A stretch of DNA of 64,000 nucleotides from Prunus persica (taxonomy: Eukaryota > Streptophyta > Magnoliopsida > Rosales > Rosaceae), in assembly GCF_000346465.2 (NCBI RefSeq), contig NC_034011.1, forward strand, positions 20,315,928 through 20,379,927. Reading direction: 5' to 3'. Position numbers and translations under genes: made by a program. The notes beneath the pieces are model-generated. The model did not search any database. It saw nothing but the letters and a program-made list of their open reading frames with translations, and was not told where the DNA came from. Of this stretch, positions 1 through 64,000 are shown in pieces (the first letter of the stretch is position 1; each line of letters begins with the position of its first letter).

Positions 1-1323
1 AGCAAAGCTCCTACACCATAGAGGTTTTCATATAACCTTTGTTAACACAGAATTCAACCACCGCCGCTTTCTTAAATCTCTTGGACCTAACTCCCTCGAT
101 GGCTTGCCTGATTTTCAATTCGAAACCATTCCAGATGGTCTTCCAGCTTCAGATGAGGATGCCGGCCAAAACGCCTATTTGCTTTGTGATTCCATCAGAA
201 AAAATTTCTTGGCAGTATTTCGTAACCTCCTTTTAAAACTCAATGACATGGCAACTTCTAAAAATATTAGTAATCCTCCAGTGACTTGCATTGTTTCAGA
301 TGGTTTCATGACTTTCAGCATCACAGCTGCTGAAGAACTTGGAATCCCTGTTGCACTGTTCTTTACTATTGCTGCAATTGGATTCATGGGCTGTAAGCAA
401 TATCCCACTTTGGTAGAGAAAGTACTTGCACCACTCAAAGGTGAAAGAAGTATTCATAATATTGAAGCAGTAGAGCAATTTTTTGCTAAATTTCTTCTTG
501 GTTTTTTTCAAAATGATGATTAATTTTTTCTTGACTTGGGTGTTGCAGAGGAGAGTTATTTAACAAATGGCTTTTTGGACCAGGTCATAGATTGGGTTCC
601 CGGAACGAAAGCTATTCGTTTAAAGGATCTCCCAAAGTCCTTTCAAACTACAAACCCCAACGACATCTTGTTTAAATTAACCTTGGAAGCAATGGACAGA
701 GTTGATAAAGCTTCAGCAGTTGTTCTTCATACTTTTGATGAGTTGGAGGCAGATGTTTTGCATGCTCTCTCATCAATGCCTCCACCTGTTTATACCATTG
801 GCACTCTCCGGTTACTTCTCAATCAGATACCACAACACCCTTTGAAGTCCATGGGATATAGTCTATGGAAAGAAGAAATTGAATGGTTCCAATGGCTCAA
901 TGCTAAGGTGCCAAACTCGGTTGTTTATGTCAACTTTGGCAGCATAGTGGTCATAAAATCAGAAGATCTTATTGAGTTTTGTTGGGGACTTGCAAATAGC
1001 AAGCTTCCCTTCTTCTGGGTAGTTAGACCTGATCTGTTAGTTGGTGAATCAGCAATTTTGCCACCTGAGTTTGTTGCTGAAACTAAGGGAAGAGGTTTGG
1101 TAGCAAGCTGGTGCCCACAAGAGCAAGTCCTTAGCCACCCATCAATTGGAGGATTCTTAACACACAGTGGTTGGAACTCAACCATTGAGAGTCTTTCTGC
1201 AGGAGTTCCCATGCTCTGTTGGCCATTCTTTGCCGAACAACGAATAAATTGTGTCTATACTTGCAATGAATGGGGCATTGGCTTAGAGATCAATAATGAT
1301 GCCAAGAGAGACCAAGTAGAGAA

Positions 1324-1723
1324 TGTTAGAGTACATTGTTTTAGCAGTTTGTATATTTTTGGGAAGAAGAAAGAGATCACAAAGAATGTATGAGGGAGAG
1401 AACGTTGCTCTCTTAGAAACTTGTAGATAGATCAATTCGTATTACACTCTACATGTATGTAAGTGTGTGTGAGAGAAGAATCTAATTCTCTAACTGATTT
1501 ACAAAAGTTATTCAATCCTAGCCTTTGATTCCATCATCCTATGAGATGATCCCACTTGTCATGATCTGATACTTAGATCCTAGGCTAGCTAAGAGACCAC
1601 TTGGACTATGATCCAATGGCTCAAATTACATTAAGGAAAAAAATAAAGCTTATAGAGTGAAACATAGACAGACTTTGTAACTTTGGCTCCAAGGCATTCA
1701 GCTTAAGGGTTTACACATCAACA
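1324..1723 (-). repeat. Copia-1 downstream (3') LTR
   Basis: 400-bp LTR, here the element's 3' LTR because it lies on the minus strand. It begins TGTTAGAG and ends ATCAACA on the plus strand. The gag-pol stop codon (1711-1713) lies inside it. The paired LTR is 5912-6326. Confidence 0.93.
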
Positions 1724-4700
1724 CTCCCTTCTAACCCTTTAGCTGATTTCACACCAAGTAAGTCTCTTAGATACACAAAACGATCCTTGGACAAAGCCTT
1801 GGTTAGGATGTCTGCAAACTGATCTTCTGTTTTGCAGTAGATTAGTTCAATCTCCTTTGCTTGAATAGCTTCACGAATGAAATGAAACTTTCGGCTAATA
1901 TGTCTGGTTTTCTGGTGTAAAACTGGATTCTTTGCCATTGCTATGGCAGAGGTGTTATCACACAAGATTGGTGTACCTTCCACTTGCTCTTCTCCAAAAT
2001 CTTCAAGAACAAACCTTAGCCACTTAGCCTGTGATGTTGCTTCAGCAGCACTAACGTATTCTGCCTCTACAGTAGACAAGGCTACTGTATTTTGCTTAAT
2101 GGATGCCCATGAGAACATACCAGATCCTAGTGTAAATGCATAGCCTGAGGTACTTCTTCTATCATCTTCACTTCCTGCCCAGTCACTGTCACAGTACCCT
2201 ATCAAAGTAGCTGACTTCCCTTTTATGAACTCAATTTCAAAATCCAGTGTGCCCTGGATGTATCTCAATACCCTCTTGGCTGTTCCCATGTGTTTTCTAG
2301 TAGGATTATGCATGAACCTAGCAAGCAAGCTAGAGGCAAACATTATGTCTGGTCTTGTAGCTGTCAAATAGAGCAGGCTACTTACAATCTGTCTATACTC
2401 ACTCTCATTTGCTGCCTCACTACCATCTTCCTTGCACAGCCTCTCACTTGCAACTAGTGGAGTCACCACAAACTTGCAGTCCTTTAAACCAAACTTTTCA
2501 ATCACCTTCAAAGCATATTTCTTCTGATGAAGAAAGATATGTTTCTCTGTTTGTATTACTCCCATCCCAAGAAAGTGATAGAGCAGTCCAAGGTCAGACA
2601 TTTCATAATGTTGCATCATATCATTTTTGAATTCTTTAAGTAGCTTTGAGCAACTTCTAGTATAAACAATATCATCCACATAAAGAGAGACAATAAGAAT
2701 ACCTGAATCTTCATTAGTTTTGACATAGAGTGTTGCTTCACTAGGACTTTTCTTGAATCCTGCCTTGTTGAAGTAAGAGTCTATCTCATCATACCAGGCT
2801 CTAGGGGCTTGCTTTAGTCCATACAAAGCCTTGTTCAACTTATACACTCTGATTTCTTCATTTTCCTTCACAAAACCCTGTGGTTGCTCCACATAAACCT
2901 CTTCCTTTAACACTCCATTCAGAAAGGCAGATTTTACATCCAGTTGATATAAATTCCACTCCTTCTGTGCAGCAAGTGCTATCAAGGTTCTAATGGTATC
3001 CAGTCTTGCTACTGGAGCAAATGTCTCATTATAGTCTATTCCAGGCTTCTGTGAGCAGCCTTTTGCCACTAATCTGGCCTTGTTCTTCTGCACAGATCCA
3101 TCTAGGTTTAGTTTCGTCTTGTAGACCCATTTGACACCAATGATTGGTTTACCAAATGGTCTGTCCACTAGTGTCCATGTGTTATTTTTCTCAATCATTT
3201 CCAGTTCAGCCTTCATTGCATTTCTCCATGACTCATCAAGGTTTGCTTCTTCAAAACCTTCAGGTTCAACAATGCAAATGTTGCACTGAGACATGATTTC
3301 ATTTACACTTCTCCATTTCTTTGGTGTGTGGTCAATGGCTTGTGAGCTTCCACTTATTCTCCCATCTTGCAGGATAGAGTTTTCAACCATTTGAGTTGAT
3401 ATGTCCAAGTCTTGACTTGGTTCATCTTGCACTGTGGTTCCTGCATCCATTTGCAGTGGTGTGTCCAAGTTTAGACTTGGTTCACAGTTCTGATTTTCAG
3501 TAGGCATAGGAACTGTTATTTCTCCCTCTTGTGCATTATCCCACTTCCATAAACCATCCTCATCAAACTGCACATCTCTGGACAGAATTATCTTCCTAGT
3601 GCTTGGATCAAATAGCCTGTAACCTTTTTCACACAGTCTATAGCCTACAAGAATACACTTATGACTGTTTTCCTCAAGCTTGTGCCTTAATGCTGAAGGA
3701 ATTAGCACATGACAAGGTGATCCAAAAATCTTTAAGTGTGCAATTCCTGGTTTTCTCCCAGTGTAGGCTTCAAAAGGTGTTACTTTGTTTAGAGACTTAG
3801 TAGGACATCTATTTAATAGATAAACTGCAGTATTTACAGCCTCTGCCCAAAATTCATAGGGGATACTCTTTTCATGCAGCATGGACTTTGCCATTTCAAC
3901 TACTGTTCTATTCTTCCTCTCGGCTACTCCATTTTGCTGAGGGGAGTATGCCACTGTTAACTGCCTTTGAATGCCAACCTCTGCACAGAAACTGTCAAAT
4001 TCACTTGACAGAAACTCCCCACCCCTGTCACTTCTCAAGCCTTTTATCTTATACCCACTTTGCAGCTCAGTCATGGCTTTGAATTTTCTAAAACACTCCA
4101 ATGCACTTGACTTGTTTCTAATAAAGTACACCCATGACATTCTAGTGCAGTCATCAGTGAATAGCAGGAAGTATTTATTTCCTGAGATTGAGTCTGTTTT
4201 CATTGGTTCACAGATATCTGTGTGAACCAATTCCAAAGGGTATGATGCTCTCCAAGTAGACTCCAAGGGGAAGGAATCTCTGTGTTGCTTTCCTAGCATG
4301 CAGCCTTCACAAACCACTGAGACTTGATCCAAATGAGGTAGGCCATGAACCATGCCCTGATTCTCAAGCAGTTTTATGCTTCTCTCATTTAAGTGTCCTA
4401 ACCTCTTGTGCCATGTCTGCAGGCAGTGAGAAACACTTGCTCTTAAAGCCAACTCACTTGCAGGCATCATTGTAAGTGGAAAACATCTGTTATTGGTCAT
4501 TTGAACCCTCACAATCAGATTTACTAGTGACTGATCATCATAAACATTCACCATATTCCCTCCAAACACAAGATAATAACCATGCTCCATCATTTGCCCA
4601 CCACTGAGTAGATTTTCTTTCAGACCAGGTACAAGCATTACTTCTTGAATGTGCTTCTTCCCCAGCTTGGTTTTTATCACAAGAGTTCCTTTTCCTGCCA

Positions 4701-5799
4701 CTGGAACTACCTCTCCAGTCCCCATCTTGACTTTAGAAGTCAAATTCCTTTGAATATCCACTAAGAGTCCCTCATCTCCTGTCATGTGGTTACTACAACC
4801 ACTATCAATATACCATGAGTGATTCTTTTTCACACCTGTTGCAGCATTGCACATATAGAACAAAGTACCTATTTCCTCCACCTGATTTGCATAGTTCACC
4901 TTATGTGCATATTTATTTCCATTGCACTCTCGGATCATATGCCCAAATTTTCCACATCCATGGCATTTAGGTTTGCCTTCAAACCAGCACTTGCCAGAAT
5001 GCAGCTTATCACAATGTTTACAGGCTATTTTGTTACCATCACTTGACTTCCAGTTTTTCTGAGATTTTTGGTCTCCAGAAAAACTGCCACTCTTAGGATT
5101 CTTCTCCTCAATATTCAGGCTAGCAAAGGCCCTTTCTGTAGAATTTTCAGTATGGCGATCCAATCTGAGCTCAAAGCTCTTCAAGGAGGCAACCACCTCT
5201 TGCACTTCCAGAGTTTCTAGATCCTTAGAATGCTCAATCACAGAACAAATAGGATCATAAGATTTTGGCAAACTAAACAGCAATTTCTGCACTACTCTCT
5301 CCCTAGATAGTTCCTCACCATAACTCTTCATGTGATTCAAGATATCAAACAATCTAGCAAGATATATAGATAGGGATTCACTGTCTTTCATGCGAGTATA
5401 TTCAAACTCTCTACGCAATCCTTGCAGTTTTACATTTCGTACATGTTTGTCTCCTTTGAATTCCAGCTTCAGAATATCCCAAGCTCCCTTTGAGGTCTCC
5501 TCATTCACAATTCTGGGGAAGAGTTGATCTGAGACAGCACTTTGGATCAATCCAAGTGCACGAGCGTCCTTTATCAGAAGCTCAGCCATTGTAGACTTCT
5601 CAGCAACCTTAGTCTCTTCTATCTCCTTTTCCTTCTTTGAATCTGAACCATTGCAGCCATGTTCAACCAGATCCCACAGTCCATGAGATTTCAGTATTAT
5701 TTTCATCTGAATGCTCCAGAACTCATAGTTTTCTCCATTGAACACTGGTGTGCGAAGCTCAGAAGTGCTAGATCCTGTCATGTGAGACATTGGATTCAA
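1711..5799 (-). CDS. Copia-1 gag-pol polyprotein (1362 aa)
   Basis: Single uninterrupted reading frame. Visible in order: Gag of the UBN2 type at about 10-240 ([10 protein letters not shown] near the start); a CCHC zinc knuckle [14 protein letters not shown] near 285; an aspartic protease with the DSG motif ([12 protein letters not shown]) near 330; a pre-integrase zinc region ([12 protein letters not shown]) near 465; the integrase core with HTDIC, the second Asp in LRSDRGGEF, and Glu in NGVAERKNR; reverse transcriptase with the YVDDI catalytic motif near 1060; and RNase H with GYCDSDWAG near 1210. The length is normal for a plant Copia polyprotein. No in-frame stop is present, so the element may still be autonomous. 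It is a close relative of the Copia-2 protein at 49401-53474. Confidence 0.95.
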
Positions 5800-5911
5800 G
5801 AAATCTCAGCTGCAATCGTCGAAAGAAGCTCAGAACCAGCTCAAATCAATTCCTCCTCCCTGTTCACAGATTCACACCCAGCTCAAGTGATCAAACTTGG
5901 CTCTGATACCA

Positions 5912-6326
5912 TGTTAGAGTACATTGTTTTAGCAGTTTGTATATTTTTGGGAAGAAGAAAGAGATCACAAAGAACATATGAGGGAGAGAACGTTGCTCTC
6001 TTAGAAACTTGTAGATAGATCAATTCGTATTACACTCTACATGTATGTAAGTGTGTGTGAGAGAAGAATCTAATTCTCTAACTGATTTACAAAAGTTATT
6101 CAATCCTAGCCTTTGATTCCATCATCCTATGAGATGAGCCCACTTGTCATGATCTGATACTTAGATCCTAGGCTAGCTAAGAGACCACTTGGACTATGAT
6201 CCAATGGCTCAAATTACATTAAGGAAAAAAATAAAGCTTATAGAGTGAAACATAGACAGACTTTGTAACTTTGGCTCCAAGGACTTTGGCTCCAAGGCAT
6301 TTAGCTTAAGGGTTTACACATCAACA
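5912..6326 (-). repeat. Copia-1 upstream (5') LTR
   Basis: 415-bp LTR, carrying the element promoter on the minus strand. It matches 1324-1723 apart from about four substitutions and one tandem duplication of ACTTTGGCTCCAAGG (6277-6306 region), which explains the 15-bp length difference. Confidence 0.93.
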
Positions 6327-6488
6327 GAGAAGCTCATTAAAGAGTTAGTGGAGGGAGAGAAGGGTAAGAAAATGAGAACTAAGGCTATGGAATGGAAGAA
6401 ACTAGCAGAGAAGGCCATCAGTCCTGATGGTTCTTCATACGCAAACTTAGACAATTTAGTGAATCAAGTTCTATTAAGAAAAGGCTAG

Positions 6489-8273
6489 GTGCTGTCCGTA
6501 TGAACTTCTTATTGGGTTGGGTTTGTTGTTGGTCTAAATGTAGAGCCTAGAGCCTAGAGGCTATCATCTCTACATGGATCCGAATCTTCAAATTATTTTT
6601 AATCCGTTTCAGATTCTTAGCGCAAGTTGTGGTTGTATTCTTGCACTCCTATGAAGGAGAGTATATTCCAACATTATGGAAATGTTATTTGCACATCCCA
6701 TATTTAGTAGCCATTTTCAACAATATTATTAATTTTGTTTTATAATATGAAACTTATTAAACAAAAAATTATGGTGCCATGGTGCCTGTTGGAACCGGTA
6801 TCAGCCACTCTATTTAAACACAAGTTCTAGGTCTGTACAATTACATCAAATTCGCAGAGAACGTTCATACCATCATTCATGTATAGCCTCAGAGATAAAC
6901 ACACAAATTTCGCTAGAAATCAAAACCCTAATGCTAGGACTTTGATTTAAGTAGTTGTATCCTAGTGGAGCAAACTCCTGGCAAAATACAAACATTGAGC
7001 AGGATGAAATTCTGTTTGAAATACATTGCAATTCTGCAAGCCTCTATCACTATTTAACATACCATGAGACTAGAAGAGACCAGAAGAAGCTAGTAAGCTA
7101 CATCCCTTGTGAGTGTGTGTGGTGGACCACCATCTGCCAAATGAAAAGTGATAAACAAATTCACAATTCATAAGAACATTATGGCCATAATTCATATGAG
7201 TGACTATGCATCCCTGACATGTGTGTTTCTGTCAGTGTTGTGTGCGGGTGCATACATGGACGGGGTTGGGCAGGCAACAGCCTCCGGGATTTTCAATGAA
7301 CTAAGCTATTGTCTCTCTCTTTCTTAAGAAATGCAAATTTATTAATGCAATTGGCTGATCCCAATCACAATGAAATTTAGAGAGAAGAGAGGAGGAGGCA
7401 GCACCATACATATGGATACCAGGCTTCATAGCTAAGCTATGGAAAGACTTTGGCAAGAAAATAAAATGCCATATCTAAACCTTGAAAATTTACTTTCTTA
7501 CACAGAACTTGAAAGACTCGCAGTCGATCAAGCTTGAGAGAAGTGAGAAAGCCAAAGCCTTTTTCTCGTCACTTCGCTGTCGATCCCAGCTCCCTCTCTC
7601 TCTCTGTCGATCAGATCCAACAGTCGAATGGGCCTTTGGCTATGGGGATGAGTTTTGGACCGTTGCATGTAAAGCATATCTGAAATCTAGTCAATATTTA
7701 CCCTTAATGCTCTTTGTATTCTGCCAGGGTAGAATCGACATTATCCATTCTTTATGTTCGTAAGCTGACCCCAAATGAGCAAGCCCAGGTCCCAAAATCC
7801 AAGCCGAAGCCCTTCACCTTCATTGAAACTAGCCCCTTGGCACACGTTAATACATGTGCCAATTAGTTTTTTTATTTTTTATTTTTTATTTTTTAGAATT
7901 AAGAAAAGATAACATGGATAATTATGTTCTATAAAAGTAAGACATATTATGTGATTTTGTTTTTAATTTTAATTTTTTAATATTAAAAAAATGTGAATTT
8001 ACCATATTATCCTCATATTAATAATTTCAATTCTTAACGTTTGAATTAACCAATGACATTTTTTGGTATTTTGAATATTTCACCATTCTCTGCCTTTCGT
8101 TCTATATATGTAGATGCTTCTTTTTTTTTTTCTTTTTTTTTGGTATAGTACATGACTAAAGGTTATGACTTCTACCTCAAGTAAGAGCTAACTAAACAAT
8201 AACATCTTTTCGCTAATAGGATCTAGTCCAGTGGAAAAAAAAATTCAACATCTTTTCAAATGAATTACTTTTT
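6489..8273. other. Non-coding 3' flank of UGT copy A, shared with copy D
   Basis: No gene is recognised. The stretch 6560-6790 resembles 33180-33420 downstream of UGT copy D, and 7000-7480 resembles 28770-29030 and 34135-34640. The stretch 7490-7750 resembles 35270-35530. The flanks were therefore duplicated together with the UGT genes. An AT-rich segment fills 7860-8140. Confidence 0.6.
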
Positions 8274-8387
8274 ACTTGCAAGCGACTTTTAAGTCTTCAG
8301 TGGGTTTGTCATGGGCAAGTCCACTGTCCACCCATGCAGCGTAGCGCCCCACCCCCCCGGGCAAATGTTAGTCACATGCTGGAAACC
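8274..8387 (-). pseudogene. Rhodanese (STR) last-exon fragment, decayed
   Basis: On the minus strand this matches the last exon of the intact rhodanese gene (47070-47183): residues GFQHVTN are readable from 8387, then small indels near 8340-8362 break the frame. Flanks 8150-8273 and 8388-8453 also match 45297-45415 plus the 47184-47280 intron, so this is a duplicated copy of the STR locus. Its exon 5 counterpart is at 24692-24745, now about 16 kb away because a Mutator-like element landed in the intron between them. Not functional. Confidence 0.85.
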
Positions 8388-8453
8388 TTGCAATTAATTT
8401 TCCTTTTATGAAAAAATAATAAAAACCAGGAAAATGAAATTCATGATATAATT

Positions 8454-8723
8454 CAGGCTTATTTACTGTAGCACTTCCTGAAACTTCGGTTAAATCTCAC
8501 TTAAGCCCCCTAAAGTTAAAATGGCCCACTTAACCCCCTTGACCGTGGTTTTGTGTTCCACTTCTCCTCCCACCGTTAACGCCATCCAAAATACCGTAAA
8601 AAAAGCTGACGTGGCAGGGGCATTATGGTAAAAGCATCTACGATGGCCAATTGCTGACTGTAGTCAACATCCTACGTGGCATAGTGGACCCCACAGGCAT
8701 TAAAAATCCTAATCTAAGCGACT
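8454..8723 (+). repeat. Left terminal inverted repeat of the large MULE
   Basis: It matches the reverse complement of 24644-24543 and then of 14286-14123. Shared blocks include GTTAAAATGGCCCACTTAAC, GACCGTGGTTTTGTGTTCCA and CCTACGTGGCATAGTGGA. Long TIRs are typical of Mutator-like elements. Confidence 0.88.
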
Positions 8724-8802
8724 GAGTTTGTAGAGTCTGGCAAAAGAACCCCATTCTCAGTCGATATAATTTAAGGATTAGGGTTTGGACTGTATAATCG
8801 GA

Positions 8803-8830
8803 GGGAGAGAGAGAGAGAGAGAGAGAGAGA
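8803..8830. repeat. (GA)n microsatellite
   Basis: About 14 GA dinucleotides just inside the left TIR of the large MULE. Confidence 0.95.
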
Positions 8831-9254
8831 TTCAAACATCTGAAAAGAAGCGAATATTGCAGTGAAATCAGAAGAATCAAAATCTTGGCATTGCGAGAAT
8901 ATTGGATAGATTGAAAAGGACAATGACGGTGCCGAGAGAGAAATGAGGTTCTTAACCCGAGTACGGTAAGTGGCCCTTTGCTTTTGAAATGGAATCAACG
9001 AAAGCGATAGATTTATAAAGTGTGGTCCAGGTTTAAGCTTATTTATTGTCTGTTTTCTTTGTTGGGTCGGGTCCAAAGGTGTTGAGTTTGATTAGCCCGG
9101 AATAAAAAATTGTTGTGGTCTCATATGTGTTGCTATTATGTGTTCTTGTTTACTAGTTGTTTAAAGGTTGTTTTAGTGTTTTAAACATGTTAGTTGCGTT
9201 TGAATCTTGCTCCATGTCTGTTTACTGGTAGTTTGGTGGTTGTGTTGTCCTTTT

Positions 9255-9338
9255 TAAACTATACATATGACTAGGCAGTGGTTAAACTATACATATGACT
9301 AGGCAGTGGTTAAACTATACATATGACTAGGCAGTGAT
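9255..9338. repeat. 3 x 28-bp tandem repeat
   Basis: Three consecutive copies of a 28-bp unit containing ACATATGACTAGGCAGTGGT start at 9255, 9283 and 9311. The unit lies in the 5' region of the MULE transposase gene. Confidence 0.92.
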
Positions 9339-9807
9339 TAGAGTGTGTTTTTTTATGTTCTGTTGTGCATATGACAAAGGAATAGTCACCTTTGAAGTAT
9401 ACCATGGAGGTAGAATTGTTCCTCAATGAGTGGTGGTTTTATGTGGGGGGGTGGTTTCTGTTGATTATTTGGAATGATGTCTTCTGGACTACATAAATTT
9501 GTTAGAGATATATGCGTATGCAAAAGAGCTTGGGCACCATGACCAAGTGGTTGTGATAGGGATACAAAATGGTAAAAAAAAGGTATGTATAGATAGTGAT
9601 GCTCAACTACTTGATTGGTGTAATTTGGTGCCTCCTAGCTTTCAAAGAGTGATTTTCATTTACTTGGAACACCCTACTGTTATTGATGTGGATGAATCTG
9701 TAGTGGTTTGGAGGGAGAGGGGTCCTATTGCAAGAAACCTAACTGCTAAATTTGAACAGTCTGGTTATAAGGGTATGTATGAGGAGGATGAGGAGGATGG
9801 CATTGTT

Positions 9808-10056
9808 GTTAATGATAAGGATGAGGGTGATGAAGGTACTATTCCTGAGGCTATACATGTGGAGGAAGAGGGTGATGAATGTACTATTCCTGAGTGTACA
9901 AATGTGGCTGAGGATAGGCATGAAGGTACTATTCCTGATGGTATAAATGTGGTTGACGAGGGTGATGAAGGCACTGTTCCTGAGGGTATAAATGTGGATG
10001 AGGAGAGTGATGAAGAAACTGTTCCGGATGGTATAAATGTGGAGGATGAGACTATA
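9808..10056 (+). repeat. 48-bp coding minisatellite in the MULE transposase
   Basis: About five imperfect 48-bp units encode a 16-residue acidic repeat of the form EGDEGT(I/V)PEGINVxD. It sits between the PB1-like N-terminus and the DNA-binding region. Confidence 0.85.
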
Positions 10057-10624
10057 TGAAGAGGGAGAGAATGACAAAAGGGCTGAAAATGAGAGTGAGG
10101 ACAGTGAAGACCCTAAATTTTATGACACTGCTTATGAGCAAAGTGAAGATGAACAATGCTTGCTAGAGAATGATGATACAGCATTTGACAACTATGTTGA
10201 CCACAATGCTCCAAACATTGATCCAGCTGCAGATGAAGGAGAGAAATCAGATGATATGTCTATAAGTGATGTTAATAGCTTGGATAGTAGCTCATGTGAT
10301 GAGGTAGATTTGCCTATGAGAAAAAGGAAGAGGAAACTGCCCAAGTTTGAAAATTTTAGGCCTAAAACAGATTTGAATAACCCAATCTTTAAGCTTGGTA
10401 TAAGATTTCCCAGTGTCTATGTATTTAGAAAAACAGTGAGAAACTATTCAGTGTTCAACAGAATGAAGATTAAGTTCTCCAAGAATGATAAAGATAAGGT
10501 TAGAGCAGTTTGTGATGGGATCAAGAATGGAAAATGTCCATGGTTTGTTTATGTCTCAGCTGTAAATGGAAGTAGCATGGTTCAAATTAAGAGTTACGAA
10601 GAGGAGCACACTTGTGGGACTGTT

Positions 10625-11213
10625 GAACACAATGTCCATGCTAACTCATCATGGTTAGCAGAGAGGTATGCTACACAGCTGTCTAGAATAATAAATTGGG
10701 ATGTAGGAGCTTTTAAGGAAATGGTGAATGAAGATCTATGTGTCATAGCTTCAAGATCACAGCTATACAGAGCAAGGCAAAAGGCAACTGCTGTAAGTGA
10801 AGGGACTTACACAAAACAGTTTGAGACTCTTTGGGATTATGTTGAGGAGCTAAAAAGACAAATGTGGGAACTAGTGTAAAAATTAAGTCCAATTTGGAGG
10901 GTGACAAATCTATATTTGAACACAATGTCCATGCTAACTCATCATGGTTAGCAGAGAGATATGTTACACAGCTGTCTAGAATAATAAATTGGGATGTATG
11001 AGCTTTTAAGGAAATGGTGAATGAAGATCTATGTGTCATAGTTTCAAGATCACAGCTATATAAAGCAAGGCAAAAGGCAACTGTTGTAAGTGAGGGGACT
11101 TACCCAAAACAGTTTGAGACTCTTTGGGATTATGTTGAGGAGCTAAAAAAGACAAATGTGGGAACTACTGTAAAGATTAAGTCTAATTTGGAGGGTGACA
11201 AATCCATATTTGA
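10625..11213 (+). repeat. 293-bp tandem duplication inside the transposase
   Basis: GAACACAATGTCCATGCTAA begins at 10625 and again at 10918. The two 293-bp units differ at scattered bases: GTAGGAG reads GTATGAG in unit 2, creating a stop, and there is one A indel in the CTAAAAAGAC region. The duplication breaks the reading frame. Confidence 0.92.
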
Positions 11214-12784
11214 AAGGATTTATATATGCTTGGCAGCTACAAAGAAAGGATTTATTGATGCTTTGAGGCCAGTTGTTGGTTTGGATACTTGTCACATCAA
11301 AGGGCAACACCATGGCAATTACTATCTGATGTTGGTGTTGATCCTAACAACAGGATGTATCCAATAGCTTATGCAGTGGCAGAGGCTGAGAATTATGCAA
11401 CTTGGACTTGGTTTTTGGAACTCTTAGCTGTTGATCTTGGCATTGAAAATAGCAATGGGTATGTGTTCATTACTGATAGACAAAATGGCTTAATTGATGC
11501 AGAGGGTGACATGTTCCCAAACTCTGAGCATAGGCATTGCCTTAAACATCTGCATGCCAATTTTATACTTGCTGGCCATAGAGGATTAGTTCTGAAACAA
11601 CATATGGAGGCTGCTGCAAGAAGTACAACTATACCTTGGTTTCAAGCAGAGATGAAAAAGCTCCAAGATTTGTCAGGACCAGCTTTTGATTGGTTGTCAA
11701 GGCTTGATCCAATGCAGTGGTGTAGATCGCACTTCAGAACACACTCAAGGTGTGACATTCTCTTGAATAACATGTGTAAGGCATTCAACAAGTCTATCCT
11801 TGATGCTAGAGACAAGCCTATTATAACAATGCTTGAGATGATCAGGTATTATATCATGTTGTTGACGGCAACTAGAAGAGAAGTTATGGACAAATGGGCT
11901 CATGATGTGGGGCCAATAGTTTTTGCAACTCTTGAGAAACTTAAGAAGCAGTCAGCCTGGTGCATTCCAAGACTTGCTTGGGAGAGCAAATATGAGGTTA
12001 AGTGTTTTGGAGACACTCTGGTGGTAGTTGATTTAAGAAACAGAAGTTGTTCATGTAGGCAATAGGATCTAATTGGGATCCCATGTAAGCATGCTTGTGC
12101 TGCCATTGGGCAGTTAAATGGCAATCACATCAGCTATGTCCATGATTATTACAAAAAAGAGGCTTTCATGAAAGCTTACAAACCCATAGTTCATCTAATG
12201 GCAAGCCAAGACTTGTGGGCTAAAACAAATTTCCTATATTTGCTGCCACCTAAGTTTCATAAGCAGCAAGAGAGGCCAAAGAAAATCAAGATTAGCTCAG
12301 CCAGTGAACCATCTCCAAGCTCTAATCCTAAAGATAAACAATTGCCAATGTATACTTTGAAAATCAAGTGTTCCATATGCAAGCAACCATGCCATAATAA
12401 GAGGAAATGTCCAAGGGTAAATTAAGCAGGGAGTAGCAGCCAGGTATATTCAAAGCATGTGATTTTAAAAGTTCTGTATGTTTGGCATTCTGATATGGAT
12501 TTCCCAATGATGTTTGTTGGCCAGGTACCATCACAAAGGCAAAAGAAGACAGCACATCAAGGCAACACATCAACTCGAAGAATTACAAGACAATCAAGGC
12601 AGAAACAAGCATCATCTTCTACACAATCAAGGCAAAAACAACCAGTAAGTTGGGTTTCTTTTATTTAAGTAACATTATGGAACTCTTTATTTGTAGATAT
12701 TAATCCAAAAGCAGCCATGTTAATCTAACTCTGCCACAATTTTCAGATCATATCAAAGGCTTAAAAAAAAGCAAAAAAAATCAC

Positions 12785-12925
12785 CAAGCATCTCAGTTTG
12801 AACAACCATCTCAAGCATCTCAGTTTGAACAAGCCTCTCAAGCTTCTCAGTTTGAACAAGCCTCTCAAGCTTCTCAGTTTGAACAAGCATCTCAAGCTTC
12901 TCAGTTTGAACAAGCCTTCCAGTCT
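12785..12925 (+). repeat. 27-bp coding repeat (QASQASQFE)n
   Basis: About five 27-bp units encode a 9-residue Gln/Ser-rich repeat in the last exon of the decayed transposase. The frame stays open from about 12797 to the TGA at 13034-13036. Confidence 0.8.
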
Positions 12926-13036
12926 CAAGAACCAAATTCGTCTCGACCTTTACAAGTTTCCCCACAAATGAAAGTTAGGTTTAAGTCTCCAGCTAAGAGG
13001 AAAGCCTTGGCAAAGTTTAAGCCATGGAGATATTGA

Positions 13037-14122
13037 AAATCTCTCCTCTATTTTGATGTTTTGCTGTGTCTTGGTGAACACATATGTTTTTGGGTAGAAA
13101 CTGTCTGTTTGGTATTTTATTGTCTACTTTGTTTTTGGATACAAACTGTTTGGCATGGTCATTGATTAAATAGGTGCATATTTAGTGTACGGGTGCATAT
13201 GAGGTCTTTTGTATTTTGTTTTGGCCTTGCCATTGTTTAAACATGTGCTTAGAAAATCTTTTGAGTTATGTACAAGACTATGTACAAGTTATGTACAAGT
13301 TATTAATCAATGGCAATTGGAAAGCTCTTAAAGGTTTTAAGAATTAGTGGTTCTTACAAAAGTGTTTAGTCTTAACCATTACAAAAGGGCTTTGAAACAA
13401 TTACATTTGCAAAATGCTACAACCATTACATAAGACTCTCATCTACCTAAATTGTCATTCAACTAGGTATATTACACAACATTACCTAACTTTCACACAT
13501 ACCACATTGCCTAACTTTCAAACATACCAATTGCCTAACTTACATTACACAACATTGCCAAACCAAACCATAAACACAAAGGCCTAAGAAATAAACAGAG
13601 CAATCCATAACTTCTTCTCTCTTGCTCTCGCACGCCCAATATGATCTTCAACTTCTCTCTTTGTCCTCAGCAGCCAAGCCATCATAGCTCTCTCACGGGA
13701 AGGCATTTCAATATCAACCCATACAAAAAACCCACAACCGTTTTTCCTCCTCTGCATTCAAACAACAATTCCATCACATTCTCACAATTTTTTGTCCAAT
13801 TTTAGATAAAATAGCAAATCCAAAACCTACCTCTGACTTTGGAGACACAAAGAACCTCCGAAGTGGGTTGGACTCTGTCCAAGAAGTCTACAACCGAGCA
13901 AGCCTCTCACAATAGCAATGAGGTGCAGCAATGGCAAGCTCCTCTCCTCATAGAGGTTCTTTCCTCATCTTCACACCCTTTAATCGAAGAAAGATGGAGA
14001 GATTTTTCTCTGGGGAACCTTAAATCCTTCAAATGGTGGGAAGTAATTTTTCTGGGTTTAAAAACTCTATTATTGAAGAAGAAGAGAGAGGATTGTAATC
14101 TGGGGTCCGCTTCACCCCCTTT
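13037..14122. other. MULE 3' non-coding region
   Basis: AT-rich sequence between the transposase stop and the right TIR. No gene or repeat family was recognised; the frame at 13839-14132 looks incidental. Confidence 0.5.
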
Positions 14123-14286
14123 AGTCGCTTAGATTAGGATTTTCAACTCCTGTGGAGTCCACTATGCCACGTAGGATGCTGACTACGGTCAGCAATTGGT
14201 CACCGTGGGTGCTTTTACCATAATACCCCTTCCGCGTCAGCTTTTCTTTATGGTCTTTTGGATGGCATTAGTGGTTTGGGGGGAGG
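14123..14286 (-). repeat. Right MULE TIR, inner part
   Basis: Reverse complement of 8723 down to about 8570. It is cut at 14286 by the gypsy insertion; the outer part of the same TIR is 24543-24644. Confidence 0.88.
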
Positions 14287-15605
14287 TGTAACACCCCGAC
14301 TCCAAATTAAATGATTATTTTAATCAATTTTTATAAAATTACGAATTTACCCTTGGGATAGGGGTAAATTGGTCACTTTCTTCTTCGGAAGGATTTTGGG
14401 ACCACGAGTGGCATTTCTGAGAAGATGGTACTGAGACGAATTCATAGACACGCGGTAGGCTTGAATCGGGGTTGTAACGAAAAAGTTACGGGCAAAATAG
14501 TGTCAGTGGCAAACTTGTAAATATTTCAAAAAGTTTGGTAAAAATCAGATTTTCACCTCAGCTCTCTCTCTCTTCGTGCGCGACACTCTCTCTCTCCTCA
14601 ATCTCTCTCTCTCTCCCCGACGTTCACTCTCTCTCTCCTCGGCTTGCCCAGTTCCGGCCACAGCAGGACCCGAGATCGGTCCCGTTCGACTCGTCTCGTC
14701 GCCCCGGTCAAGCTCCGCCCGTTTTCCCCGTCGGAAACCAAGGATTCCGGCCGCGAGCTCGACGATTTTAAACCGAAGCCTTCCAGCCGTCGCGCCGCCG
14801 CCTCCGCCGCCCAAACCCGGTGATTGAGGTATGATTTCACTTCCATTTTCCGAGTTCTAGCTGATGTTGGTATAGGTTTTGATTGATTTCGAGTTTGGAA
14901 AACCGATTAGAAATCTAGGTTTTGGGCCGAATTTCAACATGAAATTCCGGCCAGTTGCCGGCCGAATTGGAGCTTCTCGTAGTTGAATGAAGTGATCCTG
15001 ACCTCGAGTAGAAGCTAGGGTAGGAAGGGTGAGCTCGGGTGTGGAGTTTTTCCGTCACCGGAATTACTCTGCACACCCACGCGCTGCCGGCGCGTGTGGC
15101 GGCGCGTGGGCGAGTCTGGCGAGGATGTAAATTGACCCGATGAGATCCTTAGGTTGTCACGAGCGCATAGGAATTCGCGGATCTCGATTCGGATGTCGTT
15201 TGGCTATCGAACGGATTTTCGCATATTATGCGTTATCCGAGTTCGATAGGTTCCGACTGTTAGATCTTTCCCAATTTAAAATATGTTGTTCTAGGTATTC
15301 CTAGGACCGTATGGGACTTCACGAATTCTGAATCGGAGCCCCGGATGTTCCGATGCAAAAATGCAAAGTTTGCGGGTTAGCAATAACCGTAAAATCGTGA
15401 ACGCTTCCTAAACCTGTAATCGGACCTTAGGATACCATCTTCGACGTGCACGTATGGGAATTTGGGGAGTTAAGCAATTAATTTGTGATTTCCGCTTGGA
15501 CGTGGTTTTTATATTAATTAACGGTTCGTATTTCGAAATAGGTATTTCGACTGCACGCTCGCAACAAGCAGGACCTTCACGTGGTCAGGCAGCGAGGGAA
15601 TATTT

Positions 15606-15615
15606 GTGAGTGGAC
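15606..15615 (+). other. Upstream half of the 10-nt complementary pair enclosing the hairpin array (5' LTR)
   Basis: GTGAGTGGAC, the exact reverse complement of 16547-16556. The same pair occurs in the divergent solo LTR (42206-42215 and 43358-43367). It contains GTGAGT, so a splice-donor role is the main alternative. Confidence 0.6.
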
Positions 15616-15918
15616 TTTGTTTTAACCATATGCCTGGTTTTAATTAATGAAAGATTTTGCATAATGTTTTAATGGATTCTGGATTTTTATATGTCTTATG
15701 CATGGATAAATTCTGATGGGTGTATAGCAATTGGCAATATATTGTGAAATTGGCATTTTTGGGTTTTGTGAGTGTATTTTATATGTGGATTGTGGGGAGG
15801 TATATTTTGATATATTCTTTTTAGATGAGATATTTGGGTTGTTGGAGGGTGTTATGGAAGAGTGTGTTTAGAGAGGAGTTGTGGGATTACACTACGTAAG
15901 TACCTTCCCCAGTTACTA

Positions 15919-16122
15919 GTCTCACTCGCGGCGTTGGATGTTCCGGCGGGTGAGACACTTTCCGTATGCGGCGTTGGATGTTCTGGCGTACGGAAAGATT
16001 GTGTATAGAGTTTAGGGTCATCACCATGGCGTTGGATGTTCCGGTGTGTGATGATCCAGTCTGCGCGCGTAGGACATAGTTTGAGAGCTACACATGGCGT
16101 TGGATGTTCCGGTGTGGGAGCT
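15919..16122 (+). other. Four-hairpin array with constant loop (5' LTR copy)
   Basis: Four stem-loops share the 16-nt loop GGCGTTGGATGTTCCG but have different stems. H1: 15919-15929 with 15946-15956, 11 pairs including one G-U. H2: 15958-15969 with 15986-15997, 12 pairs including one G-U. H3: 16015-16027 with 16044-16057, 13 pairs with one bulged base. H4: 16087-16095 with 16112-16122, nine pairs with a small internal loop. The loop of H2 has one T for C here and is consensus in the 3' LTR copy. No function is known to me; a structured LTR RNA is inferred. Confidence 0.8.
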
Positions 16123-16161
16123 TTGGAGTTTCGTCCCCCGGTTGGACCCCTCATCCCTAGA

Positions 16162-16221
16162 CGCAGGATAGCACCTGGAAATCCTGCGGACTAGTCAAAC
16201 GATCCCCCAGTTGGATTGTTT
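16162..16221 (+). other. Two further LTR hairpins
   Basis: CGCAGGAT (16162-16169) pairs perfectly with ATCCTGCG (16181-16188) around an 11-nt loop. AAACGATCC (16197-16205) pairs with GGATTGTTT (16213-16221) around CCCAGTT. They continue the hairpin array just upstream. Confidence 0.7.
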
Positions 16222-16546
16222 TCCCCGGTACCTAGGTGGTGTGACGAGTATACCGTATAGTTATTTATAGTTAATTATATATATATATATATTCTTTTTA
16301 TGTGTATTTATTGAATAGGTATAGTTGAGTGTGAAAGGAATTGGAGTGTGTTTAATAGTTGACAGGAGTGGTGAGTTTGAGAGAATGTGGTTCTTTTTTT
16401 TTGAAGGAGAAAACTGATGTTTTTAGATGAGTTTTACTGAAGCATGTTTTGAGTAATTTCTTATTGAATTGTGAACCTGCATGACTCGAGCATTATTTTT
16501 ACTTGGTGGGGTTATTATGTTGTTTTTAACTACAAACCTGGTTTTT

Positions 16547-16556
16547 GTCCACTCAC
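16547..16556 (+). other. Downstream half of the 10-nt complementary pair (5' LTR)
   Basis: GTCCACTCAC, complementary to 15606-15615. It is followed by a pyrimidine-rich stretch and CCCCCCAG, which resembles a splice acceptor. Confidence 0.6.
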
Positions 16557-17050
16557 ATGTTTTCTGTTTTGCGCCCCCCAGCCAGTAGTTGCGCCTGGAA
16601 GTGCAAGTGGTGTACGAAAGCGGATTCGGTGCACCCTTCTAATTAGGATCTGTGTAAATTCTTCTACTCAACTGTACTTGTAATCTAAATTCAGTAGATG
16701 CTCTGTATTGCCATGGTAGATTTTACTTGTGAGGCCGGAGGCCACTCTAGTATGAATTATGTATGTGTGAAAGCATGCTGCTGGTTGGGATTAGTATTAC
16801 TGTGTGTTGCAGGTTGAATAAATTTTGTTGGGATTGTTTAGATTGCAGGGGAGACTCTGCCAAATTTTTGTTAGAAAGTCTCAATTATTTAGTAGGTGGG
16901 CCCGGCATCGGGATGATGTCGGGATCAAGACGGGGTCCGCCTCGGTCTTGGGGAAATTCCAGGGCGGGTCTTGTCAGCTTGGTATCAGAGCATTAGGTTC
17001 ATTTTCCTTCGACTATTGCACTTTTGCTGCATTGTTGATCTAATGATTTC

Positions 17051-20000
17051 ATGATTTCTTTGTGTAGAATCATGTCAGCTCGCAGAGCTAGAACAAGAGG
17101 CCGTGGGCAGAGATGGGGGCCGAATCCTCCACCTCCATCTCCATCACCCCCTCCTTCACCACCACTACCTTCACCTTCACCTTCACCACCTCCACCTACT
17201 GGAGATAATGCTTTGGATTTGAGGCATGTGCTCAGTCAGTTTACTCATACAATGGCTACAGCCTTACGGGGAAGGCGTGGTACGGAAAGTTCGGAAATTA
17301 AGAGAGTTAAGGAACTTGGAGCTAAAGAATTCCTGGGTAGTACAGATCCGGCAGAAGCAGAATTATGGATTACCGACGTGGAGAGAATCTTTGATGTCCT
17401 GGAATGCCCAGCTGAGGATAGAGTCCGTTTGGCCACCTTTCTACTCAAGGGAAATGCGTATCATTGGTGGAAAGCAGTAAAAAGGGGTTATGAAAATCCG
17501 GCTGCTATAAATTGGGAAGAATTTCAACGAGTATTTTCAGATCAGTTTTACCCACCTTCTTATAAACAGGCAAAGAAGTCAGAGTTTCTCTATCTGAAAC
17601 AGGGGTCTATGTCAGTAGTGGAATATGAACACAAATTTAATGAGCTGTCCAGGTTTGCTCCCGAGTTGGTGGCTACAGAGGAAGACAGATGTAGACGCTT
17701 TGAGGAAGGTTTATGGTGGGAAATTCAGGCAGTTGTTACCGCTAGCACCTATCCAAATATGAGGGCTTTGGCTCAGGCAGCAGCAAGGGTGGCAAGGAAA
17801 CTTGGTGGGAATGTTGGTAGGCGCCATAGGGATGCACCAGGAATTGGTGGGCCCAGTCAGGGTCCATCAAAGAGGGGAGGATCTAGTTCCAGTTCGGCTA
17901 GTGGAGGATGGTCAGGAGGACGGGGATCTAGTTCTAGCAGTAGGAGATCTGGTTCTCGTTCGGCTTGGACTCAGTATTCGGGACCACAGTCTGTAGCTAG
18001 CACAGCCAGGGCTCCTTCTAGGTACACTGGGTTGACATGTTTTCATTGTGGGCAAGTTGGGCATATTGCGAAGGATTGTCCCAGTTACACTCAGGGAGGT
18101 GGATCAAGCCAGAGTAGTAGCCTGACATGCTACTTTTGTGGGCAAGTAGGACATACTAAGAGAAACTGCCCAATTATACTCCAGAATGATGCAATGAATC
18201 AGGGAACTGGGGCCCAGCTGGGGCAAGGTATCTTGGGTCAGAATCAGAATCAGGGTGGTGTTTCTTCCTCTGCAGCGGGGTCATCCAGTAGTAGGGCATC
18301 GTCATCTTCTAGAGGCAGAGGTGGTAGGCAATTAAGGGGTCAACCTGGGCGCTCCACTACTCAGGCCCGTGTGTTCTCCATGTCTCAGCAGGAAGCCTAT
18401 GCTACCCCGGACGTGATTACTGGTATGATTCCGATTTTTGGTTATCTTGCACGTGTTTTAATTGACCCGGGGGCCACACACTCTTTTGTAGCACACAATT
18501 TCATACCGTATGTCAGTATTAGACCCACACCTATGACAGGGAGCTTTAGTATTTCCCTACCTACGGGAGAAGTCTTATACGCAGATCGGATATTCAGAAA
18601 TTGTTTTGTCCAAGTAGATGATGCATGGTTGGAAGCAAATTTAATTCCTTTAGACTTGGTGGATTTGGATATTATTTTGGGGATGGATTGGCTGGAGAAA
18701 CATCATGCTTCAGTGGATTGTTATCGGAAGGAAGTAACGTTTCGAAGTCCAGGGCAACCTAGAGTTACCTTCCGTGGGGAGCGTAGAGTTCTCCCTACTT
18801 GTCTAATCTCTGCTATTACAGCCAAGAAGTTACTCCAGAAGGGATGTGAGGGGTATTTGGCGCACATCATTGATACTCGAGAGATCACCCTAAATCTGGA
18901 AGATATTCCTGTTGTTTGTGATTTTCCTGATGTCTTTCCAGATGATCTCCCTGGTTTACCCCCTGAAAGGGAAATCGAGTTCACTATTGAACTTCTTCCG
19001 GGCACCAACCCTATTTATCTAACCCCCTATAGGATGGCACCAGCTGAACTTCGGGAGTTGAAGATTCAATTACAGGAGTTAGTAGATCTTGGGTTCATCA
19101 GACCCAGTGTTTCACCGTGGGGTGCACCTGTATTGTTTGTGAGGAAGAAAGATGGAACCATGAGGTTATGTATTGATTACCGGCAGCTGAATAAGGTGAC
19201 GATACGTAACCGGTACCCTTTGCCTCGGATTGATGATCTGTTTGATCAGTTGAAGGGTGCTAAGTATTTTTCTAAGATCGATTTGAGATCAGGATACCAC
19301 CAGTTGAGGATCAGGGAAGAGGATATTCCTAAGACCGCATTCAGAACACGGTATGGACATTATGAATTTCTGGTGATGCCGTTTGGGCTGACAAATGCTC
19401 CAGCAGCGTTTATGGATCTCATGAACAGAGTGTTCCGACCCTACTTGGATCACTTTGTGATTGTATTCATCGACGATATCTTGGTGTACTCCCAGACTTT
19501 GGAAGGGCATAAGAAGCATCTGAGGTTGGTATTGAGAACCTTGAGAAGGAAGCAGCTTTATGCTAAATTTAGTAAGTGTCAGTTCTGGCTGGACAGAGTG
19601 GTATTTCTGGGACATGTAATTTCAGCTGAAGGGATTTATGTGGATCCACAGAAAGTTGAAGCTATTGTGAACTGGGTACAACCCACCAGTGTGACAGAAA
19701 TACGGAGTTTTCTAGGATTGGCAGGCTACTATCGTCGATTTGTGGAAGGGTTTTCTTCGATAGCAGCACCTCTCACACGGTTGACAAAGAAAGATGTTGC
19801 ATATGAGTGGACGGAAGAATGTGAACAAAGTTTTAAAGAATTAAAGAAGCGATTAACCACTGCACCTGTTTTGGCTCTTCCAGATAATGCAGGAAATTTT
19901 GTGATCTACAGTGATGCATCTTTGCGAGGCTTGGGATGTGTTCTGATGCAACATGATCGGGTGATTGCTTATGCCTCGAGGCAACTCAAGAAGCATGAGC

Positions 20001-21802
20001 AAAATTATCCAGTTCATGATCTGGAACTTGCCGCTGTAGTGTTCGCTCTTAAGATTTGGCGGCATTATTTGTATGGTGAGACGTGTCAGATTTTCACTGA
20101 TCATAAAAGTCTCAAGTACTTTTTCACTCAAAAGGAGCTTAATATGAGACAACGACGTTGGTTGGAATTGATAAAGGATTATGACTGCACAATTGAGTAT
20201 CATCCAGGCCGAGCTAATGTGGTAGCAGATGCACTGAGTAGGAAGACTACGGGAAGTTTGGCTCATCTCAGAACGGCATATCTTCCGTTGTTAGTGGAAC
20301 TACGGAAAGATGGTGTGGGACTGGAAATGGCGCAACAGGGAGGATTACTTGCTAGTTTGCATGTGAGACCCATTTTGGTGGAGCGGATAATTGAAGCCCA
20401 GTTGGGAGACCCAACACTTTGTAGAATAAGGGGAGAAGTAGAAAGTGGTTCGCGGAAAGATTATGCAATAAGGGGAGATGGGGCGTTGGTAACAGGAACT
20501 CGCCTCTGTGTACCTAAGAATGATTATCTGAAAAGAGAAATCCTGGAGGAAGCTCACTGTTCCACTTACACTATGCATCCAGGAAGCACCAAGATGTATC
20601 GAACCCTACGGGAGTATTACTCATGGCCGCATATGAAGGGAGATATTGCCAAGTATGTGAGTAGATGCTTGATTTGTCAACAAGTGAAAGCGGAGCGACA
20701 GAAACCTTCCGGACTTATGCAACCGCTTCCAATTCCTGAATGGAAGTGGGAGCACATTACCATGGATTTCGTTTTCAAGCTTCCACGTACTCCCAATGGA
20801 CATGATGGAATTTGGGTGATAGTGGATAGACTCACCAAGTCCGCCCATTTCCTACCTGTTAAGGAAACTTATTCTCTGACAAAATTGGCAAAACTTTTTG
20901 TGGACGAGATTGTGAGGTTACATGGAGCACCTGTGTCCATTGTATCGGACAGGGATGCCCGATTTACTTCTCGATTCTGGAAGTGTTTGCAGGAAGCTAT
21001 GGGTACTAGGTTGCGGTTTAGCACAGCTTTTCACCCCCAGACTGATGGACAATCAGAAAGAACTATTCAGACTTTGGAGGATATGTTGAGGTCGTGTGTA
21101 CTGCAGATGAAAGATTCATGGGATACTCACCTTGCCTTGGTGGAATTTGCATACAATAACAGTTATCATGCGAGTATAAAGATGGCTCCTTATGAGGCGT
21201 TGTATGGGAGACAGTGTAGGACTCCTATGTGTTGGAACGAAGTGGGAGATAAGAAATTAGAAAAAGTGGAAAGTATCCGAGCAACAACCGAAAAAGTGAA
21301 GATCATTAAAGAAAAGCTGAAGATCGCACAAGACCGACAGAAGAGTTATGCAGATAATAGGTCCAAAGATCTCGAATTTGCAGTTGGGGATTGGGTGTTC
21401 CTGAAGTTATCTCCTTGGAAGGGTGTGATGAGATTCGGAAAACGTGGGAAATTAAGCCCTCGTTATATTGGACCCTATGAGATTACTGAACGCATCGGAC
21501 CGGTTGCTTATAGACTTGCATTACCTGCAGAACTATCTCGGGTGCATGATGTGTTCCATGTATCTATGTTTCGGAAGTATATGCCAGACCCTTCTCACGT
21601 TTTAGAATATCCACCTGTGGAGTTGGAAGAAGATTTGTCATTTGAGGAGCAACCTGTGCAAATTCTAGATAGGAAAGAACAACAGTTGCGCTCTAGATCC
21701 ATTCCAGTAGTGAAGGTTCTGTGGAGAAGCCAAACTGTGGAAGAAGCTACATGGGAGCCTGAGACACAAATGAGGGTCAAGTACCCTCATCTTTTCCATT
21801 GA
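17051..21802 (+). CDS. Gypsy-1 gag-pol polyprotein (1583 aa)
   Basis: Single open frame; the start may be ATG 17051 or the in-frame ATG at 17072 ([12 protein letters not shown]). A proline/serine-rich N-terminus (about 25-50) is encoded by a CCWTCA-type repeat. Next come Gag ([14 protein letters not shown] ... NAYHWWKAV) near 100-145, two CCHC knuckles [14 protein letters not shown] and [14 protein letters not shown] near 335 and 365, and the protease [10 protein letters not shown], where the usual DSG Ser is Pro. Reverse transcriptase has FIDDILVYS, RNase H has [10 protein letters not shown], and integrase has the H2C2 finger (HPGSTK ... CLICQQ) and DDE core ([23 protein letters not shown]). 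A chromo-like tail reads [16 protein letters not shown]. No stops are present. The DPG variant should be compared with active relatives before calling the element competent. Confidence 0.95.
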
Positions 21803-21849
21803 CAGGTACGTGAATTTCGGGGACGAAATTTTCTTTAAGGAGGGTAGAT

Positions 21850-24537
21850 TGTAACACCCCGACTCCAAATTAAATGATTATTTTAATCGATTTTTATAAA
21901 ATTACGAATTTACCCTTGGGATAGGGGTAAATTGGTCACTTTCTTCTTCGGAAGGATTTTGGGACCACGAGTGGCATTTCTGAGAAGATGGTACTGAGAC
22001 GAATTCATAGACACGCGGTAGGTTTGAATCGGGGTTGTAACGAAAAAGTTACGGGCAAAATAGTGTCAGTGGCAAACTTGTAAATATTTCAAAAAGTTTG
22101 GTAAAAATCAGATTTTCACCTCAGCTCTCTCTCTCTTCGCGCGCGACACTCTCTCTCTCCTCAGTCTCTCTCTCTCTCCCCGACGTTCACTCTCTCTCTC
22201 CTCGGCTTGCCCAGTTCCGGCCACGGCAGGACCCGAGATCGGTCCCGTTCGACTCGTCTCGTCGCCCCGGTCAAGCTCCGCCCGTTTTCCCCGTCGGAAA
22301 CCAAGGATTCCGGCCGCGAGCTCGACGATTTTAAACCGAAGCCTTTCAGCCGTCGCGCCGCCGCCTCCGCCGCCCAAACCCGGTGATTGAGGTATGATTT
22401 CTCTTCCATTTTCCGAGTTCTAGCTGATGTTGGTATAGGTTTTGATTGATTTCGAGTTTGGAAAACCGATTAGAAATCTAGGTTTTGGGCCGAATTTCAA
22501 CATGAAATTCCGGCCAGTTGCCGGCCGAATTGGAGCTTCTCGTAGTTGAATGAAGTGATCCTGACCTCAAGTAGAAGCTAGGGTAGGAAGGGTGAGCTCG
22601 GGTGTGGAGTTTTTCCGTCACCGGAATTACTCTGCACACCCACGCGCTGCCAGCGCGTGTGGCGGCACGTGGGCGAGTCTGGCGAGGATGTAAATTGACC
22701 CGATGAGATCCTTAGGTTGTCACGAGCGCATAGGAATTCGCGGATCTCGATTCGGATGTCGTTTGGCTATCGAACGGATTTTCGCATATTATGCGTTATC
22801 CGAGTTCGATAGGTTCCGACCGTTAGATCTTTCCCAATTTAAAATATGTTGTTCTAGGTATTCCTAGGACCGTATGGGACTTCACGAATTCTGAATCGGA
22901 GCCCCGGATGTTCCGATGCAAAAATGCAAAGTTTGCGGGTTAGCAATAACCGTAAAATCGTGAACGCTTCCTAAACCTGTAATCGGACCTTAGGATACCA
23001 TCTTCGACGTGCACGTATGGGAATTTGGGGAGTTAAGCAATTAATTTGTGATTTCCGCTTGGACGTGGTTTTTATATTAATTAACGGTTCGTATTTCGAA
23101 ATAGGTATTTCGACTGCACGCTCGCAACAAGCAGGACCTTCACGTGGTCAGGCAGCGAGGGAATATTTGTGAGTGGACTTTGTTTTAACCATATGCCTGG
23201 TTTTAATTAATGAAAGATTTTGCATAATGTTTTAATGGATTCTGGATTTTTATATATCTTATGCATGGATAAATTCTGATGGGTGTATAGCAATTGGCAA
23301 TATATTGTGAAATTGGCATTTTTGGGTTTTGTGAGTGTATTTTATATGTGGATTGTGGGGAGGTATATTTTGATATATTCTTTTTAGATGAGATATTTGG
23401 GTTGTTAGAGGGTGTTATGGAAGAGTGTGTTTAGAGAGGAGTTGTGGGATTACACTACGTAAGTACCTTCCCCAGTTACTAGTCTCACTCGCGGCGTTGG
23501 ATGTTCCGGCGGGTGAGACACTTTCCGTATGCGGCGTTGGATGTTCCGGCGTACGGAAAGATTGTGTATAGAGTTTAGGGTCATCACCATGGCGTTGGAT
23601 GTTCCGGTGTGTGATGATCCAGTCTGCGCGCGTAGGACATAGTTTGAGAGCTACACATGGCGTTGGATGTTCCGGTGTGGGAGCTTTGGAGTTTCGTCCC
23701 CCGGTTGGACCCCTCATCCCTAGACGCAGGATAGCACCTGGAAATCCTGCGGACTAGTCAAACGATCCCCCAGTTGGATTGTTTTCCCCGGTACCTAGGT
23801 GGTGTGACGAGTATACCGTATAGTTATTTACAGTTAATTATATATATATATATTCTTTTTATGTGTATTTATTGAATAGGTATAGTTGAGTGTGAAAGGA
23901 ATTGGAGTGTGTTTAATAGTTGACAGGAGTGGTGAGTTTGAGAGAATGTGGTTCTTTTTTTTTGAAGGAGAAAACTGATGTTTTTAGATGAGTTTTACTG
24001 AAGCATGTTTTGAGTAATTTCTTATTGAATTGTGAACCTGCATGACTCGAGCATTATTTTTACTTGGTGGGGTTATTATGTTGTTTTTAACTGCAAACCT
24101 GGTTTTTGTCCACTCACATGTTTTCTGTTTTGCGCCCCCCAGCCAGTAGTTGCGCCTGAAAGTGCAAGTGGTGTACGAAAGCGGATTCGGTGCACCCTTC
24201 TAATTAGGATCTGTGTAAATTCTTCTACTCAACTGTACTTGTAATCTAAATTCAGTAGATGCTCTGTATTGCCATGGTAGATTTTACTTGTGAGGCCGGA
24301 GGCCACTCTAGTATGAATTATGTATGTGTGAAAGCATGCTGCTGGTTGGGATTAGTATTAATGTGTGTTGCAGGTTGAATAAATTTTGTTGGGATTGTTT
24401 AAATTGCAGGGGAGACTCTGCCAAATTTTTGTTAGAAAGTCTCAATTATTTAGTAGGTGGGCCCGGCATCGGGATGATGTCGGGATCAAGACGGGGTCCG
24501 CCTCGGTCTTGGGGAAATTCCGGGGCGGGTCTTGTCA
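21850..24537 (+). repeat. Gypsy-1 3' LTR
   Basis: 2,688-bp LTR, nearly identical to 14287-16976 (about 20 substitutions by eye, one TA dinucleotide fewer). The hairpin array is repeated at 23482-23685. Confidence 0.95.
23482..23685 (+). other. Four-hairpin array with constant loop (3' LTR copy)
   Basis: Same four stem-loops as 15919-16122, at an offset of 7,563 bp. All four loops read the consensus GGCGTTGGATGTTCCG here. Confidence 0.8.
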
Positions 24538-24542
24538 GGAGG

Positions 24543-24644
24543 GGGGGAGTGGAACACAAAACCACGGTCAAGGGGGTTAAGTGGGCCATTTTAACTTTGG
24601 GAGGGTTAAGTCATATTTGACCGAAGTTTTAGAGAGTGCTATAG
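24543..24644 (-). repeat. Right MULE TIR, outer part
   Basis: Reverse complement of about 8569 down to the left end of the element. The TIR resumes here after the gypsy 3' LTR and the second GGAGG. Confidence 0.88.
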
Positions 24645-24691
24645 TATAATTAATTAATAAACAAAGGCAGGCCAGTACGAGAAAAACTTAC

Positions 24692-24745
24692 TTCATTGAG
24701 AAGATCAACACAAGCTTTAAGTGATCTGCCTCCACTATTGCAACC
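24692..24745 (-). pseudogene. Rhodanese (STR) exon 5 fragment
   Basis: 54 nt on the minus strand encoding GCNSGGRSLKACVDLLNE with the catalytic Cys loop intact and GT/AG splice edges. It corresponds to exon 5 (47323-47376) of the intact gene. Homology ends near 24820, before exon 4 would appear, so the 5' part of this copy is gone. It pairs with the decayed last exon at 8274-8387. Confidence 0.88.
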
Positions 24746-24829
24746 CTTCAAATAAAAAGTAAAAAAAATTCGGGACTGATCAGATGAGAGCTCTCATGAA
24801 AGGAAGAAGGAAAATCATAAGTTTAGCTT

Positions 24830-25250
24830 GCAAAACCACTCCATGTTATTGGTATTACTGGCAACAAACAACACGTTTTGAAGGAAGAAAAGAAAAAAAA
24901 AAATCCCACATGAAAAATCTGATGGGTTAGGGTGGGATTTGAGATATGGTTTGGTATTTTTACTTCCCACTAAAAAATCTCACGGAATTCCACATTTAAA
25001 AAAAAAAAAACTTTCAAAATTAACAAGTTTTTTAATACCATAAAACTTTTTGTTACTTGTTCAAAGTCTTGATTGAATACCACTAGATTTGGCCACTTTC
25101 TTTTATAAATCCTAATAGTCTTAATGGAAACCACAAGACTTGTTTAGATCATTTAAAAGTTTTAATTAAATACCATAAAATTTATTTATCATAAAATAGT
25201 CTTTTAAAATTCCAATTGAATACACCGCCTAAATATAGAAGCTCGAAATC
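24830..25250. other. AT-rich spacer
   Basis: No gene recognised. Poly-A runs and AT-rich sequence lie between the STR fragment and the duplicated UGT upstream region. Confidence 0.5.
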
Positions 25251-25254
25251 CAAT

Positions 25255-26330
25255 GGCTAGTAAGGGAGAAAAGATTCGTGTTGAAGTGGTTTTTTCTTGA
25301 TTGGTTGAGTTTTGGATTGGCTTTGCAAGATTAGCTGTTTTCTTGAATATAATATGAGATAGGACCTAAATTTGTATGCCCTCGTTTCATTTTTCAATAT
25401 ATTCATGTGGCTTTCTTTGTAGATTTTGATTGATTACGTTTGTATAGTTAAAACAAGTACCTGTTTACATAATTCAAACAAATAATGGTGATCGTCATAT
25501 ATATTTAATGATATCTCTTGGTGCTTTTAGGTTGTCTGCCATTTGCTGTTTTTTTCTTTTCTATATTTTTTGTTTTTTTGTGTTTTTGTGTTTTTTTTTG
25601 CGAAAGTTCTATATTATTTGTTAGTTGGTGGTTCTTGACTTTGTCTTAAGACCAAACATAAAAAATCAAATTAAAAATTAAAAATTTGTCCCAATGAGCT
25701 GAAAATTCTGACAAACACTAAGATTCTGACAAAAATATTTTAGCCGCTATTGAAAAAAAAATGGATGGTGACAACAAAATTACTATAAAATGGTGGTGGT
25801 GGTCCTCTATCTCTCCTCTATCTTTGCATGGCTTAGTATAAGGGAAAAGAGTCGTGCTCAAGTGGTTTGTTGCCTTGTTTTTTCTCGGTTGCTTGAGTTT
25901 CGGATTTGCAAGATCTGTTTTTTTATTGAATTGAATATGACATGAGATTGGACCTAAACTGGTGTTTGATAAGGACTGAAATGTTGTTTGCATGTATGGC
26001 CCTCGTTTCATTTTTCAATTCATGTGGCTTTCTGTCTTGCTTTTGAGTGCCTTATTAGTGATTGATTACGTTTGTATAGTTACATACAAGTTACATAATT
26101 CGAACAAATAATGGTGATCACAAACATGGGCTTGGTCAAGTTGGCTAGAGTAGATGTACTCTCCATTCGGCATCCGAGTTCGAATTCTCTTCCTCGTAGT
26201 TTAGACTAGATTAAAGTAAAATATCATGTCTATAAAATTAAAATTAAAATAATGGTGACAATATATATTCAATGATATATCTCTTGGTTTTTTTATATAT
26301 TATTTTTCAGCCTGGTGGTTCTTGATTTTG
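25255..26330. repeat. Tandemly duplicated UGT upstream region
   Basis: Segments 25255-25550 and about 25845-26330 are diverged direct copies; shared blocks include CCCTCGTTTCATTTTTCAAT and TGATTGATTACGTTTGTATA. The second copy carries a SINE absent from the first. A third copy lies at about 30690-31060, upstream of UGT copy D. Confidence 0.8.
26118..26247 (+). mobile_element. tRNA-derived SINE with 11-bp target duplication
   Basis: Flanked by AATAATGGTGA at 26107-26117 and 26248-26258. It has an A-box-like region (TGGTCAAGTTGGCTAGAG), a B-box-like GAGTTCGAATTC and an A-rich 3' tail. The paralogous empty site is 25481-25491. Confidence 0.85.
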
Positions 26331-26393
26331 TTTTTCTAGGCTGCCGGGTCCCCTTGTCATAAGTCAGACATGGCACGAAAATGTTGTTAGAAC

Positions 26394-26399
26394 TATAAA
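26394..26399 (+). promoter_or_regulatory. Candidate TATA box of UGT copy B
   Basis: TATAAA 79 bp before the ATG, in the same relative place as in copy D (31409-31414). Confidence 0.55.
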
Positions 26400-26472
26400 G
26401 TTTTACTGCATTTGTGTTGTGAGTGCAAATATTGTTCATATGTACATACACTGACTGTACACACAATCTAAG

Positions 26473-28068
26473 ATGAGCTCCATAGAAGTTCAAGGCAATA
26501 AGCCTCATGCTGTATGCATTCCCTTTCCAATTCAAAGCCATATAAAGGCAATGCTGAAATTAGCAAAGCTCCTACACCATAGAGGTTTTCATATAACCTT
26601 TGTTAACACAGAGTTCAACCACCGCCGCTTTCTTAAATCTCTTGGACCTAACTCCCTCGATGGCTTGCCCGATTTTCAATTCGAAACCATTCCAGATGGT
26701 CTTCCAGCTTCAGATGAGGATGCAGGCCAAAACGCCTATTTGCTTTGCGATTCCATCAGAAAAAATTTCTTGGCAGTATTTCGTAACCTCCTTTTAAAAC
26801 TCAATGACATGGCAACTTCTAACAATATTAGTAATCCTCCAGTGACTTGCATTGTTTCAGATGGTTTCATGACTTTCAGCATCACAGCTGCTGAAGAACT
26901 TGGAATCCCTGTCGCACTGTTCTTTACTATTGCTGCAATTGGATTCATGGGCTTTAAGCAATATCCCACTTTGGTAGAGAAAGGACTTGCGCCACTCAAA
27001 GGTGAAAGAAGTATTCATAATATTGAAGCAGTTGAGCAACTTTTTGCTTAATTTCTTGTTGTTTTTTTTTAAAATGGTGATTAAATTTTTCTTGACTTGG
27101 GTGTTGCAGAGGAGAGCTATTTAACAAATGGCTTTTTGGACCAGGTCATAGATTGGGTTCCCGTAACGAAAGCTATTCGTTTAAAGGATCTCCCAAATTA
27201 CTTTCAAACTACAAACCCCAATGACATCTTGTTTAAATTAACCTTGGAAGCAATGGACAGAGTTGATAAAGCTTCAGCAGTTGTACTTCATACTTTTGAT
27301 GAGTTGGAGGCAGATGTTTTGCATGCTCTCTCATCACTGCCTCCACCTGTTTATACCATTGGCCCTCTCCAGTTACTTCTCAATCAGATACCACAACACC
27401 CTTTGAAGTCCATGGGATATAGTCTATGGAAAGAAGAAACTGCATGGTTCCAATGGCTCAATGCTAAGGTGCCAAACTCGGTTGTTTATGTCAACTTTGG
27501 CAGCATAGTGGTCATAAAGTCAGAAGATCTTATTGAGTTTTGTTGGGGACTTGCAAATAGCAAGCTTCCCTTCTTCTGGGTAGTTAGACCTGATCTGTTA
27601 GTTGGTGAATCAGCAATTTTGCCACCTGAATTTGTAGCTGAAACTAAGGGAAGAGGTTTGGTAGCAAGCTGGTGCCCACAAGAGCAAGTCCTTAGCCACC
27701 CATCAATTGGAGGATTCTTAACACACAGTGGTTGGAACTCAACCATTGAGAGTCTTTCTGCAGGAGTTCCTATGCTTTGTTGGCCATTCTTTGCCGAACA
27801 GCGAATAAATTGTGTCTATACTTGCAATGAATGGGGCATTGGCTTGGAGATCAATAATGATGCCAAGAGAGACCAAGTAGAGAAGCTCATTAAAGAGTTA
27901 ATGGAGGGAGAGAAGGGTAAGAAAATGAGAACTAAGGCTATGGAGTGGAAGAAACTAGCAGAGAAGGCCATCAGTCCTGATGGTTCTTCATATGCAAACT
28001 TAGACAATTTAGTGAATCAAGTTCTATTAAAAAAGGCCAGTTGCTGTCCATATGAGCCTTCTTATTAG
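26473..28068 (+). CDS. UGT85A-like UDP-glucosyltransferase copy B (495 aa)
   Basis: Exons 26473-27001 and 27110-28068, with a 108-bp GT..AG intron at the phase-1 position also seen in copies A, C and D. Family 1 glucosyltransferase, expected in the cytosol with UDP-glucose as donor. His23 in PIQSHIKAM is the expected catalytic base and Asp130 (CIVSDGF) its likely partner. The PSPG box spans residues 364-407 and ends in Gln. UGT85A enzymes glucosylate cyanohydrins, terpenols and cytokinins; mandelonitrile is a natural guess if the plant is a Prunus, but the acceptor cannot be read from sequence. Odd points: QSHIKAM replaces the common QGHINPM, and changes near 28030 replace the LLRKG end of copies A and D with a longer tail, LLKKASCCPYEPSY. 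Confidence 0.93.
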
Positions 28069-29414
28069 GTTTGTTGTTGTTCTTAATAACCTACAAAATG
28101 TAGAGCCTAGAGGCTATTGAGCCTTGCTATCATGTCTAATTTCTTGCTTTGCTGTAAGCCAGTTATAATATGAAACTTATTAAACAAAAAATTATGGTGC
28201 CGTGGTTTTTCTTCATGAATATGCTGATATTTACTACACAATAATTAAATTCAAAAACCAAAACAAAAATCAAAGGAAATTAATTATTGAATAGTAAATA
28301 TTGTATAACCACAAAACAGAACTGATACCTCAAGGCTGATCCCTGTACTTTGAAATTTTGTTCTGGTCACATCCCAGGGAGGGAGTGGTGAGATATGCAC
28401 TTGGATTGCATGTAGATTTTTCTTCCCATGCTGTCAAATGTTTAAGCCTTCATAATAACCTGCATAGTGCAGATGGAAATCATAATTTTGAAACAAAACT
28501 ACTAGAAACAAGAACCAGAGCTTCTTAAGAAAAGAGCAACAGAATAATGACAGCTAAATCATTTACAGGCCAAAAGCCTAACTGCCTATGATTCACCAAC
28601 GATCAAAAGACGGTATGTTAGAGTTTTCCTTTCCCAGACAAAATAAAACAATCTAGTGCGAGGGAATGGAAGTCAAGAAATCGCAATCCTATTTGAAAAA
28701 ATTTTGTCTAATAGGAGTTGCAATCCTATTTACCCAAATGATGTTGTGAAGGCCGAAACAAAAGGTTGTGATACACAAACTATCACTATTCAACATACAA
28801 TGAGACCAGAAGAAGCTAGTAAGCTACATCCCTTGTGAGTGTGTGGGGGCCACCATCTGCCAAATGAAAATTAATAATAAATTCACAATTCACAAGAACA
28901 TTAGGGCCATAATTCATATGAGGGCATATGCATCCCTGACATGTGTGTTTCTGTCAGTGTTGTGTGCGGGTGCATACATGCATGGGGTTGGGCAGGCAGC
29001 CTCCGGGATTTTCAAGCCTCCGTACTGGCTGCCAAACAGTTTTAGGTTTAACGATTTACGATTATTAACATAGCTCAGACAATTCACCTAACCTACTTAC
29101 TTTGACCACACACATGCTCCATTCATAGTATAAAGTCCAGTGTTATTGTGTGTGCCATGGACTTTTTCCTAGAACTCATTGTCATTTGGCAACCAAACAT
29201 CACCCCACATTAAGATAGTACAAAACTGAGAATTAGAGACACGTTTTTGGGTTAATTGGATGGCCTTGCTTTAACATAAAGATCAAACCGCACTATCATG
29301 TCCAGCCTTGAAATTATTATCATACGACAGAGACACACAAAAGCTAGACTTGCTTGCCTGTAGAGTTATAAATTATAATGCACGCATTATGCATACACTT
29401 AATCTAGTTCTAAG
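28069..29414. other. Non-coding flank between UGT copies B and C
   Basis: 28150-29030 is a diverged copy of the flank downstream of UGT copy D (33370-34370) and, in part, of the flank of copy A. It holds an empty site for the SINE found at 33994-34137. 29035-29414 is specific to this copy and carries a TATA-like ATAAATTATAAT near 29370. No gene recognised. Confidence 0.6.
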
Positions 29415-30684
29415 ATGGAATTGTATGTCTTCCAGTTCCACTTCAAAGCCATATCAAGGCAATGTTTAAGTTAGCAAAACTCTTCCACCATAGAGGTTTT
29501 CATGTGACCTTTGTCAACACAGAGTTCAACCACAAGCGCTTTCTTCAATCTCTTGGACCCAACTCCCTTGATGGCTTGCCTGATTTTCGATTCGAAACCT
29601 TTCCAGACGGTCTTCCAGTCAGTTCAGATGAGGATACTTCCCAGGACATCTTTTTGCTTTTTAACTAAGTGCGAGATAACTTCTTGCCTCTGTTTCTTAA
29701 CCTCCTAAAAGAACGCAATGACAGAGCAGCTTCCAGCAATACCAACCCTCCAGTGACTTGTATTGTTTCGGATGGTTTGATGCCATTCCCCATCACAGCT
29801 GCCGAAAAACTTGGAATTCCTAATGCAATGTTCTTTACTATTTCTGCAGGTGGCTTCATGGGCTCTAAACAATATCCTGCTTTGGTGGAGAAAGGACTTA
29901 CACCACTCAAAGGTGAAAGAAACTAAAATTGAAGCACTTGTTTACATTTATGATTCTATATACTGCTTGTTTCTAAAGAACAGATTTGCGTGCCTGATCA
30001 AAGCTTAATTTTTAGATGAGAGCTATTTCACGAATGGATTTTTGGACAAGGTGATTGATTGGATTCCAGGAATGAAAGGTATCCATTTACGGGAACTTCT
30101 GACAATGTTTCGCATTACAAATCCAGACAACATCTTTTTTAAGCTCACAGTGGAAACAATTGATAGAGTAGATAAAGCTTCAGCTGTTGTTCTTCTTACA
30201 TTTGATGCATTGGAACAAGAGATTCTGGATGCTCTCTCATCTATGCTTATCCCACCTATTTATACAATTGGTCCTATTGAATTACTACTTGTCAATCAGA
30301 TACCAGAAGACCCTTTAAAGTCTTTTGGCTAAAGTCTATGGAAAGAAGAAACCGAGTGCCTCCAATGGCTATCTAAAGAGCCAAACTCAGTTGTTCATGT
30401 GAATTTTTGCAGTTTAGCGGTCATGACACCCGAACTTGTTGAGTTTGGTTGGGGACTTGCAAATACAAATTATCCCTTCTTGTGGGTAATTAGGCCTGAT
30501 TTCATTGTTGGCGAATCAGCAATTTTTGCACCTGAGTTTGTGGCTGAAACCAAGGGAAGAGGTGTAATAGTAAATTGGTGCCCACGAGAGCAAGTCCTTA
30601 ACCACCCATCAGTTGGAGGAGGGTTTATGACACACAGCAGCTGGAATTCAACCATTGAGAGTTTGTCTGCCGGAGTGCCTATGA
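29415..30684 (+). pseudogene. UGT85A-like copy C, truncated pseudogene
   Basis: More diverged copy of the same two-exon gene. Exon 1 runs from about 29415 to 29912, the intron is 29913-30015 and exon 2 runs from 30016 to about 30684. The N-terminus is damaged: about 36 bp equivalent to residues 2-13 are missing, leaving the frame of [14 protein letters not shown] without its ATG. In-frame stops occur at 29666-29668 (TAA) and 30330-30332 (TAA in the SFG-SLWKEE stretch). The PSPG box has an extra Gly and HSS in place of HSG. Homology ends inside the PSPG box at ...AGVPMI, where sequence switches to a copy of the UGT upstream region. It cannot encode an enzyme. Confidence 0.93.
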
Positions 30685-30877
30685 TCCGGAGTGCATATGA
30701 TATGAGATAGGACCTAAACTTGCGTTTGATACGGACCGAAATGTTGTTTGCATGTATGGCCCTCGTTTCATTTTTCAATTCATGTGGCTTTCTTTCTTGC
30801 TTTTGAGTGCCTTATTAGTGATTGATTACGTTTGTGTAGTTACGTATAAGTTACATAATTCTAACAAATAATGGTGA

Positions 30878-31000
30878 TCGCAGACATGGGCTTAGTCAAG
30901 TTGGAGATGTGCTCTCCATTCTGCACCCGAGTTGGAATTCTCGTCCCCGTAGTTTAGACTAGATTAAAGTACAATATCATTTCTATAAAATAAAAATAAA
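30878..31000 (+). mobile_element. SINE, co-duplicated copy
   Basis: Same insertion as 26118-26247 (target duplication AATAATGGTGA at 30867-30877 and 31001-31011), carried along when the UGT upstream region was duplicated. Confidence 0.82.
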
Positions 31001-31408
31001 AATAATGGTGATAATATATAGTCAATGATATCTCTTGGTGCTTATGTTCAAGTTTTGGCTCTATTATTTCTAATAAAAGCATGTTATTCACCTGCAGGCT
31101 GCATTATTGCTATATTTTGGCTCATTGTAGAGCTTCTTTACTGTTTTGGCTCTATTGATGTGAATCTAATCCCATAAGGCCTTCAATGAGAATACAAAGA
31201 AGAAGGATACTTAATTCAACTTAACCTGCAGGCTGCAGGATACATACCGTTTTAAGATTCTACGGAGATTTGATTTCTACAGATGTGGACGTGCAGTAGA
31301 GAAACAAACAAATCCAGCCGTCCATTACTGTCGTATACCCTGACTCCTTCTAGGCTGCTGGGTCTCATTTTCATAAGTCAGACATGGCAGGAAAATGTTA
31401 TTAGAACT

Positions 31409-31414
31409 ATAAAG
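31409..31414 (+). promoter_or_regulatory. Candidate TATA box of UGT copy D
   Basis: TATAAA 77 bp before the ATG, within a promoter nearly identical to that of copy B. Confidence 0.55.
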
Positions 31415-31485
31415 TTTTACTGCATTGTGTTGTGAGTGCAAATATTGTTCATATGTGCATACACTGACTGTACACACAATCTAAG

Positions 31486-33055
31486 ATGAGCTCCATAGAA
31501 GTACAGGGCAATAAGCCTCATGCTGTATGCATTCCCTTTCCAATTCAAAGCCATATAAAGGCAATGCTGAAATTAGCAAAGCTCCTACACCATAGAGGTT
31601 TTCATATAACCTTTGTTAACACAGAGTTCAACCACCGCCGCTTTCTTAAATCTCTTGGACCTCACTCCCTCAATGGCTTGCCTAATTTTCAATTCAAAAC
31701 CATTCCAGATGGTCTTCCAGCTTCAGATGAGGATGCCGGCCAAAACGCCTATTTGCTTTGTGATTCCGTCAGAAAAAAATTCTTGGCACCATTTTGTAAC
31801 CTCCTTTTAAAACTCAATGACATGGAAATTTCTAACAATATTAGTAATCCTCCAGTGACTTGCATTGTTTCAGATGGTTTCATGACTTTCAGCATCACAG
31901 CTGCTGAAGAACTTGGAATCCCTGTAGCACTGTTCTTTACTATTGCTGCAATTGGATTCATGGGCTTTAAGCAATATCCCACTTTGGTAGAGAAAGGACT
32001 TGCGCCACTCAAAGGTGAAAGAAGTATTCATAATATTGAAGCAGTTGAGCAACTTTTTGCTTAATTTCTTCTTGTTTTTTTTAAAAAATGGTGATTAAAT
32101 TTTTCTTGACTTGGGTGTTGCAGAGGAGAGCTATTTAACAAATGGCTTTTTGGACCAGGTCATAGATTGGGTTCCCGGAACGAAAGCTATTCGTTTAAAG
32201 GATCTCCCAAAGTCCTTTCAAACTACAAACCCCAATGACATCTTGTTTAAATTAACCTTGGAAGCAATGGACAGAGTTGATAAAGCTTCAGCAGTTGTTC
32301 TTCATACTTTTGATGAGTTGGAGGCAGATGTTTTGCATGCTCTCTCATCACTGCCTCCACCTGTTTATACCATTGGCCCTCTCCAGTTACTACTCAATCA
32401 GATACCACAACACCCTTTGAAGTCCATGGGATATAGTCTATGGAAAGAAGAAACTGAATGGTTCCAGTGGCTCAATGCTAAGGTGCCAAACTCAGTTGTT
32501 TATGTCAACTTTGGCAGCATAGTGGTCATAAAGTCAGAAGATCTTATTGAGTTTTGTTGGGGACTTGCAAATAGCAAGCTTCCCTTCTTCTGGGTAGTTA
32601 GACCTGATCTGTTAGTTGGTGAATCGGCCATTTTGCCACCTGAGTTTGTAGCTGAAACTAAGGGAAGAGGTTTGGTAGCAAGCTGGTGCCCACAAGAGCA
32701 AGTCCTTAGCCACCCATCAATTGGAGGATTCTTAACACACAGTGGTTGGAACTCAACCATTGAGAGTCTTTCCGCAGGAGTTCCTATGCTCTGTTGGCCA
32801 TTCTTTGCCGAACAGCGAATAAATTGTGTCTATACTTGCAATGAATGGGGCATTGGCTTGGAGATCAATAATGATGCCAAGAGAGACCAAGTAGAGAAGC
32901 TCATTAAAGAGTTAGTGGAGGGAGAGAAGGGTAAGAAAATGAGAACTAAGGCTATGGAATGGAAGAAACTAGCAGAGAAGGCCATCAGTCCTGATGGTTC
33001 TTCATACGCAAACTTAGACAATTTAGTGAATCAAGTTCTATTAAGAAAAGGCTAG
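31486..33055 (+). CDS. UGT85A-like UDP-glucosyltransferase copy D (486 aa)
   Basis: Exons 31486-32014 and 32124-33055, with a 109-bp GT..AG intron in the same place as its sisters. No stops or frameshifts; 486 aa is a normal UGT85A length. His23 (PIQSHIKAM), Asp130 (CIVSDGF) and the full PSPG box are present, so it should be catalytically competent with UDP-glucose. Compared with copy B the exon 1 region 60-120 differs most (GPHSLNGLPNFQFKTIP; FLAPFCNLLLKLNDMEIS). That part faces the acceptor in UGT85 structures, so acceptor preference could differ; this is inference. The promoter is nearly the same as that of copy B, so similar expression is likely. The 3' flank resembles that of copy A rather than copy B. 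Confidence 0.94.
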
Positions 33056-33993
33056 GTGCTTTCCATATGAGCCTTCATATTAGGTTTGTTGTTGGTCTTA
33101 ATAACCTACAAAATGTAGAGCCTAAAGGCTATTGAGCCTTGCTATCATGTCTAATTTCTTGCTTTGCTGTAAGCTAGTTCTACATGGATCCCAATCTTCA
33201 AAAAATTTTAGCTTTTTTCTTGTTATTTTTAATCCATTTTAGATTCTTAGCAAAAGTTGTGGTTGTATTCTTGCACTCCTATGAAGGTGAGTATATTCCA
33301 CCATTATGGAAATGTTATTTGCACATCCCATATTTAGTAGCCATTTTCAACAATATTATTAATTTTGTTTTATAATATGAAACTTACTAAACAAAAAATT
33401 ATGGTGCCATGGTATTTCTTCATGAATATGCTGATATTTACTATACAATAATTAAATTAAAAAACCAGAACAAAAATCAAAGGAAATTAATTATTGAATA
33501 GTAAATATTGTATAACCACAAAACAGAACTGATACCTCAAGGCTGATCCTGTACTTTGAAATTTTGTTCTAGTCACATCCCAGGGAGGCAGTGGTGAGAT
33601 ATGCACTTGGATTGCATGTAGATTTTTCTTCCCATGCTGTCAAATGTTTAAGCCTTCATAATAACCTGCATGGTGCAGATGGAAATCATAATTTTGAAAC
33701 AAAACTACTAGAAATAAGAACCAGAGCTTCTTATGAAAAGAGCAACAGAATAATGACAGCTAAATCATTTACAGGCCAAAAGCCTAACTGCCTATGATTC
33801 ACCCATGATCAAAAGACGGTCTGTTTGAGCTTTCCTTTCCCAGACAAAATAAAACAATCTAGTGCGAGGGAATGAAAGTTAAGAAATCGCAATCCTATTT
33901 GAATAAATTTTGTCTAATAGGAGTTGCAATCCTATTTTCCCAAATGATGTTGTAAAGGCCAAAACAAAAAGGTGTGACACACAAACTATCACT
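33056..33993. other. 3' flank of UGT copy D
   Basis: Non-coding. 33180-33420 matches 6560-6790 downstream of copy A. 33360-33960 matches 28150-28760 downstream of copy B. No gene recognised. Confidence 0.6.
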
Positions 33994-34137
33994 AGTGTAG
34001 TGGTACGGAGTATTTACTCCCTCAGGCAAGGTCCTGGGTTCGAGTCCTAGCATCCGTGTAGTGTGTGTGAGTTTAGTATGCTATCGCCCCTCTCAATAGG
34101 AAAGGTCCTCAAAAAATTAAAAATTAAAAATTAAAAA
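33994..34137 (+). mobile_element. tRNA-derived SINE
   Basis: Present here but absent from paralogous positions near 28789 and 7050. The A-box-like TAGTGGTACGGAG and a strong B box GGTTCGAGTCC are followed by an AAATTAAA tail. The edges come from the empty sites; no clear target duplication is visible. Confidence 0.78.
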
Positions 34138-35535
34138 ACATACCATGAGAACAGAAGAAGCTAGTAAATTACATCCCTTGTGAGTGTGTGGACCACCATC
34201 TGTCAAATGAAAAGTAATAAATAAATTCACAATTCACAATTCATAAGAACATTATGGCTATAATTCATATGAGTGAATATGCATCCCTGACATGTGTCTT
34301 TCTGTCAGTGTTGTGTGCGGGTGCATATATGGATGGGGGTTGGGCAGGCAACAGCCTCCGGGATTTTCAATGAATTAAGCTATTGTCTTTTTCTTTCTTA
34401 AGAAATGCAGATTTATTAAACAAACTATGTGGATGACACACACCAGTTGACCTAAAGAGGCCAACAGTCTTCAACACTGTCAATTGGCTGATCCCAATCA
34501 TAATGAAATTTAGAGAGAAGAGAGGAGGAGGCAGCACCATACATGTGGATACCAGGCTTCATAGCTAAGCTATGGAAAGACTTTGGCAAGAAAATAAAAT
34601 GCCATATCTAATACTTGAAAATTTACTTTCTAACACAGAACTTGTATAAAGTTTAATTCCATCCATATGATTACAAACCCAAAACTTGAGTTTTACCCAT
34701 TACCCGTGAATGTTACATCTATCACATCTTTACTCTGTGATCATACCTGACTTTCACAAAGAATACCTCGGCTCTGAATACGTGCCTTTACGGGGTCAAC
34801 GGGATGCATCATTCCTTCCCCAAATTCCCCAGCAATAGCTCTCCCAACTGAAACTCCCCCCAAACTACAATGACAGATTACAATATCAATTATGAACTCC
34901 AACAAGTCCATATATACCTTACAATTCCACTAATTCATAACCAGACAAAATTTGTATACACATTGGCAAATGCAATTATACATTTACTAAATACCCAACA
35001 CCCTTGATTTATTTTCTTTCCCAACCCAACAATATAATTATTTCATAAAGAAATTGAATATTTTCCTATGATGGTTTATTTCATTATTGAAAGATTTGTG
35101 CTTTCAACTGCCTCAAATTTCAACTTTGTTGCATTTTGCTAGAAGATTAAATTTTCATTCTTTCATTGCAACTGCTTGATGTTTCCAAATCTTTACTTTT
35201 TTTCTAAATTCTATCCCATAAGATCCATCTAACCTAAAAATCGAAAAAGGGGAAAAGAAAACAGAGAATTGAAAGGCTCACAGTAAATTCGCCGTCGATC
35301 AAGAGCTTGATAGAAGTGAGGGCCGAGAAAGCCAAAGCCTTTTTCTCGTCACTTCGGGTCGATCCCAACTCCCTCCCTCTGTCAATCAGATCCAACGGTC
35401 GAATGGGCCTTTGGCTATGGGGATGAGTTTTGGACCGTTGGATGTACAGCGTATCTGAAATCTAGTCAATAAGAAACGTCAATATTACCCTTAATGCTCT
35501 TTGTATTCTGCCAGGGTAGAATCGACATAAGGCTC
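34138..35535. other. Non-coding duplicated flank
   Basis: 34138-34640 matches 28795-29030 and 7060-7500. 35270-35530 matches 7500-7750. The remainder is AT-rich with no recognised gene. Confidence 0.55.
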
Positions 35536-35611
35536 GGGACTGATCAGATTAGAGCTCTTCGTATTCTGCCATGAAAGGGAGAAGGAAAATCATAAGTTTT
35601 AGTAATTATAC

Positions 35612-35681
35612 CACGACCAAGTGGTCCTGTTTCTTGAGAATTGAGGAAATTTGGGTGAGAAATTCAGGTTTTTCATTCTAC
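35612..35681 (-). pseudogene. Rhodanese (STR) exon 4 fragment
   Basis: Minus-strand match to STR exon 4 (47467-47537) with its splice edges, but 70 rather than 71 nt: one C is lost (AAAACCTG for AAAACCCTG), shifting the frame. Neighbouring intron sequence (35536-35611) also matches. No other STR exon lies next to it. Confidence 0.87.
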
Positions 35682-35769
35682 CTGCTTGTAACAAAAATAA
35701 AAGATGGTGATTTTGTAATCTCTTTGCCAACTAGAACAATAATTCTTCACGACAAATAATGCGTGCAGT

Positions 35770-36001
35770 GACGTCATTTAGTTTTGTTGGTTTTGAGAGG
35801 TATTGCAAATATGTTTGAGTTCCCACATTGGAAAACTAGAGTTCCTTAGAGGTCTTTATAAAATTCACTCTTCGAAATAGAATAGTTCGTATCGGTTATG
35901 CAAGTGGCCCAATTAAGTGATTTGTGGGTACGACCTTTGGGTCAATAGTTAATTAATATATATGTATATATATATATATTTGATTAATCAAAAGATGGGC
36001 C
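35770..36001. other. Unassigned spacer before the palindrome array
   Basis: No gene. It contains TTCCCACATTGGAAAAC and a TA-rich tract (35949-35980). Confidence 0.4.
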
Positions 36002-39000
36002 TTGGGGCTCTGTGATTTAAATTAAATAAAAGAAGTAGGTCAAAAAAGAAAAGTAAAGAAACTAAATTTTTTGCAAATGGGATTAAATTTTCTTTTTTAA
36101 AAGTACAGCCGCACGGCTATCCTATTTATATATTTAAAAAAAAGGATGCCCCAGCGCATAGGTGCCGCGTGTCACAGCCTACTTAAAAAAAATTGGGGAA
36201 AATAAGTATAGCCGTCCGGCTATACTATTTCTAGAAGAAAATTCAAAAAAGAATCCAGTGTAGCCGAGCGGCTATACTCTTTTTAAAGTACAGCCGTACG
36301 GCTGTCCTATTTATATATTAAAAAAAGGGATGCCCCAGCGCATAGGTGCCGCGTGTCACAGCCAACTAAAAAAACTTTGGGGGAAATAAGTATAGCCGTG
36401 CGGCTATACTATTTCTAGAAGAAAATTCAAACAGAATCCGGTGTAGCCGGGCGGCTATACTCTGTTTACACCGGCCAAGGCCTATGCGCCACGTGGCAAA
36501 CGGTTACAGCAGGGCGGCTGTACTATTTTTAATTAAAATTTTTGAAAAGGAGTATAGCCGCGCGGCGATACTATTTTTAATAAACAATTACGGAAAAACT
36601 GAGATTTTTTTTAAATATATATTATTTTTATTCAATAATATGTTAGAATTATGTGTATAATACGTGAATTTTGCGTCTTACTGAAATTTTTGTTAAAATT
36701 AAGTGCACTAAACATGAGAAATACGTGTATAAAACATTATTAAACGTGAAAGTGCAAAAATATTTATGCGGGTAATAGCTTTGGAAAAGAAAAAAATCAA
36801 AAAGGGACACTAGATACTCGAGCAATGGCATAATAATGACAGATAGGGCTCTTGGGCTATGGAGAAATTTAACTAAGACACCCAAATGAGTTCACAAAAG
36901 ACTTAATAAATATAAATGAATTATTTTGGGGACTTTTACTTGAATTTCTTATATATATATATATATATATATTAAAATAAAAGTAGTGATTAAAGTAATT
37001 CAAAAAAGCTAAGATATTGCTCAATTACATAAATTAAATAAAAGAAGTAGGTCAAAAAAGAAAAGTAAAGAAACTAAATTTTTTGCAAATGGGATTAAAT
37101 TTTCTTTTATAAAAGTACCGCCGCACGGCTATACTATTTATATATTTAAAAAAAAGGATGCCCCAGCACATAGGTGCCGCGTGTCACAGCCTACTTAAAA
37201 AAAATTGGGGAGAATAAGTATAGCCGGTCGGCTATACTATTTCTAGAAGAAATTCAAACAGAATCCAGTGTAGCCGGGCGGCTATACTCTTTTTAAAGGG
37301 CCAAGGACTATGCGCCACGTGGCAAGTTGAATATTCTTTTTTTTAAAGTACAGCCGTACGGCTGTACTATTTATATATTTAAAAAAGGGATGCCCCATCG
37401 CATAGGTGCCGCGTGTCACAGCCAACTAAAAAAAATTTGGGGAAAATAAGTATAGCCGTGCGGCTATACTATTTCTAGAAGAAAATTCAAACAGAATCCG
37501 GTGTAGCCGGGCGGCTATACTCTGTTTACACCGGCCAAGGCCTATGCGCCACGTGGCAAATGGTTACAGCAGGGCGGCTGTACTATTTTTAATTAAAATT
37601 TTTGAAAAGGAGTATAGCCGCGCGGCTATACTATTTTTAATAAACAATTACGGAAAAACTGAGATTTTTTTTAAATATATATTATTTTTATTCAATAATA
37701 TGTTAGAATTATGTGTATAATACGTGAATTTTGCGTCTTACTGAAATTTTTGTTAAAATTAAGTGCACTAAACATGAGAAATACGTGTATAAAACATTAT
37801 TAAACGTGAAAGTGCAAAAATATTTATTCGGGTAATAGCTTTGGAAAAGAAAAAAATCAAAAAGGGACACTAGATACTCGAGCAATGGCTTAATAATGAC
37901 AGATAGGGCTCTTGGGCTATGGAGAAATTTAACTAAGACACCCAAATAAGTTCACAAACGACTTAATAAATATAAATGAATTATTTTGGGGACTTTTACT
38001 TGAATTTCTTATATATATATATATATATATTAAAATAAAAGTAGTGATTAAAGTAATTCAAAAAAGCTAAGATATTGTTCAATTACATAAATTAAATAAA
38101 AGAAGTAGGTCAAAAAAGAAAAGTAAAGAAACTAAATTTTTTGCAAATGGGATTAAATTTTCTTTTTTAAAGGTACAGCCGCACGGCTATACTATTTATA
38201 TATTTAAAAAAAGGGATGGCCCAGCGCACAGGTGCCGCGTGTCACAGCCTACTAAAAAAAAATTGGGGAGAATACGTATAGCCGGTCGGCTATACTATTT
38301 CTAGAAGAAAATTCGAAAAAGAATCCAGTATAGCCGACCGGCTATACTCTTTTTAAAGGGCCAAGGACTATGCGCCACGTGGCAAATTGAATATTCTTTT
38401 TTTTCAAGTACAGCCGCACGGCTGTACTATTTATATATTTAAAAAAGGGATGCCCCAGCGCAAAGGTGCCGCGTGTCACAGCCAACTTAAAAAAATTTGG
38501 GGAAAATAAGTATAGCCGTGCGGCTATACTATTTCTAGAAGAAAATTCAAACAGAATCCAGTGTAGCCGGGCGGCTATACGCTGTTTACACCGGCCAAGG
38601 CCTATGCGCCACGTGGCAAACGGTTACAGCAGGGCGGCTGTACTATTTTTAATTAAAATTTTTGAAAAGGAGTATAGCCGCGCGGCTATACTATTTTTAA
38701 TAAACAATTACGGAAAAACTGAGATTTTTTTTAAATATATATTATTTTTATTCAATAATATGTTAGAATTATGTGTATAATACATGAATTTTGCGTCTTA
38801 CTGAAATTTTTGTTAAAATTAAGTGCACTAAACATGAGAAATACGTGTATAAAACATTATTAAACGTGAAAGTGCAAAAATATTTATGCGGGAAATAGCT
38901 TTGGAAAAGAAAAAAATCAAAAAGGGACACTAGATACTCGAGCAATGGCTTAATAATGACAGATAGGGCTCTTGGGCTATGGAGAAATTTAACTAAGACA

Positions 39001-41788
39001 CCCAAACGAGTTCACAAAAGACTTAATAAATATAAATGAATTATTTTGGGGACTTTTACTTGAATTTCTTATATATATATATATATATATTAAAATACAA
39101 GTAGTGATTAAAGTAATTCAAAAAAGCTAAGATATTGCTCAAATACATAAATTAAATAAAAGAAATAGGTCAAAAAAGAAAAGTAAAGAAACTAAATTTT
39201 TTGCAAATGGGATTAAATTTTCTTTTTTAAAGGTACAGCCGCACGGCTATACTATTTATATATTTAAAAAAAAGGATGCCCCATCGCATAGGTGCCGCGT
39301 GTCACAGCCTACTTAAAAAAAATTGGGGAGAATAAGTATAGCCGATCGGCTATACTATTTCTAGAAGAAAAGTCGAAAAAGAATCCAGTATAGCCGCGCG
39401 GCTATACTCTTTTTAAGGGCCAAGGACTATGCGCCACGTGGCAAGTTGAATATTCTTTTTTTTTAAAGTACACCCGCACGGCTGTACTATTTATATATTA
39501 AAAAAAGGGATGCCCCAGCGCATAGGTGCCGCGTGTCACAGCCAACTAAAAAAAATTTGGGGGAAATAAGTATAGCCGTGCGGCTATACTATTTCTAGAA
39601 GAAAATTCAAACAGAATCCGGTGTAGCCGGGCGGCTAGACTCTGTTTACACCGGCCAAGGCCTATGCGCCACGTGGCAAACGGTTACAGCAGGGCGGCTG
39701 TACTATTTTTAATTAAAATTTTTGAAAAGGAGTATAGCCGCGCGGCTATACTATTTTTAATAAACAATTACGGAAAAACTGAGATTTTTTTTAAATATAT
39801 ATTATTTTTATTCAATAATATGTTAGAATTATGTGTATAATACGTGAATTTTGCGTCTTACTGAAATTTTTGTTAAAATTAAGTGCACTAAACATGAGAA
39901 ATACGTGTATAAAACATTATTAAACGTGAAAGTGCAAAAATATTTATGCGGGTAATAGCTTTGGAAAAGAAAAAAATCAAAAAGGGACACTAGATACTCG
40001 AGCAATGGCTTAATAATGACAGATAGGGCTCTTGGGCTATGGAGAAATTTAACTAAGACACCCAAACGAGTTCACAAAAGACTTAATAAATATAAATGAA
40101 TTATTTTGGGGACTTTTACTTGAATTTCTTATATATATATTAAAATACAAGTAGTGATTAAAGTAATTCAAAAAAGCTAAGATATTGCTCAATTACATAA
40201 ATTAAATAAAAGAAGTAGGTCAAAAAAGAAAAGTAAAGAAACTAAATTTTTTGCAAATGGGATTAAATTTTCTTTTTTAACGGTACAGCCGCACGGCTAT
40301 ACTATTTATATATTTTAAAAAAAGGATGGCCCAGCGCACATGTGCCGCGTGTCACAGCCTACTTAAAAAAAAATTGGGGAGAATCAGTATAGCCGGTCGG
40401 CTATACTATTTCTAGAAGAAAATTCAAAAAAGAATCCAGTATAGCCGACCGGCTATACTCTTTTTAAAGGGAGAAGGACTATGCGCCACGTGGCAAGTTG
40501 AATATTCTTTTTTTTAAAGTACAGCCGACCGGCTGTACTATTTATATATTAAAAAAAGGGATGCCCCAGCGCATAGGTGCCGCGTGTCACAGCCAACTAA
40601 AAAAAATTTGGGGGAAATAAGTATAGCCGTGCGGCTATACTATTTCTAGAAGAAAATTCAAACAGAATCCGGTGTAGCCGGGCGGCTATACTTTTTTTAC
40701 ACCGGCCAAGGCCTATGCGCCACGTGGCAAACGGTTACAGCAGGGCGGCTATACTATTTTTAATTAAAAATTAAAAAAAAGAGCATATCCGCGCGGTGTA
40801 AAAAGAGTATAGCCGGCTATACTATTTATATATTAAAAAAAAGGATGCCCCAGCGCATAGGTGCCGCGTGTAACGGCCTACTTTAAAAAAAATTTGGGAA
40901 AGTAAGTATAGCCATAGCCGCATGGCTATACTATTTCTAGAAGAAAATTCAAAAAGAACCCAGTATAGCCGGGCGGCTATACGCTTTTTACACCGGCTAA
41001 GGCCTATGCGCCACGTGGCAAATGGTTACAGCACGGCGGCTGTACTATTTTTAATTAAAAATTTAAAAAAAGAGTATAGCCGCTCGGCTATACTATTATT
41101 AATAAACAATTATGGAAAAACTGAGATTTTTTTTAAATATATATTATTTTTATTCAATAATATGTTAGAATTATGTGTATAATACGTGAATTTTGCATTC
41201 TTACTGAAATTTTTGTTAAAATTAAGTGCACTGAACATGAGAAATACGTGTATAAGACATTATGAAATATGAAAGTGCAAAAATTTTTATGCGTGTAATA
41301 GCTTTGGAAAAGTAAAAAATAAAAAAGGGACAATAGATACTCGAGTAATGGCCTAATAATAACGAATAGGCTCTTGGTTTGGAGAAATTTAATAAGACAC
41401 CCAAACGAGTTCACAAAAGACTTAATAAATTTAAATTAATTATTTTGGGGACTTTTACTTTAATTTGTTTTTATATATTAAAATACAATTAGTAATTAAA
41501 GTAATTCAAAAAGGCTAAGATATTGCTCAATTACATATATTAAATAAAAGAAGTAGGCCAAAAAAGAAAAGTAAAGAAATTAAATTTTTTATAAATGGGA
41601 TTAAATTTTCTTTTTTAGAAGTACAGCTGCACCACTATACTATTTATATATTTAAAAAAAAGGATGCCCCAGCGCATAGGTGCCGCGTGTCACAGCCTAC
41701 TTAAAAAAAATTTGGGGAAAATAATCCAGTATAGCCAGGCGGCTATACTCTTTTTACACCTGCCAGAGCCTATGCGCCACGTGTCAAA
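36002..41788. repeat. Palindrome-rich ~1,060-bp tandem repeat array
   Basis: Units begin near 36019, 37031, 38090, 39150, 40200 and 41540, most about 1,050-1,060 bp long and nearly identical over the first four; the fifth is rearranged. Each full unit holds about eight palindromes of the form AGTA(T/C)AGCCGNNCGGCT(A/G)TACT. A typical spacer is ATGCCCCAGCGCATAGGTGC, another ends GCGCCACGTGGC. About 450 bp of AT-rich sequence and a (TA)n tract complete the unit. Internally a half-unit of three palindromes is duplicated, so it is a higher-order repeat. The last unit is split by the solo LTR and continues at 44848-45290. No protein gene is supported. Confidence 0.93.
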
Positions 41789-42205
41789 CGAGTTGACAGG
41801 ACCCGAACCAAATTCCGCTTTGGAATTCGAGTCGAACCCTGTGCGTGTCTGACACTTGGTGAATGTCGGGCACAATTGACCAAATTGCCCTTTTAATTAA
41901 AATTTTAACCTTGACTCCTGTCGAAAATTCGGCAAAATCTCCACTGTAATTTGCTCAATCCTAAAATTTCCACCTGTCAAAACGAGCAAAATATCCATAC
42001 AACCAACTGCCAACACTTCAATATACATGCCAAAAGTTCCAATTTCACTCTAGGGCAATATATCAGAGCAATCCTAATAGTTTACAGAGAAGTGAAACTT
42101 TTTACAGACCAACACTTTTGTAACAAGGAGGCGCGGAAGGCAAGATGACCCGGTGGTGGCTTTCCTGTGCACGCTACAGCCTGGGGGCGCAACACATTTG
42201 AAAAT

Positions 42206-42215
42206 GTGAGTGGAC
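42206..42215 (-). other. One half of the 10-nt complementary pair in the solo LTR
   Basis: GTGAGTGGAC on the plus strand, the exact reverse complement of 43358-43367. The identical pair is found in the Gypsy-1 LTR. Confidence 0.6.
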
Positions 42216-42517
42216 AAAAATAAAGGTTCATAAAATATCTTAAGAATATACTAACCCCCATTGTAAAATATAGTAGAGTAAGACTGAATATCTAAACTAC
42301 CTTTGAAGCATATTAAAACCAACGCAGTTACATATTTATATAAATATATGCAATCGTATTCAAGAGCAATAAAACTTGCATGAAAGCACTGAAATCCAAA
42401 CTTGCATAAAAACACTGTAATCAAATTTGCATAAAAGCAATGTACTCAAACCTTGCATAAAAGCACTGCAATCAATTAAAATTACCACTAGGATGTACCC
42501 CTGTAATTTCGTCAATT

Positions 42518-42815
42518 CCCCTGGCAAGTCTCGACGACACAAAGTCTATCCGAGCTGCAAACTGGCAGGATTCAGGGGACTATAGTCAGCCTGATCCGCT
42601 GGCAGGCCTCGGTGAGACAAAGTCAACTCGAGCCGCAACTGGCAGGATTCAGGGGACCGTAGTCAGCCTGATCCGCAATCCTGGCAGGTCTCGGTGACAC
42701 CAAGTCACTCCGAGCCGCAAATCCTGGCAGGTCTCGGGACACCAAGTCAATCCGAGCCGCAAATCCTGGCAGGTTTCGGTGACACCAAGTCAATCCGAGC
42801 CGCAAATCCTGGCAC
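42518..42815 (-). repeat. ~43-bp minisatellite of hairpin units in the solo LTR
   Basis: Five units of the type CTGGCAGG-TCTCGGTGACACCAAG, followed by GTCAATCCGAGCCGCAAATC, with two interspersed ATTCAGGGGAC variants. Each unit can fold: for example CTCGG (42690-42694) with CCGAG (42710-42714), and TGAC (42695-42698) with GTCA (42704-42707). It lies between 42206-42215 and 43358-43367, the same relative place as the Gypsy-1 hairpin array. Confidence 0.8.
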
Positions 42816-43357
42816 CCACGGTCCGGGCGATCCCGAAACTCGTGAGGCAAATGTCAAGTGCACTGACAAAACTGAGGGTAAACTGGATGTCGGTAGACAT
42901 CGGCATAACTGAGGGTAATAACCATAGATGGGTACTCACGGTGGTTTAAAATATATAACATTTATGGAAAATCTGCTGAAGAACTGAATTGTTATTAAAT
43001 CAAGAACTCTGAGAAAATATAATATATAAATATTATAATATTTCTGAAAGATCTAATGAATAACTGAATGTTTATTAAGTCAAGAACTCTGCTATCATAA
43101 GAACATAGAAAGCTCCTGAAAAATCTGATAAATAGCTGACTTTTGTTAAATCGGAAACTATGCTGCTATTTTATCTGATGTAAATCTCAAACTCTGCTTT
43201 TTGTAACTCTTTAGCATATCGACTAAGCAGCATATAAATAAGATATGTAACTTCACAAAGCATACTAGGAAAAATCACAATTAATAAAACTTGTTCAAGA
43301 TCAAATAATAAAACTCATTATATAAACTCATTTATATAAAATCATTTATGAAAGAAA

Positions 43358-43367
43358 GTCCACTCAC
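43358..43367 (-). other. Other half of the 10-nt complementary pair in the solo LTR
   Basis: GTCCACTCAC on the plus strand, complementary to 42206-42215. Confidence 0.6.
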
Positions 43368-44847
43368 TCCTGGTCCGAGCTAGCTAGACCTCCTGAAGGT
43401 CTCTCCTGCGGGCCTGCCTGGTCCCGGGTGCCTAGGTAAACCATCATGAATATTTAATTAATAAAACTGCTCGGTATAAGTTTTTAAGTAAAACTCTGAC
43501 CCCCGACTTCTAGAAGTGCGTGCACTAACTTTAAAGTCATGTTTCTGCCCACTTAGGCATTTCAGATGTTTAAAAAATCGTCTGAAAGGACTCAAGACTT
43601 CACTAAGCGGTAAACTTTCATATTGGTCGATACGAAACCCCGTGGGGTCCACGACCTCCAATGACCAATCTGAGAGTTCCTTTAAGTTCCTCACATTTAA
43701 AGAACCATATCCTGCAAGTTTGGTCTGAAACTGACGATCGGATTGTCACGATCGTGAAATTATAAAATTTCCAAACCCTAGCCCCAGGGTTCGCAATTTC
43801 GGAGTATCTGGGACTTCGATTCGCAATCCGTCGAATCCTACACAATTCTGAAATTATTTGAAACAACATATCCGAAATTGAGCGCGATCCAACGGTTCAA
43901 CAATACTGAACCCGGAAGTCGCATAATATGGAAAATCCGTTCGGGGCTCAAACGGTATCTAAATTGAGATCCGCGAAATCCTACGCGCTCTTGACAATAT
44001 AAGGATCGCAACAAGACACAGTGCCCCTGCACTACCCTCACCCACGCGCCGCAGCACGCGCCGGCAGCGATGGGTGTCTAAAGTGATTACGCCTCGCCAG
44101 AAAAACTTCAAACCACGGCTCCAAACTCCTACCCTAGGTAAAACACCATATTTGGAGCCACTTTTGTTCTTGGACCTACCCCAAAAAGTGGCCGAAAGTG
44201 GCCGAAAATCGGCTGAAACTTCAAGCTCAAAAATCCAATAGCTACACTACGAATCGATCTAATCCTACCCAACAGGCAGCTAGAACAGCTCGAGAGGTTC
44301 AAGATCCATACCTGGGTAGACGGAAATGGTGGCCGGAGGAGGGAGATCGACGACGTTGAATTTTCGGTGACCTCCCGGCGGTTTTCTGCATTTTCCAGCC
44401 AGCACAGGCCGCGTCGCCGGCGGGGAATGGTCGGGGAAGGAAGAGGACGTCGTCCCGGTCGTTTTGGTACCGGCCCCGTCCACAGCCGTGGTCGGTGGCC
44501 GGAGATACGAAGGAGAGAAGGGACGGACGCAGGAAAGGGAGGGAGGTCGGCGCGAGGAGAGAGAAGGCTGAGCTGGTTTTTATAAATCCAACTTTGAAAT
44601 ATTTACGGTTGTGCCACTGAGACTCTTTTGACCATAACTCTCTCGCTACAACTCCGATTCAGGCCCACTATGTGTCTATGAACTCATTTCACCGTGCTCT
44701 ACGCAACGGTATAAGTGGAATTGTCAAATTCCCTCTCGATCAAAAAGTCACCTTTTTCTTAATAAAATATTCCGAGGGCAAAATTGTCTTTTCGCAAAAT
44801 AAAATATTCCTTAATTGTGAATTTTAGGTTTGGGTTATTACACGGGT

Positions 44848-45290
44848 ACAATAGGCCGGCTGTACTATTTTTAATCAAAAATTTTGAAAAACGAGTATAA
44901 CCGGGCGGCTATACTATTTTTCATAAGCAATTAAGGAAAAACTGAGATTTTTTTAAATATATATTATTTTTATTCAATAATATGTTAGAATTATGTGTAT
45001 AATATGTGAATTTTGTGTCTTACTGAAATTGTTGTTAAAAATAACTGCACAAAACATGAGAAATATGTGTATAAGACATTATGAAATATGAAAGTGCAAA
45101 AATCTTTATGCGTGTAATAGCTTTGGAAAAGTAAAAAATAAAAAAGGGACAATAGATACTCGAGTAATGGCCTAATAATAACGAATAGGCTCTTGGGCTT
45201 TGGAGAAATTTAATTAAGACACCCAAACGATTTCACAAAAGGCTTAATAAATATAAATTAATTATATTGTGGACTTTTACTTTAATTTTT
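44848..45290. repeat. Remainder of the split satellite unit
   Basis: Continues the palindrome-rich unit interrupted by the solo LTR: degenerate palindromes at about 44855-44912, then the AT-rich half. It ends near 45290, where STR-locus flank sequence begins. Confidence 0.85.
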
Positions 45291-45612
45291 TTTATGACCA
45301 AAGCTTATGACTTCTGCCTCAAGTAAGAGCTAACTAAAAACAATAACATATTTTCGTCAACAGGATCTAGTCCAGTGGAAAAAAAAATCAACATCTTTTC
45401 AAATGAATTACTTTTGGCTTATTTGTAGCAATAGTCCCTCAACTATACTCGGAGTTACATTTTGGTCACTTAACTCCAAAAATAGTTACATAGGTCACTC
45501 AATTAGGTGTTGTGTTGCACCATTAGTCCTTCCTTCGAACTCTATTAAATTTTCTGTCAAAAATGAGGGTAAATTCGAAAATTCATCCACAACCCTCCAT
45601 TGCCGCAACCCA

Positions 45613-46430
45613 NNNNNNNNNNNNNNNNNNNNNNNNNNNNNNNNNNNNNNNNNNNNNNNNNNNNNNNNNNNNNNNNNNNNNNNNNNNNNNNNNNNNNNNN
45701 NNNNNNNNNNNNNNNNNNNNNNNNNNNNNNNNNNNNNNNNNNNNNNNNNNNNNNNNNNNNNNNNNNNNNNNNNNNNNNNNNNNNNNNNNNNNNNNNNNNN
45801 NNNNNNNNNNNNNNNNNNNNNNNNNNNNNNNNNNNNNNNNNNNNNNNNNNNNNNNNNNNNNNNNNNNNNNNNNNNNNNNNNNNNNNNNNNNNNNNNNNNN
45901 NNNNNNNNNNNNNNNNNNNNNNNNNNNNNNNNNNNNNNNNNNNNNNNNNNNNNNNNNNNNNNNNNNNNNNNNNNNNNNNNNNNNNNNNNNNNNNNNNNNN
46001 NNNNNNNNNNNNNNNNNNNNNNNNNNNNNNNNNNNNNNNNNNNNNNNNNNNNNNNNNNNNNNNNNNNNNNNNNNNNNNNNNNNNNNNNNNNNNNNNNNNN
46101 NNNNNNNNNNNNNNNNNNNNNNNNNNNNNNNNNNNNNNNNNNNNNNNNNNNNNNNNNNNNNNNNNNNNNNNNNNNNNNNNNNNNNNNNNNNNNNNNNNNN
46201 NNNNNNNNNNNNNNNNNNNNNNNNNNNNNNNNNNNNNNNNNNNNNNNNNNNNNNNNNNNNNNNNNNNNNNNNNNNNNNNNNNNNNNNNNNNNNNNNNNNN
46301 NNNNNNNNNNNNNNNNNNNNNNNNNNNNNNNNNNNNNNNNNNNNNNNNNNNNNNNNNNNNNNNNNNNNNNNNNNNNNNNNNNNNNNNNNNNNNNNNNNNN
46401 NNNNNNNNNNNNNNNNNNNNNNNNNNNNNN
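45613..46430. other. Assembly gap (818 N)
   Basis: Run of N inside the non-autonomous MULE, directly followed by (GA)n. Any open frame crossing it is an artefact. Confidence 0.99.
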
Positions 46431-46540
46431 GAGAGAGAGAGAGAGAGAGAGAGAGACCACTTCATGCTTTCTCATGTGAGCTAATTGGAGATAGAGAGAG
46501 CACTTCATGCTTTCTCATGTGAGCTCATGGGAGATCTCCA
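46431..46540. repeat. (GA)n tract and 30-bp direct repeat
   Basis: About 12 GA dinucleotides, then two copies of CACTTCATGCTTTCTCATGT (from 46459 and 46500). Confidence 0.9.
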
Positions 46541-47069
46541 TATTTTTAAACTGCTAATAATTGTTTTTAAATTATAGGCTTTTTAAGTTTTTGCGGGAAG
46601 GTAGGTGAGGAAGGGATCAGAGGGTGAGAATTGGGTCTGGAGTATTTTGAGGAATACGGGCGGGGGATGGATGCCCAATGTGAAAGAGAGATAGGGATTG
46701 GGATTGAGTGACCAAAATGGTGCAATACAACACCTAATTGAGTGACCTCTGTAACTATTTTTGTAGTTGAGTGACCAAAATGTAACTCCGAGGTATAGTT
46801 AAGGGACCATTGCTACAAATAAGCCATTACTTTTTGTATTTTTATTACTTGAAATGAATTACGCCTTACTCAAGCAAGGTCCAAAACCAATTTACAATAG
46901 AGAAGTGATCTTAAGACATTTCACAAAAAGTAACATTACATGTACGACATCTACAAATCATATTATTTCAACTGAAATCCACTTACATCACGTGAATCCC
47001 ACCTCTATAGAGACATATATCGTGGTACTAATCGTTTTATAGTTTGAACAAATTAAAGTTGCATAAATT

Positions 47070-48233
47070 TCAAGGACGGAACTTGCAAGCGACTTTTAAG
47101 TCTTCAGTGGGTTTGTCATGGGCAAGTTCACTGTCCACCCATGCAGAGTAGCCCCCCTCCATGTTCGTCACATGCTGGAAACCCTGCAATTAATTTTCCA
47201 ATTTTGATAAAATTTCCCCTTCAAATTATAATTTTATGAAAAAAATAATAAAAACCAGGAAAATGAAATTCATGATATAATTAACTGATAAACAAAGGCA
47301 GGCCAGTACCAGAAAAACTTACTTCATTGAGAAGATCAACACAAGCTTTAAGTGATCTGCCTCCACTGTTGCAACCCTTCAAATAAAAAGTAAAAAAAAT
47401 TCGGGACTGATCAGATGAGAGTTCTCGTGAAAGGAAGAAGGAAAATCATAAGTTTTATAATTATACCACGACCAAGTGGTCCTGTTTCTTGAGAATTGAG
47501 GAAATTTGGGTGAGAAATTCAGGGTTTTTCACTCTACCTGCTTATTAACACAAGAAAACAAAACAAAACCTAATTATTATCATACATATACATATCTCAT
47601 CTGGATGTCCGCACTTTATTATCGTGCGGATGTCATTATAAACAGGGACGAAAGCAAGGAGGCTAGCAGAAAATACATTACCTTCTTCTGTGATGAACAT
47701 GTAAGGAATGTTCAAGGCATTTTCAACGTGGCTCTTGTTGAACTCCTCAACGGTCCTATTAATATAAAAAATTTCTTTTAGCATTGGATCAGAAAGCCTA
47801 AAAGGATCATCTCTCATTGTTTTCTTTTTTCTTTTCTAAATCCTGTGAAACTCAGCCGAAACTGTAATCAAGACTTGATTATACAAATTAATAGCTCAAA
47901 AATCAAGAACCCACAATTTTTTTTTCTTCTTCTGTTTTTCTATGTCTCATTAGTTTTGATCTTGAATTGAATTAAACTCATGGCATTGATCCCTTTATTT
48001 CAAGATCAACCACACCTGACATCCAGATAACGGTGACCTACGCTGAGGAGACCTTTTGCGGTGTAGACGTCGACGCTGGCAACATCTCCAGGCCTACAAA
48101 TTAATAAACATAACTATTAAAATATATGTTATAATTAATCCGATCACTTGCACTGAAGCAAAAACCTTCAAGAATCAAAACTGCTTGCAAGATTTTTTCA
48201 TATGAAACCATCTTACCTTTTCGTGGCAGCCAT
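47070..48233 (-). CDS. Rhodanese-domain thiosulfate sulfurtransferase, STR16/STR18-like (135 aa)
   Basis: Six exons on the minus strand, all with GT..AG edges and consistent phases: 48233-48217, 48093-48016, 47755-47682, 47537-47467, 47376-47323 and 47183-47070 (TGA). The protein starts MAATKRPGDVASVDV and is one rhodanese domain: TAKGLLSVGHRYLDVRT, EEFNKSHVENALNIPY, then the active-site loop GCNSGGRS with the persulfide-forming Cys at residue 82, and GGYSAWVDSELAHDKP near the end. The length fits the small single-domain plant sulfurtransferases of the STR16/18 (senescence-associated) group. No transit peptide is evident. Its first exon faces NIP copy A, giving a shared ~710-bp promoter region. 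Exons were assembled by eye from homology and splice sites. Decayed pieces of the same gene lie at 8274-8387, 24692-24745 and 35612-35681. Confidence 0.88.
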
Positions 48234-48348
48234 TGTTCGTATCTGCAGATTTGACTTCAACTTCGTTTGTTGAACCTAAAGAAATTTTAGTAGAAGCAGA
48301 ACAACTTCGCCATTGTTAGAAACTTAGAACTGCCTGCCATGTCTCTCT

Positions 48349-48356
48349 ATATATAA
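48349..48356 (-). promoter_or_regulatory. Candidate TATA box of the rhodanese gene
   Basis: TATATATA on the minus strand about 115 bp before the ATG. Confidence 0.5.
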
Positions 48357-48886
48357 AAGTATAATACACATTTGACCTTATGTTCTCTCCAATTATTTTT
48401 CTCTGTAGATAAATTTAAATTGATAGAGTTGACATTACTCCAATTAAATTAATTAATTCTTCATCGATAATTTTTTTTAGTTCACAAGTTGCTTCCTTGA
48501 ACATGCAATACATTGGCCACCTTACATTGCTTAACTTCCTGCCCAAGCATTTATAAATAATAATAAAAAGAATCATTGACTTTAAACTGATATATACCAA
48601 AACGTATATTGATGTGAACTTATGTGTCAGAGTGTTTCATTTATTCATGATGGAATTCTTCTTTAAATTTTATTTTATATAACTAAGATACTAATACTCC
48701 TTTTTATTTTTAATTTTATTTATGTATCTCTTTCTTTTTTCACCTCTTATGATTATTATATGATAAGAGGGGTTGGCTTTGAGTTTTTGACTTATGCAAA
48801 GCACTCAGGCAAGCATATCATATGCAGGCATCTACTTGCCTCCCTCCCTTAATTCAGCTCCACCTTCACCATAAATTTATAATCTG

Positions 48887-48894
48887 TATATAAA
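48887..48894 (+). promoter_or_regulatory. Candidate TATA box of NIP copy A
   Basis: TATATAAA 50-57 bp before the ATG at 48944. NIP copy B has TATAAA at 62471-62476 in the same position. Confidence 0.6.
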
Positions 48895-48943
48895 CAAAAC
48901 CCCAACTAGTATTCTACTTCTCTTCCTTCATCCTTCTTCCTTA

Positions 48944-51900
48944 ATGCCAGGAGGAACCAAATGCTTTTCCAGCTTCCATGCTCCCAATGTCACCCTTTTC
49001 AGGAAGGTGCGTACTACGAAACGTGTTAGCATATTCAGAACATTATCATGCATATAGATTCAATCAAAACACGTAATAAATCTCAATGAAAATGCAGAGA
49101 GCTTTTGAGTAAAGGGAGGTCAGATTTCTGTGTGTGAGAGAGAGAGAGCTTTAGAAGAATGCTAGCTTTATCAGTCCAGCACCAAAACGTGTATATAGCA
49201 TGACACTGACATAAACCGTTAGCGAGGAGATATTCGGTATTACATCACTAAATCTAGCCATTCAATCATTACCCTATAAGATAATGACAGGTGGCAAAAT
49301 GCTATTACATTCTCTGCTGTACACTTGGACTATGATCCATAGGCAGCCTTCCTAACAAGAATAGAACCTTCATATTCTAATCCCATCACAGCAGCTACAC
49401 CTATACACCAACACTCCCTTCTAGGTGTTGTGCTGAAATAACACCTAGAGCCTTCCTCAAATACTCAAATCTGTCTCTTGCTAATGGCTTGGTGAAAATG
49501 TCAGCAAGCTGCACTTCTGTTTTGCAATATAGCAAATCAATCTCACCATTTTGTAGAGCATCTCTTATGAAGTGAAACCTGCGGTTGATGTGTCTGGTTT
49601 TGTGATGATGAACAGGATTCTTTGATATAGCAATAGCTGAAGTGTTGTCACACAACAACTGAGTTGGTTCTACCTGTTCCTCTCCAAAATCAGATAACAC
49701 AAACCTCAGCCACATAGCTTGTGCAGTAGCTTCTGCTGCACTCATGTACTCAGCCTCTGCTGTTGACAGAGCAACACTACTTTGCTTGATTGAAGCCCAA
49801 GAAAATGCACCTGACCCCAAGTTGAAAGCATAGCCTGATGTGCTCCTCATGTCATCTTCACTTCCACTCCAATCACTATCACAATAGCCTATTAACACTG
49901 CTCCTTTTCCCTTATCATAGGCAATTCCATAGTTTATGGTGCCTTGAACATATCTCAGCACTCTCTTTGCTGTTCCCATGTGCTTCTTGGTTGGATTATG
50001 CATGAATCTAGCCAAGAGGCTTGCTGCAAACATGATATCTGGTCTGGTTGCAGTCAGATATAGCAAGCTTCCCACCATTTGCCTATACAATGTCTCATCT
50101 GCTAGTTCACTTCCATCCACTTTTGACAACTTTTCATTCACTGCCAAAGGTGTTGCAACAGACTTGCAATCCTTAAGTCCAAATTTGTCAAGTAAAGTCT
50201 TTGCATACTTCTTCTGGTGAAGAAAGATGCAAGAATCAGTTTGTAGGACCCCAAGACCAAGGAAATGATGAAGTAGTCCTAGGTCAGTCATCTCATATTG
50301 TCTCATCATATCATCCTTGAATGCAGCCATCATTTCTTTTGAGCTTCCTGTGTAGATAATATCATCTACATATAGAGACACAATGAGAATACCACTTGTA
50401 GACATCTTTGTGTACAAAGTAGCTTCACTTGGACTTCTATAAAAACCAGTCTTGATGAAATAGGAATTTATCTCATCATACCAAGCTCTTGGAGCTTGTT
50501 TCAAACCATATAGAGCCTTTTTCAGCTTATACACTTTATCTTCACTTCCTTGCATCACAAAACCAGATGGTTGATCTACATAAACTTCTTCATTTAGCAC
50601 TCCATTAAGAAATGCAGACTTTACATCTAGTTGAAACAGATTCCAGTTTCTCTGTGCAGCAACAGCCACCAAGGTTCTCACAGTATCAAGTCGAGCCACT
50701 GGTGCAAAGGTCTCATTGAAGTCAATTCCAGGCTTTTGAGAATAACCCTTTGCCACCAGCCGAGCCTTATTCTTCTGCACAGATCCATCTAGGTTCAGTT
50801 TAGTCTTATAGATCCATTTGACTCCAATGATTGGTTTATCAAATGGTCTATTCACAAGCTCCCATGTATTGTTCTTCTCAATCATGGTGATTTCAGCTTC
50901 CATTGCTTTCTTCCAAGAGTCATCCTTTGCTGCCTCTTCAAAACTTTCTGGTTCTATAATGCACATGTTGCATTTTTCATAAATTTCTGCAATGCTCTTG
51001 TACTTGAGAGGAGTGTGATCAACATCCTGTGATCCTGCTTCCCTTTCTTGGTCACTGATTTCAGTGTTTAAGCTAGGCATCTCATTCACTTCCAATTGTT
51101 CTTCAAATTCATAAGAACTCCCTTCTGCTCCTTGTTCTTCTTCTCTAATTTCAGTGAGCTGAATGTTCACACTAGTCTCCTTCTTTGTATTCCAATCCCA
51201 ACACTCATTCTCACTAAATATCACATCTCTTGAAATGATAACCTTTTCAGTTTCAATATTGTAGAGCCTGTATCCCTTTTCACAGCTGCCATACCCCAAG
51301 AAAATACACCTTTTGCTTGCCAAATCTAGCTTCTGTCTTTGCTGTTTTGGTACATGAGCATAACACAATGAACCAAATACCTTCAGATGCTTAATTCCTG
51401 GTTTCCTCCCTCCATAAGCCTCAAATGGTGTCTTTTTGCTTAAGGCTTTAGTTGGACATCTATTCAAAATGTACACAGATGTGTTGACTGCCTCTGCCCA
51501 GAAATCAAGTGGAATTTTCTTTTCCAACATCAAACATTTGGCCATTTCTACTATAGTTCTATTCTTCCTCTCGGCCACACCATTTTGCTGTGGTGTGTAT
51601 GGGGTTGTGAGCTGCCTTTCAATGCCTGCATTGTCACAGAACCTCTCAAACTCCACTGAAGTGTACTCTCCTCCTCTGTCACTTCTCAATTGTTTTAGTT
51701 TGTAGCCACTTTGCAATTCCACAGTGGCTTTGAACTTCTTAAACACACAAAGAGCTTCTGACTTGTGCCTTAAGAAATAGACCCAACACATCCTTGTGCA
51801 ATCATCAATGAAAGTGAGAAAGAACCTATTTCCAGCTTTGGTAACTGTCTGCATAGGACCACAGATGTCACTGTGAATAAGTTCTAGTGGGGTTGATGCT

Positions 51901-54900
51901 CTAGAAATAGCTTCTCTTGGGAATGTTTCTCTACTTTGCTTGCCTAGAACACACCCCTCACATACCTGTCTATCTTCTTTAATTTCTGGCAGACCTACTA
52001 CCATATCTTGCTCTTTCAATAGTTTTAGACTACTCATATTGAGATGTCCAAACCTTCTATGCCAGAGATCAGTGGAATGGTCTACACTTGCTCTATAAGC
52101 AAAGTGCATTTCAGCTTGCAACTTCAAAGGAAAGCTTCTGTTTCCTTTCATCTGAACCTTTGCCACCAGATTTGTATGAGAGCTGTCATTGTAGATTTCC
52201 ACCTTGTGATCACCAAATACCAAATAATAGCCATGTTCTATCATCTGTCCTACACTGAGTAAGTTCTCTTTCAGTCCAGGTACAAGCATTATTTCTTTGA
52301 TATGTCTCTTGCCTGCTTTGGTTTCAACCACAATAGTGCCTTTTCCAGTTACTTCTACAAGCTGTCCAGTTCCCATTTCAACCTTGGCAGTCACTTTTCT
52401 GTCAATATCCACCAACAAATCCTCTTTTCCTGTCATGTGATTGCTACACCCACTGTCCAAATACCAGATCTCTTCATCCCTTGTTACATCAGCACCACTT
52501 ACATTGCTAGCATAGAACATTGTTGGTGCAGCTTCCACTTGAGTAGCATAGTTGATCTGCTGTGGTGTTTTCTTGCTGTAGCAGTCTTTTGCAATGTGAC
52601 CAAGTTTATCACAGTTATAACACTTTGGCTTGCCCTTGAATCGACATTCACCAAAATGTAGCTTACCACAGTGTTTGCAGGGAGTTTTAGTGCCTTCACT
52701 TGCCTTGTTATCCCACTTCTTGCCTTTGGATTTCCAATTCTTATTCTGCTTGTTGTTCTGTTCTCCATTCTTAGTCTGTTTGGCATCTACACTAAGGCTA
52801 GCAAATGCCTTCTCTGTTCTGTTTTCAGAATGCCTATCTAAACGCAACTCAAAGCTCTTTAGTGAGGCAACAACCTCCTGCACCTCAATCTCATTCAGAT
52901 CTCTAGAATGTTCAATAACTGAACATATAGAGTCATAGGTAGATGGCAGACTAATAAGCAGTTTTTGAACAATTCTCTCCCTAGGCAATTCCTCCCCATA
53001 ACTTCTCATTTGATTAATTAAATCAAATAGTTTAGTAACATAGACAGTTAAGGATTCATCATCCTTCATTCTTGTATATTCAAATTCCCTTCTAAGGCCT
53101 TGCAATTTAACACTCCTTACCTGCTTATCTCCATGGAATTCTTGCTGCAGAATACTCCAGGCACCTTTTGATGTCTCTTCATGAGATATTCGTGGGAATA
53201 TCTCCTCTGAAACTGCTCCTTGAATCAATCCAAGGGCCTTGGCATCCTTCATGAGTACCTCAGCAACCATGCCTTTCCCACTTGATTCTTCTGTCTCCTT
53301 TTTCTGATCACCAGATTCATCTGACTTTTTCAGATCCATACCATCAAGTCCTTTGATCACAAAATCCCACAGTCCATGAGATTTGAAGATGGTCTTCATC
53401 CTAATGCTCCAGAAATCGTAGTTCTCACCATTGAAAATTGGTGCTCTCAACTCACCACCACTTGATCCAGCCATGTTAGACTTAGATCTGCAGAACTCAA
53501 GCTCAGCTGCAGCTTCAATAGCTTAGCACAGAGAAACTCCCAGTATTACAAGATCAAACCAGGCTCTGAGGCCATGTTAGCATATTCAGAACATTATCAT
53601 GCATATAGATTCAATCAAAACACGTAATAAATCTCAATGAAAATGCAGAGAGCTTTTGAGTAAAGAGAGGTCAGATTTCTGTGTGTGAGAGAGAGAGAGC
53701 TTTTAGAAGAATGCTAGCTGTATCAGCCCAGCACCAAAACATGTATATATCATGACACTGACAAAAACCGTTAGGGAGGAGATATTCCCTATTACATCAC
53801 TAAATCTAGCCATTCAATCATTACCTTATAAGATAATGACAGGTGGCAAAATGCTATTACATTCTCTGCTGTACACTTGGACTATGATCCAAGGCAGCCT
53901 TCCTAACAAGAATAGAACCTTCATATTCTAATTCCATCACAGCAGCTACACCTATACACCAACAAAACGAACCCCTAATTTGATTTTTCTCTTTTGAAAT
54001 CAAATAAAGCACATACTTGGCTACCTAAGCTATATATTAGCACTAATTAATCACTAATATATCGCTAGCAACTTTTACAGCTTGGGGCGGAGTTTGTAGG
54101 GACCTTCATCTTGGTGTTTTCAGCAGCGGCAGGACCTATTGTGAATGAGAAGTACCATGGTGTAGAGACACTGCTAGGCAATGCGGCATGTTCAGGCCTA
54201 GCAGTGATGGTCGTCATTCTGTCCACGGGCCACATCTCCGGAGCACACTTAAACCCATCGGTCACCCTTGCCTTCGCAACGTTTCGACACTTCCCATGGT
54301 CCCAAGTTCCCCTCTACATAATAGTGCAGGTTTCGGCATCAATTTCTGCAAGTTTTGCTCTCAAGGGTGTCTTCCATCCCTTCATGTCTGGTGGAGTTAC
54401 GGTTCCTTCAGTGACCCATGGCCAAGCTTTTTCACTCGAGTTCATCGTCACTTTCATTCTTATGTTTACTATAACTGCCGTTGCCACTGATACCCGTGCG
54501 GTATATATGTCATTCAGTGCTCACTAAGCGCTAGTTGGGTCACAAGATTAGGGTTTGATGATGCATGTGTCTCTATATACAGGTAGGGGAGATGGCAGGT
54601 GTGGCAATTGGTGCTACAGTATTGCTCGACATTCTTGTGGCAGGGTGAGTAACCTTTATTCTTGTTTCTTTTTCTGCTGCTGAAAATAGCATGCATAGAA
54701 AATTAAATGAAAATTATTTAATCTTATAGTTTATCTAAATAATATTATATTTACATAGCAGGCCAACTACTGGAGGTTCAATGAATCCTATCCGGACTTT
54801 GGGTCCAGCTATTGCTGCAGGAAATTATAAGGGATTGTGGATCTATTTGGTTGCACCCACATTTGGGGCCTTAGCTGGAGCTGCTGCCTACACAACTGTG

Positions 54901-55270
54901 AAGCTCCCAGACAATAAACCTCCAAACCAGGTTAGGATTTCTACTTGTTAGATTGTAGGGTGATTGCTTTGATATACCACTTGTTGGAATTTAGGAGGTG
55001 TGAGTGATGTTGCTCTAATACCGTTGTTGGTTTATGTGGTGAAGGAGTTTAGGACAATAGGACAATAGTTGAATAAAGTGATTTTATTACATTGGAGAGA
55101 ATAGTACATAGGTGTAAGCTAATTGGCCACCACACTTGATTTAGATTAGTTTGGGCTATTTGGCCCTAGCTTGAGTTCTTGTCTTCAAGCTTCTTCCATA
55201 GGTTGGGTAGCTAGTTCCCTCGTGGATTGGGAGTTGTAGTGGTTAACTCCCACCATGTAACATCTAGGGA

Positions 55271-55301
<31 letters not shown>

Positions 55302-58300
55302 AAGGCAACGTAAGCAAGCTTTTGTTCTTCCCTTCATTCTTCCCCCCTTCCCTCTTACATTCTCTTCAAAAATCTGATTTTGGGATGAGTTGTTCATCTA
55401 TTGGAGATGAGTCACCTAGTCTAGGCTAAGGATATTAATTGCATAAACTAAGATAAGTTTGGGGATGAAAGAAATGAAATTTGGGTGAGGAAGAGAAGAA
55501 AAAATTCTCTAAGGTGAGTCAATTTCGAAAAGTTTGGTTTTTTACTTTGTGATTGTGTGATTTTAGTCTCTTAAAGAATAATTTGAGTCATATGAGTGTT
55601 AGGAAAAATTGAATTGGAAGAGGTTGAATTTCTATTTTCAGGTTGAGTGGATAGAGCATTTTTCAAGTGTGGGTGTTGTTGATTTTGGTTTCATTTTGAG
55701 TTTTTGATGAGTTCGATTGATAGGTATGAAGTTTAGAAGTGTTTTAGAAGCTTTGGGAACAACCTGGGGGTGTTGGAATGATTGGAAACAACTTTGAACC
55801 AAATCTGGAAAATGTCATTTTCTGGAAATTTTCAGCCCGCGAGCCTCACTTTGGCTCTCTTTTTCTCCCAATACTTTGAGTGTTTGAGGAATTCAATTGT
55901 TGGGTTTTAAACTAGACATGGCAAGGAACAAAAAAAAAATTGGGTTCATCGAATTTGGTTGAGTTTTGATAGGTCAAACACATGTGCAAAATTTGGAAAA
56001 AAAAATCTATTTTCTGTAGAAAACCAGCCGCAAGCCCAACTTTGGAGCTGGTTTCCTCCTTTTTAGTTTCGTTTTCATTGTCATTCTTGGGTTAGAAACT
56101 AGAGATATCAAGCTTCAAAACCATCACAAGTTTTTCCATTTTCGTTAACTTTTGATTGGTCAAAATGTCTCACAAAATCTAGGATTTAATCTGGAAAACA
56201 GAGGAAGTTGCAGGATTTTTTTATAAGATGATGAACAGTAACCAGAGACAAGCCCACTCGCAGCTCCGACAAGTGTCAGCGCACGGCCGCTGTTCCGGCA
56301 GCCTCTGACGCCATATTTTTAATCCATCCAACTCACTTTCTCGATCCAAGTCCAAGGTATAGATTTCGGGGTCGTTTTGAGTGGTTTAGCTTGGAGAGGG
56401 TGCACTCTCTATGTTAAGAGAGAAAATTGTTTTTATAAAATTAGATTTTCTAACTTCATTTATGTTATTTATTTTTCAAATCTAGGAACGGGATCTAACC
56501 TAGCAACCTCCGAGAGGTAATTTCGTCATTTTAGCTTGTTGTTTTTTTTATGGATATTGTTAGATTAATACTATTGTTTCGTTTTATAAATGTTTGTATA
56601 GTATTATGTGATGTTGGATGAATATTACTATCCATGTGATTAAATTTGAAATATGATTATTTTACTTATTTGAATTATTATCATTCTGCGAAGATTAATG
56701 AATGTTTAAGCTGCATTACATATGGAACATGAATACAGTTGTGTTGGATCTGTGTGTAGTTTAAGGTATATCTAAGGGGTGGGAGAAGGCTTTAGATATA
56801 TCTGAGTAAGAAAAAAAGTAAAATATATTCAAGTGACGAGAGCAGGGCTTGAATATAATGAGGTGATGGGAGCATGGCCTCTAATGAAAAGTGAAAGTTG
56901 AGAAATTCGTAAACAAAATAAACATGGGGTAAGGGACGAATGGGCACTAGTTTATATTTTAGGGTATTCGGAGCCACAGTGATAAAATGCATGGTATGGG
57001 ACATGCATGTTTGATGCCCTAAAGTATGAATTAGTGGGTTTATAAGAGAGTGAATTCATGACATAATCGCATATGCATAACACTTTTATCTTGTAATTGT
57101 TTAATGCATGTCACTGTGATTAGCGGTGATAACTGGCTTTGAAGAGGGAGGGGGGTGGGTTTGGGGGTGGGGAATTTACAGTACTCTACTGGGCATTAAA
57201 ATGCTCACACCCTGTTAAATGTTGCAGGTTCCAATGAAAATCCTGAGGAAGGAGAAGTTGCCACCAGAGGACTATATCAGTGTTGTTAGTCACTATTTGT
57301 AAAATTATTAAGGAATAAATTGTTGGAATATGATTCTAGTGTGTGTAACTAACTTTGAGCTACTGCGACTCTGACTTTGTATTTATTAAATAAGTTTGTA
57401 AAATTATTAGCTCTATTTCTATCATATCATAGTTATAGGAGTTTGTTTATATAACTATGGTATGATTCATGCCTTAATACGGAGATAATCCCTATTTTTG
57501 AATCGGAGCGTGACACACCACCTTTAGTTGATTAGCTAGATAGCTAGCTAGTAGGCGAGGCCCTGAGCATAGGTGGGCAAGGAGGTCGCTTAGGCCTTCT
57601 CCAACCCATGAGGGGCTAAATTCAAATTTTCCCTCTCCAAAAAGTAACTATTTGAGTTTTGCTCAGACTCAAATCGTTTTTTCTCTCAACCCTCCGGAGT
57701 CAAATTTTAAGTCCACAACTTTATTAAATTGTTTAAGAATGGTTTAAGTCTAATTTTTTTTTTTTATTGATAACTTTTCTTCATTCAATCTCTTTAAATA
57801 ACTTCATAATTAAATTTTTTGAACAATTTGACCTAAAAAAATTGAAATTCCATAAATATAATTTGACATAGATTAATTTAAAATATTATTTTGACCATTG
57901 GATTTAAATTTCAGCTGTTGGATCTTTTTTTTTATCATTAAAATAGTTTAGATTTAATCTAGATCGTTGATTTAAGTTACATTTAGAATATTATAAAAAA
58001 TAAAAAAAAAACCAAACAGCAACAACAGCTTGACAAGCATACAAACTTGAACAGCACAGCAGGTCAACTGGGGCCCACGTCAGATTCTGTGCACATGGGG
58101 ATGTTTTAGGTGCAGTGGGCTCCATTGAATAGTATTGGGTCCATGTATATTTGGGTCTAAATTTGGGTTTTCCCAAATTTTGAGTCCTTCATTTTCTTGG
58201 GTTGGGAGAGGTTTTGGGCAATATTTTGGGTTTAAGTCCTTGGGTTGGAGATGGCCTTAGAGAACTCAAACCCAAAATTTCACCCTCCAAAATACACTAT

Positions 58301-60201
58301 TCATGTATTTTTAGGACTCAAATTGTTTTTTCCTCCAACCTTGCGGACTCATAATTTGAGTCCGCAACTTTATTAAATTGTTAAAGAATAATATAATCCT
58401 ATATTTTTGTTGTGGTTAATGTTTTTTTAGTTAATTTTTGCATATGACTCCGTGATTTATTTTTTTGAACATTTTGACATAAATTTTTTGGAATTTCACG
58501 AATATAATTTTATTAACAAATTGATGGGTATTTATATAGAGTTTAGGATATGTTTTGAGGTTGCATCCAACTTAGAATAATATATTTACTTCTTTTTACC
58601 TTTGGATTTAAATTTAAGCTATTGGATTATTATTTTTCTCGTTGATCCAGCCAAAATTTAATATCAGTCGTTGATTTCTAGCCTTTAGGTTTGAAAAAAA
58701 AAATTTATTGAAAGAAGCCCATTTGAAATGCAGCCATTGAAGTGCAATTTTTTAGTTGCCTAGGCTTTGACATGTGGCCAACAACTTGGGGTAGTGGGCA
58801 ACAGCCCATCATTTGCTTAAAATGAGGTCCTACATGGCTCTTGTTTGCTACGAATTGGGCCCCACAAAAATTCTGCCTGGACTAGAATATGGGGCCAAAT
58901 TCCGCCCCATTTTTTAGTCAACTCAAATTCCCCCCCTCCAAATACATGGGTTGGAGAAGGTTTTGGGCTAAAAATCCCAAATTTTGGGATTTACCTCCCA
59001 TGGTTGGAGATGGTCTTAGGGCCTCCAAATTGGAAGGACCCCCAATTTTTATAAACCTCTATCTGTGTGTATATATATATATATATGTTACTTAAAAAAT
59101 GGTACTATATTAATATTATATTAAGCCCAAGTACTACTTTTAAAAAAAGCCCAATTATTTACTCCAAAACTAAAAATGGAAACTTATTAATGTCCAATTA
59201 TTTTTTTAAAGTTTACCATTTTAATAAGTTAACCAAGTTGAATAGGTTAACCTAGTAGGATATACCTTAGCAAAAACAAAAAAAAACGTAGCAGCATATA
59301 GGAAATATGCTCTACTCAACACAAGAAAAAAAAATAAGCAATTTATTATTGAATCTCTACTACAAGAGGAAATGCAAAGTTAATTGATATTACTTTGGCA
59401 TCGAAAAATTAAAGACGGGTGATGTTTTGATGCATTTTATAAAGTTGTTATGTGAATTACATTTTGTTTTTTTTTAGGTTACAATTTTGACCTTGAGTTC
59501 ATATAATCTTTTTAACTTATAAATTTTTTTTTTGCATAAACATACATAGAGAGTATGCCACATTTTAATAGTTCCCTTAGGGCCTCCAAAACCTTAAGAC
59601 CACCACTGCTAGCTAGTTTAGTTTGCTAGCTCACTAGCTTAGATTTGGATAGCTTGTTTTCTCCCACATAGATTGGGAGTTCTATTAGTTTACTCCACAT
59701 TTCATTGTATCTAGGTTGCATGCCTATTTATAGGCTTGATCAACCAACATGCTTTGTTCCACCGACTTGGGAAGATTAACCCCAGCCACATATGTGTGGC
59801 TTTCTCTATAATAATCTTCATTCTTCCCATTGGTTTTGCCGACATAGGTAAGCTTCTCCAATAGTTTAGGCTAATCTCAAAGCATTCTAGATTTCTTCAC
59901 ACATTTCTTTAGCACAAATGTGCATTATTTTCTACACCACTGCTGCCAATTAGCCCAAACTATCAATCATGTTCAAGTTATTTGATCTCCACTTTCATTT
60001 GATCATATGTGTTGGTGTGTAATAGGTTCACGACGCCTTTAATCGTGACGATATTTCAAACTAAGACTCGATCGGGCTTTAATTATATATGTAGATAATC
60101 ATAACATGAGCAGACTTAGTTTCATGGACTATTTGATGATTAACGTTATGGTAATCTTATTACAGGTCGCATCAGATGAGCTTGTTGATCCTAAACTCTG
60201 A
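48944..60201 (+). CDS. NIP-type aquaporin copy A (249 aa), transposon-expanded introns
   Basis: Nodulin-26-like intrinsic protein of the NIP5/NIP6 (NIP II) type, a plasma-membrane channel for boric acid and other small neutral solutes. Exons: 48944-49006, 54081-54500, 54583-54644, 54762-54930, 60166-60201 (TGA), all GT..AG, 250 codons in frame. TM1 starts LGAEFVGTFILVFSAAAG. The first pore motif is NPS (GAHLNPS) and the second NPI (GSMNPIRTLGPA), where most aquaporins have NPA. It is shorter than AtNIP5;1 (about 300 aa): the N-terminal region with TPG repeats is absent, and the start MPGGTKCF is chosen from the nearby TATA box and agreement with copy B. Copia-2 sits in intron 1 and a probable solo LTR plus MITEs in intron 4 (5,235 bp against 193 bp in copy B). 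Coding sequence is intact, but splicing may be affected. Confidence 0.85.
49024..49413 (-). repeat. Copia-2 downstream (3') LTR
   Basis: 390 bp, TGTTAGCA...CACCAACA on the plus strand. The polyprotein stop codon lies inside it. Confidence 0.93.
49401..53474 (-). CDS. Copia-2 gag-pol polyprotein (1357 aa)
   Basis: Complete open frame with the same order as Copia-1: Gag (FNGENYDFWSIRMK), CCHC knuckle CYNCDKLGHIAKDC, protease [12 protein letters not shown], pre-integrase zinc region (WHRRFGHLNMSS), integrase ([29 protein letters not shown]), reverse transcriptase (YVDDIIYTG) and RNase H (GYCDSDWSGSEDD). Length and motifs are normal for a Tork/TNT1-like element and no key residue is visibly lost. 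LTR divergence of about 3% means the frame has stayed open for some time. Confidence 0.95.
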   Translation of the reverse strand: MAGSSGGELRAPIFNGENYDFWSIRMKTIFKSHGLWDFVIKGLDGMDLKKSDESGDQKKETEESSGKGMVAEVLMKDAKALGLIQGAVSEEIFPRISHEETSKGAWSILQQEFHGDKQVRSVKLQGLRREFEYTRMKDDESLTVYVTKLFDLINQMRSYGEELPRERIVQKLLISLPSTYDSICSVIEHSRDLNEIEVQEVVASLKSFELRLDRHSENRTEKAFASLSVDAKQTKNGEQNNKQNKNWKSKGKKWDNKASEGTKTPCKHCGKLHFGECRFKGKPKCYNCDKLGHIAKDCYSKKTPQQINYATQVEAAPTMFYASNVSGADVTRDEEIWYLDSGCSNHMTGKEDLLVDIDRKVTAKVEMGTGQLVEVTGKGTIVVETKAGKRHIKEIMLVPGLKENLLSVGQMIEHGYYLVFGDHKVEIYNDSSHTNLVAKVQMKGNRSFPLKLQAEMHFAYRASVDHSTDLWHRRFGHLNMSSLKLLKEQDMVVGLPEIKEDRQVCEGCVLGKQSRETFPREAISRASTPLELIHSDICGPMQTVTKAGNRFFLTFIDDCTRMCWVYFLRHKSEALCVFKKFKATVELQSGYKLKQLRSDRGGEYTSVEFERFCDNAGIERQLTTPYTPQQNGVAERKNRTIVEMAKCLMLEKKIPLDFWAEAVNTSVYILNRCPTKALSKKTPFEAYGGRKPGIKHLKVFGSLCYAHVPKQQRQKLDLASKRCIFLGYGSCEKGYRLYNIETEKVIISRDVIFSENECWDWNTKKETSVNIQLTEIREEEQGAEGSSYEFEEQLEVNEMPSLNTEISDQEREAGSQDVDHTPLKYKSIAEIYEKCNMCIIEPESFEEAAKDDSWKKAMEAEITMIEKNNTWELVNRPFDKPIIGVKWIYKTKLNLDGSVQKNKARLVAKGYSQKPGIDFNETFAPVARLDTVRTLVAVAAQRNWNLFQLDVKSAFLNGVLNEEVYVDQPSGFVMQGSEDKVYKLKKALYGLKQAPRAWYDEINSYFIKTGFYRSPSEATLYTKMSTSGILIVSLYVDDIIYTGSSKEMMAAFKDDMMRQYEMTDLGLLHHFLGLGVLQTDSCIFLHQKKYAKTLLDKFGLKDCKSVATPLAVNEKLSKVDGSELADETLYRQMVGSLLYLTATRPDIMFAASLLARFMHNPTKKHMGTAKRVLRYVQGTINYGIAYDKGKGAVLIGYCDSDWSGSEDDMRSTSGYAFNLGSGAFSWASIKQSSVALSTAEAEYMSAAEATAQAMWLRFVLSDFGEEQVEPTQLLCDNTSAIAISKNPVHHHKTRHINRRFHFIRDALQNGEIDLLYCKTEVQLADIFTKPLARDRFEYLRKALGVISAQHLEGSVGV
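53575..53964 (-). repeat. Copia-2 upstream (5') LTR
   Basis: 390 bp, paired with 49024-49413. Confidence 0.93.
54982..57517. mobile_element. Probable solo LTR or LTR-like insertion in NIP-A intron 4
   Basis: Starts TGTTGGAA and ends GTGACACA, flanked by CCACT (54977-54981) and CCACC (57518-57522), a near-perfect 5-bp duplication. NIP copy B lacks this sequence in the same intron. It contains a (TA)n tract (about 55269-55300) and no protein domain. Orientation is not settled: the end complement TGTGTCACGCTCCGATTC looks like a gypsy LTR start on the minus strand. Confidence 0.5.
57593..58256. mobile_element. PIF/Harbinger-type MITE
   Basis: Terminal inverted repeats GGCCTTCTCCAACCC (57593) and GGGTTGGAGATGGCC (to 58256), flanked by TTA (57590-57592 and 58257-58259), the 3-bp duplication typical of PIF/Harbinger elements. 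No open frame. Confidence 0.8.
58260..59015. mobile_element. Second, degenerate copy of the same MITE
   Basis: Internal blocks repeat those of 57593-58256: GACTCAAAT.GTTTTTTC and CAACTTTATTAAATTGTT. The right end is GGTTGGAGATGGTC followed by TTA (59016-59018). The left end has lost the GGCC terminus. Confidence 0.65.
59019..60165. other. Rest of NIP-A intron 4
   Basis: AT-rich. From about 60030 it matches intron 4 of NIP copy B (AAGACTCGATCG.GCT, GACTTAGTTTCA). 59580-60000 may be a further insertion, but no ends were found. Confidence 0.5.
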
Positions 60202-62440
60202 ACAGTTGATGAGCCTCTATTTAGTTTTGTATGGTATCAAAGGTAGTTTATATTAACGGATGGACGGAACTACTACAAGGACTATAGTGGGTTGTAGCCC
60301 AGTGGGTTTTGGGGGGAAAAAAAAATTAAACCTATATATTTGCCTTCTTTTAAATATAACCCAGCATATATTAACCTATAAAAGTCCAAAAAAATCTAAA
60401 TCTTAATGAATTTAGTTGCAGGGCAACTAAAAATACACATTAAAATAAGTACACTTTCAATTAAACATTATTTCATTTTTGATAATATGTGGTTTTTTGG
60501 TTGAATTTAATATGTGTATTTGTTTTAAGTTAAAGCTTATTAGAAATTGCAAGGGCTTGTAGCTCAAATAGTTAGGACCATCTATCCTTGTCTAAGATTT
60601 GATTTTCCCCTTATTGCTTGTATCCAATTTTATTATTATTATTATTATTTAAAATTAGTCAATTGAGCAATGAACTAGCGTGGTTTATATGATTCAATGT
60701 ATAAAAAAAATTTTTTTTTCTAAAAAGACTATAGAAACTATAACTACATAAAAATAATCATTAAATTTTTAGCTAATAAATGTAGCTAGACTACAAGTTG
60801 AAAATTCTTGGCTCCACCAGAGAGCACTCTATGTTATAAAAGAACAACAGAAGTTAAACAGAACTCGGAATATTAATATATTCTCAATATTGTATTTGTC
60901 AGAATCTACCTAATGAAATTCAGAGAAATGACTTTTTGAAAAGAAAAGAAAAGAAAAATTATATATATATAAATGAAAGGGGTGACCTACCTTAAAAAAA
61001 CCCACTACGGACAACCTGATGATAAATTTATTTATTGTAAGAGTTAATCCTGAATTGTAATATCCTTGCCTTAAAAAAGAGATTCATGTGCTAAACTGTC
61101 ATCTACACCTGCCATAAGTATTGCTGTCAAGTACATGCTCTCGACGACGGTGCAGGAGAAGCTAGGAACTGTACGGTCGTTTCCTTCCTGCTATGACTAT
61201 CGTGCATACCCAAAAGCTGCTGCTGTTATTTCGGAATTACAAGTTGATCAAAACATGTGTTGCTTACTCATCATCTGTTCCTGACTTCCACGTCACTAGA
61301 AACCATGACAATTCTTAGAGGCCCTGCAAAAATTATTAGATTATAGAATTCATCAATAAACAAGTACGAATTAGGATTGAATTGATGATACACTCGATAC
61401 GTTTAAAATGTTGGAAGTTATTTCCTGTTTAATACCCATATCTAGATTTGGTCTCCCAGTTAAATAAAAGATACGGGATCTTAATCAGATTAGTAATTAA
61501 TCCAATTAGGATATTACCGGTGGCCTACGATAAATTATTTTATGTGCTAGGGTTTTGTGGATCAATGGTTCCTTGATGGTGAAGTAACTTACGGTATTTG
61601 AGCGTATATATAAGGGAGACTTTGGAAAAACCCAAAGGAGAGAGAAATTTTTTAAAAGAAGTCAAAATAGACAAAATTGCCCTTATTTATTTTTGGATTT
61701 CTTAATGAATCATTTACATTTGCATGTCTTTGATTTGAAAGTCGAGAGGTTTTTCTGTCTTTTTTGAAAAATGTTTGGCTTTTTCCAAAAGTGAAAGTTT
61801 TTTTATGGCTAAAACCTAAATTTACTTATATATAAATACAAGGTCCCCTTTTGTAGCCTCACACAACAAAAAGCACAAACAAGACAATTACCCCATTTAG
61901 TCTATTATGTAAAGGAGGCGCAACAAGAAGAAGATCCTCGATTTTTGAGAAGACAGGCGACATTACGGTTGTTCATTGTCATGGCTTCACGAGGTAAGGA
62001 ATTAGTGTTTTGTTTATACAAACCATTATTAAGGTTAACTAATGATACAACCACCTCTACAAAGGTTATAACTAACGTTGTCGTCCTTCAGTTGTGTTCA
62101 ATGAAACGCGGTGTTTCACTAAAGTTGTTTTCTAAAAGCCAAACTCTGCCGCTTTGGTGAAACAAAATTGTCCTCCCTTGCCCAATCTACCCTTTTAAAA
62201 CCAAACCTTTACCTGCGGTGAAAAACCAAAAAACAAATAAAAAACCTTACTTACAGCCCAACCAGTTAGAACTGAAATGTGTTGCTGGCTTGACCAATTT
62301 TATTAATAATTCTACAAACCTTCCCCAGCTTATTCCTTCTTCTTTATCAAGCCAATCTACATAAAAAACAGTTTCAACATTGATTATTTTTATTATAAAT
62401 AATTCAATACTCGGAAGGCTTAGCGCCTGGCTTTGTGAGA
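60202..62440. other. Intergenic region between NIP copies
   Basis: Mostly AT-rich with no recognised gene. A weak SINE-like stretch lies at about 60548-60660 (GGGCTTGTAGCTCAAATAG, ATT-rich tail). The 61945-62160 open frame (starting MRRQATLRLF) has no recognisable domain. Confidence 0.4.
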
Positions 62441-62470
62441 TATGAAACGCCTCGCCTTTTTAAACCTTGA

Positions 62471-62476
62471 TATAAA
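62471..62476 (+). promoter_or_regulatory. Candidate TATA box of NIP copy B
   Basis: TATAAA about 50 bp before the ATG, aligned with that of copy A. Confidence 0.6.
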
Positions 62477-62523
62477 CAACCCAACTGGTATTTCTATTTA
62501 TCTTCCTTCATTCTTCTTCCTTA

Positions 62524-63788
62524 ATGCCAGGAGGAACCAAATGCTTGTCGAGCTGCCATGCTCCCATTGTCACTCTTCTCCAGAAGGTACATATCTCTAT
62601 ACACACCAAATTAGTTTTTTCTCTAATTAATTATTGCTAATTAATCACTAATAGCAAGCATCGTTTACAGCTCGGAGCGGAGTTTGTGGGGACCTTCATC
62701 TTGGTGTTTTCAGCAACAGCGGGACCTATTGTGAACCAGAAGTACCATAATGCAGAGACACTGCTAGGTAATGCGGCATGTTCAGGCCTAGCAGTGATGG
62801 CCGTGATTTTGTCCACGGGCCACATCTCCGGAGCACACTTAAACCCATCGGTCACCATTGCCTTCGCAGCGTTTCGACACTTCCCGTGGTATCAAGTTCC
62901 CCTCTACATAATAGCGCAGGTTTCGGCGTCCATTTCTGCAAGTTTTGCTCTCAAGGGTGTCTTCCATCCCTTCATGTCTGGTGGAGTTACGGTTCCTTCT
63001 GTGAACCATGGCCAAGCTTTTGCACTCGAGTTCATCGTCACTTTCATTCTCATGTTTACTATCACTGCCGTTGCCACTGATACCCGTGCGGTAAATATGT
63101 GTGTGTGTGTGTATAAATATATGTTTATATATTCCTAATTTTCTTAATTCAGTGTTCACAAGATTAGGGTTTGATGCATGTCTCTGTACAGGTAGGGGAG
63201 ATGGCAGGTGTGGCAATTGGTGCTACAGTTTTGGTCAACATCCTTGTGGCAGGGTGAGCAGCCTCTTTATTCTTTTTCTTTTTTTTCTTTTTTTTTTCTT
63301 TTTTTTCTGCTGCAGAAATATCATTCATAGAAAATAAAATTTACGTTATTTAAACTTAGTTTATGTAAATAAAATTATATATTTATATGGCAGGCCAACA
63401 ACTGGAGGTTCAATGAATCCTATCCGGACTTTGGGTCCGGCTGTTGCTGCTGGAAACTGTAGGGGATTATGGATCTACTTGGTTGCACCCACACTTGGTG
63501 CCTTAGCTGGAGCTGCTGCCTACACAACTGTGAAGCTCCCAGACAATATACCTTCAAACCAGGTTAGGGGGGGCTTCCCACTACTGCCTATTAGTCCAAA
63601 CCAGTCTATTGATTCATGACTACTCTAATCGTGAAGATAATTCAAAATAAGACTCGATCGTGCTGTATAAATTCATATCAGTGTCATAGGATTAGCAGCT
63701 AGACTTAGTTTCACTGACCATTTGATGATTAAGGTTTATGGTAATTTTCTTACAGGTCGCAGAGGAGCTTGTCAATCCTAATCCCTGA
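62524..63788 (+). CDS. NIP-type aquaporin copy B (248 aa)
   Basis: Five exons: 62524-62586, 62671-63090, 63192-63253, 63394-63562, 63756-63788 (TGA), all GT..AG, 249 codons in frame. NIP5/NIP6-type membrane channel with LGAEFVGTFILVFSATAG opening TM1, NPS in the first half-helix (GAHLNPSVT) and NPI in the second (GSMNPIRTLGPA). The exon pattern is the same as copy A, with introns of 84, 101, 140 and 193 bp, so it shows the state before transposons entered copy A. The N-terminus is only 21 residues before TM1 (MPGGTKCLSSCHAP), without the TPG-rich stretch of AtNIP5;1. The C-terminus is short (VAEELVNPNP). Boron or metalloid transport is expected from the family but not shown. Confidence 0.9.
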
Positions 63789-64000
63789 ACAGCCGCTGAG
63801 TCTATATTTACTTTTGTATGGTATCAAATGTAGGTTATAGTAATTGAACGGAGAGCTCTACCCTTTTTTTTTTGGGTAAAGGGAGAGCTCTCTATGTTAT
63901 CCAAAAACAACAAAAACAAAAAAGAGAGCTCGGAAGGGCCCCTTCGTTTACATTTTTAAAAGCCCATATTCGTTTTTCGTTTCCATTTTTCACTAGATAC
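63789..64000. other. NIP-B 3' flank
   Basis: Non-coding. An inverted repeat built on GGAGAGCTCTACCC and GGGTAAAGGGAGAGCTCT lies at 63850-63892. The start resembles sequence after NIP-A (about 60200-60240). Confidence 0.5.

What the first reader, a model, noticed from the sequence alone, without database searches (positions are those of the whole stretch)
15919..16122. Four consecutive hairpins with one conserved loop and four different stems in a gypsy LTR
Each hairpin presents the same 16-nt loop GGCGTTGGATGTTCCG, while the stems (11, 12, 13 and 9 pairs) have unrelated sequences. Loop conserved and stem changed but still paired is the pattern expected of a repeated RNA motif recognised through its loop. 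A plain minisatellite would keep the stems the same. The 10-mer GGATGTTCCG also occurs once upstream at 15343-15352. I know of no described family with this layout.
Basis: seen in the sequence. Interest (0 to 1): 0.82.

Follow-up and report, generated by a model that had tools for sequence, protein, structure and literature searches.

The report
Repeated-loop RNA hairpins in Prunus retrotransposon LTR
A mobile element in a Prunus genome carries a row of small hairpins that share one loop on different stems, inside a larger structure with counterparts in many related elements; it may be the tag by which such an element recognises its own RNA.

Summary
The window holds a young Ty3/gypsy element (14287-24537) of a Prunus genome; both LTRs carry the four hairpins. 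H1 and H2 are strong, H3 needs bulges, H4 is weak. Stems are not wholly unrelated: the pairs beside the loop follow one pattern, the outer pairs differ. Own arms pair best (1 of 24 arrangements in the window, 1 of 120 in L029; 0 of 20000 for 11 hairpins).

The feature is larger than reported. Related LTRs carry 3-5 hairpins or arrays of up to 14 with this loop. In the window family a long-range helix P1 closes the array. Other LTR families keep similar closing strands around other hairpins. Splice-like sites suggest a leader intron kept only in genomic RNA. The element's sense strand avoids complements of the loop.

Best guess: a multivalent recognition or packaging signal for the element's own Gag. 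Covariation within orthologous stems is thin and absent for P1 across families; no RNA data were available. No Rfam match; no description found in the searches made.

The parts
14287..16976 (+). 5' LTR (TGTAACACC...CTTGTCA), 2690 bp
   Evidence: 99.18% identical to the 3' LTR; direct repeat GGAGG at 14282-14286 and 24538-24542
21850..24537 (+). 3' LTR with the same hairpin array
17072..21802 (+). intact gag-pol reading frame (1576 aa from this ATG; 1583 aa from an in-frame ATG at 17051)
   Evidence: Pfam gag, CCHC, protease, RT, RNase H, integrase; chromodomain below its cut-off
16980..16991 (+). primer binding site TGGTATCAGAGC (initiator Met tRNA type, recalled)
   Evidence: sequence
14829..14830 (+). 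putative 5' splice site GAG|GTATGA after a pyrimidine-rich leader
   Evidence: a like sequence in 41 of 69 rows (some places appear twice; L033 lacks the GT); AG|GTATGG in families B, L156, L158, L159. No transcript evidence
15606..15615 (+). P0 5' strand GTGAGTGGAC
   Evidence: in 21 of 32 LTR loci with at most 1 mismatch (16 exact), reversed control 0 of 32
16547..16556 (+). P0 3' strand GTCCACTCAC, exact complement of 15606-15615
   Evidence: with GCGCCCC downstream 532 times in the genome, reversed control 0
15887..15904 (+). P1 5' strand UUACACUACGUAAGUACC, closing helix of the array domain
   Evidence: duplex energy -20.8, 0 of 500 shuffles as low
16227..16244 (+). P1 3' strand GGUACCUAGGUGGUGUGA
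15919..15956 (+). hairpin H1, loop 15930-15945, 11 bp
   Evidence: fold; z -3.0; not formed in the 52-copy alifold
15958..15997 (+). hairpin H2, loop 15970-15985, 12 bp
   Evidence: z -4.6; pair G-C/A-T covaries
16015..16057 (+). hairpin H3, loop 16028-16043, stem with bulges
   Evidence: z -2.4; ungapped 14-bp stem in L029
16086..16122 (+). hairpin H4, loop 16096-16111, weak interrupted stem
   Evidence: z -0.6
16132..16224 (+). three further small hairpins in the same domain; weak when cut out (-3.0 to -6.1), no null made
   Evidence: fold
15327..15361 (+). separate upstream hairpin that holds the extra 10-mer GGATGTTCCG
   Evidence: fold; context TGAATCGG counted 37 times
16569..16581 (+). 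TTGCGCCCCCCAG, acceptor-like block inside the LTR
17060..17067 (+). putative 3' splice site TTGTGTAG just before the gag ATG
   Evidence: analogous TTCTTGTGACAG and TTCTTTCAG before gag in L153 and L154, not clear in L155
23482..23685 (+). the same four hairpins in the 3' LTR
42517..42820 (-). hairpin array of a distant LTR family (B): seven hairpins with another loop, in a similar P0/P1 frame (P1 strands 42930-42946 and 42484-42500; P0 strands 43358-43367 and 42206-42215)

Best explanation
The four hairpins are related copies of one RNA module: an outer stem, a 5-nt bulge (GGCGU), a short inner stem (GGA/UCC) and a UGU triloop. They sit inside a ~360-nt domain of the transcribed LTR of a plant Ty3/gypsy (chromovirus-like) retrotransposon, closed by helix P1. 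Shown: the sequences, own-arm pairing, recurrence in many copies, and similar closing strands in other families. Inferred: the domain lies in a leader intron (donor 14828|14829, acceptor 16581 or 17067), so that only unspliced genomic RNA carries it together with the primer binding site. Inferred: the repeated loops act as multivalent docking sites for the element's own Gag, marking genomic RNA for packaging (and perhaps dimerisation), as a retroviral psi does. The loop is family specific, and copy number drifts by duplication (2, 3-5, 7, up to 14 seen).
For: The same 16-mer loop in the window family and in family T although the LTRs are 60-67% identical. Own arms pair best: 11 hairpins, mean -15.5 against -7.8 kcal/mol when swapped, 0 of 20000 permutations; the best of 24 and of 120 arrangements in two single copies; 158 arm types, 7.55 against 6.42 of 10 pairs, 0 of 2000. 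Paired changes between subfamilies at H2 (G-C/A-T; T-A/T-G/C-G) and H1 (A-T/T-T/T-G). P1 duplex 0 of 500 shuffles, present in the 53 window-family rows in which its 5' strand was found. Domain alifold energy -225 against -197 (sd 5) for 20 column shuffles. The sense strand of the element has 5 six-mers complementary to the loop against 19.8 (sd 5.0) in 200 dinucleotide shuffles, none as low, and 0.4% of 3412 sampled 16-mers of the element are as depleted, as if the loop must stay free in sense RNA. Family B has a similar frame with a different, itself repeated loop, which speaks for an element-encoded rather than a host reader. Donor-like site in diverged families; acceptor-like site before gag in 3 of the 4 elements in which the PBS-gag leader could be read.
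Against: No transcript, structure-probing or binding data. Only 5 of 60 stem pairs vary enough on both sides; four of these rank between 9% and 26% of column pairs. The 52-copy alifold does not form H1 as a hairpin, although the single-sequence fold does. One T-family hairpin (T2 of L016) pairs poorly, -5.5. P1 shows no covariation across 26 loci (259 of 286 cells paired, shuffles 258), and alone is not significant in family B (trimmed strand, 59 of 500) or in three T copies (85-122 of 500). Private mutations in stems show no G-U bias (37 G-U, 29 A-C), as expected of dead copies but no help. H4 is weak. The ATG-poor leader is explained by its composition (4 ATG against 4.5 expected). No intron-less copies for three predicted junctions. 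The complement-avoidance test was made after the fact, on one element.
Confidence: 0.4

Rival explanations
1. A nuclear export or stability element: the repeated loops bind a host export factor so that intron-containing genomic RNA leaves the nucleus, as the identical loops of the Mason-Pfizer CTE do (loop identity recalled).
For: Similar layout (repeated loops on a structured RNA, intron-containing RNA). PMC10309623 (passages) states the export problem for LTR elements and mentions the NXF1-binding secondary structure of Mason-Pfizer virus.
Against: A host reader should see one loop in all families; families A/T and B have different loops.
Confidence: 0.15
2. A splicing switch: P0 pairs a GTGAGT donor-like site with a CTCAC branch-point-like site, and the array is a spacer that keeps part of the RNA unspliced.
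For: P0 strands are exact complements and the 5' strand recurs in 21 of 32 LTR loci, control 0; acceptor-like CCCCCCAG follows at once; leader donor-like site.
Against: Does not explain one loop repeated on different stems; P0 hardly varies, so pairing is unproven; no spliced copies found.
Confidence: 0.15
3. A DNA-level element: dyad-symmetric boxes bound by a transcription factor or prone to cruciform formation, like repeated enhancer boxes in some plant LTRs (recalled).
For: The minus strand folds too; P1 across families shows similar numbers of G-U and A-C cells (14 and 11).
Against: Majority wobble pairs in the window family's hairpins are T-G or G-T, none A-C; loop complements are avoided on the sense strand, which a DNA function does not predict; + strand of the domain folds lower than - (-139.7 against -113.3). 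Lowered from 0.14 to 0.11 because.
Confidence: 0.11
4. No function: tandem duplication plus template switching at hairpins during reverse transcription keeps arms complementary and copies the loop.
For: Family T arrays are regular tandem repeats; copy number varies; template switching repairs imperfect palindromes (recalled).
Against: Switching should give perfect Watson-Crick arms, yet T-G closing pairs are the majority in H0, H3 and H4; it does not explain a 16-nt loop unchanged between LTRs that differ by a third elsewhere or complement avoidance.
Confidence: 0.14

Closest known systems
Retroviral packaging signal psi / dimer initiation stem-loops (recalled)
   Same: Several stem-loops in the 5' leader of an LTR element, probably downstream of a splice donor and upstream of gag
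   Different: Here the loops are near-identical copies on different stems, far upstream of the PBS and inside the LTR, so probably present at both RNA ends; Gag binding untested
Ty1 kissing-loop dimerisation/packaging domain (PMC5454406, passages)
   Same: LTR-retrotransposon leader structure with loops proposed to act in packaging
   Different: Ty1 uses two complementary loops and a pseudoknot; here one repeated loop, self-pairing energy -10.2 (no null made)
Mason-Pfizer CTE / Rev- and Rex-response elements (recalled; Mason-Pfizer and HIV export mentioned in PMC10309623 passages)
   Same: Structured RNA that marks intron-containing retroelement RNA
   Different: Different layout; loops here are family specific
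BARE separate RNA pools by splicing (PMC3735527, passages)
   Same: Plant LTR element whose translated and packaged RNAs differ
   Different: BARE splices within gag and uses two start sites; a leader intron is only predicted here
LTR minisatellites / repeated enhancer boxes (recalled)
   Same: Repeated short units in an LTR; family T is a regular array
   Different: In the window the units have different stems and irregular spacing

Membership tests
Ty3/gypsy LTR retrotransposon | paired LTRs TG...CA, target duplication, PBS, purine tract | tested here: met
   99.18% identical LTRs, GGAGG repeat, TGGTATCAGAGC, AAGGAGGGTAGA just before the 3' LTR
Ty3/gypsy LTR retrotransposon | gag-PR-RT-RNase H-integrase order | tested here: met
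Chromovirus (Tekay/Del-like, name recalled) | chromodomain at the end of integrase | tested here: inconclusive
   PF00385 E 0.00083, score 19.7 below its cut-off 25.1
Retroviral-type packaging signal | multiple stem-loops in the leader | tested here: met
   (predicted folds; H4 weak; H1 not in the alifold)
Retroviral-type packaging signal | located only in unspliced RNA, downstream of the major donor | tested here: inconclusive
   donor- and acceptor-like sites, no transcripts available, no spliced copies
Retroviral-type packaging signal | bound by Gag and required for encapsidation | not testable with these tools
   needs binding or packaging assay
CTE-type export element | binds host export receptor, drives export of unspliced RNA | not testable with these tools
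   none
Any Rfam 15 family | covariance-model match | tested here: not met
   (window 14200-24700): only two sub-threshold P10 matches (E 0.37, 0.72) outside the array; (seven loci): none
Plain minisatellite | whole unit repeated, stems included | tested here: not met
   different outer stems and spacings in the window; met in family T
Covarying RNA structure (R-scape-like, own script) | covariation above phylogenetic background in orthologous pairs | tested here: inconclusive
   5 of 60 pairs testable, one in the top 0.3%; none for P1

The most novel reading that the evidence does not exclude
Plant chromovirus-like retrotransposons carry a conserved LTR leader domain (P0/P1 frame plus hairpins) that works as a packaging code: each family has its own loop, repeated a variable number of times, read by its own Gag and present only in unspliced genomic RNA. 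Loop identity would decide which non-autonomous or sister elements can be packaged in trans.
Probability: 0.25. Interest if true: 0.82.

Novelty: new variant of a known kind. Interest (0 to 1): 0.58.

Why it matters
Plant genomes are full of Ty3/gypsy elements, yet how they separate translated from packaged RNA and how Gag finds its genome seems little studied; a 2025 review of host factors in plant LTR retrotransposition (PMC12786077, term search of its main text) holds none of the terms packaging signal, stem-loop, hairpin, secondary structure or dimeriz-. A repeated-loop domain with a frame shared by many families would give a concrete RNA target for probing and binding assays, and a possible explanation of who can parasitise whom among these elements.

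Tried and rejected
Bacterial contigs with the 11-mer GTTGGATGTTC twice (41 stretches) and three viral contigs: read; simple repeats or unrelated sequence, no array of this kind seen; rejected as relatives. Exact two-loop and acceptor-block patterns in viral contigs: 0.

ATG depletion as proof of a leader exon: dropped. The contrast of 0.4 against 3.7 ATG (35 of the 41 located rows, those with at least 280 nt upstream) is explained by base composition.

G-U against A-C bias in private stem mutations as proof of RNA selection: none seen. Spliced (intron-less) genomic copies: none; the two hits keep the acceptor block. Covariation of P1 across families: not found (26 of 32 loci kept, the six dropped are listed there).

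Selection bias to note: L009-L047 were found by an exact 14-mer of the loop and L048-L077 by similarity to the array, so loop conservation within the family is inflated. L122-L151 were chosen by hand, as examples of different spacers, from the places that one search listed (contig C1 only) out of 532. The alpha and beta patterns were taken from sequences seen before. One genome only; whether other plants carry the domain was not tested. A search of papers for four sequence strings listed only two papers, on human and sheep SNPs (listing).

Full report
WHAT THE WINDOW HOLDS. The window lies in a 227.5-Mb genome of 192 contigs. Of 51 Gag homologues found, 31, among them the strongest named ones, bear a Prunus name; the size fits peach (recalled). 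The finding lies in the 5' LTR of an intact Ty3/gypsy element: LTRs 14287-16976 and 21850-24537, 99.18% identical with 20 mismatches and one gap, GGAGG repeat on both sides, PBS TGGTATCAGAGC, one open frame of 1583 aa with gag, CCHC, protease, RT, RNase H, integrase and a sub-threshold chromodomain.

THE OBSERVATION. One loop of the 5' LTR has a base change. H1 and H2 are strong hairpins, H3 needs bulges, H4 is weak (fold z -3.0, -4.6, -2.4, -0.6). The usual best fold is an outer stem, a 5-nt bulge GGCGU, an inner stem GGA/UCC (plus U-G) and a UGU triloop; other registers lie within about 1 kcal/mol, and are best in some hairpins. The inner parts of the arms follow one pattern with paired changes, the outer parts differ.

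MORE THAN CHANCE. In the window the own-arm arrangement is the best of 24 possible (-17.2, next -13.5); in L029 (five hairpins) the best of 120 (-16.6, next -15.2). For 11 hairpins from three copies none of 20000 permutations reaches it. For 158 distinct arm pairs the own partner gives 7.55 of 10 pairs against 6.42 when swapped, 0 of 2000 permutations (this set includes hits of the upstream hairpin, which do not pair in this register). Exact loop 14-mers: 546 in the genome against 1 for the reversed pattern.

COPIES AND SUBFAMILIES. Of 39 loci fetched from contig C1, 30 carry 3-5 hairpins of the window kind (a sixth match in L029 is the upstream hairpin), eight carry arrays of another kind (family T: L015, L016, L021, L026, L033, L040, L041, L047; 3 to 14 matches, often at 39+53, 39+59 or about 92 nt), and L030 has one. 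Five-hairpin copies have an additional H0 and a better H3 (L029 -23.7, window -18.4) but no better H4. Between subfamilies paired changes occur: H2 pair 6 G-C (32), A-T (18), G-T (1); H2 pair 9 T-A (42), T-G (6), C-G (3); H1 pair 4 T-G (34), A-T (12), T-T (4) (52 distinct copies). Against this, only 5 of 60 stem pairs have both columns variable (at least 3 copies with another base), and their ranks among column pairs are 0.0022, 0.094, 0.105, 0.122 and 0.258. An alifold of the 52 domains is lower than 20 column shuffles (-225 against -197, sd 5), but does not form H1 as a hairpin. Mutations seen in few copies show no G-U preference in stems (37 G-U, 29 A-C, 21 others), which is what neutral decay gives.

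THE CLOSING HELIX. Folding 15881-16260 showed a long-range helix P1, UUACACUACGUAAGUACC with GGUACCUAGGUGGUGUGA, 16 of 18 positions paired, about 330 nt apart. It appears in 53 window-family rows (energies -14.9 to -20.9; 293-387 nt between strands); in L030 and L045 the 5' strand was not found. Its energy is reached by 0 of 500 shuffles for the window and 1 of 500 for L029, but by 59 of 500 in family B (trimmed strand) and 85-122 of 500 in three T-family copies.

A SHARED FRAME. A block GTCCACTCAC-N-GCGCCCC lies 300 nt downstream of P1 and occurs 532 times in the genome, reversed control 0. I fetched 30 examples with different spacers. With the window family and family B (minus strand of this window) that makes 32 loci. 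The 5' partner GTGAGTGGAC is found in 21 of 32 (16 exact), reversed control 0 of 32; eight of the eleven without it were fetched with only about 800 nt. P1-like strands are found in 26 of 32, but their pairing does not exceed arm-swapped controls (259 of 286 cells, control mean 258): they are conserved sequences, and pairing across families is plausible, not proven. In 21 of 32 loci both an alpha hairpin like GGAUCAGG...CCUGAAUCC and a beta hairpin like GGCUCGG...CCGAGACC match at up to 4 mismatches. In family B of the window these two are amplified to seven. Gag of two such families is only 34-38% identical to that of the window element, so the frame is old. LTRs of A, B and T are about 60-67% identical over their longer alignable stretches.

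LOOP COMPLEMENTS ARE AVOIDED. Of 3412 sampled 16-mers of the element 0.4%, some of them the loop copies themselves, have as few complements. On the other strand the same 6-mers are not rare, array copies included. This fits a loop that must stay single-stranded in sense RNA, and is the only strand-specific evidence of this kind; it is one late test on one element.

WHERE IT SITS IN THE RNA. The LTR has a pyrimidine-rich stretch of about 270 nt ending in GAG|GTATGA at 14828|14829. A donor-like sequence is located in 41 of the 69 rows scanned (at most 6 mismatches to the window's 23-mer; some places appear twice; L033 lacks the GT) and, as AG|GTATGG, in families B, L156, L158 and L159; in L157 it reads AG|ATATGG. 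L156, L159 and B have a TATAAAA upstream of the stretch; the window copy does not have it at that place. Just before gag lies TTTGTGTAG in the window, TTCTTGTGACAG in L153 and TTCTTTCAG in L154; L155 lacks a clear one and in L152 no PBS was found. A leader intron containing both array and PBS is therefore likely but unproven; three junction searches found no intron-less copies, and the scarcity of ATG in the leader is explained by composition.

MECHANISM. Repeated identical loops on different stems suggest a multivalent binding site. The loop is shared by A and T and replaced in B, while the frame stays; a reader encoded by the element fits this better than a host protein. Position in an RNA segment that splicing would remove from mRNA fits a mark of genomic RNA. 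I therefore favour Gag recognition for packaging, at 0.40, over export, splicing control, DNA-level function or no function.

LITERATURE. Searches for hairpins, stem-loops, packaging signals and leader introns in LTR elements and for sequence strings returned no description of this array in the listings I saw; the library lacks most subscription papers. [quoted passage not shown] PMC3735527 (passages) reports separate RNA pools in BARE. PMC5454406 (passages) describes Ty1 kissing loops. PMC10309623 (passages) describes export of unspliced Cer1 RNA. Rfam 15 has no match at gathering level in what was searched.

LIMITS. One genome only; no transcripts; examples chosen from one chromosome; loci chosen through the loop or the block itself. 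The claim of a repeated-loop, paired-arm array is well founded for the window family, moderately for the wider frame, and the function is inference.

Noticed in passing
window 42517-42820 (-): A second, distant LTR (family B, about 44840-41800 minus) has its own array of seven hairpins with two alternating outer stems and a related UGACU-type loop.
   Followed up: yes
window 15606-15615 and 16547-16556; 23169-23178 and 24108-24117: Exact complementary 10-mers GTGAGTGGAC / GTCCACTCAC bracket the array and recur in many LTR loci; they look like a donor site paired to a branch-point region.
   Followed up: partly
window 14560-14828; L156, L158, L159: Pyrimidine-rich leader followed by an AG|GTATGG site in diverged LTR families: a likely leader intron of plant gypsy elements.
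   Followed up: partly
window 14287-24537: The sense strand of the element is strongly short of 6-mers complementary to the array loop (5 against about 20).
   Followed up: partly
L015, L016, L021, L033, L047: Family T carries the same loops as tandem arrays of up to 14 hairpins.
   Followed up: partly
window 15327-15361; L029 about 866; L124: A separate LTR hairpin AAUCGGA...UCCGAUU shares the 10-mer GGATGTTCCG with the array loops; the loop may have been recruited from it.
   Followed up: no
window 36095-41163: Tandem repeats of 184-291 bp containing TACAGCCGCACGGCTAT-like palindromes, repeated several times; not examined.
   Followed up: no
L078-L118 (public bacterial contigs): Simple repeats such as GTTGGATGTTCGAT in several Verrucomicrobia and other MAGs; unrelated to the finding.
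   Followed up: partly
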